A DNA stretch of 64,000 bases from Lactiplantibacillus xiangfangensis (lineage in GTDB: Bacteria > Bacillota > Bacilli > Lactobacillales > Lactobacillaceae): positions 1 through 64,000 of the forward strand of contig NZ_JQCL01000057.1 in the NCBI RefSeq assembly GCF_001438845.1, in the 5' to 3' direction. The notes beneath the pieces are model-generated. The model was given only the letters and a program-made list of their open reading frames with translations. It searched no databases and had not been told where the DNA came from. Made by a program: the position numbers and the translations under genes. Below, piece after piece: positions 1-64,000 of the stretch; position 1 is the stretch's first letter; each line of letters opens with the position of its first letter.

Positions 1-327
1 TTCATGGCCTTTTTGGTCCAATTATTTAAGTGGTGCACTTGAATTGTAAATCAGGCGATAAAAAACAATTAATTTTACTACAAAATTATCTTGATTCGAC
101 GATGTCGTTTTTAATTTCTAATAGCGATAATTATTAATGCTTGTTATTATATTTATACGGAAGTGCAAACTGAAATATGATTCAGAATATTGCACGTTCA
201 TGTGATCTTTGGTTACTGAGTGTTTAAAGTATTTCGTTGCACCCGTAATAGACAAAATAGTATTAATTAATATTTTGCTAGGATTGTTATTAATAATAAT
301 TGAATCTTTGTTGAACTGCTGTTAATG
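1..327. other. AT-rich stretch without a confident gene
   Basis: No open frame here has both a ribosome binding site and recognisable protein features. One frame at 209-325 is open, ends just before a terminator and would encode a very hydrophobic peptide of about 38 residues containing VAP followed by a run of I and L. It has only a TTG start and no visible Shine-Dalgarno sequence, so it is not called as a gene. Confidence 0.5.
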
Positions 328-364
328 AGGAAACCAATTCATTTGTGAATTGGTTTCCTTTTTG
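328..364 (+). terminator. Rho-independent terminator
   Basis: A perfect 14-bp stem (328-341 with 346-359), a TTTG loop and a following run of T. It ends a transcript coming from upstream, whose gene is not visible in the window. Confidence 0.8.
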
Positions 365-492
365 GAATTGTGGATTCAACCCAATCTCGTGTACAAAATG
401 GAATAGATTCTTGATGAACCTATACTTTCTTGGATTAGTGTTGGTAACGTTTGTGGTGATTGGTAAAAAGTACTTTATTTTGGAGGTGTAGC

Positions 493-1161
493 ATGGAGAA
501 TTTAGTACAGCTATTAGCAAATGAGCCGGATCAGAGTGGATTTTATGCATCGTTAACGCCGAGCAATCAAGCTAGATATCAACAATGGTTTGATAGAGCG
601 AAAAATTCTGAAGACCGACAAGTTCGTCTTCGACATATTCAACATGAGTTAATTAATGGTCATCGACGACTAACAATCGGTAGCTATATGGGGGATGTCC
701 GGGCGCCTAATCCGAAAATGGATGATGTTACTTTGCGTGCCAAGTTAATTGAGACCAGTGAACGATTATCGCATCGTCAAATGGCAGTCTATGCCATTGC
801 GCTGTGTCAATATGTGGCGACAAAATTGAACTTTTTGGATGATCCGCTACTTCATGAGACAATTGCAATTAATAAACGGTGGCTAGCCGGTGAAATCACC
901 TTCAAAGAAGCACGTGCGTATGCCGGAGTCCCCATGCAGCATAGCCGTGACGCTTCGGATAAAACTCATCGATTATTCTATCGAATGTTACATCAGGCTG
1001 CAGTTACCCCACACGTGAAACGGCACGCATTAATTGCCTCGGATTTTGCTTTAGAAACATTACTGACGAAATCGTCACAGTCACAAGTAGCGACTAAAGA
1101 GCGTACTTGGCAGTGTGCACAATTATTGAAGTATCCGTTGGCTAGGTTGAAGAATAGTTAA
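493..1161 (+). CDS. Imm5-like putative immunity protein
   Basis: 222-residue soluble protein with no signal peptide or membrane segment. The start is the ATG at 493 because GGAGG lies 6 bases upstream; a longer frame from 460 has no such site. The central and C-terminal parts resemble the Imm5 fold ("putative immunity protein", sometimes mis-annotated exonuclease SbcC): an alanine-rich helix AIALCQYVAT, then RWLAGEITFKEARAYAG, then a helix with His residues (TPHVKRHALIASDFALETL) and a final ERTWQCAQLL. Known Imm5 proteins neutralise polymorphic toxins. No toxin gene is next to it, so it would be an orphan immunity gene. The next gene is convergent and ends behind its own terminator. The family call is moderate; the biological role is inference. 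Confidence 0.55.
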   Translation: MENLVQLLANEPDQSGFYASLTPSNQARYQQWFDRAKNSEDRQVRLRHIQHELINGHRRLTIGSYMGDVRAPNPKMDDVTLRAKLIETSERLSHRQMAVYAIALCQYVATKLNFLDDPLLHETIAINKRWLAGEITFKEARAYAGVPMQHSRDASDKTHRLFYRMLHQAAVTPHVKRHALIASDFALETLLTKSSQSQVATKERTWQCAQLLKYPLARLKNS

Positions 1162-1280
1162 ATGCGCAATTACTTTTAAAATTACAACGACGTGTGCAAG
1201 TCGTATTAGCTTGTTATCGTGGCTCGGATTTGTCGGTTTATAAATACAACGATTTTTAAAGCAAAATTCAATTTCCAAAT

Positions 1281-1296
1281 AGTTTCACGTGAAACA
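1281..1296. other. parS-like site (1 mismatch)
   Basis: AGTTTCACGTGAAACA differs from the ParB/Spo0J site TGTTTCACGTGAAACA only at the first base. It is intergenic and one of five such sites in the window. Confidence 0.6.
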
Positions 1297-1317
1297 TTCT
1301 TAGCGCACAGAAACCAG

Positions 1318-1369
1318 TTAAAAAGGCAGCCCCTAAATTCTCGATTGCGAGAATTTAGGGGCTGCCTTT
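1318..1369 (-). terminator. Terminator of the FusB-like gene
   Basis: Perfect 22-bp stem (1322-1343 with 1348-1369) around a 4-base loop, followed on the minus strand by five T. The unusually long stem probably also stops plus-strand transcription from the Imm5-like gene. Confidence 0.85.
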
Positions 1370-1382
1370 GGCTGATTAGCCG

Positions 1383-2042
1383 TTATTTTTTATGATTTCG
1401 TTGTGGTTGGACTACTGTTAGAAAATCCTCTAACGGTTGAAGATCCGTCAATTGCCGGTTGCATTGTGCGCTATCCCGGCAAACATAATTTCCCTTTTTC
1501 GTATAAGTTCCTAGTCCGGACGATTTAGTCGTTGATAGGAATAGGGCGACGTTGCCAATGGTTTGGCAAATCGCGCACACGCCCTTGACCGTTTGTGGTG
1601 ATAATTCACCTTGAATTCCAATCACGCGGCCCTCGTAAGGTGCGACTAGGTACTTCTTTTGGTTACCACCATCATTCCACCCCAGATAAGTCATCTCGTG
1701 TAACCGCATCTCTGACCAATTGGGCTGTTTCAGTTTCTTCACCTTCCGGAAAAGCTTTTCCAGCTGCTTCGGCGTTAACTGTGGAAATGGGACCACCAAT
1801 GGAATCAGTGGGTCCAGTAGTTTAGCCGCTTTGGCTCGGGTCAAACGTTCCGTCTGAAGTCCCTGAAGAAAAGTTGTGACTACCGGTTCGTCGGTTGGCA
1901 ATAGTGGTGTAATGCGATCGAGGATCTTAGCTAAGACCGCTGCACGAATTTGCGCGTCGTTAACGGATAGTTCCGCGCTAACGAGGTCGTCGATTTGTTG
2001 GGTAATATAACTGTATTGATAGGTGGTAATAGTCGGTTTCAT
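1383..2042 (-). CDS. FusB/FusC-family EF-G-binding protein
   Basis: 219-residue cytoplasmic protein. The family binds elongation factor G and helps release it from the ribosome; staphylococcal FusB and FusC give fusidic acid resistance that way. The N-terminal half (about 1-130) is helical. The C-terminal half (about 130-210) has the treble-clef zinc-binding pattern: CAIC near residues 157-160 and a distal CRDSAQC, with GNVALFLS and the G-L-G-T-Y pattern between. The length fits the family (about 210-220). The start at 2042 is preceded by AAAGGAAC; a longer frame from 2075 is rejected because it runs through a regulatory hairpin. A leader-peptide attenuator lies upstream (2053-2184) and a long terminator downstream. 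Family call is firm; whether it gives resistance in this host cannot be read from sequence. Confidence 0.85.
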   Translation of the reverse strand: MKPTITTYQYSYITQQIDDLVSAELSVNDAQIRAAVLAKILDRITPLLPTDEPVVTTFLQGLQTERLTRAKAAKLLDPLIPLVVPFPQLTPKQLEKLFRKVKKLKQPNWSEMRLHEMTYLGWNDGGNQKKYLVAPYEGRVIGIQGELSPQTVKGVCAICQTIGNVALFLSTTKSSGLGTYTKKGNYVCRDSAQCNRQLTDLQPLEDFLTVVQPQRNHKK

Positions 2043-2052
2043 AAATAAAGTT

Positions 2053-2184
2053 CCTTTCAGATTCAAACCAGACACTTCTCTGAAAGGTGTTCTAGAAAAG
2101 TGTCGCTAACAAGCAGCACTTTTCCGTACTAATAACGATGCCATCATCGTCGATCATCTCCTTATTTCGGCACTAGGCCGAATG
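2053..2184 (-). promoter_or_regulatory. Candidate translational attenuator of the FusB-like gene
   Basis: In transcript order (descending coordinates) the 5' leader holds overlapping inverted repeats. Hairpin 1 pairs 2117-2124 with 2095-2102 (8 bp). Hairpin 2 pairs 2098-2104 with 2071-2077 (7 bp, plus 3 more after a mismatch). Hairpin 3 pairs 2079-2087 with 2053-2061 (9 bp) and buries the AAAGGA of the downstream gene. Hairpins 1 and 2 compete for the same bases, and hairpin 2 is topologically incompatible with hairpin 3. This is the ermC/cat/fusB arrangement, where a ribosome stalled on a leader peptide frees the second ribosome binding site. Pairings are seen in sequence; the mechanism is inferred. 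Confidence 0.7.
2106..2147 (-). CDS. Leader peptide MMASLLVRKSAAC
   Basis: A 13-codon frame starting at ATG 2147 with TAAGGAG at 2158-2164, about 10 bases upstream, and ending at TAG 2106. Codons 8-12 (R-K-S-A-A) cover the 5' arm of hairpin 1, so a ribosome paused mid-peptide would prevent hairpin 1 from forming. An alternative frame starting right against the Shine-Dalgarno sequence is less likely. Too short for normal gene callers. Confidence 0.6.
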   Translation of the reverse strand: MMASLLVRKSAAC

Positions 2185-2190
2185 GTTAGT

Positions 2191-2219
2191 AGTATACAAG
2201 AAATTAAATTAAATGGCAA
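2191..2219 (-). promoter_or_regulatory. Sigma-A promoter of the FusB-like gene
   Basis: On the minus strand TTGCCA (2219-2214), a 17-base spacer and TATACT (2196-2191). The transcript would start near 2184, just ahead of the leader-peptide ribosome binding site. Confidence 0.75.
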
Positions 2220-2382
2220 CGGACGGAAAAAAGAGTGGTAAATTTTTCATATGGGACCTGATTTTAGGCTTCTTAGTTTCGACTAAAATAACCCTATTGA
2301 GTATTTTGGAATGGCTGTCATACTTATAAGTAAAAGTAAGTTTACCAAAATAAAGCGTAATAAGTTTTTGGGGGGATTTGGG

Positions 2383-2988
2383 ATGGCAAATAAACCAGTA
2401 TTTGGACCCACGGCGTTGAGACCGGGAGAGCTGAGTGAGTTGCCTACACAAAAACAGGAATCTGATAGTTTGTCGGAAAGAAGTGGGTTACGAACACAGA
2501 CCCCAGCCGATAATCTGGCACAAGTATTACCAACTCATCCAGTGTCTAAAACAGAACCTAACAAAAAGGAATCTAATGAAACTCCGTCGCCAGGTCAAAC
2601 CAAGGTAGCCGCAAAGCCGAAGCGTCATTTTCTACAAAAAATTTATCAACTACAGTCACCGTGGGCGTGGGGACTGTATTACATTATTGCAATCATTGGT
2701 TTTTTTATGAGTAAAGACGCCGGAGTCGGGGTCTCAGTGATGGCATCAGTGTTATTCCCGTTTGCCATTCTAATTGTTGAAAAGTTGATGGGACGCTTCC
2801 ATCACACACCGTACCAATTACTCAAATTTTTATGGCAATCTGTACGAAAGGGGCATAGGTTAATGGCCCTACTACTGCTTCCGTACGGCCTAATCATGTT
2901 ATTTTATTTTATGGCGATATACACCGTCAGCTGGGGCCTGGGGATTATTGGGATAATTTATGCGATAATTCGCGGGCTTAGAAATTAG
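2383..2988 (+). CDS. Membrane protein with disordered N-terminus, partner of the AAA+ protein
   Basis: 201-residue protein. The first 85 residues or so are rich in T, P, S, Q, E and K and look disordered. Then follow hydrophobic segments: WAWGLYYIIAIIGFFM, a second one around SVMASVLFPFAILIVE, and a C-terminal pair around LMALLLLPYGLIMLFYF and IGIIYAIIRG. The start at 2383 follows a G-rich stretch (GGGGGGATTTGGG); a longer frame from 2311 has no ribosome binding site. The AAA+ gene begins 15 bases downstream, so the two are probably cotranscribed and may act together at the membrane. I do not recognise the family. Confidence 0.7.
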   Translation: MANKPVFGPTALRPGELSELPTQKQESDSLSERSGLRTQTPADNLAQVLPTHPVSKTEPNKKESNETPSPGQTKVAAKPKRHFLQKIYQLQSPWAWGLYYIIAIIGFFMSKDAGVGVSVMASVLFPFAILIVEKLMGRFHHTPYQLLKFLWQSVRKGHRLMALLLLPYGLIMLFYFMAIYTVSWGLGIIGIIYAIIRGLRN

Positions 2989-3003
2989 GAGGGGGAAATT
3001 TCA

Positions 3004-5505
3004 ATGCAACCATTTATTACTGTAGGACCTGAAGCTGGAAGCTTAGAACAAGCCCTCCGTGAAAGTAAAAGCGGAACGATGTTGATTTTAAATCCGGGGA
3101 AATATCGAGTTTCAAACAGGATAATCAGCAAGCAGTTACTATTACGTGGGACTGGCCAAAATGCAACGGACGTCGTCATTGAAGGAACCTTTCAAGCTAA
3201 AGGAAAGCTACAACTTGAAAATTTAATGATTCAGCAGATAACTACGCATAACAACTTAGTGAGTCTTTCAGAGGGGGCTAAGTTAACAGCCAAAGGTGTC
3301 GTCTTTCATAATTTGGGTGGCCCCGCAGCTAGTATTTATTTAAATCACGCCTCCCTGACACTAATTGCTTGTACGGTACGACAAACGGATGGTGAGCGGC
3401 GTGGAATTGTTGCCGATAAACATAGTGAAATTTTGCTAGATCGTAGCGAAGTTCAATTTGTTCAGGTATCTGAAACAACAATTACGGCGAAATCTTCCTT
3501 ATTGCGACTGGCGTTACTTATCCGTGATAACAGTGTGCTTAATGCCGATACGCTGTACTTAGCCGACTATAATTCGAAGTACTATGCGATGAACGGAGAA
3601 AACCATGCTGAAATAAAAATCGCTGATTTAGAGCTACCTGCTGGAGAAACTCGAACTGTTTTTGGTGAGAGTACGGTCCAGATTGATAAAACTAATATTG
3701 ATCCGACCCATCGTTTAATCGCTCATACGGATGAGGGTGCCACGGTAGGCATTCCGGGTGCGCAAATCAGACCAATTAACGGCTCGGTGAATGAAACGCC
3801 AACTACTAAACCAGCAACTGTTGTTAGTGCGACGGTAAACGTAGAACCACAACGTAAGTCGGCGGAGTTGCAAGCTGATGCGCCCAAACGAGCTATTGAT
3901 CAACTAAATGAAATGATTGGCTTAGCTAGCGTTAAGCAACAGGTTAACCAGTTTATTGAATTGGCTAAGTTCAATAAACGTCGAGAAGCGCTAGGAATCA
4001 GTCAAGTTTCACAATCATTGCATGCGACTTTTTGTGGTAACCCTGGGACTGGGAAAACTACGGTGGCGCGATTAGTTGCGAAAGCGATGTATGAAGAGGG
4101 CGTCATGCCCAACGATACTTATGTCGAGGTCACCCGCCAAGATTTAGTTTCCCAGTATGTCGGTGGTACGGCAGTGAAGACGCAGAAGGTTTTGGAAAAG
4201 GCCTTGGGTGGCGTCTTATTCGTGGATGAAGCCTACTCGCTATACCAGGCCGACGGTTCCTCCAACTGGGGCCAAGAAGCCGTCGATACGATTCTGAAGT
4301 TTATGGAAGACCACCGTAATGATTTGATGATTATTTTTGCGGGCTACCCTAAAGAAATGGCAGACTTTATTAGTATGAACCCGGGTTTAGAATCTCGGAT
4401 TGCGAATCACTTTGAGTTTGCAGACTATACACCGGAAGAGGTTGCGGAAATTGGGGTACGGGCATTAACCCAGCAAGAATTTAAATTTGATGAAGCGAAT
4501 TACCGGCAAGCCGTAATTAAAGCTTATCAAGCCGATATTTCACATAGTAATGGACGATGGATACGCAACTTTAATGACAAATTGATCAGAATTATGGCTG
4601 AACATGCAATGAATACAAGTAATCGGGATACTGTGACAATTTTAAATAGTGATATTGCAGAATTAGTCGATGGTGGTCAAACAGACAAAGCGCAAGCCGT
4701 TAAAATGTTACTGGCACAGCTTGATGACATGGTGGGATTGGAGTCAGTCAAAAAGTTTGTTCATGACTTAGTCAGTCAAGTTGTTGTTAGCCAGCGGTTT
4801 GGGGACCAACTTGGTGAGGTTGAGCCGACTTATCACATGACGTTTACGGGTGATCCTGGGACTGGTAAGACGACGGTGGCGCGACTCATTGCACAATTGT
4901 TTTTTAATTTAGATATTCTTCCCAAGAATACGGTCAGTGAGGTTTCACGAATGGATCTCGTCGGCGCTTACGTGGGGCAAACTGAAGAAAAGACAAGTAA
5001 GGTGATTCGAAACGCACTCGGTGGCGTCTTATTTATCGATGAAGCCTATCAGCTGACGAGTGGTCAGGAGAGCAATGACTTTGGTCAACAGGCCGTTGAA
5101 ACGATGATTACCGCGTTAGAAAATCAGCGGAATGAATTTGTGGCGATTTTTGCGGGTTATACCAAGGAAATGCAGCAATTTTTAAGCGCAAATCCAGGAT
5201 TGCGGTCACGGATACCACTGAATATTGAGTTTGAGCCTTATTCAGCGACAGAAGTCGGCCAAATTGTTGATCAGATTGTTAGTAAAAACTTTCAAGTTAA
5301 CCACGATTTATTGATACAAGTTGTGACACAACATTATCAATCCTTACCGAGTGATGAACGTTCAAATGGTCGGTGGGCCCGTAATTTTGCTGATCAACTC
5401 ATCGCGCATCACAAGTTGTGGTTGAGTGACCGGTTGGATCAGGTGAAAAATGTTAAGCAAATTGATGACGATGTTGTGAGTGCTAGTCTCGATTGGAAAA
5501 TTTAA
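3004..5505 (+). CDS. Tandem CbxX/EccA-type AAA+ ATPase with beta-helix N-terminus
   Basis: 833 residues in three parts. About 1-250 looks like a right-handed parallel beta-helix (pectate-lyase-like): short beta repeats with I, V and L at regular spacing, beginning SLEQALRESKSG...GKYRVSN. About 255-295 is a T/P/E-rich linker. Two CbxX/CfxQ-type AAA+ modules follow. Module 1 has Walker A GNPGTGKT at 345-352 and Walker B VLFVDE at 404-409; module 2 has GDPGTGKT at 616-623 and VLFIDE at 675-680. Both keep the SRI/SRIP arginine region, so both look active. Relatives include CbbX, SpoVK and the EccA ATPases of type VII secretion. The ribosome binding site is GGAGGGGG about 8 bases before ATG. It follows the membrane-protein gene and is closed by a strong terminator. 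Substrate unknown. Confidence 0.8.
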   Translation: MQPFITVGPEAGSLEQALRESKSGTMLILNPGKYRVSNRIISKQLLLRGTGQNATDVVIEGTFQAKGKLQLENLMIQQITTHNNLVSLSEGAKLTAKGVVFHNLGGPAASIYLNHASLTLIACTVRQTDGERRGIVADKHSEILLDRSEVQFVQVSETTITAKSSLLRLALLIRDNSVLNADTLYLADYNSKYYAMNGENHAEIKIADLELPAGETRTVFGESTVQIDKTNIDPTHRLIAHTDEGATVGIPGAQIRPINGSVNETPTTKPATVVSATVNVEPQRKSAELQADAPKRAIDQLNEMIGLASVKQQVNQFIELAKFNKRREALGISQVSQSLHATFCGNPGTGKTTVARLVAKAMYEEGVMPNDTYVEVTRQDLVSQYVGGTAVKTQKVLEKALGGVLFVDEAYSLYQADGSSNWGQEAVDTILKFMEDHRNDLMIIFAGYPKEMADFISMNPGLESRIANHFEFADYTPEEVAEIGVRALTQQEFKFDEANYRQAVIKAYQADISHSNGRWIRNFNDKLIRIMAEHAMNTSNRDTVTILNSDIAELVDGGQTDKAQAVKMLLAQLDDMVGLESVKKFVHDLVSQVVVSQRFGDQLGEVEPTYHMTFTGDPGTGKTTVARLIAQLFFNLDILPKNTVSEVSRMDLVGAYVGQTEEKTSKVIRNALGGVLFIDEAYQLTSGQESNDFGQQAVETMITALENQRNEFVAIFAGYTKEMQQFLSANPGLRSRIPLNIEFEPYSATEVGQIVDQIVSKNFQVNHDLLIQVVTQHYQSLPSDERSNGRWARNFADQLIAHHKLWLSDRLDQVKNVKQIDDDVVSASLDWKI

Positions 5506-5508
5506 ATT

Positions 5509-5562
5509 AAAACGTACCGTCTGCATACGCGTGATATTGTATGCAGACGGTACGTTTTTATA
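5509..5562. terminator. Bidirectional terminator
   Basis: A 20-bp stem (5509-5528 with 5539-5558) with T on one side and A on the other. It can end the AAA+ transcript on the plus strand and the surface protein transcript on the minus strand. Confidence 0.85.
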
Positions 5563-5605
5563 ATTATTGTAGGTTTAGTAGTAGGGATTGCTTAATGGGT
5601 GTAGG

Positions 5606-6895
5606 TTAGTTTTGACGGTGTTTTTGTGATTTAAAGGCGCCGAACGTGAATGTTCCTAGCAGTAAGCTCAAGAGGGCGATACCCCAGGCTGAGACTGCAC
5701 TGGTCTGACGTTCACCAGTTTGTGGAAGTGAGTGCCCGTGTGCAAGTGATTCATGTTTGATGAGGCTAGGTGCTTGTGTATGATGGCTAGTAGCTGGTAG
5801 GGCGACTGCAGTATTACCAGTGGTCCGTGAAGAATTGAATGGCACGTAGGAAGCTTCGGTTAGTCCTGGAACGTAAAACCCGTTGCTTTCAGGATTGTAC
5901 ATTGGCGAAGAAGTTTCGGTTGTCCCGGGGGTTACTTTTGGAGCCACCAAGTCGTATTCTTTTTGTGCTTGGTCTAGGTCTTGTTGGTCGGCATTTACGG
6001 ATGCTCTTAGATTGCCTAAAGTTGTGTCGGAAACGTGGATACTAGAATATTCGGACTGAGCGGTATCAAGTTCGGCAGTGCGTTGCTTGTAAATTTGATC
6101 AGCCGCGTTGAATGCGACTGTAGCCACAGTGAGTTTTTGTTTTGCATCGGCTAAGGCTGCTTTAGCAGTTTCTAACGTTTTATTGGCTTGATTCAACGCA
6201 GTCCCGGTAGCTGCTGACTGATCTTTAGCCGCATTGAGTTCTTTTAGTGCTTGTCCTACAACGTCGTCAGTTGACGGAGTACTTAATTGAGTGGTCGTTT
6301 CGGTTACGGCTTTAGTTGATTTTTTAACCGTATCTTTAATCACTTGGGTGTTAGTTTGAGTTTCATTTTTAACTGGTGCTGCTGGTTGAGCTTGGGTAGC
6401 AGCCGTTAGTTGATTATAATGATCTGTCTTAGCTTTAACATTTGCTTTGGCGGTAGCATCGTTAGCCTGTGCAGTTTTTACCGCTGCTTGAGCGTGATCA
6501 GTTTTGAGTTGTTGGGTCTTAACGGCATCAGCTGCGTTGTCAACGGCCTTCTTAGCTGCGGTTCTATCATCGGCAGCCTTAACATAGTTTTGGTTAGCGG
6601 TGTCAAGCTTAGCTTTAGCTTTCTGGAGTTGTTCAGGCGTTGTCTTGTCCTTAATCGCTTGTGCCTTGTTAAGGTGGGCTAGAGAATTAGCATATGCCTT
6701 TTTAGCATCTGCTAATTTTTGGGTAGCAGCTGCCACGTCTGGTTTTGCCGTTGGCGTGGTTGTTTGGACGCGTGCGCTTTCTGCCTGTGGCTGAGTAACA
6801 GCCGCGGCATCAGCGTTGGTGTTGGTACTTACTACGGCACCTAAAGTTGCAAGGCTAACTAGGGTCGCTGCGGTTAATGATTGGGACTTGTTCAT
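5606..6895 (-). CDS. LPQTG-anchored, alanine-rich coiled-coil surface protein
   Basis: 429 residues. Signal peptide at about 1-30 (MNKSQSLTAATLVSLATLG... ending NADA). The body (about 40-330) is rich in A, K, Q, D and T with heptad-like spacing, typical of an extended coiled coil; a T/S/P-rich wall-spanning region follows. The C-terminus has the sorting signal LPQTGE, a hydrophobic segment and a basic tail KSQKHRQN, so sortase should link it to peptidoglycan. AGGAG sits about 9 bases before the ATG. It has its own transcript with a long upstream region. The adhesive partner cannot be told from the sequence. Confidence 0.88.
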   Translation of the reverse strand: MNKSQSLTAATLVSLATLGAVVSTNTNADAAAVTQPQAESARVQTTTPTAKPDVAAATQKLADAKKAYANSLAHLNKAQAIKDKTTPEQLQKAKAKLDTANQNYVKAADDRTAAKKAVDNAADAVKTQQLKTDHAQAAVKTAQANDATAKANVKAKTDHYNQLTAATQAQPAAPVKNETQTNTQVIKDTVKKSTKAVTETTTQLSTPSTDDVVGQALKELNAAKDQSAATGTALNQANKTLETAKAALADAKQKLTVATVAFNAADQIYKQRTAELDTAQSEYSSIHVSDTTLGNLRASVNADQQDLDQAQKEYDLVAPKVTPGTTETSSPMYNPESNGFYVPGLTEASYVPFNSSRTTGNTAVALPATSHHTQAPSLIKHESLAHGHSLPQTGERQTSAVSAWGIALLSLLLGTFTFGAFKSQKHRQN

Positions 6896-7310
6896 AATTG
6901 AAGGACTCCTTTAAAGGTATTTTTAAAGCCGATTTGAGCCACAAACCTGGCTTAGAACGGAAAGTTTGTTCAGTGAAGTATCATGGCTCTGTATATAGTT
7001 TACGGCAACAAGGATTTAAATCGGTGAAAAACCGCCTGCTATTTTTCATGAAAACAGGTGAATCCTTTAAAAGAAAATTCGATTATAAGGTGGATTAATT
7101 GCTGTTAATAAGGACATTGATTTGAAAGTAAAAATTGAAAATCCAATTAGGACAATGGAAAAATAGTGCTCAAGATGGAAGGGTAGAGGATTAATTTTAG
7201 ATTTGTGATTCTGAGCGGATACAAAAATGATTATGATGATTTTTTCTAATCAAATTACCATATTTGTGGTAAAAAGTAACACTGGGGAGAAGTTGGTAAA
7301 TTTAGGATCA
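6896..7310. other. Long upstream region of the surface protein gene
   Basis: About 415 bases without a supported gene. A 66-codon plus-strand frame at 6898-7098 has no ribosome binding site and an untypical composition. Short inverted segments (for example TCCTTTAAA copies near 6905 and 7064) suggest a structured minus-strand leader, but I cannot assign a mechanism. Confidence 0.4.
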
Positions 7311-7352
7311 CAAAAAAATGATCCGCCATAGGATGACGAATCATTTTTATCT
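7311..7352 (-). terminator. Terminator of the small secreted protein gene
   Basis: On the minus strand a 10-bp stem beginning ATGAT and closing ATCAT, followed by seven T. Confidence 0.7.
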
Positions 7353-7364
7353 AGATAAATATAG

Positions 7365-7760
7365 TTATCGTGGAACGTATTTAGTCCAACTAGCACCAGG
7401 GTAGTTACCCTTATATTTAATGATTTTGTGACCTTTGATTTTCTTAAAACTAATGGTCGTCTTGGCGTGTAAATACGTGTATTCATAGCCGCGTACTTTA
7501 TATGAATGAGCGCCCGTTTTTTTGTATTTAATATTTTTTAGATGGAACGGTCCGGATGAATATAGGTAAACTCGTTTCTTAGTAACCTTTAAACGGTCAA
7601 CCCGAGTGGAGACGTGTTTAATACGCCACTTTCCCCGCAGAACTTTCGGTGTTCCCTTATGCCAAGTTGCCGCTTGAGCAGTAGTACTATTCAGACTGCT
7701 AACGGTCACAAAACTTATCATGGCAATAATAACTATTAGTGCTGTTTTAAACTTTTTCAT
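7365..7760 (-). CDS. Small secreted basic protein
   Basis: 131 residues. An N-terminal signal peptide (KKFKTALIVIIAMISFVTVSS) with probable cleavage after TAQA leaves a mature protein of about 100 residues rich in K, Y, H and T, with no cysteine or anchoring motif. The ATG at 7760 is preferred over a TTG two codons upstream because AAAGGGGA lies 8 bases before it. It resembles the many short exported lactobacillus proteins of unknown function. An inverted repeat covers its promoter and ribosome binding site (7767-7810). Confidence 0.7.
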   Translation of the reverse strand: MKKFKTALIVIIAMISFVTVSSLNSTTAQAATWHKGTPKVLRGKWRIKHVSTRVDRLKVTKKRVYLYSSGPFHLKNIKYKKTGAHSYKVRGYEYTYLHAKTTISFKKIKGHKIIKYKGNYPGASWTKYVPR

Positions 7761-7766
7761 CAACAA

Positions 7767-7810
7767 TATCCCCTTTTATAATACTTAGTATATTCAAATG
7801 GAAGGGGATA
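7767..7810 (-). promoter_or_regulatory. Inverted repeat around promoter and RBS of the secreted protein
   Basis: TATCCCCTT (7767-7775) and AAGGGGATA (7802-7810) are perfect complements 26 bases apart. One arm contains the Shine-Dalgarno sequence of the gene starting at 7760; the AT-rich loop contains promoter-like TATACT and TATTAT hexamers. It could be a repressor operator or an RNA hairpin that hides the ribosome binding site. Confidence 0.45.
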
Positions 7811-8043
7811 CACAAGCCTGTCGAAAGAACCAGTAGAAATCGATTGGCACAAATTTTATAGTTTAATCTATCAATAAATAAAATTATTATTTAGATAGAA
7901 TTTACGTTGAGCTCATGGTGAAATATTTATTTTAAAAAATCCTATTTATGCAGAAAATTTTCCAATCACCGTCTAACTAGTGTAAGCTTTACGAAGATAG
8001 CTACTACGGATAATAATCGGAACAGATGAGAGGCGTTTAAGCA

Positions 8044-8469
8044 ATGCAGAAAATTTACTTTATTTGTACGGGAAACTCGTGTCGGAGCCAAATGGCGGAG
8101 GGCTTTGCGAAGCAACTTTTCGGTCCTGATTGGGAAGTCGCCAGTGCGGGCATCGAAACCCATGGGGTCAATCCCTTAGCCGTTAAGGTCATGCAGGAAG
8201 TCGATGTAGATATTTCCCGTCAGACTTCTAAACTGATTGACCGGGACTATTTAAACGCTTGTGCCTTGGTGGTTACTCTCTGTGGCGATGCGCGTGACCG
8301 TTGCCCGATGACCCCGCCAAGTGTGCAAAAGATGCATTGGCCACTACCTGATCCTGCCCAAGCGACGGGGACTGAAGCGGAACGGCTCGTCGTTTTTCGG
8401 CAAGTGCGTGACCAGATTCAAAAAAACGTTGCCAAATTAGCGCGGACCCTGAACGCAGCTAATCAGTAA
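8044..8469 (+). CDS. Thioredoxin-type arsenate reductase / low-MW phosphatase
   Basis: 141 residues, matching ArsC of the low-molecular-weight phosphatase fold. The P-loop is C8-T-G-N-S-C-R14 (CX5R). The redox pair C80 and C87 in CGDARDRCP and the aspartate D103 in LPDP complete the thioredoxin-coupled arsenate reductase set (equivalent to C10, C82, C89 and D105 of the S. aureus enzyme). No ArsR regulator or arsenite pump is adjacent, so arsenate may not be its only substrate. The broken uracil-DNA glycosylase gene starts about 17 bases downstream, probably in the same transcript. Confidence 0.85.
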
Positions 8470-8486
8470 AGAAAGACGTGAGCACC

Positions 8487-9065
8487 ATGACCATTGAAGA
8501 AATTACGCAAGCAATTAAGGATGACCCTGAAAATACGGCCTATACGGCACAAGGGTGGGAGCCGCTCTTTCACGTGCCGGCGACGGCGACTATTCTGATT
8601 ATTAGCCAGGCTCCAGGGCGGATTGCGCAGAACACGAAGACCTATTTTAATGACGCGAGCGGGGACCGGCTGCGTGACTAGATGGGCGTTACCCGTGAAA
8701 CATTTTATGGGAGTGATAAGATTGCGGTGATGCCCCTTGATTTCTATTATCCTGGTAAAGGGAAGAGTGGGGATCTACCACCCCGAAAAGATTTTGCGGG
8801 TAAATGGCACCCGACACTACTTAAAATGATGCCGAATATCCAATTGACGTTGTTAGTGGGGCAATACGCCATGCGGGTCTACCTGGGTAAACAGCGGCAA
8901 AAGAACTTAACCATGACAGTCCAAAATTACGCCGATTACTTACCGACCTATTTCCCATTAGTGCACCCGTCACCCCTGAACTACGGCTGGCAAAATCGTA
9001 ACCCGTGGTTTCAAACACAGGTGGTTCCGGAGTTACAAAAACGGGTTGCCCAAGCTTTGAAATAG
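8487..9065 (+). pseudogene. Uracil-DNA glycosylase family gene with in-frame stop
   Basis: Two pieces in one frame are separated by a single TAG at 8679-8681. The first ends ASGDRLRD; the second starts at ATG 8682 immediately after the stop. Both belong to one protein of about 192 residues: the first piece carries the UDG-superfamily motif SQAPGR, the second HPSPLN near the end. The simplest explanation is TGG (Trp) changed to TAG. The second piece could be reinitiated at its ATG, but motif I would then be on a separate chain. A GTG at 8478 is an alternative upstream start. The gene follows the ArsC-like gene. Confidence 0.75.
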
Positions 9066-9092
9066 AACCCGCATCAGCGCCACAAAAAGTAA

Positions 9093-9108
9093 TGTTTCAC
9101 GTGGAACA
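9093..9108. other. parS-like site (1 mismatch)
   Basis: TGTTTCACGTGGAACA differs from the consensus at one position. It is intergenic, between the uracil-DNA glycosylase remnant and the flavodoxin gene. Confidence 0.65.
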
Positions 9109-9120
9109 TTGTAAGCTACA

Positions 9121-9165
9121 AAATCAAAAGTGCCTCTCAAAGTCTTTTTGAGAGACACTTTTGAT
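9121..9165. terminator. Bidirectional terminator between convergent genes
   Basis: A long stem (AAATCAAAAGTG, CTCTCAAA and their complements, one mismatch) serves the plus-strand ArsC/UDG transcript and the minus-strand flavodoxin gene. Confidence 0.75.
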
Positions 9166-9166
9166 T

Positions 9167-9592
9167 TTATTTAGTGAGCATTTCTTTTGCGAACTGCTTA
9201 ACTAGTTCAATTTGTTCTGGCTTTAGCTTACCGCCATGACTGCCTAAGAGTTTCATCCCTTTGCCACCCATGACTTGGTGGAAATGACCGACGATTTCGA
9301 TGCCTTTTTGATTCGCAATCTTCGTCAAAGCCTTATCGGAAACCATTTCAGGTCCACCAGACGTGGTGAAGAGGGCAATCTTCTTAACCTTGCTTGCGTC
9401 AAGTCCTTTCATGAAAGCCGATGCTGATGAATCCGGCTTCATGAAGTAAGTCCCACCGCCAAAGAAAAGCAGGTCAGTCTCGGTGACGGGTGTCTCAACG
9501 CTTTCAGCCGGAACGCCAGCTACCGTCGAGATTTGTTCAGCAAAAGCCTTAGTATTTCCATTACGAGTTTGATAACGAATAGCCACTGTCAT
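9167..9592 (-). CDS. Flavodoxin-like protein
   Basis: 141 residues. It starts MTVAIRYQTRNGNTKAFAE, where the TRNGNTK loop corresponds to the FMN phosphate-binding T/S-x-T-G-x-T region of flavodoxins, and includes FFGGGTYF near the second flavin loop. The ATG at 9592 has GGAGGAA 7 bases upstream; a longer frame from 9607 does not. Likely a soluble electron carrier or flavin oxidoreductase. Single gene between two terminators. Confidence 0.8.
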   Translation of the reverse strand: MTVAIRYQTRNGNTKAFAEQISTVAGVPAESVETPVTETDLLFFGGGTYFMKPDSSASAFMKGLDASKVKKIALFTTSGGPEMVSDKALTKIANQKGIEIVGHFHQVMGGKGMKLLGSHGGKLKPEQIELVKQFAKEMLTK

Positions 9593-9763
9593 AATAAATT
9601 CCTCCATTTTGAATCAATGGCCGGTGTAAGAACACGCCGGTGTCGATATTATCTATTAGAACTATTAGTTTAAGTATAGAACAGTTTGAAACCGATTACA
9701 AAAATGACCCTTTAACGTCGTGAACTGATTTTTAGCGTTCAGTCGAATAGTTGAAATTTAACC

Positions 9764-9803
9764 AAAACAACGCCCGCCATTTTACTAGCGGACGTTGTTT
9801 TTA
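9764..9803 (-). terminator. Terminator of the fused flavin reductase gene
   Basis: AAAACAACG / CGTTGTTTT stem with an inner CCGC/GCGG pair and a minus-strand T tail. Confidence 0.8.
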
Positions 9804-9816
9804 TTTGATTATCGTG

Positions 9817-12186
9817 TTAATTAGTTGCTGGTTGTTTAGCTTGCTTCAGGGCGTCATTAACAGCTTCTTTAATGGCCCGACTGGAAGCGGAAGCACCCGA
9901 AATCGCGTCAACTTCAGTTGAGTTAGCGGCCACAATTTCTTCTGGAATCTTGGAAACGGCGACTAAACCAACGTCTTCACTTTCATGGTGTTGGACGACT
10001 TCAACGTTTTGGATGGCTTGGTCTTTGTAGGTGACCCGAACAACCACTTTGCCACCTAAGCCACTGTTTGAACTCCCAAGGTATTGGTTAGGTGCGAGTG
10101 GCACGTTTGCGGCACTTTCACCGTCCGCAAGATCGTTGATCCCGTTGGCCTTGGTTGCGTTGACTAGTTCGTCATCGGCTGTTGTTGTTGCGGCGCTTTC
10201 GCCGGCTAACTTCCCAAAGATCAAACATTCAGCTAAGTTACCGCCACCTTGGTAGCAGTTGGCGATAATGCCGCCGAGTTCACCAGCGCCGAATAAGTGT
10301 GGAATTGGTTGGTCATTGGTGTTCAAAATTTGCGCGTTTTCGTTCCGCTGTGGCCCACCCTGCGTGTTCAAAACATCGTTCGTTGCGGCGATGGCGTAGT
10401 AAGGCCCGTCGTCAATCGCACGCATGGTCTTGGGGTCGCGTCCAAAAGCGTAATCCCGACCGGCTTCAGTGTAGTGGTTAAAGTCAGCGACGGTTTGTTG
10501 TAAATGATCAGCTGGCACGCCAATCTTATCCGCCAAGTCGGCAATCGTTTCAGCGTGAACGAGTTTGTCTAAGAATTGAGGATATGGTAAGCGACCGCGG
10601 TCCGCCAACTGTTGCTTAAAGTCAGCGTATTGGTGCTGATCAAACACGATGTATGGATGCTGGTTCATCATTGGAATCAGCCATGAGCCGTGTGTTTGGA
10701 TGTGACCGTGACGGTGCTTAGCGTCTTCTGGGAAGTAACGGGTCCCGTCATCAGCTACGACGAAGATACTGCCGTGCCGTAGTAATGGCCACTGTTCAAT
10801 TTGGCGACCACGTTCGTTAGGGCCTTCTTTAAAGGTAATCCCAGGTAAGATGCCGTGTGATTCGTAGTTTGTCATGTGCCACATTTTAGCACCGACTTCT
10901 TGAGCCATCCGAATCCCGTCACCGCGGTTATACAGGGTGCCTAATGGGGTTAAATGATGACTGTGTAAGTAAGTCTCAGTTAAAGCGGAATTGTTTTCAA
11001 AACCACCCATCGCCATGACCACACCGTGGGTTGCGTGAATGTTCAACACTTGATGGTTGCGTTCAATCTGAACACCACGGATGACCTTTGAAACGGGATC
11101 TTGAATAAGGTGTTGTGCCCGGGAATCGAGCCAAACATCAATGTTATCGGTCCGCTTGAGAACTTCCTGCCGTAATACTTTCCATAAGCCGGCGTCCTTG
11201 TCCCGTTTGTGAACGAGGGCGAAGTCGACTGTGTCGCTACCAGGAAGTTCAGGGTATTCTGCCATGGTCTTCTTAACGGCAACCGCATCGCCTGGTTTGA
11301 TATCGTGTTTCCAGCTAACGGCTTTGATGCCTAAGTACTTCTGGAAGTATTCAGGGATACGGCTCATCCCAGTTAAGTAGGCGTTTAACGTCTTTTCAGG
11401 TGTATTGAACGGTGCGCTTAAAGCCCGGTAGTAAGCGGTCAGCTTTTCTAAGCTCTCGCCAGTGACGACGTGTTGTGCTGAGTAGCGGGTATTCCCACCT
11501 TCATGACCGAATGGCGCGGTATCCACGAGTAAGACTTTAGAGCCGTGATCAGCGGCGAATCGAGCAGCGGTTGCCCCAGCGCCCCCAAAGCCTAACACGA
11601 TCACGTCGTAGTTGCCTTGCCATTTAACGGTGCTGGCAGGGGTGCCTTGTAACATTTTTACGAACTGAACAAAGTTTTTGAAGCAGCTTTCCAAAAACTT
11701 AACGGAACCATCCTGAGTCAGGGTGCCCGTTTGGTCAAAGGCTTTTTGCGCGTAACTTAGCATGTACTCGTTACCTGGGAGTACGATCCCGTCAACGCCG
11801 GGCGCGTTCAAAATACTGCGGAGTTCTTCTTGTGCCCGACAAGTGCCTTGAACGCCAAGTGACGTTCCGACTAACATGATGGGTTTATGGGCAAAGGGGT
11901 GTAACTGGTAAGATAACCATTCGATCACATTTTTAAGTGCGGCTGGAACGGCGTGGTCGTATTCAGGAACGCCAATGATAATACCATCCGCGTGGCTGAT
12001 TTTATCATTAAGGGTCTGGACGGCAGCGGGCAGATCGTCCGTAGCCGGTTCATTAAATAGTGGAATCTCTGTAATTTCGTTTACGTCAATGTCTGCTTGG
12101 GCGCTAAAATGCTTTTGCATATAGGTTAGAAGATCACGATTATACGATTTAGCGGCGGTCGTCCCGACAAGTGCGATTAATTTCAT
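9817..12186 (-). CDS. Three-domain flavin reductase (fumarate/acrylate-reductase type)
   Basis: 789 residues with three modules. About 1-180 is an NAD(P)H:FMN reductase (LVGTTAAKSYN at the start, GVPEYDHAVPAALKN). About 193-680 is an FAD_binding_2 domain, opening with VIVLGFGGAGATAA and ELGG near the end. About 705-789 is an FMN_bind domain with DAISGASASS near residue 764, the site where ApbE would attach FMN covalently. This matches soluble NADH-dependent fumarate/hydroxycinnamate/acrylate reductases. The fumarate reductase signature HGxNRLGG is replaced by NCYQGGGN, so the catalytic arginine of that loop is absent and the acceptor may not be fumarate. The ATG at 12186 follows AAAGGAC; a longer frame from 12225 is rejected. 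A cre-like site lies on the promoter, and the dicarboxylate transporter is divergent. The electron acceptor is inferred only by class. Confidence 0.85.
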   Translation of the reverse strand: MKLIALVGTTAAKSYNRDLLTYMQKHFSAQADIDVNEITEIPLFNEPATDDLPAAVQTLNDKISHADGIIIGVPEYDHAVPAALKNVIEWLSYQLHPFAHKPIMLVGTSLGVQGTCRAQEELRSILNAPGVDGIVLPGNEYMLSYAQKAFDQTGTLTQDGSVKFLESCFKNFVQFVKMLQGTPASTVKWQGNYDVIVLGFGGAGATAARFAADHGSKVLLVDTAPFGHEGGNTRYSAQHVVTGESLEKLTAYYRALSAPFNTPEKTLNAYLTGMSRIPEYFQKYLGIKAVSWKHDIKPGDAVAVKKTMAEYPELPGSDTVDFALVHKRDKDAGLWKVLRQEVLKRTDNIDVWLDSRAQHLIQDPVSKVIRGVQIERNHQVLNIHATHGVVMAMGGFENNSALTETYLHSHHLTPLGTLYNRGDGIRMAQEVGAKMWHMTNYESHGILPGITFKEGPNERGRQIEQWPLLRHGSIFVVADDGTRYFPEDAKHRHGHIQTHGSWLIPMMNQHPYIVFDQHQYADFKQQLADRGRLPYPQFLDKLVHAETIADLADKIGVPADHLQQTVADFNHYTEAGRDYAFGRDPKTMRAIDDGPYYAIAATNDVLNTQGGPQRNENAQILNTNDQPIPHLFGAGELGGIIANCYQGGGNLAECLIFGKLAGESAATTTADDELVNATKANGINDLADGESAANVPLAPNQYLGSSNSGLGGKVVVRVTYKDQAIQNVEVVQHHESEDVGLVAVSKIPEEIVAANSTEVDAISGASASSRAIKEAVNDALKQAKQPATN

Positions 12187-12237
12187 AAGTAACAGTCCTT
12201 TATTTAAGAATATTGGCTTCTTCAAAACGTTAATAAT

Positions 12238-12278
12238 TGTTTACGCTTTCAATATAGAAATACCGCGATTAATTGCAA
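12238..12278 (-). promoter_or_regulatory. Promoter with cre-like (CcpA) site
   Basis: Minus strand: TTGCAA (12278-12273), a 16-base spacer and TATATT (12256-12251). Overlapping the start region is TGAAAGCGTAAACA (12251-12238), which fits the cre consensus TGWAARCGYTWNCW at 13 of 14 positions. Catabolite repression of the reductase is likely. Confidence 0.6.
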
Positions 12279-12544
12279 GCGTTGTTTTTAATTATTGGGA
12301 GGAATTGCCGGCGTGACGGGCGAAAAAAAGCAAAATTTAGCGCATGAAAAATCGAAATTAGTGAAACTTAGCGTAAGTGGCAAAAATTATTTTTAGTTTT
12401 TTATCAATATTATTTATAAGAAAGTCCTATTACTAAAACTGAGTGCCCAGATTTATGGAAATGATTTAACTTATTAGATTAGCGGTAAATAAAGCGGTTA
12501 CAGTAGTCTGAGATTTTATCCCTTAGCTGCTTACTAAAATTAAA
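12279..12544. other. Divergent intergenic region
   Basis: AT-rich space between the divergent reductase and transporter promoters. It would hold binding sites for the nearby LysR regulator if that controls both genes, but no clear T-N11-A box could be singled out. Confidence 0.4.
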
Positions 12545-12572
12545 TTGACAGACTAATAAATTAAGTTATGTT
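12545..12572 (+). promoter_or_regulatory. Sigma-A promoter of the transporter gene
   Basis: TTGACA (12545-12550), a 16-base spacer and TATGTT (12567-12572), giving a leader of roughly 90 bases before the ATG at 12671. Confidence 0.65.
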
Positions 12573-12670
12573 AAAAGTGAAAAAACAAGTGAGCACCCAA
12601 GGCGAGACGGTCACTATATGTGAATAATTGAGCAGCGAGCTTGAATCTGGTTTAGTGAGGGGAAAATACG

Positions 12671-14086
12671 ATGAGTAATAACGTAAAGTGGAAAGGTTTC
12701 ATATTACCATTAATTTTTGGGATTGGAATTTGGTTGCTGACACCGTTAAAGCCAGTTGCCATTACCGTTGTCGCGTGGCACCTATTTGCCATTTTTGTTG
12801 CGACGATTATTGCCTGCATTACTAAGCCGCTGCCAATGATGGCCACGACGTTGATTGGCGTGATCGTGGCAACGGTAGCCGGTATTTTTAAGATGGACGA
12901 AGTTGCGGCTGGCTTTGGTAACTCGACGGCTTGGATGGTTGCCATGTGTATGTTTATGGCGGCTGGCTTTATTAAATCTGGGCTTGGCAAACGCATTGCC
13001 TACCTGTTTGTTAAGTTGTTCGGTAAGAAGACGTTGAGCCTCGCGTATGCATTGTCCGTTGTTGACGGGGTCCTCGCCATCGGGATTCCTAGTAACAACG
13101 CCCGGGTCAACGGGATTATGTATCCCATCATTGATAACCTTTCCCGTGAAATGGGGTCCGATCCTGATAAGGGGACACAACGTAAAATTGGTTCCTTCCT
13201 GGTTTTTAATGAATATGAAGTTAACAACATTACTTCGGGTCTGTTTTTAACCGGCTTGGCCGGTAACATGATTGCCATCGGATTGGCGAAGATTCAAGGA
13301 ATCACGATTAGTTGGATGCAATGGTTTGCGGCTGCTAGCGTTCCCGGAATTTTAGCGCTGATCGTCGTTCCCTTTATTTTATACAAAGTTTATCCACCCG
13401 AAATTAAAGAAACTCCTAATGCCCATGCGTGGGCAGACAAGAAACTCCAGGCACTCGGTAAGATGGGGCGTAGCGAAAAGATTATGGCGGGCACGTTCAT
13501 TTTAGCAATTATTTTATGGCTCGTCGGCGCTAAGATTGGGATCGATGCTACGGAAGTTAGTTTTATCGCGGTTGTCATTTTACTATTGACCGGGGTACTA
13601 ACGACCAAGGATATGTTAAATGAACACTTTGCTTGGAACATCTTAGTTTGGTTATCGATCATCATGTTAATGTCACAAAAATTGATGAAGTTAGGGTTCT
13701 TCCCATGGTTCTCAAAGACGTTGGGCCTGTTACTTCACGGGATGAATCCAATCATCGTATTGGTCATCTTGTTCCTCTCTTACTTCTACCTACACTACAT
13801 GTTTCCTAGTGTTGCGACGCAGATCTCTGCACTATACGCGGGCTTCTTATCCGTTGCGGTCGGTGCCGGTGCGCCACCCGTATTGTCAGCGTTAATGCTA
13901 GCCTTTTGCGGGTCGATTTACTTATCAACGACGCCGTATTCAGCCGGGCCAGCAGCCTTACTTTCCAGTACCGGCTACGTTTCTAACGCGGACTGGTGGA
14001 AACTAAGTGCCCTGATTGGGGTCGTATTAAACGTCATTTGGCTTGGCGGCGGGTTGCTTTGGACAAAAGTAATCGGGCTTTGGTAA
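12671..14086 (+). CDS. DASS-family di/tricarboxylate transporter
   Basis: 471 residues with about 12 hydrophobic segments. It belongs to the divalent anion:Na+ symporter / CitT-type antiporter family. The first SNT-like clamp is seen as GIPSNNARVNGIMYPII (about 138-154) and the second as STTPYSAGPAALL near residue 420. GAGGGG lies 9 bases before the ATG. It is divergent from the three-domain reductase and followed by a LysR gene, so an exchange of an unsaturated dicarboxylate for its reduced product (for example fumarate or malate in, succinate out) is plausible. The substrate itself is not readable from sequence. Confidence 0.85.
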   Translation: MSNNVKWKGFILPLIFGIGIWLLTPLKPVAITVVAWHLFAIFVATIIACITKPLPMMATTLIGVIVATVAGIFKMDEVAAGFGNSTAWMVAMCMFMAAGFIKSGLGKRIAYLFVKLFGKKTLSLAYALSVVDGVLAIGIPSNNARVNGIMYPIIDNLSREMGSDPDKGTQRKIGSFLVFNEYEVNNITSGLFLTGLAGNMIAIGLAKIQGITISWMQWFAAASVPGILALIVVPFILYKVYPPEIKETPNAHAWADKKLQALGKMGRSEKIMAGTFILAIILWLVGAKIGIDATEVSFIAVVILLLTGVLTTKDMLNEHFAWNILVWLSIIMLMSQKLMKLGFFPWFSKTLGLLLHGMNPIIVLVILFLSYFYLHYMFPSVATQISALYAGFLSVAVGAGAPPVLSALMLAFCGSIYLSTTPYSAGPAALLSSTGYVSNADWWKLSALIGVVLNVIWLGGGLLWTKVIGLW

Positions 14087-14090
14087 AAAA

Positions 14091-14206
14091 GAGTGGGCCA
14101 GAAGGCGGGTAGTTTGCGAGCATTAACGTGGCATCAGCGATTATTCCTGGGTTTGGAATAGTCGCTGATGCCGGGTTAAGCGGAACAAATTGCCTTTTGG
14201 TGCACG
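14091..14206. repeat. Palindromic intergenic repeat, long copy
   Basis: Left arm GAGTGGGCCAGAAGGCGGGT and the following AGTTTGCGAGCATTAAC are matched, imperfectly inverted, by a right arm containing GGTTAAGCGG, CAAATTGCCTTTT and GGTGCAC. Between them lies a 17-bp hairpin (14131-14147 with 14155-14171) with a 7-base loop. TGGCCCAC further out at about 14275-14282 complements the outermost left arm. The same arms with a different inner hairpin sequence recur at 19811. Confidence 0.7.
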
Positions 14207-14230
14207 TTTCAACCATGCTAATAGGAAAAT

Positions 14231-14272
14231 TGCGGTTCAGGAATAGCTAATATTTCTGAACCGTTTTTTGAT
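14231..14272 (+). terminator. Terminator after the transporter gene
   Basis: CGGTTCAG and CTGAACCG arms with a 14-16 base loop and six T, directly following the palindromic repeat. Confidence 0.75.
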
Positions 14273-14370
14273 TTTGGCCCACGCTTTTCAGTCAAAATAC
14301 CTTGGCGTTACCCACCTAAACAGCTTATGATGGTAAGAAAGAACCCGTTGACTGGGAAAGAAGTGATTGT

Positions 14371-15255
14371 GTGAATGAACGAGATCTAAGATATTTTTGT
14401 TATTTAGTTGAAACGGGCAATTATACCGAAACTGCCGAACAGTTTCACGTCACTCAGCCTGCAATTTCAGCAGCTTTAAAGCGGTTAGAAACGGAATACG
14501 GCACCACCTTACTGACGCAACGAAATCACCGGGCCAAGTTGGAAACCACTCCCGCGGGACGCGTCCTATACGTGAAGGCCACCCGACTGATCAAGGAATT
14601 AGCCCAAGTCGCGGTGGAAGTAAAGCACGCCAACGACGCCCAGGTCCGGCTAGGATTCTCCACGGTAGCTGGTGGAATCTGGTTACCACGGGTCGTTAAA
14701 CGTTATTTAAAAATGCAATTATTAGATCAAGTGACTACCACGGTGGCTGATTCCGAGCAATTACTAGCTGAGCTGCGGGAAGGCAAGCTTGATGCGGCGG
14801 TTTTTTCAACGCTAGTCCCTGAGCACTCTAGTGACTTGCGGGTAACGACCTTAGAAGAACACCAACTGTGTCTACTGGTCAATCGGCACAACCCCCTGAG
14901 TCAGTTAGAGACGGTGCATGCCACCGATTTGAAGGACGTGCCCGTGATTGCCCGACCGAAGCATGCTTTACCGCGGACGGCGCTAGAACAGTGGTGTCGC
15001 CGGGGACGGGTACGCCCTGACATCGTTTATGAAGCTGAAACAAATGCACTGGTTGAGGGTTTAGTTGCCCAAGACGTCGGGGTGGGGCTGGTGATTGATC
15101 GTTCAGTTGTCCTGAGTGAGTCCGTTGTTAGCATCCCGTTAGCGCCAAAGGAACGGGTGAACTGTTTCATGCAGCTGGCAGTGCGGCGGTCATTTTTGCC
15201 AAATGCCAAACAGCAACAGTGTATTAACGTGTTGAAAGACGTCAAAGAGGATTAA
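14371..15255 (+). CDS. LysR-family transcriptional regulator
   Basis: 294 residues. The N-terminal winged helix-turn-helix is clear: MNERDLRYFCYLVETGNYT, then AEQFHVTQPAISAALKRLE at about 23-41. About 90-290 is the effector-binding periplasmic-protein-like domain. The start is GTG at 14371 behind GGGAAAGAAG. It lies downstream of the dicarboxylate transporter on the same strand but after a terminator, so it is probably transcribed separately. By neighbourhood it is the best candidate regulator of the transporter and the divergent reductase. Confidence 0.88.
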   Translation: MNERDLRYFCYLVETGNYTETAEQFHVTQPAISAALKRLETEYGTTLLTQRNHRAKLETTPAGRVLYVKATRLIKELAQVAVEVKHANDAQVRLGFSTVAGGIWLPRVVKRYLKMQLLDQVTTTVADSEQLLAELREGKLDAAVFSTLVPEHSSDLRVTTLEEHQLCLLVNRHNPLSQLETVHATDLKDVPVIARPKHALPRTALEQWCRRGRVRPDIVYEAETNALVEGLVAQDVGVGLVIDRSVVLSESVVSIPLAPKERVNCFMQLAVRRSFLPNAKQQQCINVLKDVKED

Positions 15256-15258
15256 TTT

Positions 15259-15313
15259 CGGGTTAAGCGGAGCAAACTACCTTTTGGTGCACGTTTCGGC
15301 CATAACAATAGAG
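15259..15313. repeat. Palindromic intergenic repeat, right-half copy
   Basis: GGGTTAAGCGGAGCAAACTA, CCTTTTGGTGCACGTTTCGG and CCATAACAATAG match the right arm and linker of the long copies at 14091 and 19811. The left half is missing. A terminator follows immediately. Confidence 0.65.
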
Positions 15314-15349
15314 AAAGCCAACCAGAAATTTTCTGATTGGCTTTTTTTT
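15314..15349 (+). terminator. Terminator after the LysR gene
   Basis: AAAGCCAA-C-CAGAAA paired with its complement, followed by eight T. Confidence 0.85.
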
Positions 15350-15459
15350 AGATTGCAAAGTGTGGTAATGAGCAGATTTGTCCGCATTTTGAAGGCTTGT
15401 GACGGCTTGAAATAAGGGTTAGGCTGAGGCTAAAAGATCGATTTTGAGGTGAATAATGA

Positions 15460-17139
15460 ATGATTCGTTTGTTTGAACAACACTATGTCCGGCGGGTTCA
15501 TGAATTAGCGGGAACGTGGCAATTTCAGCGTGAAAATGATGAGCGCGTCTACCACTTAGCCGTGCCCGGTTGTTGGGAACAGCATCCTGACTTAGCCGCC
15601 TATCGCGGTCGCGGTGAGTATCAGCGCACCCTGCAGGTGGCCCAGAACCATACGAACTTGCGCTTAGAATTTCAGGGTGTGAGTCATACGGCCGATGTGT
15701 TCTTAGATGGCCAGCAGGTGGCGCACCACTATAATGCCTATACGCCGTTTGCGGCGTTGATTAGGGATGTGGCGGCGGGAGACCATCGTTTAACGGTCGC
15801 GGTCGATAACCGGTTTGGTCCCGCGTCGGCGCTGCATAAACCTAATGATTACTATACGTACGGTGGCATCATTCGCGGGGTGACCGCGGAAGTTGTGCCG
15901 GACGTGTTCATTCAACAAAGTCATTTTACGAGTACGATGACGGCGACTGGTTGGCAGGGTCGTTTACAAGTCACGGTCACAAACACTGCGGCAACGGCAC
16001 AAGTGGTCAGCGTGAAAGCTCGCTTAGCTGGTCAGAAGGTTCAACTTGAACCGCAAACCATTGCGGGCCAGACGACCGCGGTGTTTGAGTGGCAAACGGA
16101 TTTTGACCAAGTAACCGCGTGGACGCCTGCGCAACCGCAACTGTATTTGGCCACGGCGGAACTGATTCAGGATGGTCAGGTGATTGATGACTTAGTCGAG
16201 CGGGTTGGGTTTCGGCAGGTCAAAGTAGTTGGCAATCGCATCCAGTTAAACGGTCAGTCCGTCTTTTTACAGGGCTTTAACCGCCATGAAGACAGCGTTG
16301 CGTATGGCTGTGCGTTACCGTTTCAGCAAATTGTCCAAGACCTCGATTTAATGGTCGACATGGGGGCGAATGCTGTCCGGACTTCACACTATCCCAATGA
16401 TCAGCGGTTCTTAGACCTGTGTGACGAGCGCGGGTTACTCGTTTGGGAAGAGGCGCACGCCCGGGGGCTGACCTTAGCACAAATGCAAAATCCAAACTTT
16501 GACCAGCAGTGCGCCGACTGTAACCAAGAAATGGTGGACGCCCACTTTAACCACCCTAGTATCGTGATTTGGGGCCTGCTCAATGAGTGCGCTAGCGACA
16601 CGTCAGCTGGACGAAAAAAGTATCAAATGCAGTATCAGCAGATTCGTCAGTTGGATGTCACCCGTCCCGTGACGTCCGCAACGTGCCAACACTTCAAGGA
16701 TCAGTGTCTCGATTTGCCGGACGTGGTCTCGTATAACCTTTATACGGGTTGGTATGAAGATGGTTCCGTTGAAAAGGGCAATGATCGTGAAATCGAATGG
16801 ATCAACCAGACGCCGGGTGCGGGTAAACCGATGATCGTCAGTGAGTTTGGGGCGGGGGCCATTTATGGCTATCGCAACCGGACGAGGTGCAAGTGGAGCG
16901 AGGAACGGCAAGCGGATATTTTAGGTGAGTGTTTAGACACGTATCTCAACGATCCCCGGCTGTCCGGCGCCTTTATCTGGCAGTTTTGTGACTGTAGGGT
17001 AACTGAGGAAGAATGGTTTGCGGTCCGGCCGCGTTCTTACAATAACAAGGGGATTTTAGACGAATATCGGCGGCCTAAACTAGCTTACGACGTCGTTAAG
17101 GCTAAGTTTCAGGCACATTTAAAGCAATTAAATCAATAA
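15460..17139 (+). CDS. GH2 glycosidase, probable beta-glucuronidase
   Basis: 559 residues with the glycoside hydrolase family 2 order: jelly-roll sugar-binding domain (about 1-165), immunoglobulin-like domain (about 165-255) and TIM barrel (about 255-555). The acid/base glutamate is E376 in GLLNEC and the nucleophile is E462 in VSEFGAG. Near the C-terminus N528-N-K530-G fits the NxKG motif that binds the carboxylate in beta-glucuronidases and separates them from beta-galactosidases. GAGGTG lies 8 bases before the ATG. No signal peptide, so it acts inside the cell; the gene stands alone with its own terminator and no adjacent uptake gene. Specificity is inferred from the NxKG motif. Confidence 0.8.
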   Translation: MIRLFEQHYVRRVHELAGTWQFQRENDERVYHLAVPGCWEQHPDLAAYRGRGEYQRTLQVAQNHTNLRLEFQGVSHTADVFLDGQQVAHHYNAYTPFAALIRDVAAGDHRLTVAVDNRFGPASALHKPNDYYTYGGIIRGVTAEVVPDVFIQQSHFTSTMTATGWQGRLQVTVTNTAATAQVVSVKARLAGQKVQLEPQTIAGQTTAVFEWQTDFDQVTAWTPAQPQLYLATAELIQDGQVIDDLVERVGFRQVKVVGNRIQLNGQSVFLQGFNRHEDSVAYGCALPFQQIVQDLDLMVDMGANAVRTSHYPNDQRFLDLCDERGLLVWEEAHARGLTLAQMQNPNFDQQCADCNQEMVDAHFNHPSIVIWGLLNECASDTSAGRKKYQMQYQQIRQLDVTRPVTSATCQHFKDQCLDLPDVVSYNLYTGWYEDGSVEKGNDREIEWINQTPGAGKPMIVSEFGAGAIYGYRNRTRCKWSEERQADILGECLDTYLNDPRLSGAFIWQFCDCRVTEEEWFAVRPRSYNNKGILDEYRRPKLAYDVVKAKFQAHLKQLNQ

Positions 17140-17178
17140 AAAAACGTCGCGGAATCTAAAATTCTGCGGCGTTTTTGC
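17140..17178. terminator. Terminator between convergent genes
   Basis: AAAACG-CGC-GAAT stem with matching arm and T run; can serve both the glycosidase and the choloylglycine hydrolase-like gene. Confidence 0.75.
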
Positions 17179-17209
17179 AATCGTGACGGTCGAATTTAAT
17201 GGCAAGGCA

Positions 17210-18220
17210 CTATTTTAATTCTGACGTCTCTTCCGTATTTAAAATGTGGACGTGGGCCTGGTGGTTGAGTGGGTATTCAACCGGGTGCATCACGTTGTTG
17301 AGCATGTCATCCGTCAAGGCGACTTGTTGTAAGTCGCCGGGATTTTCGTATAATTCCATGCTGTAAGTTAACCCGTCAAGGTCCATGTAACTCCGATATT
17401 CCGTATAGTCACTTTCGCCGTCGGACACTTTTTTAACGCCTTTAGGAATCGTGACCGAGTTTAAGATGTATTGTAATAAGTTTAACGTGTCCGGAGTATC
17501 AGCCGGCACCTCAATGTAATGCTTCAAGTAGTTGGTCCGAACGAAGCGCGAAATTGAGGTGTAGTCGCCGGGGAGGCCAATGGCGCCAGTCCCGGGGCCT
17601 TGGGTCATAGGATGGTAGTCGCCATATTGTTGGAGCGGCTGTTCCGTGTTAGTTAGCATCCCGTAAGTGCTGATGTTTTGCAGGTGCCAGTCTAAATCGG
17701 GTGAGTTGGTCATGACCCCGACCGGATCGTTGATCAATTTGAGTTCTGGGCCGGTGGGTTCTAGGACGACCGTTTCACCAGTCGGGTCACTAATAATGAA
17801 GTGCAGCGGTGGGACCATCGCAACCACTTCCGCGGGATGACTGATCAGTTGGACGTGCTTGATGTGTTCCCGTAAATCATCGATGCTCTTCGCGTTGCCG
17901 AGTGCCCACGCCACAAAGTCTTGGGGTGCCAGAGCGAGTTTGCCGGCATCCGCCTTTTCCTGATAGACGGCGTGGTCGGGGAAGTACAGAGTCGCGACCC
18001 CGACGCCGTATTCATTAACGCCATCGGTAAATAACTCGTGTTTTAACTGCCGACCGGCGCCGATGAAGCCGTACTTGGTCAAAAACTCACCCGCATCGCC
18101 CTTAACGGCGCGGTGACGGGGCATGAACATGATGCGGGCACCAAAGTCGATACTATAGTCCATTGTTCGGGCTAAAAAGTGACCGCCATTTTGGTTCGTA
18201 TACGTTAAACTTGTGCACAT
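17210..18220 (-). CDS. Choloylglycine hydrolase / penicillin V acylase family enzyme
   Basis: 336 residues. The family is N-terminal nucleophile hydrolases that cleave amide bonds in conjugated bile salts, penicillin V or N-acyl homoserine lactones. Translation must start at the ATG at 18220, since that puts C2 (MCTSLT) next to the initiator methionine; AGGAGGG is 7 bases upstream. R18 and D21 (ARTMDYS), an Asn in MTNSPDL (about 172) and an Arg in SRFVRTN (about 225) complete the active site pattern. L. plantarum has several paralogues, of which only one is the main bile salt hydrolase; this copy could prefer other acyl amides. Cytoplasmic, single gene. Confidence 0.85.
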   Translation of the reverse strand: MCTSLTYTNQNGGHFLARTMDYSIDFGARIMFMPRHRAVKGDAGEFLTKYGFIGAGRQLKHELFTDGVNEYGVGVATLYFPDHAVYQEKADAGKLALAPQDFVAWALGNAKSIDDLREHIKHVQLISHPAEVVAMVPPLHFIISDPTGETVVLEPTGPELKLINDPVGVMTNSPDLDWHLQNISTYGMLTNTEQPLQQYGDYHPMTQGPGTGAIGLPGDYTSISRFVRTNYLKHYIEVPADTPDTLNLLQYILNSVTIPKGVKKVSDGESDYTEYRSYMDLDGLTYSMELYENPGDLQQVALTDDMLNNVMHPVEYPLNHQAHVHILNTEETSELK

Positions 18221-18465
18221 AAAAATCCCTCCTGGCTGTTGTGACGCCAATTTAGCACATTATTGATAGCATGACGATTAATCGCGCTAGTAAGGCCAAC
18301 TATGAAAGTAACGGGGAAAATGAAAATGAGCCCGTCGTGACAGTCGTTTTCAGGCTATAATTGAGCTAGTTAAGTTTAAAAGAATGAAAACAGTATGCTG
18401 TTCAGTTTTATGAACAATTATTCAGATTGGTTAATATAAGTAACTCATGATTGGGGAGGGATTGG

Positions 18466-19803
18466 ATGCCTAATAAAAAGCAACCGGAATTGTCACAACG
18501 CCACCATATGACGATTCCTTGGAAGGATTTCATTCGTAACGAAGATGTGCCGGCTAAGAATGCGAGTTTGCAGGAACGGACCTCGATCGTTGGCCGCATT
18601 GGCATCTCGCTACTATCTTGCGGGACCGGGGCTTGGCGTGTTCGGGATGCGATGAATAAAGTCGCACGGAGCCTTAATTTGACCTGTTCCGCGGACATCG
18701 GTTTGATTGCGCTGCACTACACTTGTTTTAATCACAATCGAAGTTATACGCAGGTGCTCGCACTGCCGAATACGGGTGTTAATACGGATAAACTGAATAT
18801 TTTGGAAAAGTTCGTGAGCGAATTTGACGACCGCTACGCTAATTTGACGATTCGGGAACTACACACGGCCATCGATAACGTCCAAAAGCGCCCTAAGCAA
18901 TACACACCAGTGATGCTAGGATTAGCGGCCGCGTTAGCTTGCAGCGGATTTATTTTTTTGCTAGGCGGTGGCTTGCCAGAAATGCTGTGTTCCTTTTTAG
19001 GTGCCGGCTGTGGGAACTATGTACGGGCGAAAATGGGGAAGCGTTCCATGACAACCATTGCGGGTATTGCGGTAAGCGTCGCCGTTGCCTGTCTCGTGTA
19101 CATGGCCAGTTTCAGGTTACTCGAGCTAGGATTTCACGTTTTATCTGAGCACGAAGTTGGTTACATCGGGGCGATGCTGTTCGTCATTCCCGGGTTCCCA
19201 TTCATTACGAGTATGCTAGATATTTCTAAATTGGACATGCGTTCAGGACTGGAGCGTTTGGCTTATGCCATTATGGTGACGTTAATTGCGACGTTGGTCG
19301 GGTGGTTAGTGGCGACGCTATTCCACTTCAAACCGGGGAACTTTTTACCCCTCGGATTGTCACCTATGTTACTGATGCTATTACGGTTACCGGCCAGTTT
19401 TTGCGGGGTCTACGGTTTCTCGATTATGTTTAACAGTTCGCAAAAAATGGCGATTATGGCGGGATTTATGGGGGCAATTGCCAATACGCTCCGACTAGAA
19501 CTCGTTGATTTAACCACGATGCCACCGGCTGCCGCCGCGTTTTGCGGGGCGTTGGTCGCTGGACTGCTGGCTTCCGTGATCAACCGGTATAATGGTTATC
19601 CGCGAATTTCATTAACGGTGCCATCAATCGTAATCATGGTTCCGGGACTTTATATTTATCGGGCCATTTACAATATGGGCAGTAATCAGATCGGCGTGGG
19701 TGCGCTGTGGCTCACTAAAGCGATGTTGATTATTATGTTCTTGCCACTGGGACTGTTCGTTGCCCGGGCGTTGATGGATCGTGATTGGCGCCATTTTGAT
19801 TAA
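18466..19803 (+). CDS. ThrE-type threonine/serine exporter
   Basis: 445 residues combining the two ThrE modules in one chain: an N-terminal ThrE (DUF1212) domain that begins hydrophilic (about 1-120) and continues with membrane helices, and a C-terminal ThrE_2 (DUF3815) helix bundle. About 10 hydrophobic segments are visible from residue 145 on. Many firmicutes split these modules into two genes; here they are fused as in Corynebacterium ThrE. The ATG at 18466 follows GGGGAGGG; a TTG at 18451 is rejected. Expected to export small amino acids using the proton gradient. Stands alone, followed by a palindromic repeat and terminator. Confidence 0.82.
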   Translation: MPNKKQPELSQRHHMTIPWKDFIRNEDVPAKNASLQERTSIVGRIGISLLSCGTGAWRVRDAMNKVARSLNLTCSADIGLIALHYTCFNHNRSYTQVLALPNTGVNTDKLNILEKFVSEFDDRYANLTIRELHTAIDNVQKRPKQYTPVMLGLAAALACSGFIFLLGGGLPEMLCSFLGAGCGNYVRAKMGKRSMTTIAGIAVSVAVACLVYMASFRLLELGFHVLSEHEVGYIGAMLFVIPGFPFITSMLDISKLDMRSGLERLAYAIMVTLIATLVGWLVATLFHFKPGNFLPLGLSPMLLMLLRLPASFCGVYGFSIMFNSSQKMAIMAGFMGAIANTLRLELVDLTTMPPAAAAFCGALVAGLLASVINRYNGYPRISLTVPSIVIMVPGLYIYRAIYNMGSNQIGVGALWLTKAMLIIMFLPLGLFVARALMDRDWRHFD

Positions 19804-19810
19804 GGAAAAT

Positions 19811-19933
19811 AGAGTGGGATAAAAGGTGGTTAGTTTGTGAGCATTAACGTGAAATTAGTGATTATTCCTGGGTTTGGAATAGTCACTAATTTTGGGTTAA
19901 GCGGAGCAAACTGCCTTTTATCCCACGTTTCGA
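19811..19933. repeat. Palindromic intergenic repeat, long copy
   Basis: GTGGGATAAAAGG (19814-19826) is perfectly complementary to CCTTTTATCCCAC (19914-19926). Inside are AGTTTGTGAGCATTAAC and its imperfect complement, and then a hairpin (19851-19893) whose arms contain AAATTAGTGA and TCACTAATTT. The loop TTCCTGGGTTTGGAA is the same as in the copy at 14091, while the stem bases differ in a compensating way. Confidence 0.75.
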
Positions 19934-19945
19934 CCATAGTAATAG

Positions 19946-19980
19946 GAAAAGCTGCTCAATTTTTGAACGGCTTTTTTTAG
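19946..19980 (+). terminator. Terminator after the ThrE gene
   Basis: AAAAGC...CAA / TTG...GCTTTTTTT hairpin right behind the repeat. Confidence 0.6.
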
Positions 19981-20039
19981 ACGATTCTTTTAAAATGGCT
20001 AGCGTTAATCAAAAAAATAAAACTTTTTATGCTAAAAGC

Positions 20040-20070
20040 TTGTCTTAGAGTCAACTCTAAGTTTTATACT
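20040..20070 (+). promoter_or_regulatory. MerR-type promoter with 19-bp spacer
   Basis: TTGTCT (20040-20045) and TATACT (20065-20070) are separated by 19 bases instead of 17. The spacer region carries the dyad CTTAGAGTCAACTCTAAG (20044-20061). A long spacer with a central dyad is the hallmark of MerR-family activation; a very similar dyad is known for AdhR-type regulators of aldehyde stress. No merR gene is in the window. Confidence 0.75.
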
Positions 20071-20103
20071 GATGATAATCAGTAACAATGAAGGGAAGAT
20101 TAA

Positions 20104-21084
20104 ATGATGAAATACCGTCAATTTGGAAACACCGGTTATGAGATTAGTGAAGTTTCACTTGGTACGTGGCAACTAGGAGGCAAGTGGGGCTTACCGTTTA
20201 GCGAAAAAGATGCAATGGACACCTTAGCGGAGGCCTATGACCAGGGTGTTAACTTTTTTGATACTGCGGACGGCTACCAGGGTGGCGCAAGTGAACGCGC
20301 CGTTGGCCAATTTTTGAAGACCCACCCCGACGTTCACTACACGACTAAGATCGGTCGGAAGGAAGAACCACTGACGGTCGACCACTTCAGTCCTAAAAGT
20401 ATTGACCGTTACGTGGACGAATCATTGGCTAACTTGGGCGTCGATGCGTTAGACACCGTCTTATTACACTGCCCACCAACGCAAATTATGTATCAACCGG
20501 AGACGTTCTTTGAGTTAGACCGGTTAAAAAAGGCGGGTAAAATTCGCCACTACGGTGTGAGCGTTGAAAAGGTTGAGGAAGCCATCAAAGCCATGGATTA
20601 CGACATTTCGGCGATTGAAATTATTTTCAATATGTTCCGGTTACGTCCCGCCAACCTCTTTTTTGATTTAGCGAAGCAAAATAACATTGGTATTTTAGCC
20701 CGGGTGCCGTTAGCAAGTGGGCTATTGAGTGGCAAGTATACCGCCGATACGACCTTTGCCCCGGCGGATCACCGGACGAACAATCGCCATGGTCAACATT
20801 TTGATCAGGGCGAAACGTTTTCTGGCGTCGACTTCTTAACGGGGGTCAAAGCGGCGGATGAATTGAAGGAACGGCTCAAAACGGATAACTTGGCGGCCTT
20901 AGCCTTACGTTATATCTTAATGTACGACGCCGTTTCCGCCGTTATTCCGGGCGCTAGCAACCCGACCCAAATTGAACGGAATACGGTCGCAGCTGACTTA
21001 GCCCCATTGACGGATCAACAGATGACCATCGTGCGCGATGTTTATGATCAATACATCAAGAACCCGGTGGAATATCGCTGGTAG
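20104..21084 (+). CDS. Aldo/keto reductase
   Basis: 326 residues, a TIM-barrel NADPH-dependent oxidoreductase. The catalytic tetrad is visible: D53 and Y58 (FFDTADGYQ), K82 (TTKIGR) and H122 (LLHCPP). The C-terminal RYILMYDAVSAVIPGASNPTQ region binds the cofactor phosphate. AAGGGAAG precedes two adjacent ATG codons (20104 and 20107); the first is used here. The MerR-type promoter suggests induction by reactive aldehydes or quinones. Probably detoxifies carbonyls; substrate unknown. Confidence 0.88.
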   Translation: MMKYRQFGNTGYEISEVSLGTWQLGGKWGLPFSEKDAMDTLAEAYDQGVNFFDTADGYQGGASERAVGQFLKTHPDVHYTTKIGRKEEPLTVDHFSPKSIDRYVDESLANLGVDALDTVLLHCPPTQIMYQPETFFELDRLKKAGKIRHYGVSVEKVEEAIKAMDYDISAIEIIFNMFRLRPANLFFDLAKQNNIGILARVPLASGLLSGKYTADTTFAPADHRTNNRHGQHFDQGETFSGVDFLTGVKAADELKERLKTDNLAALALRYILMYDAVSAVIPGASNPTQIERNTVAADLAPLTDQQMTIVRDVYDQYIKNPVEYRW

Positions 21085-21118
21085 ATATTGGCTCATAGTG
21101 TCATTATTGCTATTAAAA

Positions 21119-21165
21119 CGCAAACAACCATTCAGAAACGACTCACATTTCTGAATGGTTGTTTT
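21119..21165 (+). terminator. Terminator after the aldo/keto reductase gene
   Basis: An 18-bp stem, CAAACAACCATTCAGAAA with its full complement, and TTTTG. Confidence 0.8.
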
Positions 21166-21177
21166 GCTATATTGTGG

Positions 21178-21246
21178 TCGAAATGTGCATCAAAAGGCAG
21201 TTTGTTCCACGTTAATGCTCACAAACAGCCGCCTTTTGATACACGC
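21178..21246. repeat. Palindromic intergenic repeat, short inverted copy
   Basis: Read on the minus strand it carries the same arms as the other copies: GCATCAAAAGGC with AGTTTGT on one side and ACAAAC with GCCTTTTGAT on the other, joined by CACGTTAATGCTC. The inner hairpin of the long copies is missing. It ends at the stop codon of the HpaB-type gene. Confidence 0.65.
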
Positions 21247-22662
21247 TTACCGTTTGAGCAGTTTATCCAGCATGGCGTTACCGGCACTTAAATCTTCATC
21301 GTGATAGTGCATGGAGCGGATCCGCATCGGGTCGCCACCGTGGTAATATTCGTACATCAGTTGCCGTTGACCGAAACCAGCCGTGGTTAAGTCAAAGACT
21401 AAGTTGAGTAATTTAGAACGGTCTTTGGCTTCTGCCAAGTCAGTGGTTAGCGCCTGTTCTAAAATGGGGCCATTTTCACCGTCAAATTCAGCAAAACCAG
21501 GAACGCCAACCATGGAGCCCGCCGCAAAGTGTTGGGCGGCCTTTAAAGCGGCTTCGAAATATTCTGGTAACGTCGACCGTACGGCTAATAGGGCTTGTTG
21601 ACTCGGCGTGTAGATGCCGAATTCATCCAAATGACCTTCTTCTTCCGAACGGGTAATGGTGCCCTTGATGAGTTCTAAGTTAGCCGTTAAGCGACCGAGC
21701 TTTTCTTGAACGCCTAAGAAGCCGTCTAAGCCTAAAACGTGGGCGGTGCGAATAGCCAAACTAGTGGCAAATTCCAACTTGGTGATTCCGCGAACTTCGT
21801 CTTGGTGGGAAGTATGGATAAACATACCAGATTCAATGAAGAACCGGTTACTCATTTCAACGTCATTTTCCACGAAAACTTTGTTCCACGGAATAAACGC
21901 GTGGTCAAAGACAATGTAGGCGTCGATTTCATCCAAGGCGTTACTGAGTGGATAATCGTCTTCTGTATAGCCCGGGTGATCGAGTAACTTTCGGCAGATT
22001 ACCTTAACGCCAGGGGTGTTTAATGGCGTGGCAAAGGCGACCGCGTAACTAGTGTCGCCCTTTTCAAGGAGTAGTTCCGGTGGATTGAAAACTAGGAGAT
22101 CGTCTGCAATCGGCGCCATCGTGTTAACCATTTTAGCGCCAGAAACAACAATTCCTTTGTCGGTTCGTTCGAGCACGTGGACACCGGCGTAACCAGATGG
22201 AATGCCGTTGATGGCTTTTTGGCGGTCTAACTGTGGATTTTGAAGCGCGTGACTGATAAAAAGATCATTTTCTTTGATCCATTCGGCGTAGTGCTTGGCA
22301 TTTTCACCGAAGTCGGTGTATTCGTTGTGCCCTAAAAAGGCGCTCCGTTCAGCTAAAATTGCCATTCCCGTATCTAAAAAGTCGGGTGTGCGGCCCAGCA
22401 TACCGTTGTTACTTTGAGCAATTTCTTGATAGGCTTGATGCTTTTGCCGCAGGTCTTCAATGGTTCGCGGCACCTTAAAGGCGATATCGTAAGTCCGGCT
22501 ATTCTCTTGGTAGGTGTGAACTTCGGGATGCGTCTTTTGTAGGTCGTAATACTGGTTGTTTAACGCCAGTGTTTTTCTGAAAATTGGAATCTCTGAAACT
22601 TTGACGCGTTGGCCGTTCAAATAAACGGCGCGGCCGTCGTCAAGTTGTTCGATCGTGTGCAT
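21247..22662 (-). CDS. HpaB-family flavin-dependent monooxygenase
   Basis: 471 residues, the length of the large component of 4-hydroxyphenylacetate 3-monooxygenases, which need reduced FAD from a separate reductase. The acyl-CoA-dehydrogenase-like fold is seen in the central VHVLERTDKGIVVSGAKM (a typical flavin-contact strand) and the C-terminal helical part. GGAGG lies 8 bases before ATG. No flavin reductase (HpaC) gene is adjacent. It could hydroxylate phenolic acids of plant origin, common substrates for this species, but specificity is not readable. Confidence 0.82.
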   Translation of the reverse strand: MHTIEQLDDGRAVYLNGQRVKVSEIPIFRKTLALNNQYYDLQKTHPEVHTYQENSRTYDIAFKVPRTIEDLRQKHQAYQEIAQSNNGMLGRTPDFLDTGMAILAERSAFLGHNEYTDFGENAKHYAEWIKENDLFISHALQNPQLDRQKAINGIPSGYAGVHVLERTDKGIVVSGAKMVNTMAPIADDLLVFNPPELLLEKGDTSYAVAFATPLNTPGVKVICRKLLDHPGYTEDDYPLSNALDEIDAYIVFDHAFIPWNKVFVENDVEMSNRFFIESGMFIHTSHQDEVRGITKLEFATSLAIRTAHVLGLDGFLGVQEKLGRLTANLELIKGTITRSEEEGHLDEFGIYTPSQQALLAVRSTLPEYFEAALKAAQHFAAGSMVGVPGFAEFDGENGPILEQALTTDLAEAKDRSKLLNLVFDLTTAGFGQRQLMYEYYHGGDPMRIRSMHYHDEDLSAGNAMLDKLLKR

Positions 22663-22776
22663 GGCTCATTCCTCCTTTGGTATCCCTTTCACTATAGCAC
22701 TGTGTAAGCGGTGGCAATAGGGACAGTTGTGGGTGCATGTCGCACATGAGAAAGGGCTAGTAATGCTTTGAAAAAA

Positions 22777-22792
22777 TGTTTCACGTGAAACA
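22777..22792. other. parS site (perfect)
   Basis: TGTTTCACGTGAAACA matches the B. subtilis parS consensus at all 16 positions. Intergenic. Confidence 0.8.
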
Positions 22793-22938
22793 TTTTAAAA
22801 GCTGAACCTATTTGTGAAACATTACGGTGATATCGATACGTTTCTAGCTGGGTTTCTGAGCCATGTTATAATGGGGTTACTTTGGGGACTTGCAGGCAAT
22901 CCCCCATACCAAACATTGCCGTTGAGGAAAGGATTAAT

Positions 22939-23610
22939 ATGCGAATTAACGTTTTGCAACATACGCCTAACGAGGGCCCCGGCATGATTCAGGACTGGGC
23001 CAACGCGCATGGGCATACGATGTTTGTTTATCACCCGTATCAGTTCGGTCATTTGCCAACGGCGGACGAAACGGATTTGTTAGTGATTTTGGGTGGGCCG
23101 ATGAGTCCCAACGATGACTTGCCGTGGATCAAACAGGAACGGGTCTTGATTCAAACGTTGCTGGACCGGGACGTTCCTATGTTTGGGGCCTGTTACGGTG
23201 CCCAACAGATTAGTAAGACCCTCGGTTACCCAGTGACCAAGGCTCCGGCTAAGGAAGTGGGCTGGGCGCCTGTTTATCGGCAAAGTACAATTATTCCTAA
23301 GTTGCCGGCAAAGTTAACGGTCTTACACTGGCATGAAGAAATGTTTGCCATTCCCGATGAGGCCGAGTGGTTATTTTCTAGTGATCGGGTCGCCAACCAG
23401 GGATTCGTCTTAAACCACCGCGTCGTCGGGTTACAGTTTCATTTTGAACCAGCGGCGGATAACGTGCGTGAAATGGTTGTGAACGACTATCCGTATATTC
23501 AAGGGTCGGTTTTAAATCAAACGGCTGATGAAATTATCAACATGCCGATCCCAGCAGAAAACCGGGTGGCATTGGAGACAATTTTAGATTATATTACGGC
23601 TGAAAAATAA
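22939..23610 (+). CDS. Class I glutamine amidotransferase-like protein
   Basis: 223 residues with a GATase1 fold. The nucleophile is C85 in MFGACYGAQ; a His and Glu follow in LQFHFEP near residues 168-170; VILGGPMSP-type sequence (LVILGGPMSPN) forms the oxyanion strand. The ATG at 22939 has AGGAAAGGA upstream; the longer frame from 22882 is rejected. It stands alone without a synthetase partner, like the GuaA-like amidotransferases of unknown substrate (YfeJ-type). Confidence 0.83.
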   Translation: MRINVLQHTPNEGPGMIQDWANAHGHTMFVYHPYQFGHLPTADETDLLVILGGPMSPNDDLPWIKQERVLIQTLLDRDVPMFGACYGAQQISKTLGYPVTKAPAKEVGWAPVYRQSTIIPKLPAKLTVLHWHEEMFAIPDEAEWLFSSDRVANQGFVLNHRVVGLQFHFEPAADNVREMVVNDYPYIQGSVLNQTADEIINMPIPAENRVALETILDYITAEK

Positions 23611-23634
23611 AGTGTTTAGAAAACTGAACAATTA

Positions 23635-23674
23635 TAAAAAAAGGACCAAACTATTTGCAGTTTGGTCCTTTTTT
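23635..23674. terminator. Bidirectional terminator
   Basis: AAAAAAAGGACCAAACT with its complement around ATTTGC; T run on both strands, between convergent genes. Confidence 0.85.
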
Positions 23675-24602
23675 AGTTGTACATAGCCTTGATTTTATCA
23701 ATAGCTGCCAAGTAACCCGTTTGCAAAGACTGAGGTTCTAAAATTTGGACATTGGTGCCGAGGGATAATAAATATTGAATCATGTAGTCGTACTCATCTT
23801 GGTTGTAACCACCATACAGGTAATCTTGTCCGTCAATACGTTTGAGTTGCATGTTTGCGTAGTGGTTACGCTGAACGATTTCACGACCGCGCGGGGTGAG
23901 TTTGCACCGATAATCAATGTTGTGGTGCTGTTGATCGTAGGTCGCCTGGCGCTGCTTAAGATCTTCGTAGTTGAGTTGGGCCGGTCGTTCAGTAGTGGTG
24001 AGGTCAGTGACCCTATCGCAGCGAATGATTTCCCAGTGTTGGGTCGTGAGGTTCACCCCGCTGACGAACCAAACGCCGTTACGGAAAAGTAAGTCGAATA
24101 ACTGGAATGGTTGTGGCTTAGGGTTAGCCTTTAACTGCAGTGCCACGACAGTTTCATCCAAGATGGCGCTGAGTAGTGGCCGCAAGAGTTTGGGCCCATC
24201 AAGGTTAGGAATCGTGTAGTAGTTGACGACTTCCTGTAGCCGGGTCACTTTTTGCTGCTCAGTGAGGGGCAGGGTAGCCATGAGTTTCTGATAAATTGTC
24301 GTGTAGGATTTTTCAAACGGGGTCGCTGATAATAGGCTCAGCGCTTTGATGGCAAAAAAGAGCGCGTTGATTTCTTGAATATTTAACAACACGGGAACCC
24401 ATAGTTGGCGTTTAGTAAGCTTATAACCGCCGTAACGGCCTGGTTCAACGTAAAAAGTGAGGCCCAACTGTTCTAAAGATTGGATATCACGTAGGGCGGT
24501 ACGTTTAGAGATATCAAAGGCAGCTACTAAGTCGTTAACGTGGAACTCATTTTTGTAGCTCAAAAAAATTAACTCTTGGTTTAAACGTTCAGAACGCTCC
24601 AT
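23673..24602 (-). CDS. HTH/WYL-domain transcriptional regulator
   Basis: 309 residues. The first 60 form a DeoR-like winged helix (VNDLVAAFDISKRTALRDIQSLEQLG at about 22-47). From about 140 the WYL-type sensor region follows, with FRNGVWFVSGVNL where the W-Y-L core strand is expected. GGGGGAA is 6 bases before ATG. It is divergent from the quinone reductase-like gene at 24703, with an inverted repeat between them, so it probably controls that gene and itself. Confidence 0.82.
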   Translation of the reverse strand: MERSERLNQELIFLSYKNEFHVNDLVAAFDISKRTALRDIQSLEQLGLTFYVEPGRYGGYKLTKRQLWVPVLLNIQEINALFFAIKALSLLSATPFEKSYTTIYQKLMATLPLTEQQKVTRLQEVVNYYTIPNLDGPKLLRPLLSAILDETVVALQLKANPKPQPFQLFDLLFRNGVWFVSGVNLTTQHWEIIRCDRVTDLTTTERPAQLNYEDLKQRQATYDQQHHNIDYRCKLTPRGREIVQRNHYANMQLKRIDGQDYLYGGYNQDEYDYMIQYLLSLGTNVQILEPQSLQTGYLAAIDKIKAMYN

Positions 24603-24630
24603 TTAAATTCCCCCACAAAAAGTTTTTAAT

Positions 24631-24649
24631 GGTGCCGGTGATTGGCACC
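24631..24649. promoter_or_regulatory. Candidate operator between divergent genes
   Basis: GGTGCC (24631-24636) and GGCACC (24644-24649) form a dyad with a 7-base centre in the 100-base gap between the WYL regulator and the oxidoreductase. Confidence 0.4.
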
Positions 24650-24702
24650 TTTGACGTTTAGTATAGGCCTTGTTGAAAGATAAAAGAAATGAGGACTTAC
24701 TA

Positions 24703-25353
24703 ATGATGAAAACTTTATTGATTAATGCTCACCCTGATTTTCGTAACGCCGCGCACTACTCTATTCAAATGGCACAGGATTTTTTGGCACAGTTTCGGGC
24801 CGCTTTTCCGGACGAGCAGGTTGACGTTTTGAACCTTTATGACACTGAAATTCCCCGGGCCACGACGGAAGAATTACTAGGGGTGTGGGAAAAGCAATCG
24901 GCACACGTCGGCCTAAGCGCTGAAGAACAACACGTTTACGCCGTTAATCAGCGGTTACTAGCGCAATTCAAATCCCATCACCGGATCGTTATTGCCACGC
25001 CGTTGCATAACTTTAACGTGACGTCGAAGCTAAAAGATTATATGGATAATATTTTAGTGGCGCGTGAAACGTTCCGATACACGGCAGCGGGTTCGGTCGG
25101 TTTAATGACGGACAACTACAAAGTCATGATGCTACAAGCCAGTGGGTCAATTTATACGCGCAATGACCGTTATACACCGATGGAATTTTCACGGCTGTAC
25201 TTGGATAAAATGTTTACTGAAATCATGGGCTTTGACGCCTTTTACATGGTTCGGGTTCAAGGCACCCAGACGCAGGGCGTCGATGTTGCTCAGGCCGTTA
25301 AAGACGGACACGCTGAATTGACGGCGGCTTTTCCTAAATTTTATCAACAATAG
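24703..25353 (+). CDS. FMN-dependent NADH-azoreductase / quinone reductase-like protein
   Basis: 216 residues with the flavodoxin-like fold of AzoR and NQO-type enzymes: TLLINAHPDFRN at the start, ATPLHNFNVTSKLKDYMDNIL around 108-128 (the flavin-contact and dimer loop) and MLQASGSIYTR. The ATG at 24703 follows GAGGA by 7 bases. It reduces quinones or azo compounds with NAD(P)H in the family. Divergent from the WYL regulator. Confidence 0.83.
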   Translation: MMKTLLINAHPDFRNAAHYSIQMAQDFLAQFRAAFPDEQVDVLNLYDTEIPRATTEELLGVWEKQSAHVGLSAEEQHVYAVNQRLLAQFKSHHRIVIATPLHNFNVTSKLKDYMDNILVARETFRYTAAGSVGLMTDNYKVMMLQASGSIYTRNDRYTPMEFSRLYLDKMFTEIMGFDAFYMVRVQGTQTQGVDVAQAVKDGHAELTAAFPKFYQQ

Positions 25354-25376
25354 TGGGTCGAATTGCCACATCACTT

Positions 25377-25425
25377 AAAATAGCTATTCAGAAATTATTT
25401 AAGAATTTCTGAATAGCTATTTTTC
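25377..25425 (+). terminator. Terminator
   Basis: A 20-bp stem (AAAATAGCTATTCAGAAATT and complement) with a 7-base loop and five T. Confidence 0.85.
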
Positions 25426-25511
25426 TATCCAAGAAAGTCCAGATTGGTCATCTGGACTGGATAACCGGTATACTACTTAGTAGATAGTAAAAAGAATTCG
25501 AGGCAAACGAC

Positions 25512-27512
25512 ATGAAACACATCGTAACGGGCATCGTTGCCCACGTCGATGCTGGGAAGACCACCTTATCCGAAGCGTTGCTCTACCGGGCAGGAGCGCT
25601 GCGTAAATTAGGGCGGGTCGATAACGGCGACGCATTTTTAGATACTGACGCACTAGAAAAACAGCGGGGAATCACGATCTTTTCCCACCAAGCCAATTTA
25701 GACTATCACGACGTTAGTTTAAACTTGCTCGATACACCGGGACACGTGGACTTTGCGAGCCAAACGGAACAAGTCTTGAGTGTCTTGGACTACGCCATTT
25801 TAGTCGTTTCGGCGACCGATGGCATTCAGGGCTATACCCGAACCTTATGGCGGTTATTAGAGCGCTACCACGTACCGACGTTCATCTTTGTCAATAAAAT
25901 GGATGCAGTGGTTGCGGATGGCGACGCGATGCTCACACAGTTACAGGCGACCTTGTCCGCCGGGTGTATTGCGTTTAACGCCCCCGACGGTGAAAATGAA
26001 GCACCGAGTGACGCGGCCATTCCGGCGTCGTCGATTGAAGACGTTGCCATGCAAAATGACGACGTTTTGACGGCTTATTTAGAGACCGGGACCCTTTCAG
26101 ACGATGCGGTTCGTCGCATGATCAGCGATCGGGAGCTATTTCCGGTCTACTTTGGCGCGGCGCTCAAGTTAACGGGCGTGGCCGCCCTCATGGCCGGCAT
26201 CGAACGTTGGACGCAACCGGCGCAAGTGACGGACCAGTTTGGCGCTAAAGTCTTTAAAATCACCCATGATGATCAGGGTGAACGGCTCACTTGGCTACGG
26301 TTGACTGGTGGGGAGCTCCATCCAAAGGACAACTTGCTAGGTGAACAAAAAGTTAATCAATTGCGCTACTATAACGGGACGCGCTATACCACGACGACGG
26401 CCGTTTCAGCCGGAGAGATTTGTGTGGTTCCGGGGCTGACGGCAACTTATCCGGGACAGGGTCTCGGTCAGGCCGCGGATGGCCGGCACCCGAGTTTACA
26501 GCCGGTGTTGACGTACGCGGTCGATCCTCAGTCCGAAGATCCCCACGCTTGTTTAACGGCGTTACGGCAATTGGAAGATGAAGATCCCCAGCTGCACGTC
26601 GCGTGGTCGAGCCACCTACAAGAAATTCGGGTCCAGGTCATGGGAAAGATGCAGTTAGAAGTGTTGCAACAACTGTTAGCGGACCGGTTCCATTTAGACG
26701 TGGCGTTTGGTGCGGGAAGCATCCTGTATCAGGAAACTGTCACACAGGCGGTAGAAGGCGTGGGTCACTTTGAACCGCTACGGCACTATGCTGAAGTCCA
26801 CTTGTTGATACAGCCAGCACCACGGGGAAGTGGGTTAAGCTTTGACACGAACTGTTCCTTAGAAACGCTGGGTAAAAACTGGCAACACCAAGTGATGGCT
26901 AATTTACAAGCCAAGGAACAATTAGGCGTTTTAGTCGGTGCACCGTTAACGGATGCTAAAGTAACGTTAGTTAGTGGTCGGGCTAGCATCGTCCACTCAG
27001 TCGGCGGTGACTTTCGCGAGGCCACTTGGCGGGCGTTGCGTCAGGGCCTAATGATGTTAAAAACGAAAGCGGCGTGCCAGTTGTTAGAGCCGTGGTACCG
27101 ATTCCGGTTAGAGGTCGGTCAGGACCAAGTTGGACGCGCAATGACTGATATTCAGCGCATGCACGGCGAGTTTGAGCCCCCCGTTGCTGGTGGTGTCGCC
27201 ACTGATGGCAATGGACTCATGCTGATTACCGGTACGGCGCCCGTGGCCACGATGCAGGATTATAGTGAAGACGTTCGGGCATATACTCACGGTCAGGGGC
27301 AGTTAGAGTGCGTGGTTGACGGGTATCGGCCGTGTCACGATTCTGAGGCTGTCATGGCCGATACGGCTTATCAACCGGTGAGTGACTTAGAAAACACGCC
27401 GGATTCCGTTTTCTGTGCGCACGGTGCGGGTTACCCAGTTGCCTGGGATCAGGTGCCAGCGATGGCCCACGTACCGTACGTTTATACGGACGCACAACTT
27501 GCCGAGTTATAA
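25512..27512 (+). CDS. Tet(M)-like ribosomal GTPase (EF-G related)
   Basis: 666 residues with the EF-G/Tet(M) domain order. GTPase motifs: G1 AHVDAGKT, G2 in RGITIF, G3 DTPGH, G4 NKMD. The later domains II-V are present with no break. The C-terminal stretch DSVFCAHGAGYPVAWDQVP is typical of chromosomal "translation factor GTPase family" proteins of firmicutes rather than of acquired Tet(M)/Tet(O). The gene has the same base composition as its neighbours and no mobile element nearby. It should act on the ribosome; calling it a tetracycline resistance gene is not supported. Confidence 0.85.
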   Translation: MKHIVTGIVAHVDAGKTTLSEALLYRAGALRKLGRVDNGDAFLDTDALEKQRGITIFSHQANLDYHDVSLNLLDTPGHVDFASQTEQVLSVLDYAILVVSATDGIQGYTRTLWRLLERYHVPTFIFVNKMDAVVADGDAMLTQLQATLSAGCIAFNAPDGENEAPSDAAIPASSIEDVAMQNDDVLTAYLETGTLSDDAVRRMISDRELFPVYFGAALKLTGVAALMAGIERWTQPAQVTDQFGAKVFKITHDDQGERLTWLRLTGGELHPKDNLLGEQKVNQLRYYNGTRYTTTTAVSAGEICVVPGLTATYPGQGLGQAADGRHPSLQPVLTYAVDPQSEDPHACLTALRQLEDEDPQLHVAWSSHLQEIRVQVMGKMQLEVLQQLLADRFHLDVAFGAGSILYQETVTQAVEGVGHFEPLRHYAEVHLLIQPAPRGSGLSFDTNCSLETLGKNWQHQVMANLQAKEQLGVLVGAPLTDAKVTLVSGRASIVHSVGGDFREATWRALRQGLMMLKTKAACQLLEPWYRFRLEVGQDQVGRAMTDIQRMHGEFEPPVAGGVATDGNGLMLITGTAPVATMQDYSEDVRAYTHGQGQLECVVDGYRPCHDSEAVMADTAYQPVSDLENTPDSVFCAHGAGYPVAWDQVPAMAHVPYVYTDAQLAEL

Positions 27513-27518
27513 AAAGGG

Positions 27519-27560
27519 AAAACTAACAGGCATTCTATTTGGAATGCCTGTTAGTTTTTG
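27519..27560 (+). terminator. Terminator
   Basis: A 17-bp stem (27519-27535 with 27542-27558) and T run. Confidence 0.85.
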
Positions 27561-27631
27561 TATCAGTGTTAGAATTTATTACGAGTACAGGAATTACGAC
27601 GGGGAGAGTTTACGTATAGAGGAGGAGTATT

Positions 27632-28522
27632 TTGAAAAAGTTAGCACCAATCTTTGTGGCGCTGGGGGCCATTAGTTTTGGGGTCCCAGCCTCACTATTT
27701 AAAATTGCGCGGGCGCAAGGTGTCGTTAACGGACCGTTATTATTCTGGTCGTTTCTTAGCGCGGTTGTCATTCTAGGCCTCATTCAAGTTGTTCGGCGCC
27801 AATGGTTGCGCAATCAGCATACGAATTGGCGGCAAATCGGACTAGTGATTGCGGCGGGGACCGCGTCCGGGTTCACCAATACGTTTTACATTCAGGCGTT
27901 AAAGTTAGTTCCGGTAGCCGTCGCGGCGGTCATGTTGATGCAAGCGGTCTGGCTGTCGACACTACTCGGGGCACTGATTCATCGGCGTTGGCCGTCCCGG
28001 TTGCAAGTGCTGAGCATTATTTTAGTTTTGGCGGGGACGGTGCTCGCAGCGGGCCTATTTCCAATTACGCAGGCCTTATCACCGTTAGGGATGCTATTTA
28101 GTTTTTTAGCGGCCTGCTCATACGCGTGCACGATGCAGTTTACGGCGAGTTTGGGTAACAATTTAGATCCGCTATCCAAAACGTGGCTACTATGTCTGGG
28201 TGCCTTTTTATTGATCAGTGTTTGGTGGGCGCCGCAGATTATTGGCGCGCCAACGACGGTTGCAACCATCAAGTGGGGTGTGTTGATTGCGCTATTTTCG
28301 ATGGTGTTTCCGTTGGTGGTGTACTCCATTTACATGCCGTATTTAGACTTGGGGATTGGTCCCATCTTATCGTCACTAGAATTGCCGGCTTCAATTGTTG
28401 TCGCCTTTGGGTTACTCGGTGAAACGGTGAGTTGGTTACAAATGGTCGGCGTGGGGTTGATCATTGTAGCCGTGATGTTGCCCAATGTTTTAGGTATGCG
28501 GCAACCGCGACGGCAGCCATAA
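27632..28522 (+). CDS. EamA/DMT-family transporter
   Basis: 296 residues, ten hydrophobic segments arranged as two EamA repeats of five. The start is TTG at 27632 with GGAGGAG 4-10 bases upstream. These drug/metabolite transporters usually export amino acids or other small metabolites; no substrate is suggested by the context. Monocistronic, own terminator. Confidence 0.82.
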   Translation: MKKLAPIFVALGAISFGVPASLFKIARAQGVVNGPLLFWSFLSAVVILGLIQVVRRQWLRNQHTNWRQIGLVIAAGTASGFTNTFYIQALKLVPVAVAAVMLMQAVWLSTLLGALIHRRWPSRLQVLSIILVLAGTVLAAGLFPITQALSPLGMLFSFLAACSYACTMQFTASLGNNLDPLSKTWLLCLGAFLLISVWWAPQIIGAPTTVATIKWGVLIALFSMVFPLVVYSIYMPYLDLGIGPILSSLELPASIVVAFGLLGETVSWLQMVGVGLIIVAVMLPNVLGMRQPRRQP

Positions 28523-28535
28523 TTAAGCCAGTGAA

Positions 28536-28567
28536 GACGTCTTCGAAATGAAGGCGCTTTTTTGTTT
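28536..28567 (+). terminator. Terminator
   Basis: CGTCTTC / GAAGGCG stem around GAAAT, then six or more T. Confidence 0.6.
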
Positions 28568-28725
28568 TTCATTTAATCGGCGTCCGGTTAGCATGCATAA
28601 AATGTCTAGTGATTTGCTGGAATAGAGTGGGTAAACGTTGTTAATCAGGTTAACGTTTATGCTATGATAAGACTGTTTTACAAGGGTAATGTCATTAAGG
28701 TTGTTAAAGGGAAGAAGGAAAAGGA

Positions 28726-29610
28726 ATGAAGAATGCAAAATTTTGTCCGCACTGTGGGGCTGAATTGGAAGCGGGGGTCAAGTTCTGCTCGAAATGCGGT
28801 TACCAATTAACCGATGCGGCGGACAAAACAACGACGCAAGCGACTGCTGAGCCAACTAAACCAGCACAGCAGGCAGCGCCAACGACGGGTCAGGCGGCTA
28901 ACAAGGGCAATGGGAACTTTTCAGAACGTTTAGATGCGATGGTCAACTGGGTAGCGAATAATTGGGCAACTGCAATTATTATTGTCGCTGCACTTTTGAT
29001 CTTCACGTTGGTCACACGGGCCATGTTCTATAACGTTTGGTTAGGTGTCATTGGCTTAATCGCCATTTTAGTTTGGTTATACAGTTCGGCTTGGACGAAC
29101 GGAAGTGGCGCAACTCAGTTTGAACAGAAACTACGCCACACCACGCAAACGACAGCGAATACGGTCAACAAGACGGTGAACGCGCAACAGTCAAACACGA
29201 CGGATGCGACTGCGCAAACGACCTCACAGGCGGCGCAACCTAAGATGCAACAGGCGACGACTAATGGTAATCAGACCAAACAAACGACGGCTAACGCTGG
29301 GACTCAAGCACAGCCCACTGGACAAACAGTTGGTGGGAACACGGTCTACATCCAACAATCCGAACAACACAGTAACGGATTAGGGACGGCCGGGTTCGTG
29401 CTTGCTTTGATTGCGCTATTTACGTCGATTATTCCATTTGTAGATTGGGTCGTTTGGTTCTTAGGCGCACTTTTTTCGTTTATCGGCCTATTCCGGCAGC
29501 CACGTGGTTTAGCCATTGCAGGATTTATCATTTCATTTATTGGAATTATTATTATTTTAACCATTGCAACGGCCATTGCGGGGATGCTCGGCATTGGAGC
29601 GATGATGTAA
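28726..29610 (+). CDS. Zinc-ribbon membrane protein
   Basis: 294 residues. It opens with a zinc ribbon CPHCG-X13-CSKCG (about 7-25). A T/Q/A-rich linker, two hydrophobic segments (about 85-125), a long T/Q/N-rich linker (about 130-205) and a C-terminal pair of helices (about 218-294) follow. The C-terminal part looks like DUF4190-type membrane domains. The zinc ribbon faces the cytoplasm in the expected topology. Function unknown. Closed by a strong terminator. Confidence 0.72.
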   Translation: MKNAKFCPHCGAELEAGVKFCSKCGYQLTDAADKTTTQATAEPTKPAQQAAPTTGQAANKGNGNFSERLDAMVNWVANNWATAIIIVAALLIFTLVTRAMFYNVWLGVIGLIAILVWLYSSAWTNGSGATQFEQKLRHTTQTTANTVNKTVNAQQSNTTDATAQTTSQAAQPKMQQATTNGNQTKQTTANAGTQAQPTGQTVGGNTVYIQQSEQHSNGLGTAGFVLALIALFTSIIPFVDWVVWFLGALFSFIGLFRQPRGLAIAGFIISFIGIIIILTIATAIAGMLGIGAMM

Positions 29611-29627
29611 ATTTAAACATCGAATAT

Positions 29628-29669
29628 AAAAAAGCTGTTACCCAGATAAAATGGGAACAGCTTTTTTTG
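29628..29669. terminator. Bidirectional terminator
   Basis: AAAAAAGCTGTT-CCCA / TGGG-AACAGCTTTTTTT between convergent genes. Confidence 0.85.
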
Positions 29670-29674
29670 TTCAG

Positions 29675-31003
29675 TTAGTGATTAAATTGTGTAGCGTTGA
29701 AAGTTCGGCGGTACAAGGCCCAGCCAATTAAACAGGTCAAAACATCGGCAACGGGCTGTGCCCAAATAATACCGTTTAAGCCAAAGAGATAGCCCAAAAT
29801 AACGATGGCTAATCCTAGCAAGACGGCTTGCCGGGACAGTGCCATGATGAGGGCGCTCGTTCCCGCGCCCACCGACTGAAAGACGGTGGTGAAGACGAGG
29901 ATAAAGCCGACGAGTGGCGTGGTAATCAGCATGGCTTGTAACATGACGGTTCCCATTGAAATAATGGCAGTTTGCGTCATAAATAATTTGATCAATTGTG
30001 GTGCAAAGGTCATTAAGATGATGGCACAAATGAGGGCGTAACCCCCCTCAATTTTCAAATCGTAACGCAACGTCGCGCGTAACCGGTCCCAATTTTTAGC
30101 CCCGTAAGTATACCCAATCAGGGGTTGGGCACCGAATGCGAATCCGACCATCACCATCATGACGACCATGTAAATTTTTTGAACAATGCCCATCGCGGCA
30201 ACCGCCTGTGCCCCGTACGCGGCCAAGTAACTATTGAGTAACATCATCCCGAAACTTTGGGTGAGGTTGGTGAGCGACGCGGGAATCCCGACGGCAATGA
30301 CCGCTTTAAAGGCAGGTCGTGAAATGTGGGCCTGTTTAGGGGCTAGTGAAAGCGACTTAGCCCGCCGCATGAAGAGGACTAATAGCCCGGTGTTAACTGC
30401 GAAGCCCAGCACGTTTGCGAAGGCTACGCCGGATGCACCCCAGTGAAAGACAAAAAGAAAAAGTGGGTCGAGAATGATGGTCAAAATGGTCCCACTAATG
30501 GTGGCAATCATTGAGAACTGGGCGAGGCCTTCCGTCCGAATAATGTTGCCGGGGACGAGGGATACGATGATAAACGTCGATCCAATCACGAGGACCCGGT
30601 AAAAGTCGGCGACGTAGGGCCGAGTTGCGGCCGTAGCTCCTAGTAAATTCAGAATGGGGGCTTCGAAGATGAGTAAGAGGCCGGTTAGCACGAGGCTTAA
30701 CGCAATTGCCACGTAAAAGCAAAAGCTACTGACCCTAGCACTTTGATTGTAATCATGTTTGCCGAGGGCCCGGGAAATGACGGCACTGCCGCCTAACCCG
30801 AAGATGTCCCCAACGGCTAACATAAACGTAAACAGGGGACTCCCTAGGGCAATCCCGGCAACTAAATCCGCGTTTCCCGTTTGGGCGACGAAGAAGGTGT
30901 CGGCGAGGTTGTAGATCATACTAGCCACCATTCCTAAAACCACGGGTAACGCTAGTTGCATATAGGCTTTAGGAATCGGGGCTTTTTCAAATAAATCGTT
31001 CAA
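29675..31003 (-). CDS. MATE-family efflux transporter
   Basis: 442 residues with 12 hydrophobic segments in two related halves, the NorM/DinF-type multidrug and toxin extrusion family. The start is set at TTG 31003: AAGGAG lies 10 bases upstream, and the longer frame from a TTG at 31033 reads through that site. N-terminal NDLFEKAPIPKAYMQLALPVVLGM matches the usual opening. Likely exports drugs or metabolites with H+ or Na+. Substrate unknown. Confidence 0.83.
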   Translation of the reverse strand: MNDLFEKAPIPKAYMQLALPVVLGMVASMIYNLADTFFVAQTGNADLVAGIALGSPLFTFMLAVGDIFGLGGSAVISRALGKHDYNQSARVSSFCFYVAIALSLVLTGLLLIFEAPILNLLGATAATRPYVADFYRVLVIGSTFIIVSLVPGNIIRTEGLAQFSMIATISGTILTIILDPLFLFVFHWGASGVAFANVLGFAVNTGLLVLFMRRAKSLSLAPKQAHISRPAFKAVIAVGIPASLTNLTQSFGMMLLNSYLAAYGAQAVAAMGIVQKIYMVVMMVMVGFAFGAQPLIGYTYGAKNWDRLRATLRYDLKIEGGYALICAIILMTFAPQLIKLFMTQTAIISMGTVMLQAMLITTPLVGFILVFTTVFQSVGAGTSALIMALSRQAVLLGLAIVILGYLFGLNGIIWAQPVADVLTCLIGWALYRRTFNATQFNH

Positions 31004-31126
31004 AAAAATGTCACTCCTTATCTGAACGGCCAATCGTCAGATAGCGTGACTAGACGGAACAGAAATGTAATTTTATCAATCCTATCTATGATACGCTTGA
31101 AAAAATTGGACTTCAAATGAGCATAA

Positions 31127-31156
31127 CAAAAAAGCCAGCCAAACTGGCTAGCTTTA
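31127..31156 (-). terminator. Terminator of a small minus-strand transcript
   Basis: AAAGCTAGCCAG-TTT-GGCTGGCTTTTTT on the minus strand. It lies downstream of the small ORF region at 31184-31484. Confidence 0.75.
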
Positions 31157-31331
31157 AGGCTTAACGCGCATCAATAGGCTTCTTCATGCATGGATTGGGG
31201 CCAAAATCATATCAAAAAAACTGGATGGCAAGTCTTCGGCAATAGACCAAAAACTTGTTATCCAGTAAGCATAGACACTGTGTTCAACTTCAGAATTCAC
31301 GCTAGCTTCCGATAACGGATAGCCAAGTGAA

Positions 31332-31484
31332 CTAAAGAAAGTCGATTTGGTGGAGATTTGCGGGTATCTTACCATAATGGTGGTCTACCGTCCCCGCTTG
31401 CATTGCGCGTGCGCCGTTCACAAAGTGAGCACCTGTAGCTGCAATCAAACCCATGCCTAAAATAGTAATAATACTCAATACCAT
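31332..31484 (-). CDS. Small membrane peptide of about 50 residues
   Basis: AAAAGGGTGA at 31491-31500 is followed by three ATG codons in a row (31490, 31487, 31484); the third has the best spacing. The peptide begins MVLSIITILGMGLIAATGAHF, a single hydrophobic helix, then a polar tail with HHYGK. Its promoter carries a cre-like site. A second open frame on the same strand (31184-31375) overlaps the 3' end in another phase and runs to near the terminator, so the present gene may be the front part of a frameshifted longer one. Family not recognised. Confidence 0.45.
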   Translation of the reverse strand: MVLSIITILGMGLIAATGAHFVNGARAMQAGTVDHHYGKIPANLHQIDFL

Positions 31485-31519
31485 CATCATTCACCCTTTT
31501 CTGTTTACTTTACGGTTCC

Positions 31520-31547
31520 ATTGTAGCGCTTACACTAGCGGTGTCAT
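31520..31547 (-). promoter_or_regulatory. Promoter with cre-like (CcpA) site
   Basis: Minus strand ATGACA (31547-31542), 16-base spacer, TACAAT (31525-31520). TGTAAGCGCTACAA (31534-31521) matches TGWAARCGYTWNCW at 13 of 14 positions and overlaps the -10 element. Confidence 0.5.
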
Positions 31548-31773
31548 TTGAGAACCATTAAAGAAAGATTAGGGTTTTCTTTTTTTAGTATTTTATTTAA
31601 AAAACGTTAGATTCTTAAGTTTAAGGCGGTAATAACTAATGATTTAGTGGTTTTGGGGCTTATAATATAAAGTGTTTTTGCAAGGGTTGGCGTAGAATAA
31701 ATGGGGTTAAGTTGTTCACTTTACAAAAAATAAATGCAAACAATTAAATTCTTATCAGAAGGGGTGTTTGTTC

Positions 31774-32658
31774 ATGCAAGTTAAGGAAGGCTACGTGCCG
31801 TTTCACGGCTATCAAACCTATTATCGAATCGTTGGGACCCAGAAAGACCGGCAAATTCCGTTGTTATTACTACACGGTGGCCCAGGATCAACGCATAATT
31901 ATTTTGAGGCGTTCGATGAATTGGCCCGAACAACGGGCCGGCAAATCATTATGTATGATCAGTTGGGTTGTGGGCGTTCGTCGATGCCCAGTGAGCCCCA
32001 ACTTTGGCAACCAGAAACGTGGATTGCCGAATTACAGATGGTTCGGCACGCTTTAGGATTGAATAAGGTGCACTTATTAGGCCAGTCCTGGGGTGGTATG
32101 CTGGCAATTATGTATTTATGCAGTCAGCAGCCAACGGGGATTCAAAGTCTAATTTTAGCTAGTACGTTGTCATCGGCTAAGCTATGGGCGCAAGAACAGC
32201 ACCGGTTAATCAAATTTATGACTGTTGCGGACCAGGAAGCCATTGCCACGGCGGAACAAACGGGTGACTACATGGTGCCGGCGTACTTAGCGGCCAACGC
32301 ACGCTTTATGATTGCGCACGCTGCGGGCCCGGTGACGACAGACTCACCGGCATTTTTACGGCGACCGAAGCGTGCGGGAACTACGGCATATAACGTCGCC
32401 TGGGGACCTAACGAGTATCACCCGACCGGCACGCTAGCCGATTATGATTATACCCAACAGTTGGGCCAGATTACGACGCCGACCTTGGTGACGAGTGGGA
32501 CAAATGATTTATGCACGCCGTTGGTAGCAAAAACGATGGTCGATCAGTTGCCGAATGCTGAATGGGCCTTGTTTCCCCACAGTCGGCACATGGCTTTCAT
32601 TGATGAACCAGCGGCGTACTTCAAACGTTTAGGAACTTGGTTAGCGGCGCACGACTGA
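31774..32658 (+). CDS. Proline iminopeptidase-like alpha/beta hydrolase
   Basis: 294 residues. HGGPGS (about 35-40) is the proline iminopeptidase oxyanion motif; the nucleophile is S105 in GQSWGG; SGTNDLCTP gives the Asp and HSRHMAF the His. Members release N-terminal proline from peptides in the cytoplasm, a useful step in peptide-dependent growth. The ATG at 31774 follows AGAAGGGG; a TTG two codons earlier is less likely. A perfect TATAAT lies at 31661-31666, implying a leader of about 100 bases. Monocistronic. Confidence 0.83.
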   Translation: MQVKEGYVPFHGYQTYYRIVGTQKDRQIPLLLLHGGPGSTHNYFEAFDELARTTGRQIIMYDQLGCGRSSMPSEPQLWQPETWIAELQMVRHALGLNKVHLLGQSWGGMLAIMYLCSQQPTGIQSLILASTLSSAKLWAQEQHRLIKFMTVADQEAIATAEQTGDYMVPAYLAANARFMIAHAAGPVTTDSPAFLRRPKRAGTTAYNVAWGPNEYHPTGTLADYDYTQQLGQITTPTLVTSGTNDLCTPLVAKTMVDQLPNAEWALFPHSRHMAFIDEPAAYFKRLGTWLAAHD

Positions 32659-32732
32659 GTGTGACCAATATACCGCGGAAATGATCATTTTATTTCCCGG
32701 GAAATTTTTGAGGCGCGATAACGAAAAACAAG

Positions 32733-32776
32733 CCGCAAAAATGACGACTGACCTGCTTAGGTCGTCGTCATTTTTT
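32733..32776. terminator. Bidirectional terminator
   Basis: AAAAATGACGAC...GTCGTCATTTTT stem between convergent genes. Confidence 0.75.
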
Positions 32777-33536
32777 AGTGGCTTTTCTGATAAATAAAGA
32801 CTAAACGGGATGGGGTGGAACGCTGGGCGTCGAACTGGTAATCCGGGTGGTCAAAAGCTTTAATCCCGTCAAGGTCGTTGACTTGGTGCTCAGCTAAGAA
32901 ACGTACCATGGCGCCGCGCGCCATTTTTGCTAAGGTTGCTTTTGTTTTGAGTTGACCGTCGACCCAACTGGCAAAGACAATGTCAATCATGGGCTGATTC
33001 GGTGCCAAGTAGGGCGTAATGGCCTTGGCGTACTCTAACGAGGCAAGGTTAACGATGGGTTCCGGGGTTGGGGTGAGTGCTTGGTATAAATGGTTACCCC
33101 AAAAAGCATATAGATTCGGCGTGGTCCCGATTCCTAAACGGGCCTGCATTTCTAGTCGGTAAGGCACAACACCGTCAAAGGGGCGCAGAATTCCGTAAAA
33201 TCCTGACAAGATTCGTAAGTTATTGCGGACATAATCAAGGGCGGGCTGCGTGAAAATGTCCGGCGCCATGTAACGGTACTGAATGCCACTGTAACTGAGT
33301 AAGGCGGGGGTTTGGTGCCGTGTTAAGTCAAGTTCTTGTAGCCACTTGAAGTTGGCCTGGGCCAGTTTGTCGCTGCAATGCCACAAGGTCTTGGCTTCGT
33401 CATAGTTAAGCTGGCGCATTTGGTGCAGAATTTGGGCCGTTTGCGCTAAGTATTGTGGTTGGGTCTCAATAGGGAAACTATCCTGATCAACGACCATCTT
33501 TTTAGCCGGCGCAATAATGATTTTCGTGGGGCTCAC
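32775..33536 (-). CDS. yaaA: YaaA-family peroxide stress protein
   Basis: 253 residues, close to E. coli YaaA (258), which limits intracellular iron and oxidative DNA damage. The family opening KIIIAPAKKM sits just after the chosen GTG start at 33536; the longer frame from 33578 adds 14 residues not seen in the family and has no ribosome binding site. The region around LRILSGFYGILRPFD and NLASLEY, shared by this family, is intact. Monocistronic. Confidence 0.85.
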   Translation of the reverse strand: MSPTKIIIAPAKKMVVDQDSFPIETQPQYLAQTAQILHQMRQLNYDEAKTLWHCSDKLAQANFKWLQELDLTRHQTPALLSYSGIQYRYMAPDIFTQPALDYVRNNLRILSGFYGILRPFDGVVPYRLEMQARLGIGTTPNLYAFWGNHLYQALTPTPEPIVNLASLEYAKAITPYLAPNQPMIDIVFASWVDGQLKTKATLAKMARGAMVRFLAEHQVNDLDGIKAFDHPDYQFDAQRSTPSRLVFIYQKSH

Positions 33537-33726
33537 TTCTTTCCATGGTGCCAATAATATTAGGTTTAAGCATACCACTTGCTAAGGGTAGTCGTGAGTT
33601 TGATTGTCAGAGCGTTTATATAAACTATGATATGATTGGCTTTAAATAAGAGAACGGTGACTTTTAAAATCGAATCCACTAGCTGGGTGTTATTTTAGTA
33701 GCTACTAGTAATGGGAGGAAATCAAT

Positions 33727-34686
33727 ATGCATGCAGTAGTTGTGACTCGGCCAGGTGGGCCAGAAGTCCTTAAGTATCAGGAAGTGCCGACGCCAGTTGT
33801 TAAACCAGGTTGGACACGAATCAAAGTAGGTGGCTTTGGGATTAATCATTCGGAAGTATTTACACGTGAAGGTAAGTCGCCAAGTGTGCAATTTCCACGG
33901 ATATTAGGGATTGAAGTGGTTGGGACGATTGATGAAACGAGTGCGCCTGAACAATTTCAGGTGGGACAAACGGTTGTGTCACTGATGGGCGAAATGGGGC
34001 GTGCATTTGATGGCAGTTACGCCGAGTACGTTTTGTTGCCCAACACACAAATTTATCCGGTAACGACTGACCTGGATTGGGCGCACTTAGCGGCCGTCCC
34101 GGAAACGTTCTACACGGCGTTTGGGATTTATCAAAGTTTACAGCTTCATGATGGTGAGCGGGTCTTGATTCGTGCAGCTACTAGCGGGGTCGGTGTTGCA
34201 ATTCTAAAATTGATGAAGGCTTCCGGTATGGATCTTACGGTAAGCGGCACGACCCGGTCTGATCGTAAAGACGTGGCGCTTACGGCACTTGGGATTGATC
34301 AAGTCATTCATACACCGAACGCCAATCAACTTCCACCGACCGTCGGGGAATTCGATAAGGTCGTCGACCTGATTGGCCCTTCGGCAGTCCGGGATTCGCT
34401 AGAACACACGGCTGAATTTGGTATTGTTAGTTCAACCGGTGAACTTGGCGGTGTCTGGACACTGGACGGGTTTGATCCGATTATGGATATTCCGAATAAT
34501 CGTTATCTCACGGGATTCTATTCCGGGGACGTGGATGCAGCGCATGTGCAGGCGCTATTCGATTTTATTACGAGTCATGATGTTGATGTTACGCCGGAAA
34601 AGGTCTTTAAATTAGCCGAAACCCGGGCAGCGCACGAATACCTTGCAACGAGTGCTGGGTTAGGCAAAGTTGTGGTTTTGCCATAG
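33727..34686 (+). CDS. Zinc-independent MDR/quinone oxidoreductase
   Basis: 319 residues, medium-chain dehydrogenase/reductase of the quinone oxidoreductase branch. N-terminal GroES-like domain (MHAVVVTRPGGPEVLKYQEVPTP) and a Rossmann domain whose nucleotide loop reads ATSGVGVAILKL (about 148-160). The cysteine and histidine ligands of zinc alcohol dehydrogenases are not present. GGGAGG precedes the ATG. Reduces quinones or alpha,beta-unsaturated carbonyls with NADPH in the family. Confidence 0.83.
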   Translation: MHAVVVTRPGGPEVLKYQEVPTPVVKPGWTRIKVGGFGINHSEVFTREGKSPSVQFPRILGIEVVGTIDETSAPEQFQVGQTVVSLMGEMGRAFDGSYAEYVLLPNTQIYPVTTDLDWAHLAAVPETFYTAFGIYQSLQLHDGERVLIRAATSGVGVAILKLMKASGMDLTVSGTTRSDRKDVALTALGIDQVIHTPNANQLPPTVGEFDKVVDLIGPSAVRDSLEHTAEFGIVSSTGELGGVWTLDGFDPIMDIPNNRYLTGFYSGDVDAAHVQALFDFITSHDVDVTPEKVFKLAETRAAHEYLATSAGLGKVVVLP

Positions 34687-34760
34687 TAGTGTGGAGTGGT
34701 TCTGATTTAAGACTTAAGCGAATCCGGCAAGTCTCAGTAAAGTAAGGGCCAATCATTATG

Positions 34761-34787
34761 AACGTACGTTCCTTTAGGAGTATAATT
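34761..34787 (+). promoter_or_regulatory. Promoter with perfect 12-bp palindrome
   Basis: GAACGTACGTTC (34761-34772) is a perfect palindrome placed where a -35 element would be. TATAAT follows at 34782-34787. It is probably the operator of a TetR-like or similar repressor that is not encoded next door. Confidence 0.55.
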
Positions 34788-34821
34788 AACTTACCAATAT
34801 GATTATAAAGGAGTTCATAAA

Positions 34822-35256
34822 ATGGATATTTCACTATTGAAGCAAGTTGTCAGCACGACTAATAAGATTGCCCTCAGTACGGCAGTTAATAATGAAGCCG
34901 ATGTAAAAATTGTTAACTTTGTCTGGTTTGAAGATCGTCCTAATACGTTGTACTTTTCGTCAGTTAAGACTAGTGCGGCGTTGAAGACGTATGATCAAAA
35001 CCCAGACGTCGCGTTTATCACGGTGCCAAATGACGGGACCCCGGGTAATCCTTATTTACGGGCCCAACACGTGAAATTGCACCGCTCTGAAAAGACGATG
35101 GCGGATTTGTTGCCACGCTACTTAGAAACGGTTCCTAATTATCAAAAGGTTTGGGATGCGATTGGGTCATCACTAGTCGTTTTTGAACTCCAAGTAACCG
35201 ACTTGTTTGTCGATGGTGGACTTGGCCAAGGCAAGGAAACGTTAAGCTTTCAATAA
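34822..35256 (+). CDS. Pyridoxamine 5'-phosphate oxidase-fold protein
   Basis: 144 residues of the PPOX/FMN-binding split-barrel family: TLYFSSVKTSAALKTYDQNPDVAFITVP is the usual flavin-binding strand pair. GGAG precedes the ATG. Such small members act as flavin-dependent reductases or heme-handling proteins, not as true PdxH. The upstream palindrome suggests it is induced by a small molecule. Confidence 0.78.
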   Translation: MDISLLKQVVSTTNKIALSTAVNNEADVKIVNFVWFEDRPNTLYFSSVKTSAALKTYDQNPDVAFITVPNDGTPGNPYLRAQHVKLHRSEKTMADLLPRYLETVPNYQKVWDAIGSSLVVFELQVTDLFVDGGLGQGKETLSFQ

Positions 35257-35271
35257 TTTGCAGAATAATGT

Positions 35272-35314
35272 AAAAGTATCCCGGTAAAATTTGATTTTAC
35301 TGGGATACTTTTTG
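35272..35314 (+). terminator. Terminator
   Basis: AAAGTATCCC-GTAAAAT with complement and TTTTT. Confidence 0.85.
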
Positions 35315-35399
35315 TCTGGTCAAATCCAAGCGGTCAGTTGTACCGGTGTGTAATTTTTGGTGTTGACTGTTTGAATGGTTTACTTAAACAATTGTCGCA

Positions 35400-35429
35400 A
35401 AAAAAGTCGACTAACTTCGTCGACCTTTC
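35400..35429 (-). terminator. Terminator of the EIIA-like gene
   Basis: AGGTCGAC / GTCGACTTTTTTT on the minus strand. Confidence 0.8.
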
Positions 35430-35434
35430 CTTAT

Positions 35435-35896
35435 TTAAGCTTTAATTTTTAAAGTGGCGAGCTGGTTGCCTTGAGAGATTAATCCAGTCTGGCTAATTTC
35501 AAAGTCGGCCGCCTGTTTGCCGATTAACCCACAAGTAACCAGTGCGGACTGGTTTGCGGCGTGAATCGCATCAATTGACACGTTGGCTAGGATGACATCA
35601 GCTGAGACCGCGTCACCCACTGCAACTTGCCAGTTAACGACTTGGTCATCCAAATTAGCGGTTAAATCACCAATCTGGACGAGGTAGTCGCAACCAAAAT
35701 CCGCGGCAATCGTGACGGTTTGCGCCGTAACGGCCGTAATCTGACCAGCAATCGGGGCGTGGATTTCACCCTCCATTGGTTCGACGGCAAAACCAGCAGT
35801 AATGGCCGTTTCACTAGCTTTTCTCAGATCAACATACATCCCATTAACTGGTGCAGCTAAAGTAACCGTGCGTTTGCGTTGGAATAATTTCATCAT
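35435..35896 (-). CDS. PTS EIIA(Glc)-like protein lacking the active-site histidines
   Basis: 153 residues with the whole EIIA(Glc) beta-barrel outline: AAPVNGMYVDL, GFAVEPMEGEIHAPIAG, then the active site region. The phosphorylated histidine of the family sits in LIHxG; here the sequence is LVQIG with Q74 in its place. The supporting histidine of TKHAIG is also gone (AQTVTI). So the protein should not carry phosphate in the usual way. GGAGG lies 8 bases before the ATG at 35896; a second ATG follows directly. It is a single gene, not fused to EIIB/EIIC. It could be a regulatory or structural paralogue. Confidence 0.75.
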   Translation of the reverse strand: MMKLFQRKRTVTLAAPVNGMYVDLRKASETAITAGFAVEPMEGEIHAPIAGQITAVTAQTVTIAADFGCDYLVQIGDLTANLDDQVVNWQVAVGDAVSADVILANVSIDAIHAANQSALVTCGLIGKQAADFEISQTGLISQGNQLATLKIKA

Positions 35897-36033
35897 AATA
35901 TAGACCTCCATTAAGTCAGGGTTCAATCACCGGTGGCCACCAGTTTCATCAATTTATTAAGTGCTTTCTTAATTCGCCTTTACTGTAACTTATCGAACGG
36001 GTTTCAAGTCAAGCGCCATTCTCAAAAAAGTTT

Positions 36034-36076
36034 TAAATTGCCCTTTGGCGCACGTTGCCGACCCTAATAATAGGAA
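36034..36076. repeat. Palindromic intergenic repeat, right-half copy
   Basis: AAATTGCCCTTTGGCGCACG, then CCGACCCTAATAATAGG, matches the right arm and linker of the copies at 14091, 15259 and 19811. A terminator follows directly, as in those copies. Confidence 0.55.
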
Positions 36077-36117
36077 AAGCCAACCAGAAAAATTTCTGAT
36101 TGGCTTTTTGAATTGGG
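36076..36117. terminator. Terminator of the OppA-like gene
   Basis: AAAGCCAA-C-CAGAAA with complement; the same stem as the terminator at 15314. T runs on both sides. Confidence 0.8.
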
Positions 36118-37761
36118 TTACTTCAGGTACGCAGTTCGGTAGCTCGGAACGCCGCTGAAGTTATTGTAAACGACGCCTTTCAAGTTTGATTTGACGAGCA
36201 TGTTGGTACTGCCTTCATAGAGGGAAACGCCGGCTTGGTCGCGGGTTGCTAGTTGGGCAGCTTGGACTAAGTCTTGGTAACGTTTCGTCGGGTTGAGGGC
36301 GTCAGCGCCGTCCGCTTTGGCCATTAGTTGGTCAAATTGATGGCTGTGATAGTGACCCATATTGGAATTACTGTTAGCCGTTAAAATCGTGAGTGCCCGT
36401 GATGGGTCCGCAAAATCCATGTTCCAGCCGGCAAGGTTTAGCTGGAACTCACCCTTGGAGACTTTTCCAAGCATGGCGTTAAATGGCATTGGTTTTACGT
36501 TGACTTTGATTCCGGGTAGGTTGCGGGTCAATTGGCCTTGAATAAATTCTGCGACTTGGTGGGTCGTATCATTGTCGCCACAAGTTAAGGTCAGGGTGAT
36601 CTTTTTGGTGCCTAATTGGTGCTGGGCCTTTTTATACAGTGACCGGGCCTGGGTGACATCGGTATCGACCGTCTGTTTGACGTAGGCGTCCTGCGTAAAG
36701 TCTTTACCCGTTTTAGGATTCTTCGCCATGTTTTTAACGGCAAAAGTTTTAGCGGGACGGGCACCGTTTTGTAATACTTTATCAACTAATTGTTGCCGGT
36801 TGATAGCGAGTGAGACGGCGGTCCGTAAGTCGTGGTTCGCGGATGTTTTATCCTTTTCGTTAAATTGAATAAATTCGAGGGTTCCAGTCGGTAATGTTTT
36901 ACGTTCGGAGTTGTTCTTATTCTGAACGTTTTGTTCACCGCTCAACGTGACAGTATCCAGTTTGTTGGATTGGTACAGGTTGTAGGCGGTTGTGGTTGAT
37001 TTAAGCACTTGGTAGTTGATCTTCTTAAGATTAACGACCTTACGAGCGTAGTAATCGGGGTTCTTAGTTAGCGTCCAAGTATCGTTAGTTCCAGTCCAGC
37101 CGTTCAGCACGAAGGCACCGTTGTAGACGGCCTTTTTAGCGGTGGTACCGTAAGCACGGCCGTATTTTTGAACGGCGCGTTGGTTCAAAGGATAGAAGGT
37201 TATGTTAGCCAGAACCTTTTTGAAATACGAGGCCGGTTTGCTTAAGGTAATGGTGAGTTGGTGGTCCCCGCTAGCTTTAACGCCAAGTGAAGTCGGGGCT
37301 TTCTTACCGGCTGCAATCGCATCGGCATTTTTAATATTGCTAAATAAATACGTGAATTCTGACTTTGATTTGGGGTTGAGCGTTCGTTCCCATGAATAAA
37401 CGAAATCGTGGGCGGTCACCGATTGGCCGTTGCTCCACTTCGCGTTGTGGCGCAAGTTGATGACGTAGGTTTTGCCATCTTTTGAAATGGTCGTCTTGGT
37501 GGCTAAGGCGTTGACGGGGTGACTTTTGGCATCCAACCGGTAAAGTCCTTCGTCAATTTGGCTCAGTTGTTCTTGAGAAACGCTATCGGTGATTTTAGCC
37601 GGATCGAGACTCATGATCGCCGTTCCTTCAGAGAGGTTGAGGGTTTGATTTGGTGCAGTCTTAGTAGGCTTGGATTGGGCGTTGACCGTAAAGGCGATCC
37701 CGCCGACGAGTGCGACCCCGGCAACTGTTAATAATGTTTTTTGTGTAGTAGACAAGCTCAT
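36118..37761 (-). CDS. oppA: OppA-like peptide-binding protein under T-box control
   Basis: 547 residues of the SBP_bac_5 family that delivers oligopeptides to an Opp ABC transporter. An N-terminal hydrophobic segment (TLLTVAGVALVGGIAFTV) is followed by NAQS; the lipobox cysteine usual for Gram-positive OppA is absent, so the protein is either released by signal peptidase I or held by an uncleaved anchor. The ATG at 37761 has GGAGG 9 bases upstream. No permease or ATPase genes are adjacent. A T-box leader upstream ties expression to the charging of one tRNA, probably Ile, which fits a peptide-scavenging role in an amino acid auxotroph. Confidence 0.85.
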   Translation of the reverse strand: MSLSTTQKTLLTVAGVALVGGIAFTVNAQSKPTKTAPNQTLNLSEGTAIMSLDPAKITDSVSQEQLSQIDEGLYRLDAKSHPVNALATKTTISKDGKTYVINLRHNAKWSNGQSVTAHDFVYSWERTLNPKSKSEFTYLFSNIKNADAIAAGKKAPTSLGVKASGDHQLTITLSKPASYFKKVLANITFYPLNQRAVQKYGRAYGTTAKKAVYNGAFVLNGWTGTNDTWTLTKNPDYYARKVVNLKKINYQVLKSTTTAYNLYQSNKLDTVTLSGEQNVQNKNNSERKTLPTGTLEFIQFNEKDKTSANHDLRTAVSLAINRQQLVDKVLQNGARPAKTFAVKNMAKNPKTGKDFTQDAYVKQTVDTDVTQARSLYKKAQHQLGTKKITLTLTCGDNDTTHQVAEFIQGQLTRNLPGIKVNVKPMPFNAMLGKVSKGEFQLNLAGWNMDFADPSRALTILTANSNSNMGHYHSHQFDQLMAKADGADALNPTKRYQDLVQAAQLATRDQAGVSLYEGSTNMLVKSNLKGVVYNNFSGVPSYRTAYLK

Positions 37762-37856
37762 GATGAATTCCTCCAAAAATAATTTGATAGTCGGCATTAT
37801 GATTCATCGAGCGTTGCCATCGTTTGTTTACCATTTTGTTCACCCCGTTTTAAAGT

Positions 37857-38165
37857 CAAAAAAACCGTCCTTATACAGCCAATGCTGCGATAAGGACGGT
37901 TAATAAACCGCGGTGCCACCTTAATTGAGTACACTTCAATCATCATTGATCAAATATGCACTCCTTCTCTATAGGGAACCAACATTCCCCTGACAACTGA
38001 CGTATGTCGCACGTCTTTTCGTACTCTTAGCAAGCTAATTTCGGAAAAGCCCTCGGTGGTCCATTTAATTACCTGCGTTCGGCCATACTCTCAGCAACGA
38101 TGACTCTCTGTGCGGGCACGATAATCTTGATCTCCACCTCATTGGTTTATAAGGACGATATTTAA
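37857..38165 (-). promoter_or_regulatory. T-box riboswitch upstream of the OppA-like gene
   Basis: On the minus strand the T-box core AAGGTGGCACCGCGG lies at about 37908-37922. Downstream, AACCGTCCTTAT and ATAAGGACGGTT form a terminator with a T7 tail (37857-37904). Upstream, AGAGAG and ACCACCGAGGGC correspond to conserved Stem I segments. In the candidate specifier loop, between CAAG and CTTG, the bulged bases read CGAAATTAG, suggesting AUU (Ile) as specifier codon. T-box identity is firm; the amino acid is tentative. Confidence 0.85.
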
Positions 38166-38264
38166 GTTGGACTAAGTATAAGGCTTATGAAAATGGTTTG
38201 TCAACTCAATTTTTAATTTCAGTGATAATGAATAAAAATTCAAAAAAGTTACATAACTCGAGAT

Positions 38265-38280
38265 TGTTTCACGTGAAACA
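38265..38280. other. parS site (perfect)
   Basis: TGTTTCACGTGAAACA, all 16 positions of the consensus, between the T-box and the small-gene region. Confidence 0.8.
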
Positions 38281-38289
38281 ATTTGTTAA

Positions 38290-38526
38290 AAGGAGAAAAG
38301 GGCTAACCGTTAATATTCAGAAAATCTCCCCAAATGATTTATATCAATGGCTGTTTAATCTTTGTAATCCTTTAAATAGGAGTTATAGGGAAAGCTCAAT
38401 GTAAGTCGCTGACTGATTGTAAATTAGATGATAAGTACGACTATCTCGATATTCCAGTCCGGGAGTCCAATGATTTAGCGAATGACATTGAAGCAACTGC
38501 GTGTATTTATATCCTAGTTTGGCGAA
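38290..38526 (+). pseudogene. Possible degraded coding remnant
   Basis: Two plus-strand open stretches in different phases look protein-like: NIQKISPNDLYQWLFNLCN (to 38404) and then DDKYDYLDIPVRESNDLAND followed by IEATACIYILVW (about 38430-38520). Neither has a supported start, and the second runs into the minus-strand terminator. They may be pieces of one old gene broken by frameshifts. No family recognised. Confidence 0.25.
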
Positions 38527-38562
38527 TAAAAAAGTCCCGCTGAATTTCAGCGAGACTTTTTA
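38527..38562 (-). terminator. Terminator of the larR-(MN)-Q-O operon
   Basis: AAAAGTC-CGCTGAAA with complement and T6 on the minus strand. Confidence 0.8.
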
Positions 38563-38567
38563 GGTGA

Positions 38568-38804
38568 TTAGAGACGGCTGTTATAAATCAAGAAACTGAT
38601 GTAACAGGTGTCGCCATCTGGAAGATCATACCCGGTGGTTTCACGAGGGCCAGCACTTTCGTGTAAGACCGTAAATTCACCTGAACCATAATCTTGGTCA
38701 TTAAGGTACTGAACGAGGCGTTCGTCACATTCAGCTAAGGTTTTACCCGTAACCACGCGGCGGTTCCAACCACGATGAATCGTACCATTGTTAGGATTAA
38801 TCAT
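38568..38804 (-). CDS. Small protein at the end of the lar nickel-uptake operon
   Basis: 78 residues, soluble, no cysteine cluster (one C in AECDE, one in DTCYIS). AAGGAG lies 8 bases before ATG. It begins 15 bases after the larO stop codon and is followed by a strong terminator, so it is the last gene of the larR-(MN)-Q-O transcript. The sequence (TIHRGWNRRVVTGKTLAECD at the start) does not resemble any nickel-related protein that I know. Its role in the racemase system is unknown. Confidence 0.7.
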   Translation of the reverse strand: MINPNNGTIHRGWNRRVVTGKTLAECDERLVQYLNDQDYGSGEFTVLHESAGPRETTGYDLPDGDTCYISFLIYNSRL

Positions 38805-38819
38805 ATTCTCAACTCCTTA

Positions 38820-39551
38820 TTATAATGTCATCAATTGCGCCTGACGCTCAGGTTGCCGTTGGAGGTCAGCCTGAGACATGTCGGCGTCGAGTTGGTGGAG
38901 ACGGTTAAAAATAATGAAACGTTGGCCAACGGTTTGAACTTGTTGAAAATTGTGACTGGCCATGATAATGGTCTTACCAGCCGCTTGCAACCGTTGTAGG
39001 AGGGTTAACATTTGTCGTTGCGCCGCAATGGTCAAACCATTGAGCGGCTCGTCTAACAACAAAATTTCAGGATTTAAGGCCAGTACGCTGGCTAACGCGA
39101 CGCGTTTCTTTTCGCCACCAGATAACTGGTAGGGAACCCGATCACGTAAGTCTTCGCAGGCGGTTAATTGTAAACAATCATTGACCCGCTGCTCGATTGC
39201 TGATGCGCTGAGGCCGAGCTGACGGGGGCCAAACGCCACCTCTTCGGCAACTGACGTGTTAAATAATTGCACGTCGGTATTTTGAAAAACCATGCCGATT
39301 TTTTGGTGGAGCTGCTGCCGCTGTTGGGCGTCGGTTAGGTACGCTGCCGTCACTGCTTGGCCGTGTAACTGGTACTCACCAGATTTAGGTGAGGCGAGCC
39401 CACTTAAAATCCGGAGCAACGTGGATTTTCCTGACCCGTTAGGACCCATCAAACAGACGAATTCGCCGGCGTCAATGGTTAAACTGAGGTGGTCCAAGCC
39501 ACGCGTATTAGGATAATCATAGCAAAGATTTGCTAATTTAATCAACACCAC
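38820..39551 (-). CDS. larO: LarO, ATPase of the nickel ECF/Cbi-type transporter
   Basis: 243 residues, ABC ATPase. Walker A GPNGSGKST (about 36-44), signature LSGGEKKRV and Walker B ILLLDEP are all present. The start is GTG 39551, one base after the larQ stop codon, with GGGGGAA inside the end of larQ, so the genes are translationally coupled. It energises nickel uptake with LarQ and LarMN; nickel is needed for the lactate racemase cofactor. Confidence 0.9.
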   Translation of the reverse strand: MVLIKLANLCYDYPNTRGLDHLSLTIDAGEFVCLMGPNGSGKSTLLRILSGLASPKSGEYQLHGQAVTAAYLTDAQQRQQLHQKIGMVFQNTDVQLFNTSVAEEVAFGPRQLGLSASAIEQRVNDCLQLTACEDLRDRVPYQLSGGEKKRVALASVLALNPEILLLDEPLNGLTIAAQRQMLTLLQRLQAAGKTIIMASHNFQQVQTVGQRFIIFNRLHQLDADMSQADLQRQPERQAQLMTL

Positions 39552-39552
39552 G

Positions 39553-40374
39553 TTAATTCCCCCAAAAAATAAATAATATCAAGACCAAAATATCAGGACT
39601 GAGTGACAGGTAATCACGCCACCGATTATGTGGTGTGGTGGTACGAACGTAGTGACCGTTAAACCCACGGGCTTCCATGGCTGCGTAGAGTTCTAGCGCG
39701 TAGGAATAACTCTTGAGGTAAAGGTTACCGAACATCGCACCAATCAAGCGATACGGATGTTTAGCCGGTGCGACCGTTCGTAATTCTAAGGCTTCCATGG
39801 TCAGCAATAGGTGTTGGCCGAGCATTCGCAAGTAGGTGATGGCAATCGCACAAGTCATAATCAACACGTCGGGACAGTGCAGTGCTTTAAGCCCGCTTAA
39901 TAAGTCCTGAAATGGCGTTGTTAGGCGGTAGTACTGGGCGTTAGCCAGCATTAAACTCGTTTTTAAACCAAAGAATAATAGCGTGCTTGGGCCAGTTAAC
40001 CAGTAACTTGGAAGGACGAAGATGAGGGCCACGAGTGAGCTGACGAACCAGCTTTTAACGAAGCGGCGCAACTGGCTGGGTGACAGCAAAAGAAGCTGAA
40101 AACCTAGCAATATGGCAAGACACCATAACAACGTCACGTTGTTAATTAGGGCAATCAAAAAGACTAGTAGTAATAAGCGAATTAAATTAATTTGCGGGGC
40201 AAGGTGCCACCGCCGTTTAGCTATCACTGGCGCGGGCTGTGCTAACCGGGTCAGCAAGGCGCGCAAGTGGCGTTGGTTGCGTTGCAGAAAACTTGTTCTG
40301 GCCGCTTGGCGCTTGGTTGAAGTGGATTTCTCAATAAGCCAAGCAGGTAACTCAGTCCGTGGTTTCGGATCCAT
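39553..40374 (-). CDS. larQ: LarQ, CbiQ-like membrane subunit
   Basis: 273 residues with several hydrophobic helices (about 70-200) and the CbiQ/EcfT-type coupling region, ending in AMEARGFNGHY, an EcfT A-R-G motif that contacts the ATPase. The first 23 bases overlap the end of larMN, and larO follows directly. Nickel transporter T component. Confidence 0.88.
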   Translation of the reverse strand: MDPKPRTELPAWLIEKSTSTKRQAARTSFLQRNQRHLRALLTRLAQPAPVIAKRRWHLAPQINLIRLLLLVFLIALINNVTLLWCLAILLGFQLLLLSPSQLRRFVKSWFVSSLVALIFVLPSYWLTGPSTLLFFGLKTSLMLANAQYYRLTTPFQDLLSGLKALHCPDVLIMTCAIAITYLRMLGQHLLLTMEALELRTVAPAKHPYRLIGAMFGNLYLKSYSYALELYAAMEARGFNGHYVRTTTPHNRWRDYLSLSPDILVLILFIFWGN

Positions 40375-41335
40375 GTTGAAGGCCTCGAATCAAAAGTAAG
40401 AAAATTAAAATGGCAGACAATGCGGATAAAATATAGCCCACGCTAACCGGTAAGCCGGCAATCGCGTAGTCACTAAAGAGTGCTTGAAAGTGGAAACCGT
40501 GAACCATCCCTTGTGGTGCTTGGGAACTGAGATGCTGCTGTGCAAGCAACTGTTTAAGTTCGGTTGGATCCCATTCACCCCAGGCCGTGTTACTAGCGAG
40601 TAAGCCGAGTGGCGATAGTGCGGCTAAGCCAATGAGCAAGGCAATCCAGGGACGCTGGTTGGTACGGGTTGGCGTCTGATATAAGTTAGTTGGTGCGACT
40701 TTTTTAACGAATTGGAAGACGAGGAGGGTGAAGACTAATTCGACCCAACCGGCAACTAATAAGTGGGCGGTCAACATTGCGGGAACGGCGATGTTTAAGC
40801 CGTACGGACAATACAACGGCGCGCCGCTAGCCGTATGGGCAATCAAGGGTTGTAACCCCAGCTCAATACCGGCAACGAGGGCGGCAACGTTAATCCCGAG
40901 ATAAGCCCCTATAGCTAGGCCCAACTTTTCATGGTGTAACTTTTGGCCGAGTCGATAGCAGGCATAGCCGACAAATGGCATGATAAAAGCCATGTTGAAG
41001 GCGTTGGCGCCAAAGGCAAGGATACCGCCGTCACCGAATAGTAGCGCCTGCAGGGCTAATGTGACCGTTAACGCTAGCGAAGCCGCCCAGGGCCCAATTA
41101 GCACCGCTAACAAGGTCCCTCCGACTGCGTGTGCAGTTGTTCCACCGGGAATTGGTAAATTGAACATCATGATTAAAAAAGCCAATGAGGCGGCAATGCC
41201 TAGCATTGGTAAAGTTTCGTGGTGCTCTTTGACTTGGGCTTTAACTTTAATGACGGCCACGGTCCAAACAGGTGCCATGGCAGCGACTAACGTCCCACAC
41301 GTGGCGGGACTTAAATAATTATCCGGAATATGCAC
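40352..41335 (-). CDS. larMN: LarMN, fused CbiM/CbiN-type nickel-binding subunit
   Basis: 327 residues. It opens VHIPDNYLSPATC, the CbiM N-terminus whose His residue binds metal; the GTG at 41335 is chosen so that this His is residue 2, as in the family, and GAGG lies 9 bases upstream. About 1-215 is the CbiM domain with seven hydrophobic segments; about 225-327 is a CbiN-like two-helix tail (LLIGLAALSPLGLLAS and a last helix). CbiM and CbiN are separate genes in cobalt systems; here they are fused, as described for L. plantarum. Lies 14 bases after larR. Confidence 0.88.
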   Translation of the reverse strand: MHIPDNYLSPATCGTLVAAMAPVWTVAVIKVKAQVKEHHETLPMLGIAASLAFLIMMFNLPIPGGTTAHAVGGTLLAVLIGPWAASLALTVTLALQALLFGDGGILAFGANAFNMAFIMPFVGYACYRLGQKLHHEKLGLAIGAYLGINVAALVAGIELGLQPLIAHTASGAPLYCPYGLNIAVPAMLTAHLLVAGWVELVFTLLVFQFVKKVAPTNLYQTPTRTNQRPWIALLIGLAALSPLGLLASNTAWGEWDPTELKQLLAQQHLSSQAPQGMVHGFHFQALFSDYAIAGLPVSVGYILSALSAILIFLLLIRGLQHGSETTD

Positions 41336-41349
41336 GGATGAGCACCTCA

Positions 41350-42015
41350 CTAGTTTGCAATTTGATCCAAGAGGTAGCTGATATCTTGAATGATAAATTT
41401 GTGGTTCTTAACTGTAATAACCCCATCTGCCCGCAATTCCTTCAGCATTCGGTTAACGCTACTACGAGAACTAATTCCGCAAAAACCGGCGATATCATCG
41501 TTAGTGACGGTAAAATCAATTAAAATTCCCTCATTGATTTTGCGGCCAAATAAGTCGACCAGGCTGTAGAGAAAGGAGCAGATCGCGCCCTTCTTCCCGT
41601 TCATCACCATGCGTTGTAATCGGAGGATGTTTTCGGATAATTTCTTCCGGTAATAGTTTTTAACGTAATTTTGTAATTCGGGGGTACTGTTGACATACTT
41701 CCAGAAGGCCACGCGGTTAACTTGATAAAACGTGGCGTATTCGGATTCGATCCGCACGTTAAATGGTTGGTCAGTTGAACGGGAAACTTCATCCCGCAAT
41801 AATGAAATCACATCGGGCTTTGCAATGTAAGACAGGTTAAATTCCCGGCCATCTTGCAAAATAATGCTGTTTTTAATGATCCCGTCTTTTAAGACGTAAG
41901 TGTAATGTTCAGCTAAACCGTGATAAGTCAGGTAGGTATGCCGCTTTTTCTTAATCGTTGGTACGTGGTGGGCTTCCAGGTAACTTAATAAATATTCAAT
42001 ATCAGTTAATACCAT
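41350..42015 (-). CDS. larR: LarR, Crp/Fnr-family activator of the lar operon
   Basis: 221 residues from ATG 42015 (a TTG at 42084 would add 23). An N-terminal cyclic-nucleotide-binding-like barrel (about 1-130) and a C-terminal winged helix: NDDIAGFCGISSRSSVNRMLKELRADG at about 174-200 is the Crp helix-turn-helix. In L. plantarum LarR responds to L-lactate and activates larA. It is the first gene of larR-(MN)-Q-O and divergent from larA. A dyad GATTGTGACAATC lies on its own -35, consistent with autocontrol. Confidence 0.88.
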   Translation of the reverse strand: MVLTDIEYLLSYLEAHHVPTIKKKRHTYLTYHGLAEHYTYVLKDGIIKNSIILQDGREFNLSYIAKPDVISLLRDEVSRSTDQPFNVRIESEYATFYQVNRVAFWKYVNSTPELQNYVKNYYRKKLSENILRLQRMVMNGKKGAICSFLYSLVDLFGRKINEGILIDFTVTNDDIAGFCGISSRSSVNRMLKELRADGVITVKNHKFIIQDISYLLDQIAN

Positions 42016-42104
42016 CTTAGTATCAGTTCTTTCGTGAAAGATTTTGAGGTCAAAAGTGAATGTATTAATGACTTTCAGCTTCAATCACGATAACTACTCT
42101 GCCT

Positions 42105-42134
42105 AGCATAGCGGTTTTCGTGATTGTGACAATC
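42105..42134 (-). promoter_or_regulatory. larR promoter overlapping a candidate Lar box
   Basis: Minus strand TTGTCA (42132-42127), 16-base spacer, TATGCT (42110-42105). The -35 lies in the dyad GATTGTGACAATC (42122-42134), extended to GTGATTGTGACAATCGC with one mismatch. It sits about 85 bases upstream of the larA start site. Confidence 0.55.
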
Positions 42135-42183
42135 GCATTTAAAGTATACATTTGTTAACTATTTTTGAAAACTTAAAATGTAA

Positions 42184-42212
42184 CGGACAGTTTTACAGAC
42201 TTCTAGTATAAC
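42184..42212 (+). promoter_or_regulatory. larA promoter
   Basis: CGGACA (42184-42189), a 17-base spacer and TATAAC (42207-42212). The poor -35 fits an activator-dependent promoter. Confidence 0.5.
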
Positions 42213-42263
42213 AAAACATGCACGTTAAAATTCATTTTACGAGAAAGAGGATGGCCAAAAGTC

Positions 42264-43538
42264 ATGGTTGCGATTGATTTACCATACGACAAGAAGACGA
42301 TTACCGCTGAAATTCCTGATGAAAATTTCGCTGGTAAGCTCGTCTCACAAGCTGCAACATATCATAACAAATTATCCGAAAGCGAAACGGTTGAAAAATC
42401 GTTGGATAACCCAATTGGGTCCGCAAAATTAGAAGAACTTGCTAAAGGCAAAAAGAACATTGTTATCATTAGTTCAGACCATACCCGGCCAGTACCATCA
42501 CATATTATTACCCCAATTCTTTTACGGCGTTTGCGTTCCGTTGCACCAGATGCACGGATCCGGATTTTAGTAGCCACCGGTTTCCACCGGCCTTCAACCC
42601 ACGAAGAATTAGTTAATAAATATGGCGAAGACATCGTGAACAATGAAGAAATCGTGATGCACGTTTCGACCGACGACAGCTCAATGGTCAAAATCGGTCA
42701 ATTACCTTCAGGTGGGGACTGCATTATTAACAAAGTCGCTGCGGAAGCCGACTTACTCATTTCTGAAGGCTTTATTGAATCCCACTTCTTCGCCGGTTTC
42801 TCCGGTGGTCGGAAGTCCGTTTTGCCAGGGGTCGCTTCTTATAAGACGATCATGGCCAACCATTCTGGTGAATTCATCAACTCACCAAAGGCGCGGACTG
42901 GGAACTTAATGCATAACCCAATTCATAAAGATATGGTTTACGCTGCGCGTACGGCTAAATTAGCTTTCATTGTCAACGTTGTTTTAGATGAAGATAAGAA
43001 GATTATTGGGTCGTTCGCCGGTGATATGGAAGCCGCACATAAAGTTGGTTGTGACTTTGTTAAGGACCTTTCCAGTGTGCCTGGAATCGACTGTGACATT
43101 GCCATCTCAACCAATGGTGGTTACCCACTTGATCAAAATATCTATCAAGCCGTTAAAGGGATGACCGCTGCCGAAGCAACGAACAAAGAAGGCGGCACGA
43201 TCGTCATGGTTGCTGGTGCGCGTGATGGTCATGGTGGCGAAGGGTTCTTCCATAACTTGGCCGACGTTGACGATCCTAAAGAATTCTTGGATCAAGCCAT
43301 CAATACACCACGCTTAAAGACGATTCCTGACCAATGGACCGCACAAATTTTTGCCCGGATCCTGGTTCACCATCACGTCATCTTCGTCTCAGATTTAGTT
43401 GATCCAGAACTAATTACGGGGATGCACATGGAATTAGCTAAGAGTTTGGATGAAGCCATGGAAATGGCCTACGCCCGTGAAGGCAAAGCTGCCAAAGTAA
43501 CGGTCGTTCCAGACGGTCTTGGCGTTATCGTGAAATAG
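42264..43538 (+). CDS. larA: LarA, nickel-pincer lactate racemase
   Basis: 424 residues. Interconverts D- and L-lactate using the nickel-pincer nucleotide attached to K184. D72, R75, H108, H174, K184 and H200 are all where the L. plantarum structure has them. AGGAUGG-type region and ATG start at 42264. First gene of larA-B-C1-C2-D-E; larB starts at the next base after the stop, so they are tightly coupled. Cytoplasmic. Provides D-lactate for cell wall precursors when only L-lactate is present. Expression is set by LarR and the L:D lactate ratio. Confidence 0.97.
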   Translation: MVAIDLPYDKKTITAEIPDENFAGKLVSQAATYHNKLSESETVEKSLDNPIGSAKLEELAKGKKNIVIISSDHTRPVPSHIITPILLRRLRSVAPDARIRILVATGFHRPSTHEELVNKYGEDIVNNEEIVMHVSTDDSSMVKIGQLPSGGDCIINKVAAEADLLISEGFIESHFFAGFSGGRKSVLPGVASYKTIMANHSGEFINSPKARTGNLMHNPIHKDMVYAARTAKLAFIVNVVLDEDKKIIGSFAGDMEAAHKVGCDFVKDLSSVPGIDCDIAISTNGGYPLDQNIYQAVKGMTAAEATNKEGGTIVMVAGARDGHGGEGFFHNLADVDDPKEFLDQAINTPRLKTIPDQWTAQIFARILVHHHVIFVSDLVDPELITGMHMELAKSLDEAMEMAYAREGKAAKVTVVPDGLGVIVK

Positions 43539-44285
43539 ATGGCAACGTTGACAACCGCTGAAATTTTACAACGGGTCGCGGCGGGAACGCTGTCGCCTGA
43601 AGATGCGACGAGCCAGTTAGAAGCCGCTCAGACCGCTGACTTAGGTTTTGCCAGTGTTGATCTGAGTCGTCAAAAACGGAATGGGTTTCCAGAAGTCGTT
43701 TACGGCGCGGGCAAGACCGCACCGCAAATTGCGGGAATCGTGAAGGCGATGACCAATCAAACCCTGCCAATTTTAACGACCCGGTTATCACCGGAAAAGT
43801 TTGCGGCGCTCCAACCAGCACTGCCGACTGCGGTTTATCACGAAAAGGCCCAGTGTATGACGGTCGGTAAAATGCCTACGCCGAAAAGTGATGACTACAT
43901 TGCAGTCGTCACGGCCGGGACTTCTGACCAACCAGTTGCTGAAGAAGCGGCGGTGACGGCGGAAGCCTTTGGTAACCACGTTGAACGGGTCTACGACGTT
44001 GGCGTGGCCGGTATTCACCGGTTATTCGCCCGGTTAGACGTTATTCGGGGTGCCAAAGTGGTGATCGTCATTGCTGGGATGGAAGGCGCTTTAGCCAGTG
44101 TCGTTGGTGGGTTGATCGACAAGCCGTTGATCGCCGTTCCGACGAGTATCGGCTACGGGACGAATTTCCAAGGAATGACCGCGCTTTTGACCATGCTGAA
44201 TAGCTGTGCGTCCGGTATCACCGTTGTCAATATTGATAACGGATTTGGTGCGGCGTACTCAGCTAGCATGATTAATCAATTGTAA
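43539..44285 (+). CDS. larB: LarB, NaAD carboxylase/hydrolase
   Basis: 248 residues. First enzyme of cofactor synthesis: it carboxylates nicotinic acid adenine dinucleotide at C5 and cleaves the phosphoanhydride to give pyridinium-3,5-biscarboxylic acid mononucleotide. The C-terminal half has the PurE-like fold ([20 protein letters not shown] and [21 protein letters not shown]). Starts directly at the larA stop. Confidence 0.94.
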
Positions 44286-44319
44286 AATTCAGATAACGAA
44301 ACCAAGAGAGGAATTCAAG

Positions 44320-45180
44320 ATGCGAACACTTTATTTAGATGCGTTTTCCGGTATTAGTGGGGATATGTTTTTAGGTGCCATGCTGGATCTCGGCTTGGAC
44401 TTTGACCAATTAAAAACGGAATTAGCCAAGTTACACGTTCATGGGTACGAGTTGACCCGCGAACGGTTAGCAAAAAGCAGTATTTACGGGACCAGTTTTG
44501 ACGTTCAAGTTGCTGGCGGTAAGGACCATGGGTTTGTTGAACATACCCATGAACACCATCACCACGCAGATGAAGACGAAGTCCACCAACACACGCACGA
44601 CGAGCATGGGCATGATCACCACGACCACGCTGGTCATCACCATCATCATGGTGAAGCCCGGCATTTAACGGATATTTTGCAGTTGATCGATGCTAGTGAT
44701 CTATCGGATCACGTTAAGGCTCATGCCACCGCCATTTTTACCGAAATTGCGAAGGCGGAAGCCACCGTGCACCATATGCCATTGGCCGACGTTCACTTTC
44801 ATGAAGTGGGTGCGCTTGATTCCATCGTGGATATCGTTGGTTGTTGTGTCGCTTTGGAACTAATGGACATCGACGAAGTCTTATCATCACCATTGACGGA
44901 CGGTAGCGGCTTTATCAACGTGGCTCACGGCCAGATGCCGGTTCCCGTTCCTGCTGTGATGCAAATGCGGGTCGGCAGTCGTATTCCGATTCAACAACGG
45001 TTAGATATTCATACCGAGTTGATTACGCCAACTGGGATGGGCATCGTCAAGACCTTAGTTCAAGATTTTGGCCCGTTACCCGAAGATGCCACACCGTTAA
45101 AAATCGGTTATGGTTTCGGGAAACGGGAAACGGGCGGTTTTAACGCTTTACGTGCCGTTTTATTCGAAAAAAAAAACTAA
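44320..45180 (+). CDS. larC1: LarC1, N-terminal part of nickel insertase LarC
   Basis: 286 residues in frame, with AGAGAGG upstream. LarC inserts nickel into the P2TMN cofactor using CTP. A long His-rich stretch (about 68-118, with HEHHHH, HDHHDH and HHHHH) is probably a nickel store. The frame closes at TAA 45178-45180, right after ten A. A -1 slip on this run joins it to larC2, giving a full LarC of about 440 residues. Confidence 0.94.
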   Translation: MRTLYLDAFSGISGDMFLGAMLDLGLDFDQLKTELAKLHVHGYELTRERLAKSSIYGTSFDVQVAGGKDHGFVEHTHEHHHHADEDEVHQHTHDEHGHDHHDHAGHHHHHGEARHLTDILQLIDASDLSDHVKAHATAIFTEIAKAEATVHHMPLADVHFHEVGALDSIVDIVGCCVALELMDIDEVLSSPLTDGSGFINVAHGQMPVPVPAVMQMRVGSRIPIQQRLDIHTELITPTGMGIVKTLVQDFGPLPEDATPLKIGYGFGKRETGGFNALRAVLFEKKN

Positions 45181-45183
45181 GTC
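45167..45183 (+). other. Programmed -1 frameshift site in larC
   Basis: A run of ten A (45167-45176) precedes CTAA. In the larC1 phase it reads GAA AAA AAA AAC TAA. A slip back by one gives AAA AAA AAA CTA AGT, and the frame then stays open through 45650 into larC2. Frameshifting at this locus has been reported for L. plantarum. Confidence 0.88.
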
Positions 45184-45218
45184 ATCAGGTCGTTAACCGA
45201 ACCAAGGATGACGTTTTG

Positions 45219-45650
45219 ATGATTGAAGCCAACTTAGATGATCAAACTGGTGAAGGATTAGGTTACGTCATGGACCAACTGTTAACGGCGGGGGCCTACG
45301 ACGTGTTCTTCACCCCGATTCAAATGAAAAAGAATCGGCCGGCGACGAAACTGACCGTTTTGGGAAACGTTCAGGCAAAAGCCGCCCTCACTAAATTGAT
45401 CTTGAGTGAGACCAGTACGATTGGTGTCCGTTATCAGACGTGGCATCGCACGATCATGAAGCGCCATTTTATGACGGTTGAAACCCCGTATGGTCCGGTG
45501 CAATTGAAAATTGCGACTTATGACAACATTACGAAAAAAACACCGGAATACGCGGACTGCGCTAAGTTAGCACAGCAGTTCCATATTCCGCTGCGAACAG
45601 TTTATCAGGCGGCAATCGTTGCTGCTGCGCAGTTGGACGAGGAGGACTAG
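45219..45650 (+). CDS. larC2: LarC2, C-terminal part of LarC
   Basis: 143 residues from ATG 45219 if started on its own; in the frameshifted product the phase is continuous from the A10 run. It holds the CTP-binding catalytic part (MIEANLDDQTGEGLGYVMD). AAGGA about 10 bases upstream of the ATG could support independent translation as well. larD follows after a 4-base gap. Confidence 0.9.
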   Translation: MIEANLDDQTGEGLGYVMDQLLTAGAYDVFFTPIQMKKNRPATKLTVLGNVQAKAALTKLILSETSTIGVRYQTWHRTIMKRHFMTVETPYGPVQLKIATYDNITKKTPEYADCAKLAQQFHIPLRTVYQAAIVAAAQLDEED

Positions 45651-45654
45651 ATTT

Positions 45655-46368
45655 TTGGTACATCAATTATTTGCTGAATTCATGGGAACGGCTTTGATGA
45701 TTATTTTTGGGGTCGGTGTTCATTGTAGTTCAGTCCTGAAGGGAACTAAGTACCGGGGTTCCGGTCATATTTTTGCCATCACAACTTGGGGTTTTGGGAT
45801 TAGTATTGCACTTTTTATTTTTGGAAATGTTTGTATCAACCCCGCGATGGTATTAGCACAATGCTTACTTGGTAACTTGCCGTGGAGTAGCTTTATTCCT
45901 TACTCCGTTGCTGAAGTGCTAGGTGGGGTGGTTGGTTCCGTGATCGTTTGGATCATGTATGCTGACCATTTCAAAGCATCGACGGGTGAAATTTCACCCA
46001 TTACGATTCGGAACTTATTCTGTACGGCACCAGCTGTACGGAACTTACCACGGAACTTCTTCGTTGAATTTTTCGATACCTTTATTTTCATCTCAGGTAT
46101 TTTAGCGATTTCAACGATCAAGACACCGGGAATCGTGCCAATTGGTGTTGGACTGCTTGTCTGGGCCATTGGGATGGGACTAGGTGGTCCGACTGGGTTC
46201 GCCATGAACCTTGCACGGGACATGGGGCCCCGGATCGCGCATGCCATCTTACCGATTGCTAATAAAGCAGATAGCGATTGGCAATACGGAATCATTGTTC
46301 CCGGAATCGCACCATTTGTCGGCGCTGCGGCAGCCGCTTGGTTTATGCATGGATTTTTTGGAATTTAA
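45655..46368 (+). CDS. larD: LarD (GlpF1), lactic acid aquaglyceroporin
   Basis: 237 residues, six membrane segments. The first pore loop is INPAMVLAQ with NPA; the second is GFAMNLARDMGPR, where NPA is changed to NLA, as in glycerol-type channels. The start is TTG 45655 with GGAGG 9 bases upstream; the longer frame from 45619 lies inside larC2. Speeds lactic acid movement across the membrane. Fifth product of the lar operon. Confidence 0.9.
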   Translation: MVHQLFAEFMGTALMIIFGVGVHCSSVLKGTKYRGSGHIFAITTWGFGISIALFIFGNVCINPAMVLAQCLLGNLPWSSFIPYSVAEVLGGVVGSVIVWIMYADHFKASTGEISPITIRNLFCTAPAVRNLPRNFFVEFFDTFIFISGILAISTIKTPGIVPIGVGLLVWAIGMGLGGPTGFAMNLARDMGPRIAHAILPIANKADSDWQYGIIVPGIAPFVGAAAAAWFMHGFFGI

Positions 46369-46403
46369 CTAGTTAATTAAAATAAAAAAAGAAGGCTATT
46401 AAT

Positions 46404-47234
46404 ATGTCAACATTAGCAGAAAAGAAAGCAACGTTAACGAGTTTATTAAAAGGTTTAAAAAAGGTCACAGTGGCCTTTTCTGGCGGGATTGACAGTACGT
46501 TAGTATTAAAGATGGCATTAAACGTTTTAGGTAAAGAAAACGTTGTTGCCGTTGTTGCTAACTCTGAATTATTCACCGATGAAGAATTCGACAAAGCTGT
46601 TAGCTTAGCAGAAGAATTAGGTGCCAACGTTCAAACAACGACGTTAGACTACTTAAGCGACGAACACATCAAGCAAAACACCCCTGATAGCTGGTACTTT
46701 GCTAAAAAGATGTTCTACGATCGTTTGAACGACTTAGCTACTGCTAATGGTAGCAACGCCGTTTTAGACGGGATGATCAAGAACGATGAAAATGACTACC
46801 GTCCTGGTTTGAAGGCCCGCACCGAAGCTGGCGCACGGAGCTTATTACAAGAAGCCGACTTCTTCAAAGTTGATGTTCGTGCTTTAGCACAAGAATTAGG
46901 GTTAACTAACTGGAACAAGGTTGCTTCTTGCTCCGTATCTTCACGTTTCCCATACAACACGACTTTAACGCATGAAAACATCGCGCAAGTTATGGCTGCT
47001 GAAAAATATTTACGTAGCTTAGGCTTCCCAACGGTTCGTGTTCGTTTCCACGAAGACATTGCTCGGATTGAATTACCAGAAGCCCGGATCGGTGACTTCT
47101 TGGTCTTCAACGACCGTGTTAACCGTCAATTACAATCATTAGGTTTCCGTTACGTTACCTTAGACTTAGGCGGTTTCCGTAGTGGTCGGATGAACGATAC
47201 CCTGACGAAACAACAAGTTGAAGCTTTCGCTTAA
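46404..47234 (+). CDS. larE: LarE, sacrificial sulfur transferase
   Basis: 276 residues. Adenylates P2CMN and gives sulfur from its own cysteine to make the thioacids of the cofactor. PP-loop SGGIDST at about 26-32; the sacrificial C176 in ASCSVSSRF. Codons are strikingly AT-rich and uniform (TTA for Leu), suggesting high expression. Last gene of the operon, followed by a terminator. Confidence 0.96.
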   Translation: MSTLAEKKATLTSLLKGLKKVTVAFSGGIDSTLVLKMALNVLGKENVVAVVANSELFTDEEFDKAVSLAEELGANVQTTTLDYLSDEHIKQNTPDSWYFAKKMFYDRLNDLATANGSNAVLDGMIKNDENDYRPGLKARTEAGARSLLQEADFFKVDVRALAQELGLTNWNKVASCSVSSRFPYNTTLTHENIAQVMAAEKYLRSLGFPTVRVRFHEDIARIELPEARIGDFLVFNDRVNRQLQSLGFRYVTLDLGGFRSGRMNDTLTKQQVEAFA

Positions 47235-47241
47235 TTTATCT

Positions 47242-47285
47242 AAAAAAATGGTGCCTCAGAAATATTTCTGGGACACCATTTTTAT
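47242..47285 (+). terminator. Terminator of the larABCDE operon
   Basis: AAAAAATGGTG and CACCATTTTT arms, with inner CTCAGAAA pairing (one or two mismatches). Confidence 0.75.
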
Positions 47286-47305
47286 TACAGTCATTTTCCG
47301 TCTCC

Positions 47306-47470
47306 AGGGCTGAGAATGTCCACTCGCTATGCGGCCCGGTCCGAGCCTGAAAAGCGGTCTCGGCCCTCGGTTTGGAGCCTTGTAAAGTGCAACAAGGCTC
47401 CAAACACGTCCGGTGGTGTAGGCCTAAAGCGCCAACACCACTCTCACGGCGAGTGAACGTTTTCAGCCCT
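47306..47470. ncRNA. Cloverleaf-like structured element, function unknown
   Basis: An outer stem of about 21 pairs (47306-47327 with 47449-47470; one mismatch, two G-U) encloses three hairpins: about 47341-47364 (CCGAG/CTCGG), 47370-47405 (14-bp perfect, GTTTGGAGCC arm) and 47412-47442 (GTGGTGT/ACACCAC plus GGC/GCC). It lies between two terminators, has no open frame, and is much more GC-rich than the flanks. It could be a small RNA or a dispersed DNA repeat. Confidence 0.5.
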
Positions 47471-47511
47471 TGCGACTAGTTTGCTTCTTACTAGTTAGAA
47501 TGAGTGATGAC

Positions 47512-47563
47512 AAAATGAGTTGTCGTACACTTGAAATTTAAGTGTGTGGCAACTCATTTTTTG
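47512..47563. terminator. Terminator of the minus-strand oxidoreductase
   Basis: AAAATGAGTTG and CAACTCATTTT arms with inner ACACTT/AAGTGT; T-rich on both strands. Confidence 0.75.
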
Positions 47564-47588
47564 TTTTTAAATAAAGGTTACTGCTTAA

Positions 47589-48557
47589 TTAGTCAAAATT
47601 AACGACTAATTTACCCGTCACCTGATGTGCTTGAATCTGTGCGAGGCCGGTAGCGAGTTGCTCGCGGGTCAAGACCTGACTGATCAACGGATTGACTTGA
47701 TCCTTGGCAATTTTTGCCAGTAACTCAAAGGCCATCTGACCTAAATCGGCGATTTGAGTCGGATTACCACTTCGGTGCGCACCGCCTAAATCTAAGTTAC
47801 TGATCGTAATTGCCTGTTTGGCTGGAAATGCAGGGGGATTTAAGACGCAGACCAGCTGGCCGTTATAGGCGAGGCGGGGAAAGTCCGCTTCAGCGTTGCC
47901 CACTGTGTTGATGATGAGATCAACCCCTTGTCCGGCCGTTAATGCCTGAATTTTAGCGGTCACGTTTTCGGCGTGGTAATCGATTTGGGCGTCCGGTTTT
48001 AATTTGGCAACGAAGGCTTGCTTGCCCTTGGAAACCGTGGTGTAAACGGTTTTTCCGGCCTGCTTCGCTAACTGAATCGCCATACTGCCGACTCCGCCAG
48101 CACCGGCGTGAATCAGGACCGTCTGGACGTTGTTCAGATTAGCCTTGCGATAAAGGGCTTGGTAGGCCGTTAACCCGGCACACAGGCTTCCCGCCGCAGT
48201 CTCAAAGTTGACGGTGGTTGGGATATCTGCGAGGGCGTCCGCTGGAAAACTAACGTATTCGGCAAAACAACCGTCTTCGCTGAGATTGCCGTGGCCGCAC
48301 ACTCGCTGACCGGGCCGGAAATTATGGACGTCGGCACCGACCGCTTCAATGATGCCCGCCACGTCTAAGCCTAAAGTGTGGGGATAAGTCCAATCGGGAT
48401 GGGGTCCGGTAAACACCTTATAATCGACCGGATTTAAGCCAACTGACTGGGTCTTAATTAAAACTTCGTTAGGCTCGATGGTTGGCATTGGGCGTTCCTG
48501 CCATTCCAAGTCGGTTAAACGATGGGCGCTTGCGGTAGGCACAACTAAAGCTTGCAT
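47589..48557 (-). CDS. Zinc-binding alcohol dehydrogenase-family quinone oxidoreductase
   Basis: 322 residues, MDR superfamily, zinc-independent. N-terminal GroES-like domain (MQALVVPTASAHRLTDLEW), then a Rossmann domain with HAGAGGVGSMAIQLAKQAG at about 149-167. LGLDVAGIIEAVG is the usual substrate-domain motif. GAGTG lies 8 bases before ATG. Likely reduces quinones or enones with NADPH. Monocistronic. Confidence 0.84.
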   Translation of the reverse strand: MQALVVPTASAHRLTDLEWQERPMPTIEPNEVLIKTQSVGLNPVDYKVFTGPHPDWTYPHTLGLDVAGIIEAVGADVHNFRPGQRVCGHGNLSEDGCFAEYVSFPADALADIPTTVNFETAAGSLCAGLTAYQALYRKANLNNVQTVLIHAGAGGVGSMAIQLAKQAGKTVYTTVSKGKQAFVAKLKPDAQIDYHAENVTAKIQALTAGQGVDLIINTVGNAEADFPRLAYNGQLVCVLNPPAFPAKQAITISNLDLGGAHRSGNPTQIADLGQMAFELLAKIAKDQVNPLISQVLTREQLATGLAQIQAHQVTGKLVVNFD

Positions 48558-48670
48558 GAATTGTCACTCTTTTCTTCGTATTTTGGGGATTGCCTCCATT
48601 ATAACTGCTTTAGTTAGGATATTTGAACGAAAAGCTGGTTGTTAGACAGTTACGTAAAAAGTGTAAAATG

Positions 48671-48716
48671 TTGTTTTAAAACAAAGATTGACGATAGCGG
48701 TTACAATCATTAAACT
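48671..48716 (+). promoter_or_regulatory. Promoter of the thiamine salvage operon
   Basis: TTGACG (48688-48693), a 17-base spacer and TAAACT (48711-48716). A perfect palindrome TTGTTTTAAAACAA lies at 48671-48684, just ahead of the -35. Confidence 0.6.
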
Positions 48717-48744
48717 AAAGTTAATCAAACTAAATAACAATTAA

Positions 48745-48832
48745 CACTAGGGGTGTCCAAAAATGGGCTGAGATGGTGCTGTGAGCACCGATCCCTTTGA
48801 ACCTGTAAGTTCAGACTTGCGTAGGGAAAGTG
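48745..48832 (+). promoter_or_regulatory. TPP riboswitch (THI element)
   Basis: Conserved blocks are in order: ACTAGGGGTGTCC, GGGCTGAGATGG, a variable hairpin GGTGCTGTGAGCACC, CCCTTTGAACCTG, AAGTTCAGACTTGCGTAGGG. Binding of thiamine pyrophosphate should favour the terminator at 48850 and switch off thiMDE. Confidence 0.95.
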
Positions 48833-48849
48833 TCACAGCTGATAGTTAG

Positions 48850-48890
48850 CGACCACTCGATCAATGCATGTTGATCAGTGGTCGTTTTTT
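48850..48890 (+). terminator. Riboswitch-controlled terminator
   Basis: CGACCACT-C-GATCAA with perfect complement after a 6-base loop, then six T. It forms the expression platform of the TPP riboswitch. Confidence 0.88.
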
Positions 48891-48920
48891 GGTTGGGCAT
48901 GCCAATTAAAGGAGCGATCG

Positions 48921-49712
48921 ATGATGAAATTAGCATTATTAAACGAATTACGTGATCAAAACCCAGTTGTTTTTAACATTGCCAACTTTGTGACGGTTCA
49001 AGACGTTGCTAACGGCCTGAACGCCCTCGGTGCGTCGCCCATCATGTCAGCAGAAGTTCAAGAAGCTGAGACGATGGTTCAAATTGCGGGCGCGGTTTGC
49101 ATCAATTTAGGGACCCTCACGGAACAGCAAATTCACCAGATGCACGTGGTGGGGCAATTTGCTAATCAGTATCATAAGCCCGTTGTTTTAGACCCCGTCG
49201 CTGTCGGGGCGGTTCCGTACCGAAAGGCCGTTGCGGCTGCTTTGTTGGAAGCCATTGACGTTGCGATCATTCGTGGAAACGCCGGTGAAATTGCAGCGTT
49301 GGCCGACATTGATTGGCAAGCTAAGGGGATTGACGCTGGGAAGGGTCAGGGTGATTTGGTTGAAATCGCTAAAGCCTGTGCGCAAAAGTACCACTGTTGC
49401 GTAATTTTGTCCGGGCCAACCGATGTGATTACGGATGGCACGCGCGTTGCACAAGTTCATAATGGCACGCCGCTATTTCAACTACACGTTGGTTCGGGTG
49501 ACCTGCTTTCAAGCATTGTGGCGGCGTTTACCGCTGTCAACGATGATTACTTTGAGGCGGCCCAGACGGCGTGCCTAGTTTTGGCAGCGACTGGCGAACT
49601 CGTGGCTAGTCAGTTAACGGCGGACCGGCCAGCCACGTTTGCCGTTGATTTGATCGATAAACTCAGTTTGGTAAAAGTATCAGAAATTACCGATATTACA
49701 GTAATAAATTAG
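48921..49712 (+). CDS. thiM: ThiM, hydroxyethylthiazole kinase
   Basis: 263 residues. Phosphorylates 4-methyl-5-(2-hydroxyethyl)thiazole for thiamine salvage. Ribokinase-like fold with NIANFVTVQDVANGL near the start and VGSGDLLSSIVAAF near 194-207, the catalytic G-[ST]-G-D-like loop (here GSGD). A longer frame from 48864 is rejected because it starts inside the terminator; AAAGGAG precedes 48921. First gene of thiM-thiD-thiE. Confidence 0.94.
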   Translation: MMKLALLNELRDQNPVVFNIANFVTVQDVANGLNALGASPIMSAEVQEAETMVQIAGAVCINLGTLTEQQIHQMHVVGQFANQYHKPVVLDPVAVGAVPYRKAVAAALLEAIDVAIIRGNAGEIAALADIDWQAKGIDAGKGQGDLVEIAKACAQKYHCCVILSGPTDVITDGTRVAQVHNGTPLFQLHVGSGDLLSSIVAAFTAVNDDYFEAAQTACLVLAATGELVASQLTADRPATFAVDLIDKLSLVKVSEITDITVIN

Positions 49713-49731
49713 AAATCAAGGGGGCTAGGAT

Positions 49732-50556
49732 ATGAATGAATTTCCACAAGTGCTAACGATCGCGGGGACTGATAGTGGTGGCGGTGCTGGGGTGATGGCT
49801 GATTTGAAAACCATGCAGGCCCGGCACGTTTTCGGTACGGCGGTCGTCGTCGCGGTGACCGCCCAAAATACGTTGGGTGTTCAAGACTTTATGGCGATGC
49901 CGACGAAATTAATCGATGAACAGTGTGCATCGCTAGCTGATGACTTTAACATTTTAGCGTGCAAAACGGGGATGTTAGCCGATGCCGAGCGCGTACACGC
50001 GGTCGTTGAAAATTTGCGCCGCTACGATTTTGGCCCACTGACGGTTGATCCCGTCATGATTGCCAAGGGTGGCGCACCGTTGTTAGCTGAGGATGCGATT
50101 CAAACGGTGCGTGACGAATTACTCCCACTGGCAACGGTCGTGACGCCCAATTTGCCCGAAGCCGAGAAGCTGACGGGTATGACGATTGCGGATAATGCGG
50201 CCATGGTGCAAGCCGGGCACGCATTACAAAAGTTAGGTGCTAAAAACGTGATTATTAAAGGTGGTCACGAAGCGGATCCCAAAATGGCTAATGACTTCGT
50301 TTTACTGGCTGACGGCTCGGCCTTCTGGTTAACCGCACCCCGGATTGCAACGGTCCGGACTCACGGCACGGGTGACACGTTGTCAGCATGCCTTACCGCA
50401 GAATTGGCGAAGGGCCAGTCGATGGCGCAAGCGATTCAAACGGCTAAAGCCTACGTTGCGGGCACGATTCAGGATACGATTCAAGTTGGCCATGGACACG
50501 GGCCGTTAAATCACTGGGCAACCCCGAGCGACGAGGTGACCATTCATGACGCTTAA
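49732..50556 (+). CDS. thiD: ThiD, HMP(-P) kinase
   Basis: 274 residues. Phosphorylates hydroxymethylpyrimidine and its monophosphate. Opens LTIAGTDSGGGAGVMADLKTMQ, with HGTGDTLSACLTAEL near residue 212 as catalytic loop. GGGGGC-type Shine-Dalgarno region lies upstream. Its end overlaps thiE by 11 bases, pointing to coupled translation. Confidence 0.93.
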   Translation: MNEFPQVLTIAGTDSGGGAGVMADLKTMQARHVFGTAVVVAVTAQNTLGVQDFMAMPTKLIDEQCASLADDFNILACKTGMLADAERVHAVVENLRRYDFGPLTVDPVMIAKGGAPLLAEDAIQTVRDELLPLATVVTPNLPEAEKLTGMTIADNAAMVQAGHALQKLGAKNVIIKGGHEADPKMANDFVLLADGSAFWLTAPRIATVRTHGTGDTLSACLTAELAKGQSMAQAIQTAKAYVAGTIQDTIQVGHGHGPLNHWATPSDEVTIHDA

Positions 50557-51202
50557 GTTTAATCGGAACCAGTTACGGGCTTACTTCGTTTGTGGGACGC
50601 AGGATGTGCCGGGAGCCAACCTTGAAACAGTGGTGCAATCAGCGTTAGACGCTGGCATTACCGCTTATCAATACCGAGATAAAGGGACTAGTCAGTTAAC
50701 GCCGAATGAGCGCCTGGCATTGGGGCGACAGTTGCATCAACGCTGTGCCGCTGCGAACGTGCCGTTTATTGTAGATGATGACGTTGAGCTGGCGCTTGCA
50801 TTGAACGCGGACGGCATTCACGTTGGTCAAAAGGATGATCGCGTCACGACGGTGTTGCAACGGGTCGCGGGGCAAATGTTTGTGGGCTTGTCGTGTTCAA
50901 CCTTAGCAGAGGTGGCCATTGCAAACCAAATTAGGGGGATCGCCTACATTGGAAGTGGGCCCATTTTCCCAACGACTTCAAAGGCGGATGCAGATCCAGT
51001 TGTCGGCTTGGCCGGTTTGAAACAGCTGGTGGCTCGTTCTCAGCGGCCAATCGTGGCCATTGGGGGAATTACCGAATCTCAGTTAAGACCGGTTGCGGCG
51101 ACTGGGGTAGCGGGCTCAGCGGTGATTTCCATGATTGCGCGCAGTACGGATATGCCGAGAACCGTGGGTGCCATGTTAACCGCCACGGCGTTTCAGTCAT
51201 GA
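50546..51202 (+). CDS. thiE: ThiE, thiamine phosphate synthase
   Basis: 218 residues, TIM barrel. Joins HMP-PP and thiazole phosphate to make thiamine phosphate. YRDKGTS (about 42-48) and the phosphate loops SGPIFPTTSK and IGGI are intact. No de novo thiC/thiG genes are near, so the operon salvages precursors from outside. Confidence 0.94.
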   Translation: MTLKFNRNQLRAYFVCGTQDVPGANLETVVQSALDAGITAYQYRDKGTSQLTPNERLALGRQLHQRCAAANVPFIVDDDVELALALNADGIHVGQKDDRVTTVLQRVAGQMFVGLSCSTLAEVAIANQIRGIAYIGSGPIFPTTSKADADPVVGLAGLKQLVARSQRPIVAIGGITESQLRPVAATGVAGSAVISMIARSTDMPRTVGAMLTATAFQS

Positions 51203-51311
51203 CGGAACGGGATGTCTTATAGTTAGGGACGGCAGTCTATTTGACTGGATGGTGGTAAAGCCAGTGCCGCTAAAACGGTCGTTAGTGAGTTGAACAATTA
51301 TTAAATTGAAT
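51203..51311. other. Gap after thiE, possible short gene tail
   Basis: No complete gene. A short open stretch ending LDGGKASAAKTVVSELNNY (about 51241-51302), preceded in another phase by VYLTG, resembles the C-terminus of a short-chain dehydrogenase. It could be a relic, but it is too short to be sure. Confidence 0.2.
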
Positions 51312-51345
51312 CCTAGGTTTCCAGTTTGGAACCTAGTTTTTTTGA
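51312..51345 (+). terminator. Terminator of thiMDE
   Basis: CTAGGTT-CC and GG-AACCTAG arms with a T7 tail. Confidence 0.75.
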
Positions 51346-51524
51346 ACACGGAAAAAATTCAAACCGCAAAGGACGTGATGAATTGCCCGCAGTTGCCACG
51401 GCGGGTACAATGGCTTTAAGTAGTATTGAAACCTAAGCAGTTAAATTGTTCGACCGCGTCAAGCACGAAACGTGCAACGATTGAAGACTTAACCGCGTTG
51501 TTTACGATGAGAGAAGGATGAAGT

Positions 51525-52259
51525 ATGACCAAACCAATGATTGGAATTGCGCCAGGAACGGTGGTCGTTGACAGCCAGATGTTTCCGGGACGGAAGCGGG
51601 ATTATGTTAACCGGGAGTTTTTACAGTCGATTACCGATAACGGTGGAATCCCGTTAGTGTTGCCAGTGACGCTGGATGAAGCAGCCATTGCGCGTTATGT
51701 GCAACTGATTGATGGCCTACTGTTGTGTGGTGGCCATGACGTTGCGCCGTTCACTTACGGTGAAGAGGCACAGCCAAAGTTAGGTGGGATTGATCCTGAG
51801 CGCGATGCGTACGAAATTGCCCTGATTAAAGCGACGCACGCGGCCCATAAGCCGGTGTTAGGTATTTGCCGGGGCGTTCAGATTTTAAACGCTTGTTACG
51901 GTGGGACAATTTATCAAGACGTCAGCTATATGCCGGCTGGTCAAGGAACGCTGAAACATATGCAGGGACAATTGGCCGCGTACGGGATGCACAACGTGAC
52001 GGTAACGCCAGGGTCGACCTTAGCGGGTTATCTTGGCCAAACGCACTTGGCAGTCAATTCATTTCATCATCAGACGTTACACAAAATTGCACCGGGATTT
52101 AAACCAGTTGCAATGGCCTCTGATCAAGTGATTGAAGCCATTGAGTCGACCACGGATGGCTTACAACTAGGTGTGCAGTGGCATCCAGAAATGATGCAGC
52201 AGAGTGATTCAGTCGAAGCACAGTTATTTGGTGGATTCGTTGCAGCGTGTGCGCACTAA
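51525..52259 (+). CDS. Peptidase C26 / gamma-glutamyl-GABA hydrolase-like amidotransferase
   Basis: 244 residues of the PuuD type. Nucleophile Cys in LGICRGVQILNA (about 113), His and Glu in VQWHPEM (about 223-225), and the family motif VNSFHHQT. AGAAGGA lies 7 bases before ATG. It cleaves gamma-glutamyl amides in the family. No putrescine pathway genes nearby, so the substrate is open. Confidence 0.86.
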   Translation: MTKPMIGIAPGTVVVDSQMFPGRKRDYVNREFLQSITDNGGIPLVLPVTLDEAAIARYVQLIDGLLLCGGHDVAPFTYGEEAQPKLGGIDPERDAYEIALIKATHAAHKPVLGICRGVQILNACYGGTIYQDVSYMPAGQGTLKHMQGQLAAYGMHNVTVTPGSTLAGYLGQTHLAVNSFHHQTLHKIAPGFKPVAMASDQVIEAIESTTDGLQLGVQWHPEMMQQSDSVEAQLFGGFVAACAH

Positions 52260-52300
52260 GCAGTAATTGAAACTGACATACGGTAGAATAAACTTAGCAA

Positions 52301-52316
52301 TGTTTCACGTGAAACA
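52301..52316. other. parS site (perfect)
   Basis: TGTTTCACGTGAAACA, all 16 positions. Between the C26 gene and the flavoprotein remnant. Confidence 0.8.
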
Positions 52317-52353
52317 TTGTGCTACATATTTGAATAACGAGGGGATTGAGCGC

Positions 52354-52665
52354 ATGGCAGCGAAGTTTCAATTTGAGTCAACCGTGATAACAACGTTAGC
52401 GTCACAGTATGATGTCATTATTATCGGATCCGGGAGCTCCGGCTTAGTTAGTACTGTTCAAGCACACGAGTCGGGTATGGACGCAGCTGAAACCCTTGTA
52501 CAACTGCAATACCACGTCGTAGATAGGTTTGACGATTTCTACCGTGAAACTTTAGCGGGTGGCTTGCATGGTAATAACCGAATTGACGGTAATTCAATCG
52601 CTGAGGCGGTTGTTTTCGGGCGTCAAGCCGGGCAACAAGTTTATCGGGATAGTATGACTAGTTAA
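52354..52665 (+). pseudogene. Internally deleted FAD_binding_2 flavoprotein gene
   Basis: 103 codons, with GAGGGG before ATG 52354. Residues 1-45 are a flavoprotein N-terminus (ASQYDVIIIGSGSSGLVSTVQA, the FAD Rossmann loop). Residues from about 65 jump to the C-terminal signature GGLHGNNRIDGNSIAEAVVFGRQAGQQV. The several hundred residues that normally separate these are missing, yet the frame is kept. The C-terminal HGxNR keeps the arginine of true fumarate reductases. A product, if made, could not be active. Confidence 0.8.
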
Positions 52666-52676
52666 TAAGTGTTAGA

Positions 52677-52714
52677 AACGTTAATTTCTTAATATAAGGG
52701 ATTAACGTTTTTAT
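52677..52714 (+). terminator. Terminator
   Basis: AAACGTTAAT and ATTAACGTTT arms with a T tail. Confidence 0.7.
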
Positions 52715-52790
52715 TCTCCGTGAGAAGGCTTTCATCACTGGCAGTGTTTTCGTATAATAAGAGTAACTAAAAACAACAGGGGGTGGGGTT

Positions 52791-54380
52791 ATGAAATCGC
52801 TAGAAGTTGGCATGCAAGTCACAACTGAAAATCAACAGACGTATCGAATTTTATCGGTGATTAATCAGGGCCAGCAGTTCTTGGTCCAAGCAGAATCCGG
52901 ACACGGGGGCGTGCAAATTGTCGGGTTAAACGAGATTGTTCAGATAACTGAATTACACGATGAAACCCCCGATGTTGAATTAGACCGTGTGACCGTCGTT
53001 GGGGAACATTACGTCGATGATATTGAAAAGACGCTTTTGGCACTACACGTCGGAATGTTCGTGCTGTTACAGCGCGAACCCGATAATGAGCACGATGCGG
53101 ATGCCATCTCCGTGTGGACGGAACGGCATGACCGAATCGGGTACGTGGCCCGTTATCAAAATCAGGCGTATGCCGAACTCATGGATCAAGGCCGGTTACT
53201 GTACGGCATTGTGAGTGAATTATCACGGGAGCAACAACGCGTAGAACTTGTCTTATGGCGGGTGGCCGATGAGCCTAGCCCAGTCGATGCCATGCGGACG
53301 CGCCAGCAAGTTGAGGTACATCAGCCAGCGTTAGCAGCCATGCCGTCGGATCTTGTCCGCTCACCCTTGGGCGATGTCGTGATTACTTGTGATGGCCGGC
53401 CATTGCACTATCAAACGGTCCCGCTAACACCTTGGCTGACGCCTGGAGATGAATTAACCGTGACGCGGCGTTACTTACTCACACCAGATTGGGCGCGGGT
53501 GGGCGATCAAAGCATTGTGGCGTGTCAGACAACTAGCGGCGGGCAAGTCGTTCAACGTTGGCAGTCTAGCCGGGAGAACGGGATCGTGTTAACCAATGCG
53601 GATAGCTTTTACGTCGTTGGGATGAGTGCGGCGGTCATGACCGGTCAAAATGATAATTTGGCGGATGATGCGAGCACCACGACCGCTTTTTACCGAGTTA
53701 GTGACGTGTCGGCGCACGCTCGGTTAGGCTTTGTGGTCAGTTGGACAGCGTTTGGTGATCCCCGGGCACAACCAGCTTTGCAAGCCGCGTTAACTTTTCC
53801 AGAACAGCCGGTTGTTCCGTATTTACCAGTGACGGCGAGTCAGAGTCACGCGACGTTTAATCAGCAAGAATTAGCGGCTTTGCTAATTTCGGGGCTACCT
53901 AATCAACAAGGCGGTCAGCTGTTAGAGCCGAGCGTTTCTGATCTGACCGTGGAAAAAATTCGGGTAACGGTCGGTGATCAAGCCTATCACGCGCTGTCCG
54001 GCTATCAACGACGGGTCCAACTATTACCGGGAAGCTTGGAAGCTGTGAATACGACGTTAGTCCAGGCGTTAATTCACGCGGTCATTTACCACGAGATTGC
54101 GACGATGCACTATTTTGAGCCGACGGTCGGGATGGTGACCCAGCCCATCTATCCAGTGCAGCTCTTTACAACCACGGCTAAGGATGACGAGCAGACAATC
54201 ATTGGCTGTCTGGCTTTTTATAATTACGATACGTTTGAAATGCAGCAAGTCCCACTGTCGGCGATTGCAAATTTAGCCGTTATTGCGAACCCCGAGCATC
54301 CACAAACGTCAATCGTTCCTCAAAATCCTGACTGGCGCCAGATCTTTTTGCATAGCTGGAACGACCAAGATATAGACTAA
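52791..54380 (+). CDS. HIRAN-domain protein
   Basis: 529 residues. About 60-150 matches a HIRAN domain (VTVVGEHYVDD, LQREPDNEHDADAISVW, IGYVARYQN), a fold that binds single-stranded 3' DNA ends and is found in DNA repair and helicase proteins. Here it has no helicase attached. The rest (about 160-529) is beta-rich without recognised motifs. GGGGGTGGGG region precedes the ATG. Monocistronic with its own terminator. Role unknown; DNA or nucleic-acid binding is inferred from HIRAN alone. Confidence 0.75.
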   Translation: MKSLEVGMQVTTENQQTYRILSVINQGQQFLVQAESGHGGVQIVGLNEIVQITELHDETPDVELDRVTVVGEHYVDDIEKTLLALHVGMFVLLQREPDNEHDADAISVWTERHDRIGYVARYQNQAYAELMDQGRLLYGIVSELSREQQRVELVLWRVADEPSPVDAMRTRQQVEVHQPALAAMPSDLVRSPLGDVVITCDGRPLHYQTVPLTPWLTPGDELTVTRRYLLTPDWARVGDQSIVACQTTSGGQVVQRWQSSRENGIVLTNADSFYVVGMSAAVMTGQNDNLADDASTTTAFYRVSDVSAHARLGFVVSWTAFGDPRAQPALQAALTFPEQPVVPYLPVTASQSHATFNQQELAALLISGLPNQQGGQLLEPSVSDLTVEKIRVTVGDQAYHALSGYQRRVQLLPGSLEAVNTTLVQALIHAVIYHEIATMHYFEPTVGMVTQPIYPVQLFTTTAKDDEQTIIGCLAFYNYDTFEMQQVPLSAIANLAVIANPEHPQTSIVPQNPDWRQIFLHSWNDQDID

Positions 54381-54403
54381 TTGGTCAAAATGATTAATTA
54401 TAG

Positions 54404-54437
54404 AAAAAGGACTGCGAAAGAATCGCAGTCCTTTTTG
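54404..54437. terminator. Bidirectional terminator
   Basis: AAAAAGGACTGCGA with complement around AAGAA; between convergent genes. Confidence 0.85.
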
Positions 54438-54453
54438 ATTGGACTTTTCTAGC

Positions 54454-54909
54454 TTATTTTTCGAGGTAGTCGTGCGCGGCGGCTAACATGTCGGCCGTTT
54501 GCTGGTTAAGCAGCGGTGGTAGCTTGTCAAAGTCAAAGTAATCTAATTTAAGGGTTTCGTTGGTTGAATGTTCTAAGGCTTCGCCACCGACGGGTTCAAC
54601 GAGGTATAAGGCACTGATTGTTTGGGCCACATCGCCGTTAGGGTAAACGGCTTCCCCGCGATCGAAAATCCCAATCTGGTCGATGATGCGAACTTGAAAG
54701 CCACTGTCTTCTTGGTATTCACGAACGCAGGCTTCCGCGTAGGTTTCGCCGTACTCCAGATAGCCCCCGGGTAAACTCCAGTTGTGGGTGTCGGTTCGCA
54801 AGTTTAAGAGGACTTGTTGTTGGTCGTTGACTAAAATCCCCGCGGCGGTGTTTAAAATAATTGGTTTATGACCAACGAGTGCGCGGATTTCCTGAATATA
54901 ATTTGCCAT
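54454..54909 (-). CDS. NUDIX hydrolase
   Basis: 151 residues. The Nudix box is GGYLEYGE followed by REYQEDSGF: all metal-binding glutamates except one E-to-D change. The ATG at 54909 has GGGAG 9 bases upstream; the longer frame from 54951 is rejected. Hydrolyses nucleoside diphosphate-linked compounds in the family; substrate unknown. Confidence 0.85.
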   Translation of the reverse strand: MANYIQEIRALVGHKPIILNTAAGILVNDQQQVLLNLRTDTHNWSLPGGYLEYGETYAEACVREYQEDSGFQVRIIDQIGIFDRGEAVYPNGDVAQTISALYLVEPVGGEALEHSTNETLKLDYFDFDKLPPLLNQQTADMLAAAHDYLEK

Positions 54910-54986
54910 AAGAAACACTCCCTTTGTGGTTGATAACTTAATTATACGCAAAACAGGTTAGTTTTCCGTTTGAGTCGATGAAATTC

Positions 54987-55021
54987 TACTAATAGCGCTT
55001 AATTTAGCGTGGCTATTAGTA
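54987..55021. other. Hairpin upstream of the amino acid permease
   Basis: TACTAATAGC (54987-54996) pairs with GCTATTAGTA (55012-55021), with inner GCT/AGC. It has no T tail, so it is not a typical terminator; it may be an operator or part of the leader. Confidence 0.4.
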
Positions 55022-55141
55022 CAGACCTCGCTTGCTAGTTGTAATCTAATTTGCGTCGTCGTTATTTTTTAGCTAAGATAAAAGCTATATACTATCAAAA
55101 ATCGATAGGTCGTTCTTTGATTAATGAAAAGAGAGTAATGT

Positions 55142-56506
55142 ATGCAAAGAAAATTAAGTACGGGCCAGATGCAAATGATTGCATTAGGTGGCACGATCGG
55201 GGTCGGTCTCTTCATGGGATCGGGCTCGACCATCAAGTGGACCGGACCGTCAGTTTTGATTGCCTACGTCGTTTCAGGGGCCTTTTTATACCTGATTATG
55301 CGGGCGTTAGGCGAGATGCTGTACGTGGATCCTAATACGGGTTCGTTCGCTAAGTTTGCTTCCGAATACATTCACCCAGTATTTGGCTTCCTCACGGCTT
55401 GGAGCAACGTATTCCAATTCGTCGTCGTTGGGATGAGTGAAATGATTGCGTTGGGCGGCTACTGTCGTTATTGGTGGCCGAACTTACCGGACTGGGTGCC
55501 AGGACTCATCGCAATTGTCTTCCTATGTGTGGCGAACCTCATCTCGGTAAAAATGTTTGGGACGCTTGAAACCTGGTTTTCACTGATTAAGGTGGTCACG
55601 ATTATTTTGATGATCATCGCCGGTTTAGGGTTAATCCTGTTTGGATTCGGCAACAATGGTCATCCAATTGGGATCAGTAACTTATGGTCGCACGGTGGGT
55701 TCTTCACCGGCGGGGTCAAAGGTTTTGTATTTGCCCTGTCGATCGTGTTGGCATCCTATCAAGGGATTGAGCTGATTGGGGTGACGGCGGGTGAAGCCGA
55801 AAATCCACAGAGTACCTTGGTTAAAGCGATTCGTTCGACGGTTGCCCGCATTTTGATCTTTTATGTTGGGGCCATCTTCGTCATCGTCAGCATCTATCCA
55901 TGGGATCAGTTGAATCAAATCGGGTCACCATTTGTTCAGACGTTTGCCAAAATTGGGATTACCGCGGCCGCTTCAATTATTAACTTCGTGGTGATCACCG
56001 CGTCACTTTCGGGTACGAACTCCGGTATTTACAGTGCGAGTCGGATGACGTATACGTTGGCGGAAAACCACCAATTGCCACGAAAAATGACGTTGTTGAA
56101 TCGTCACGGGGTACCATTTTACGCGGTCATTGCAATTTCTGCGGGAATTCTGATTGGAATCGTGTTGAACGTGATCTTACCGCTATTCTTTAAGGATGCG
56201 AGTGAGATCTTCGTGATGGTTTACAGTTCCAGTGTGTTACCAGGGATGGTGCCGTGGTTCGTGATTTTAGTCAGTCAGATCGAGTTCCGCAAGCAAAACG
56301 CGGATAAGATGGCGGGACATCCGTTTAAGATGCCACTGTCACCCTATTCAAACTACTTAACGCTGGCATTCTTGGCGTTAACGTTGATCTTCATGTTCAT
56401 CAATCCGGAAACGCGTTATTCAATTTTGGTAGGGGTCGTCTTCCTGGCCATCATGACGTTGATTTATTTCCGTAAGTATCACGGTAAAACTGAAGAAGAA
56501 CTTTAG
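55142..56506 (+). CDS. APC-family amino acid permease
   Basis: 454 residues with about 12 hydrophobic segments. The N-terminus MIALGGTIGVGLFMGSGSTI is the substrate-binding G-G-x-I-G-x-G motif of the amino acid transporter branch, with AGEAENPQ around residue 220 typical of this branch (AapA/LysP/GabP type). The start is ATG 55142 behind GAGAG. Likely takes up an amino acid with protons. Single gene. Confidence 0.87.
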   Translation: MQRKLSTGQMQMIALGGTIGVGLFMGSGSTIKWTGPSVLIAYVVSGAFLYLIMRALGEMLYVDPNTGSFAKFASEYIHPVFGFLTAWSNVFQFVVVGMSEMIALGGYCRYWWPNLPDWVPGLIAIVFLCVANLISVKMFGTLETWFSLIKVVTIILMIIAGLGLILFGFGNNGHPIGISNLWSHGGFFTGGVKGFVFALSIVLASYQGIELIGVTAGEAENPQSTLVKAIRSTVARILIFYVGAIFVIVSIYPWDQLNQIGSPFVQTFAKIGITAAASIINFVVITASLSGTNSGIYSASRMTYTLAENHQLPRKMTLLNRHGVPFYAVIAISAGILIGIVLNVILPLFFKDASEIFVMVYSSSVLPGMVPWFVILVSQIEFRKQNADKMAGHPFKMPLSPYSNYLTLAFLALTLIFMFINPETRYSILVGVVFLAIMTLIYFRKYHGKTEEEL

Positions 56507-56538
56507 AGAAGGACTTGCCAGCGATGGTGAGTTCTTTT
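56505..56538 (+). terminator. Terminator of the permease gene
   Basis: AGAAGGACT and AGTTCTTTTT arms with inner CCA/TGG. Moderate stem with mismatches. Confidence 0.55.
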
Positions 56539-56597
56539 TGTTTTGGCCAGGTTTTGCGGTAAAATTAGTAAACTAAGCAAGAAGGCGGTGGCATGAG

Positions 56598-57257
56598 ATG
56601 GTCAAACAAGGACATTATGCAAAAGTCAGTCGGCAAAAGAAGCAACGGCAACTTAAACAGCGACACCAAGTCCATGAGCAACGGGCGTTGACGCCGGATG
56701 CAGTGGTGGAATTTTTGCAGGTCCGCTATCACCTAACCCGGGCCAAACGGCAGCGACCAGTTGTGCGTAAAACGATGCAACGCTTCGTTGCCTTGTGGTT
56801 AACGGTAGCGCAGAAGACTAGTCCTAATTGGTCCGTCATGACGGTCACTAAGCAGACATTGCAGCAGTTTAACCGGCAACTACCCTGGCAGGGCTATGCT
56901 ATTATTAGCCAGGCAGTGATGGATTTTCAGGCGTTTTTAGTTAAAGAAGTCCCAGCGGTGCCACTTGAACGGCGGTTAACGTTAGGCGATACAATGACAG
57001 AAGCAGACTGGAAAAAGCTTGTGACCACGCAACTAGCCGTTAATGCGTTACTAGGGTTGGTCAATGATTTGTCACAGATTACTAACGCCCAGATTGCGCA
57101 ACTGCAAGCAGGATTAATGCATGACGATGAGACGGTTGACTGGTCACGGGCAGCTAATTTAGTTGCGCCGGTAACGGTGATGGCACCGGATACGGATGCA
57201 GCGACTAAAACTTGGTATGAACAGTTAGAAAAGTTAAGCCTTGAATATTTTGACTAA
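56598..57257 (+). CDS. Hypothetical helical protein with basic N-terminus
   Basis: 219 residues. The first 40 are strongly basic (KVSRQKKQRQLKQRHQVHEQ) and could bind nucleic acid; the rest is predicted helical, with no membrane segment. AAGGCGG lies 9 bases before ATG. The next hydrolase gene starts 25 bases downstream on the same strand, so they may be cotranscribed. Family not recognised. Confidence 0.65.
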   Translation: MVKQGHYAKVSRQKKQRQLKQRHQVHEQRALTPDAVVEFLQVRYHLTRAKRQRPVVRKTMQRFVALWLTVAQKTSPNWSVMTVTKQTLQQFNRQLPWQGYAIISQAVMDFQAFLVKEVPAVPLERRLTLGDTMTEADWKKLVTTQLAVNALLGLVNDLSQITNAQIAQLQAGLMHDDETVDWSRAANLVAPVTVMAPDTDAATKTWYEQLEKLSLEYFD

Positions 57258-57282
57258 TTAGTCAAGAACGGAGTGATGCTGG

Positions 57283-58065
57283 ATGCAATTTTTGACGTCG
57301 GACCACGTTAGTTTGGATTATACGGATGAAGGGACTGGTCAGGCCGTTGTTATTTTAACGGGCTTTGGTGGTTCTAAGGATATTTGGTTAGCTCAAATTC
57401 CAGTCTTATTGCAGGCAGGCTACCGGGTCATTAATTTGGATGGCCGGTGCCAAGGCTTGTCGGAACATACGGCTAAGGGACTACGCATCAGCCGCCGCGC
57501 CGTTGATGCGCACGAGTTAATCACGCATCTCGAGTTGGACCATCCGATTTTACTAGGCAATTCAATGGGGGCGTCCACGTGGTTTGCCTACTTGTCACTA
57601 TATGGTGATAACAATATCCGGGCCGTGATCGATGTTGACCAAACACCTAAGATGATTAATACAGTGAGCTGGCCTTATGGATTTAAACAGGTTCAGTGGC
57701 GGGATTTCCCGGACTACTTCAAGTTGCCACTAGGACGTTCAACGTATAAGCACATTGACGACGCAACTTATGCCCGGGTTAAGGCAATCGAGACCCAGGC
57801 GCCGTTTGACAGTGCATTGATGGTGCCATTACTCATTAACCATGCGTTTCAAGATTGGCGTGACGTGATTAAACAGCTCAACGTGCCGTTTTTGATTATT
57901 GCCGGTGAGCAGTCCCCGTATTTTGATTCAGATTTTGCGGCGGTCACGGCTAAGATGGCGCGCCATGGTCAGAGCCTTGTGATTCCCGAAGCGGGACATA
58001 TCGTGATGGCTGAACAGTCGGCTGCCTTTAATGAAGCGTTACTAACGTTTTTAAAAACGCTTTGA
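57283..58065 (+). CDS. Alpha/beta hydrolase
   Basis: 260 residues. Oxyanion loop GFGGSKDIW, nucleophile elbow GNSMGA with Ser near residue 90, acid region IAGEQSPYFD and catalytic His in EAGHIVMAEQ. GGAG 9 bases before ATG. Second of three same-strand genes spaced by 25-28 bases (56598-58888). Substrate unknown. Confidence 0.82.
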   Translation: MQFLTSDHVSLDYTDEGTGQAVVILTGFGGSKDIWLAQIPVLLQAGYRVINLDGRCQGLSEHTAKGLRISRRAVDAHELITHLELDHPILLGNSMGASTWFAYLSLYGDNNIRAVIDVDQTPKMINTVSWPYGFKQVQWRDFPDYFKLPLGRSTYKHIDDATYARVKAIETQAPFDSALMVPLLINHAFQDWRDVIKQLNVPFLIIAGEQSPYFDSDFAAVTAKMARHGQSLVIPEAGHIVMAEQSAAFNEALLTFLKTL

Positions 58066-58093
58066 TGATTTGAATGAATGCTGAGGTGTTTAA

Positions 58094-58888
58094 ATGTCAA
58101 TTCATAGTAACAACTTTTTCTCGAATACGTTACGGCGCTCAGTAACGGTACAGGTCGTTTTACCCGAACCATTGACGCCGACGGGGAGTGTGGCACCCGA
58201 TTATTGCAGTGGGCGTCAAGCGTTACCGACGGTGTGGTTGTTGCACGGGTTAGGGGGAGACGCCACGACCTGGCTGCGCGAAACGGCGATTGAGCGGTTA
58301 GCGACCCAGTACCGGGTGGCCGTCGTGATGCCACAAACGGAACGGGGCTTTTACACGGATATGGTGGCGGGACCGAAGTACTGGACGTTTATGACGACCG
58401 AATTACCGGCGCGAATGCGTTACCTCTTTCCACTGAGTGATGATCCTAAGAAAAACATGGTGGCGGGAAACTCGATGGGTGGCTATGGTGCGTTGCGCTG
58501 GGCGTTGACGTATCCACAACGGTTTGCGGCGGTGGCGGCGATGTCACCAGTCACGGACATTGCCCAGTTTCGAACTGACAAGGCGGCCATTATGCCGGAT
58601 ATGGACATTGCGTTTGATCCAGATAAAATGACGGGTACCGCCAACGATGTGAACTGGTTACTTGAACAGCTAAAGCCTGAACGGTCGACGCTCCGCGTGT
58701 TAATGACGACGGGAAGTCAGGACATGTTGCGAGCCATGGATGAGGCGAGTCGGCCACACTTTGAGGCCAAACTCGGTGACCGCTTCACTTGGCGTGAGTT
58801 ACCCGGTCGCCATGATTGGCCCCTGTGGGTTGCGCAGTTGCCCGCGGTGATGCATTGGCTAGTTAAGGGGACATGGCGAGAAGTTTAA
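58094..58888 (+). CDS. EstA/esterase D-type esterase
   Basis: 264 residues. The tributyrin esterase-like family: LLHGLGGDATTWLRET, nucleophile in AGNSMGGYGALRW, acid in TTGSQDMLRAMD, His in LPGRHDWPLW near the end. GAGGTG precedes the ATG. Cytoplasmic esterase for short acyl or phenolic esters. Third gene of a probable three-gene unit, closed by a strong terminator. Confidence 0.84.
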   Translation: MSIHSNNFFSNTLRRSVTVQVVLPEPLTPTGSVAPDYCSGRQALPTVWLLHGLGGDATTWLRETAIERLATQYRVAVVMPQTERGFYTDMVAGPKYWTFMTTELPARMRYLFPLSDDPKKNMVAGNSMGGYGALRWALTYPQRFAAVAAMSPVTDIAQFRTDKAAIMPDMDIAFDPDKMTGTANDVNWLLEQLKPERSTLRVLMTTGSQDMLRAMDEASRPHFEAKLGDRFTWRELPGRHDWPLWVAQLPAVMHWLVKGTWREV

Positions 58889-58933
58889 GCAAGCCAAGAT
58901 TTTTGAGAGTTAAAATAAGACCGATGGGTACAC

Positions 58934-58978
58934 GAAAAGAGCAGCACCTCATATATGTAGGCGCTGCTCTTTTAGATT
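58934..58978. terminator. Bidirectional terminator
   Basis: AAAAGAGCAGC-CCT and AGG-GCTGCTCTTTT between convergent genes. Confidence 0.85.
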
Positions 58979-58987
58979 GTCGTTTAA

Positions 58988-61723
58988 TTAGTCTAACACT
59001 TCGTCACGAGCAAACCGGAAACGTAGGAACTTCCCAATTTCCGTCACGATCAGGACGACGATTCCGCAGACGATTGGAATACCCCAACCGTACCAGAAGT
59101 TGATGTTGGTAGTATGGAAGACTGATTGCATGAACGGCAAGTAGATAATGCCGAGCTGCAACAGGATCAGGATACCGATGATATAGAACGCCATCTTGTT
59201 TTGGAAGAAGTACTTGGAAATAACCGGGTGGTCGTTTCGCAAGTTGAACAGGTAGAAGATCTTCCCAAAAATGATAATGTTCAGTGACATCGTACTTCCG
59301 ACTACGTTTGGTAGCCCAATTGCGGTCAAGTAGTCGTAAGCAAAGATGCCTAAGCCAGAAATCAACAAGGAAACGTAGAATATTTCAAACGAGTCCAGCT
59401 TGTTTAGCAAGCCCGCCTTAACGTTCCGTGGCCCCCGGGACATGATGCCAGCCTCGGGTGGCTCGAAAATGAACGCAAACTGGATGGTCAGTGCGGAGAC
59501 CATGTTGATCCATAGCAACTGGGTCGGGTACAGTGGTAATTCGTGTCCCATCAAGATACTGATGATAACGACTAACCCTTCAGCAAAACTAGTTGGGAGT
59601 AAGAAGCGAATCGTTTTCCGAATGTTATCGAAGACGTGGCGACCTTCACGCACGGCGGCAACGATATCAGCGAAGTCATCGTCCGCAAGTACCATGTCAG
59701 CGGATTCCTTGGCCACTTCGGTCCCCTTGATCCCCATCGCAACCCCAATGTCAGCTTGCTTTAGGGCGGGCGCATCGTTGACCCCGTCACCAGTCATGGA
59801 AACCACGTGATCGTTTGCTTGTTGCGCACGGACAATTCGCAATTTGTTGTTAGGTGTCGCGCGTGCAAAGACGTTGTAATCGTCAATCTTAGCCTTTAAC
59901 TCGGCGTCATCCATGGCGTCAATTTCAGGCCCCGTAATGGCATTGACGGTTGGTGCCAAGTTTAACTTGTTGGCAATTGCCATCGCAGTATCCGGGTGGT
60001 CCCCGGTAATCATTTTAACTTGTACGCCAGCTTGGCGGAGTTCGGCAATGGCTTTAGCCGCTTCTTCGCGTGGCGGGTCAATGATCCCAACTAAGCCGGC
60101 TAAGTTTAAGCCGCCAATTTGTTGGGCATCGATTTCCGTGACGTTATCGGAAACGGGGAGGTAAGCCAAACCAACGACCCGTAAGCCGTCCGCCGTTAAC
60201 TCATCCATCGCCTGGTCCCAGTAAGTAGGTTGATCAGCTTGTTTGGTTAACCGTAAGATGGTTGCGGGTGACCCTTTGACCATCAGGAACCGTTGGCCAT
60301 CTAAATCGGCTAAGCGGGCGGAAAAACGAAAGGCGGAGTCAAATGGGAGTGAGTCGACCTCATCAACTTCGGGATCGTGACCAGTCATTTTCCGGTACAA
60401 GGTTGTTAACGCCCCGTCGGTTGGTTCACCGGTCAGTTCCCAACGATTATTTTCAAAGTGTAACTGTGCGTCGGTTGTTTGTCCGGCAATTTTGACGAGC
60501 CATTCCATGTTACGGTCGGCATGCCAGTCAACGGCTTTACCGTGTAACTTCAACGCACCGTCAAAGTTAACACCACCGTTGTCGTCGTAACCCACACCGG
60601 TCACGTCAAACGTGTTGTCAGGGGTAACGACTTTAGTTACGGTCATTTCGTTTTTAGTTAAAGTCCCGGTTTTATCAGTGTTGACGATATCCACGGCCCC
60701 TAAAGTTTCAACGGCGGGAAGCGACTTAACGATAACGTTTTTCTTCGTCATTTGACGGGTTCCCATCGCAAGGACCACGGACGTGCTAGCTGGCAATCCT
60801 TCAGGCATTGAGCCCACGACCATTGTAATAACGGCGATTAAAAGGGTTGGTAAGCTGTAAATCTTCGTTACTAGCCCTAATACAAATAGTAAGACGGCCG
60901 CCACAACGATGGCGACGGAAAGCCAGAGACCTAAGGAATTTAAGTTCCGCATTAATGGTGTTGAAGTTTGTTTAACTTCACTAACGGATTGTTGAATATG
61001 CCCAATTTCAGTATCTTCAGCGGTGGCTGTAACGAGCCCGAAGGCGGAACCACTAGTGACCGCGGTTGATGCGTAGACCATGTTTTTACGGTCGGCCAAG
61101 GCTAACTGGTCAGCCGTCATGGGTTCTTCTTGTTTCTCAACGGCGTTCGTTTCACCGGTTAAAACGGATTCCTGAACGTTGAAGTTGTCCGCGGAGATAA
61201 GACGCATGTCCGCGGGAACCGCGTCACCGGCTTCCAAGTTAACGAGGTCACCGACGACTAGGTCACGCGCATCAATTTCGAGTTTCTTTCCGTCACGAAT
61301 CACAAAGTTTTTTGAAATCAACATTTCGCGGATACGCTCTAAGGCGTTACCCGCTTGCCGTTCTTGAACATATCCGATAATCGCGTTGGCAATGATAACT
61401 AAGCCAATAACGACGGAGTCCGAGTAACGGTGCATGAAAAACGTTAAGATCGCGGCGGCCGCTAAAATATAAATAATACTGTTATTAAACTGCTTGATGA
61501 ATTGGACGAACCGGGATGTACGTTTCGTTTCCAATTCGTTTCGACCGTCGTGTTGTAAACGGTCAGCAGCTTCGGCAATACTTAGCCCATCTTGTGGATC
61601 CGTATGGTACTTAGTAGCTAAAGCCGATTCATCAAGCTGCCACAACTTGACCGGATCAGGTGGGACCTGATCATCAGTAGTTGCTTCCGTGGTGTTCAAT
61701 CTATGGGTGTTATCTTTTATCAT
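58988..61723 (-). CDS. P2-type cation-transporting ATPase
   Basis: 911 residues. The phosphorylated aspartate is D350 in DKTGTLT; GMPEGLPASTSVV (transmembrane helix 4, metal site), TGDGVNDAPALKQADIGVAMG hinge (quoted in part) and TGEPTDGAL nucleotide region are intact. About ten transmembrane segments with the C-terminal six-helix bundle make it the Ca2+/Na+ (PMA1/PacL) branch of firmicutes. AGGAG lies 8 bases before ATG. Likely exports Ca2+, Mn2+ or Na+; the ion is not decided by sequence. Confidence 0.9.
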   Translation of the reverse strand: MIKDNTHRLNTTEATTDDQVPPDPVKLWQLDESALATKYHTDPQDGLSIAEAADRLQHDGRNELETKRTSRFVQFIKQFNNSIIYILAAAAILTFFMHRYSDSVVIGLVIIANAIIGYVQERQAGNALERIREMLISKNFVIRDGKKLEIDARDLVVGDLVNLEAGDAVPADMRLISADNFNVQESVLTGETNAVEKQEEPMTADQLALADRKNMVYASTAVTSGSAFGLVTATAEDTEIGHIQQSVSEVKQTSTPLMRNLNSLGLWLSVAIVVAAVLLFVLGLVTKIYSLPTLLIAVITMVVGSMPEGLPASTSVVLAMGTRQMTKKNVIVKSLPAVETLGAVDIVNTDKTGTLTKNEMTVTKVVTPDNTFDVTGVGYDDNGGVNFDGALKLHGKAVDWHADRNMEWLVKIAGQTTDAQLHFENNRWELTGEPTDGALTTLYRKMTGHDPEVDEVDSLPFDSAFRFSARLADLDGQRFLMVKGSPATILRLTKQADQPTYWDQAMDELTADGLRVVGLAYLPVSDNVTEIDAQQIGGLNLAGLVGIIDPPREEAAKAIAELRQAGVQVKMITGDHPDTAMAIANKLNLAPTVNAITGPEIDAMDDAELKAKIDDYNVFARATPNNKLRIVRAQQANDHVVSMTGDGVNDAPALKQADIGVAMGIKGTEVAKESADMVLADDDFADIVAAVREGRHVFDNIRKTIRFLLPTSFAEGLVVIISILMGHELPLYPTQLLWINMVSALTIQFAFIFEPPEAGIMSRGPRNVKAGLLNKLDSFEIFYVSLLISGLGIFAYDYLTAIGLPNVVGSTMSLNIIIFGKIFYLFNLRNDHPVISKYFFQNKMAFYIIGILILLQLGIIYLPFMQSVFHTTNINFWYGWGIPIVCGIVVLIVTEIGKFLRFRFARDEVLD

Positions 61724-61952
61724 TCAATCCACTCCTAAAAAATTTATTATATTATCGATTGGGGTCATTAAAGTCTCGGCGTTTCTTGCGCATTGTGTAG
61801 GACAATTTCGCCACATCCCTTCCATATATGCATTGTTTGTTTAATATATTATATATGATGAACGTTATTTTTAGGTATTAAAATGTTTAACAATTTTGTG
61901 TCTGAAAATTACGAGTGTGACAATTGGGTATCACTGAATAGTGATAAAAACA

Positions 61953-61986
61953 GGTGACGCCCGGATAAAGGGGCACCACCTGCATG
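61953..61986 (-). terminator. Terminator of the PspC gene
   Basis: CAGGTGGTGCCCC...GGGCGTCACCTG with TTTTT on the minus strand. Confidence 0.7.
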
Positions 61987-61989
61987 TGA

Positions 61990-62184
61990 TTACGCTTCAA
62001 TTGGATCCTTCATTAATAACCATAAAATCAAATAAACGATGATTCCTGGAAACACGGGTGTAATAGATAAAACAACAAATAGTAGCCGTGCGACGTTAGC
62101 ATTCCAGTTGAAATGTTCAGCCAGTCCACCGACAACGCCAGCAAAGACGCGGTCGTGTGCTGAACGATGAATATTAATTTTCAT
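61990..62184 (-). CDS. PspC-domain small membrane protein
   Basis: 64 residues consisting of one PspC domain: VFAGVVGGLAEHFNWNANVARLLFVVL followed by a hydrophobic helix. PspC proteins sense envelope stress; short ones occur alone in lactobacilli, often under two-component control. AAAGGGG precedes the ATG. Divergent from the Hsp20 gene. Confidence 0.88.
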   Translation of the reverse strand: MKINIHRSAHDRVFAGVVGGLAEHFNWNANVARLLFVVLSITPVFPGIIVYLILWLLMKDPIEA

Positions 62185-62279
62185 AGTTTAGTACCCCTTT
62201 TTAAATTACTACACTTAATGTAGCAGGTTTACTTACAAACGGCCACTAATTCGCATAGGGTTTAAGAATTAACTAGCAA

Positions 62280-62306
62280 TTAGCAGTCCAACATCTGGAG
62301 TGCTAA
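62280..62306. promoter_or_regulatory. CIRCE element (HrcA operator)
   Basis: TTAGCAGTC-N9-GAGTGCTAA: one mismatch to TTAGCACTC-N9-GAGTGCTAA. Confidence 0.85.
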
Positions 62307-62310
62307 TTGC

Positions 62311-62341
62311 TTGCATCGATAAATAAAGCTGGTAGTATATA
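62311..62341 (+). promoter_or_regulatory. hsp20 promoter
   Basis: TTGCAT (62311-62316) and TAGTAT (62333-62338, 16-base spacer), or TATATA at 62336-62341 with a 19-base spacer. CIRCE lies just upstream and a CtsR site just downstream. Confidence 0.6.
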
Positions 62342-62348
62342 AGTCGAA

Positions 62349-62365
62349 GGTCAGGAAAGGTCAAA
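62349..62365. promoter_or_regulatory. CtsR-like site
   Basis: GGTCAGG-AAA-GGTCAAA: heptad repeat with the right 3-base spacing; second heptad perfect, first has two changes against GGTCAAA. Confidence 0.6.
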
Positions 62366-62427
62366 TAAAATAAAACCGCCGGCCCGTATAATTAGCCAAG
62401 CATTATGAATGAAAGGGGACTGTTAGT

Positions 62428-62850
62428 ATGGCTAACACTTTAATGAACAAAAATGATTTTGGTATGTTGGATCCTTTTGCACGAATGGCGCAGGATTTCT
62501 GGGCACCGTTTACTAGTATGGATCAAGCGTTGAAGACGGACATTGATGAAACGGATGACCGTTATCAAGTTAAGGTCGACGTTCCAGGAATTGATAAGCA
62601 GGACGTTAAGTTAGATTACCGCGACAACGTATTGTCGATCAAAGTTCAAAAGAACAGCTTTGTTGATCATGAAGACAAAGATCAAAACGTTGTCTTGAAT
62701 GAACGTCATGCTGGCACGTTACAACGTCAGTACGTTTTACCAAACGTCGCCGCTGATAAGATCAGTGCGACCCAAACGGCTGGTGTTTTGACGATCACGT
62801 TACCTAAGACGGCACCCGCAAAAGATGCTGGTCACATTGAAATTCAGTAA
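62428..62850 (+). CDS. Small heat shock protein (Hsp20)
   Basis: 140 residues. Alpha-crystallin domain about 38-130 (DIDETDDRYQVKVDVPGIDK, then GVLTITLPK near 127). N-terminus opens ANTLMNKNDFGMLDPFARM. ATP-independent chaperone that holds unfolding proteins. AAAGGGG lies 8 bases before ATG. Carries both CIRCE and CtsR sites, so double heat-shock control is expected. Confidence 0.92.
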   Translation: MANTLMNKNDFGMLDPFARMAQDFWAPFTSMDQALKTDIDETDDRYQVKVDVPGIDKQDVKLDYRDNVLSIKVQKNSFVDHEDKDQNVVLNERHAGTLQRQYVLPNVAADKISATQTAGVLTITLPKTAPAKDAGHIEIQ

Positions 62851-62867
62851 TTAACGTTATAGATAGT

Positions 62868-62911
62868 TAAAAAGCACGCGTCCGTAATCACACGGACGCG
62901 TGCTTTTTGCT
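62868..62911 (+). terminator. Terminator of hsp20
   Basis: AAAAAGCACGCGTCCGT with complement around AATCAC, then TTTTT. Confidence 0.9.
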
Positions 62912-63035
62912 GTCTCGGTGAACACACCCAAAAATTTCCCGGGAAATAGCTGTAATTTCGTGCAAAAAATATGATAAGCTAATTATCATGACACTTACTG
63001 AAAATTAGTTGTTACTAGATTTGGAGATGACAGAC

Positions 63036-64000
63036 GTGGATGACGCAGAACGTGAGCGCGGACCATGGCATCGTAATTTAATTGTTCTATGGTTTTGTAC
63101 GTTTGTTGCCGGGATGGCTTTTAGTGAAATTATGCCATTCCTTTCATTATTCGTTAGTCAATTAGGTGATTTTACTAAGGCGCAGGTCACGTTTTATAGT
63201 GGTTTGGCCTTTGCTGCGGACTACGCGATTTCTGCAATCTCAGCCCCGTTATGGGGAATCATTGCGGATAAAAAAGGCCGTAAGATTATGCTGTTACGGG
63301 CTTCACTCGGAATGGCCGTTGCGATGGGGTTAATGGGATTTGTGACCAGCGTTTGGCAATTGATTGCTTTACGGGCGCTTCAAGGCGTTTTTGCGGGCTT
63401 TATTTCTAACGCGCAGGCGCTAGTGGCCTCACAGACCCCGCGCCAATATAGTGGCCGGGCGCTCAGCACTTTGATTACTGGGGCCGTTAGTGGGCAATTG
63501 TTCGGACCAGTTATTGGTGGCTTTTTAGCTCAATTGTTTTCCATTCGCAATACCTTCTTCATTACGGCGGGCCTCTTGATGGTCGCATTTTTGATGAGCT
63601 TGATCTTTGTTCAGGAGCACTTTAAGCCGGTGGAACATCATCGGCAACCGGGTGAGAGTCGTAACCCGTTAGCGGCGTTTAAAAATCCAATGCTGATCAT
63701 CGTTATGCTTTGTTCAACGGCAATTGTTCAATTTGGGAATGCGTCAATTGCGCCCATCATTAGCCTGTATGTGCGAGAACTAATGAATTACCGTGGCCCC
63801 ATTACGGTGGTTGCGGGAATTATTGCCGCGCTTCCCGGGATTTCTAACATTATTGCTGCGCCCCGGTTAGGACGTTATGGCGATCATCATGGTTCGGGAC
63901 GTGTACTTGTCTTCGGCTATATTTTTGCGGTCATTATGTACTTCCCACAGGGGATTGTAACGAGTGTCATTGCACTTGGAATACTGCGATTTGCGATTGG
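63036..64000 (+). CDS. MFS multidrug-type transporter (cut by window end)
   Basis: The first 321 residues of a major facilitator protein. Hydrophobic helices start at RNLIVLWFCTFVAGM; the loop 2-3 motif A reads GIIADKKGRKIML, and helix 5 has LITGAVSGQLFGPVIGGFLA, the antiporter motif C of the 12-14 helix drug:H+ families. GTG 63036 is preferred over ATG 63027, since GGAG lies 9 bases before the former and touches the latter. The frame is open at the window end. Confidence 0.85.
   Translation, partial: MDDAERERGPWHRNLIVLWFCTFVAGMAFSEIMPFLSLFVSQLGDFTKAQVTFYSGLAFAADYAISAISAPLWGIIADKKGRKIMLLRASLGMAVAMGLMGFVTSVWQLIALRALQGVFAGFISNAQALVASQTPRQYSGRALSTLITGAVSGQLFGPVIGGFLAQLFSIRNTFFITAGLLMVAFLMSLIFVQEHFKPVEHHRQPGESRNPLAAFKNPMLIIVMLCSTAIVQFGNASIAPIISLYVRELMNYRGPITVVAGIIAALPGISNIIAAPRLGRYGDHHGSGRVLVFGYIFAVIMYFPQGIVTSVIALGILRFAI

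Follow-up and report, generated by a model that had tools for sequence, protein, structure and literature searches.

The window analysed here, a stretch of 64,000 nucleotides from Lactiplantibacillus xiangfangensis (contig NZ_JQCL01000057.1, positions 1 to 64,000), carries on its minus strand a gene of the FusB/FBP family behind a short open reading frame and several inverted repeats, which raises the question of whether this chromosomal gene is controlled by stalled ribosomes and, if so, what such a device would sense. Three papers report that fusB of the plasmid pUB101 is subject to translational attenuation and induced by fusidic acid, a result credited there to O'Neill and Chopra 2006 (PMC3352095, PMC12008383, PMC12493156). 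A 2025 review gives the regulation of FusB homologues as unknown, and no description of a leader upstream of a FusB homologue outside staphylococci was found in the open-licence literature searched. The window leader is a probable new case of this known kind of attenuator.

The encoded protein matched PF07299 (79.2 bits, cut-off 27.1) and PF16571 (38.9 bits, cut-off 27.2), and both FusB/FBP domains of Pfam, the N-terminal EF-G-binding domain and the FBP_C zinc finger, were present. PF07299 had a single match in the host genome. The protein shared 35 % identity with FusB of pUB101, in an alignment that brought together the basic loop and four cysteines at the C-terminal end, and also matched the solved chains of FusB and FusC (Far1; 'putative fusidic acid resistance protein'); FusB is described as having a C4 treble clef zinc finger (PMC3352095). 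The NCBIfam exception models for FusB, FusC, FusD and FusF scored 128.3 to 152.9 bits, far under their curated cut-offs of 375 to 450 bits, so that on sequence grounds the protein is a FusB homologue distinct from the resistance alleles FusB, FusC, FusD and FusF.

The FusB-like gene looks monocistronic, forming a single-gene transcription unit (2219-1324, minus strand). Counts of promoter matches in the region did not by themselves exceed those of shuffles, with 2 observed where 2.3 were expected; TA[TC]A[CT]T lay upstream of the leader in all 24 Lactobacillaceae leaders compared, at a shorter distance in one of them (L023). Judging from the promoter-like site, the 5' end of the mRNA would lie near position 2185, and the 5' leader ahead of the gene measures about 145 nt. 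Among the neighbouring genes, positions 460-1161 (plus strand) encode a protein with an OmdA/YdeI-type domain fused to an Imm-5-like immunity domain. An 833-residue protein encoded at 3004-5505 (plus strand) has two AAA ATPase domains of the SpoVK/CbbX/EccA type, preceded by a long N-terminal region that matches no family, and the protein encoded beside it (2380-2988) has no Pfam or NCBIfam match; a link of this pair to type VII secretion is possible.

The preliminary description of the locus had named a promoter, a leader Shine-Dalgarno (SD) sequence, a 13-codon leader, three helices and a masked AAAGGA, in the order of the ermC, cat and fusB class of translational attenuators. All of these were present on the minus strand (Table 1), and the anatomy supported that class. 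Hairpins 1 and 2 compete as proposed, both of them using arm B. Hairpins 2 and 3 are mutually exclusive as well, because arm C sits in the loop and on the inner edge of hairpin 2. As hairpin 2 thus excludes both others, A:B goes together with C:E, leaving the SD masked, while B:D forms without C:E. The masking itself was confirmed, the C:E helix covering the AAAGG of AAAGGA. The 160-nt leader RNA folded to -46.7 kcal/mol (z -3.8), with none of 200 shuffles equally stable, and an Rfam search over positions 1-8000 with E up to 1 gave no match. Leader-controlled transcription attenuation reportedly exists for other resistance genes; here no terminator-like site was found between the leader and the FusB-like gene, and it is the SD itself that is masked, both of which make transcription attenuation, or protein-mediated autoregulation, a highly improbable substitute for control at translation.

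Table 1. Features of the FusB-like gene and its leader (window coordinates; arms are given in the direction of the transcript)
Feature	Position	Strand	Details
Promoter-like site TTGCCA-N17-TATACT	2191..2219	-	-35 at 2219-2214, -10 at 2196-2191; 10/12 matches
5'-terminal hairpin TTCGGC/GCCGAA	2166..2182	-	2182-2177/2171-2166, just 5' of the leader SD; not in the preliminary description
Leader SD AAGGAG	2158..2163	-	Read from sequence
Hairpin 0 GACGATG/CATCGTT	2134..2151	-	2151-2145/2140-2134; stem contains the leader ATG (2147-2145); not in the preliminary description
Leader ORF MMASLLVRKSAAC + TAG	2106..2147	-	13 codons, ATG 2147, TAG 2108-2106; conserved in Lactobacillaceae
Hairpin 1 (A:B)	2094..2125	-	2125-2117/2102-2094, 9 bp + 4 inner bp (2115-2112/2107-2104)
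Hairpin 2 (B:D), ON	2071..2104	-	2104-2094/2081-2071, 11 bp + 3
Hairpin 3 (C:E), OFF	2053..2087	-	2087-2079/2061-2053, 9 bp; masks the gene SD
Arm A	2125-2117		Inside the leader ORF
Arm B	2104-2094		Just after the leader stop
Arm C	2087-2079		Overlaps arm D by three bases
Arm D	2081-2071		
Arm E	2061-2053		Holds the gene SD
SD of the FusB-like gene, AAAGGA	2052..2057	-	Read from sequence; AAAGG part within hairpin 3
FusB/FBP-family EF-G-binding protein gene	1383..2042	-	219 aa; domain and homology matches
Intrinsic terminator	1324..1367	-	20-pair stem, T tail; 3' of the FusB-like gene; not in the preliminary description

In the mechanism proposed for this layout, a ribosome would load on the leader SD and make the 13-residue peptide. 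During fast translation it would reach the leader stop and cover B as the transcript grows through C, D and E; C would then pair with E and shut the SD of the FusB-like gene, and once the ribosome had gone A:B could hold B. A ribosome stalled at about codons 4-11, for instance by fusidic acid freezing EF-G on it, would cover A and leave B free, so that B:D would form around C, hairpin 3 would not form and the EF-G-binding protein would be made, which could clear the frozen EF-G. What the analysis shows is the anatomy, the exclusion of one helix by another in folding models, and a logic that recurs and co-varies across the gene family; we infer the co-transcriptional timing of these steps, stalled ribosomes as the signal, the role of fusidic acid as natural or only inducer, and the protection of EF-G in the host species. 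That the window leader is a translational attenuator is given a probability of about 0.8.

The preliminary description had suggested folding the RNA with the leader region blocked. The ribosome was modelled by removing the RNA up to 16 nt beyond the P site and folding the remainder, and ribosomes at codons 4-11 forced hairpin 2 and excluded the SD-masking hairpin 3 (B:D probability 1.00 on codons 4-10 and 0.89 on codon 11). With the ribosome on codons 12-14, C:E reached 0.75-0.97, and codons 2-3 gave about equal odds of B:D and C:E. Ribosome edges from 12 to 20 nt moved the opening window by one or two codons only. Stalled elongation is a likely signal for such a device.

The predicted ribosome-free fold of the window leader slightly favoured the open state (B:D 0.96; constrained folds of -48.0 kcal/mol for ON and -45.7 kcal/mol for OFF), which counts against a simple switch, as does a weak local helix that keeps roughly half of the SD core paired in the ON fold (0.48-0.49). 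Among ribosome-free Lactobacillaceae leaders, C:E exceeded 0.5 in 16 of 24 and B:D was preferred in the other 8. Across the 83 leaders of the wider family described below, SD pairing was more than 0.2 above its mid-leader value at the stop position in 44, at codon 1 in 36 and without a ribosome in 32. As ribosome-free masking exceeded the mid-leader value in only these 32, many leaders call for the assumption of a kinetic OFF state, in which A:B forming first during transcription, and ribosomes ending at the stop codon, would keep the switch shut.

Homologues without the leader or without its complementarity, which the preliminary description had named as evidence against attenuation, did not occur among close relatives. 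A protein-similarity search provided 46 loci first and more from a wider Lactobacillales search, and all 39 Lactobacillaceae loci examined with a protein identity of at least 60 % (32 distinct upstream sequences) kept both leader and arms. Arms B, C, D and E were near-invariant in 29 aligned Lactobacillaceae sequences (proteins 60-87 % identical to that of the window), the sole two-sided arm change being 2094:2081 from TA to CG in four sequences, with all three helices retained. The conservation foreseen for the leader was thus found, but hardly any of the compensatory changes foreseen for hairpins 1-3, the arms being too invariant within Lactobacillaceae. The 5' hairpin was rewritten with its pairing retained (-9.30 kcal/mol for own and -6.30 kcal/mol for swapped partners, 0/5000 permutations, 24 Lactobacillaceae leaders); one leader (L023) had no clear 5' hairpin (-1.5).

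A leader model (R1), built on sequence only since the helices are mutually exclusive, was run on 201 Lactobacillaceae genomes with the stricter filters of Infernal. It returned 12 strong matches (E <=1.1e-31), every one of which precedes a FusB homologue, and two weak matches (E 0.003 and 0.008) without a FusB homologue in the locus examined. Within this 201-genome sample, the leader element belongs to the FusB-homologue gene.

A FusB homologue was encoded in 113 of 395 Lactobacillales genomes and in 159 of 398 Bacilli genomes. The loci examined covered 89 of 114 homologue places in Lactobacillales (30 + 59 loci; one place retrieved twice) and 30 + 20 loci from the 159 Bacilli genomes with a match. 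Upstream stretches were usable in 137 of 138 cases, of which 135 were kept (two duplicates out) and gave 103 non-redundant loci; L045, L180 and L181 had no usable gene start. An SD-led leader ORF of 9-22 codons, ending 35-95 nt upstream of the gene, was present in 84 of the 103. Those of L006, L010 and L041 were picked by hand among alternative ORFs, and L120, whose 'leader' lay within an unrelated upstream stretch, was removed, leaving 83 leaders.

The order described for the window extended well beyond close relatives, very different leaders with other arms preceding most same-branch homologues sampled. Leader peptides fell into the groups MMASLxVRKSAxC, MxNVSYLKExG, MIRFVSSxx, MxxSSLxxx and MIxxxxHVSxSK, with MQTKLHCSxLSNN in Listeria-like genomes (f8) and MLxxNATLLIQS in Staphylococcus-like genomes (f17), both family names being guesses. 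By reading of the sequences, B arms appear to start at or near the leader stop, or inside the last leader codons (pUB101, Listeria-like), and the E arm appears to cover the gene SD across leader groups. A differing arm layout was seen in eight Listeria-like f8 leaders (L110, L108, L111, L113, L117, L118, L122, L123); in f8 leaders, again by reading, a GGAUUG of the leader can pair with a CAAUCC that otherwise can pair with the gene SD, and in several of them SD pairing dipped at codons 6-9 in the folding model.

The ribosome-position logic was scored over these loci by comparing SD pairing with the ribosome at the leader stop and within the leader. At a fixed mid-leader position, mean stop-minus-mid SD pairing was 0.18 (-0.04 in shuffles) and the contrast was reached by at most 3 of 60 shuffles in 40 of 84 loci, while SD pairing at the stop position alone was unusual at that threshold in only 18 of 84. 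The fixed position came too late for longer leaders (pUB101, Listeria-like) and was replaced by a codon scan, which takes the best codon per leader and does likewise in its shuffles. In the scan, the stop contrast was matched by at most 1 of 30 shuffles in 52 of 90 leaders, about 6 being expected, and a two-sided bell (masked, open, masked) was likewise found in 52 of 90, again with about 6 expected; the bell count comprised 18 of 24 Lactobacillaceae leaders, a set of closely similar sequences, and 34 of 66 others. For the window leader, one shuffle in 30 matched the stop contrast and none in 30 matched the bell. The published attenuator of pUB101 did not stand out beyond shuffles (21/30) and L151 went in the wrong direction (29/30), so that either a missing signal at one locus means little or the reading of the arms is incomplete.

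These results bear on the idea that the leader ORF is incidental and the helices do no more than stabilise the mRNA or maintain a start site that is constitutively weak. The ON-like ribosome-free fold predicted for the window would suit it, and a stabiliser-type 5' hairpin is present, but it is very improbable given the bell-shaped SD exposure beyond shuffles and the recurrence of SD-led ORFs of similar length with unlike sequences and, by reading, a B arm at or near the leader end.

Co-variation of the arms pointed to the same attenuator logic. RNAalifold on subgroup alignments yielded few compensatory changes and, because MAFFT misaligns arms that change rapidly, no consensus for some helices (B:D and C:E of the VSS group); it was replaced by a partner-swap test, in which the pairing of each arm with its own partner was compared with that with partners from other loci over 5000 permutations. 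Across 84 loci, hairpin 0, A:B, B:D and C:E each gave 0/5000, a result to which relatedness adds, since related groups are mixed in it. Within the VSS group (14 leaders), A:B and B:D gave 0/5000, C:E 53/5000 and hairpin 0 375/5000. A:B gave 1/5000 within the SSL group and 0/5000 within the Listeria-like/f9 group, and many other within-group tests were null, mostly where arms hardly vary.

The start region can pair with codons 4-8 in most leader groups, pUB101 included, through GAUAC/GUAUC, GAUGA/UCAUC, GAUGC/GCAUC, CGAUG/CAUCG, AAGAU/AUCUU and AUGUUA/UAACAU. Mean energy of this start hairpin was -6.9 kcal/mol over 83 leaders and -3.0 kcal/mol over 32 ordinary gene starts of the window. It was matched by at most 10 of 200 shuffles in 39 of 83 leaders and in none of the 32 ordinary starts, and pairing of the AUG exceeded 0.5 in 73 of 83 leaders as against 14 of 32 ordinary starts. 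The ten leaders below 0.5 AUG pairing include all four of the HVSxSK group. As a guess, hairpin 0 may serve to meter leader initiation.

A serine or threonine recurs mid-leader in otherwise unlike leaders (VSYL, VSS, SSL, ASLL, HCS), and drug-dependent arrests depend on particular residues, so that the leader peptide could arrest the ribosome with a macrolide-, phenicol- or oxazolidinone-type drug, as in ermC and cat, fusidic acid not being the real inducer. In 77 of 83 leaders, however, the 3' arm of hairpin 0 contained a Ser/Thr codon, and these residues made up 115 of 303 in the 3' arm and 124 of 875 elsewhere. The recurring serine is thus probably a by-product of the RNA helix over the start codon, and peptide arrest through a conserved serine motif was set aside. 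Outside the start hairpin the peptides differ between groups, and the product is by family an EF-G binder, all of which leaves arrest by the nascent peptide improbable. With the serine explained by an RNA helix, the switch would read the position of the ribosome and probably does not sense the leader peptide itself.

The distribution of leaders over the family was examined on a tree of 130 of 146 rows (quick method, LG+G4, Lactobacillaceae thinned to 8 rows), in which long branches meet in places and the root is a midpoint, with a bearing on the order of gain and loss. At a split with 99 % SH-aLRT, none of the 42 rows on one side had a counted leader; these are named Bacillaceae, other Bacilli and some Listeria-like genomes, whose FBP/FusB homologues belong to the same family as the window protein. 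L152 and L182 (ORF found by rule, judged spurious) and L120 were labelled 'no leader' by hand. On the other side, 75 of 88 rows had a leader, FusB of pUB101 among them, and 13 had no counted leader. The leader label changed 9 times on the tree, against a mean of 42.0 when shuffled.

One leaderless row of the leader branch (L102; G363, f3) lacks the whole unit of SD, ORF, B, C and D (about 112 bp) in comparison with L097 and retains the last 33 bp upstream of the gene with the gene SD; in comparison with L098 and L103, different sequence occupies the place of these roughly 112 bp. Leader and arms appear to have been lost together here, as expected for parts of one device. The homologues of Secundilactobacillus odoratitofui (L042) and L101 (f3) grouped with each other and apart from other Lactobacillaceae (99 % support) and their leaders are alike, which together suggest transfer between families.

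Comparison with known systems bears on what may be sensed. The pUB101 fusB leader resembles that of the window in protein family, SD-led leader ORF, tree branch and a predicted start-codon hairpin (-7.9 kcal/mol); by reading, it also has an arm close to the end of the leader that is able to pair with sequence otherwise masking the gene SD. It differs in being plasmid-borne, with 20 codons, an unlike peptide and a B arm in the last leader codons; by reading, one strand seems to act there as both D and C, which are nearly separate in the window. Attenuators of ermC and cat rely on drug- and peptide-specific arrest. With the ermC translational attenuator (PMC9332259) and with that of cat, the window leader shares a leader peptide, competing hairpins and a second SD that is masked and that a stalled ribosome would open; in the window family, unlike these, the peptides diverge from group to group beyond the start hairpin, and the protein encoded downstream would act on EF-G.

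Sensing of ribosome position would fit fusidic acid, since a drug that locks EF-G on the ribosome should be able to act at any codon, and fusidic acid is predicted, with somewhat better than even confidence, to be an inducer in the cell. The same opening window, which spans about 8 codons and looks peptide-independent, would also suit a general sensor of slow translation (starvation, other antibiotics), with the protein as a stress factor for stuck EF-G and fusidic acid resistance as a side effect. Such a sensor is possible though rather doubtful: chromosomal homologues may be housekeeping proteins that confer resistance by chance, as put forward in one paper (PMC12008383), but fusB of pUB101, a resistance gene carried on a plasmid, falls within the leader branch. 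Sequence by itself does not separate a general sensor from a switch for fusidic acid only.

Beyond the window, we tentatively suggest that these leaders may represent an old, peptide-independent ribosome-position switch, made of a start-codon hairpin that meters initiation and three competing arms, whose design was kept while nearly every base was replaced, and which would occur in most of the Lactobacillales/Staphylococcus-like branch and be absent from the Bacillus-type branch. One design across most of a branch is a more interesting claim than its member in the window, and its basis is computational throughout. If true, control by stalled ribosomes would extend to most members of one branch, those of lactobacilli, enterococci and their relatives, and the leaders would provide a naturally occurring set of attenuators that differ in sequence and share a single logic. 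Presence of a leader would then distinguish inducible protectors from housekeeping proteins among the chromosomal homologues, which would argue for a protective role and offer a simple sequence test to separate the two kinds of homologue.
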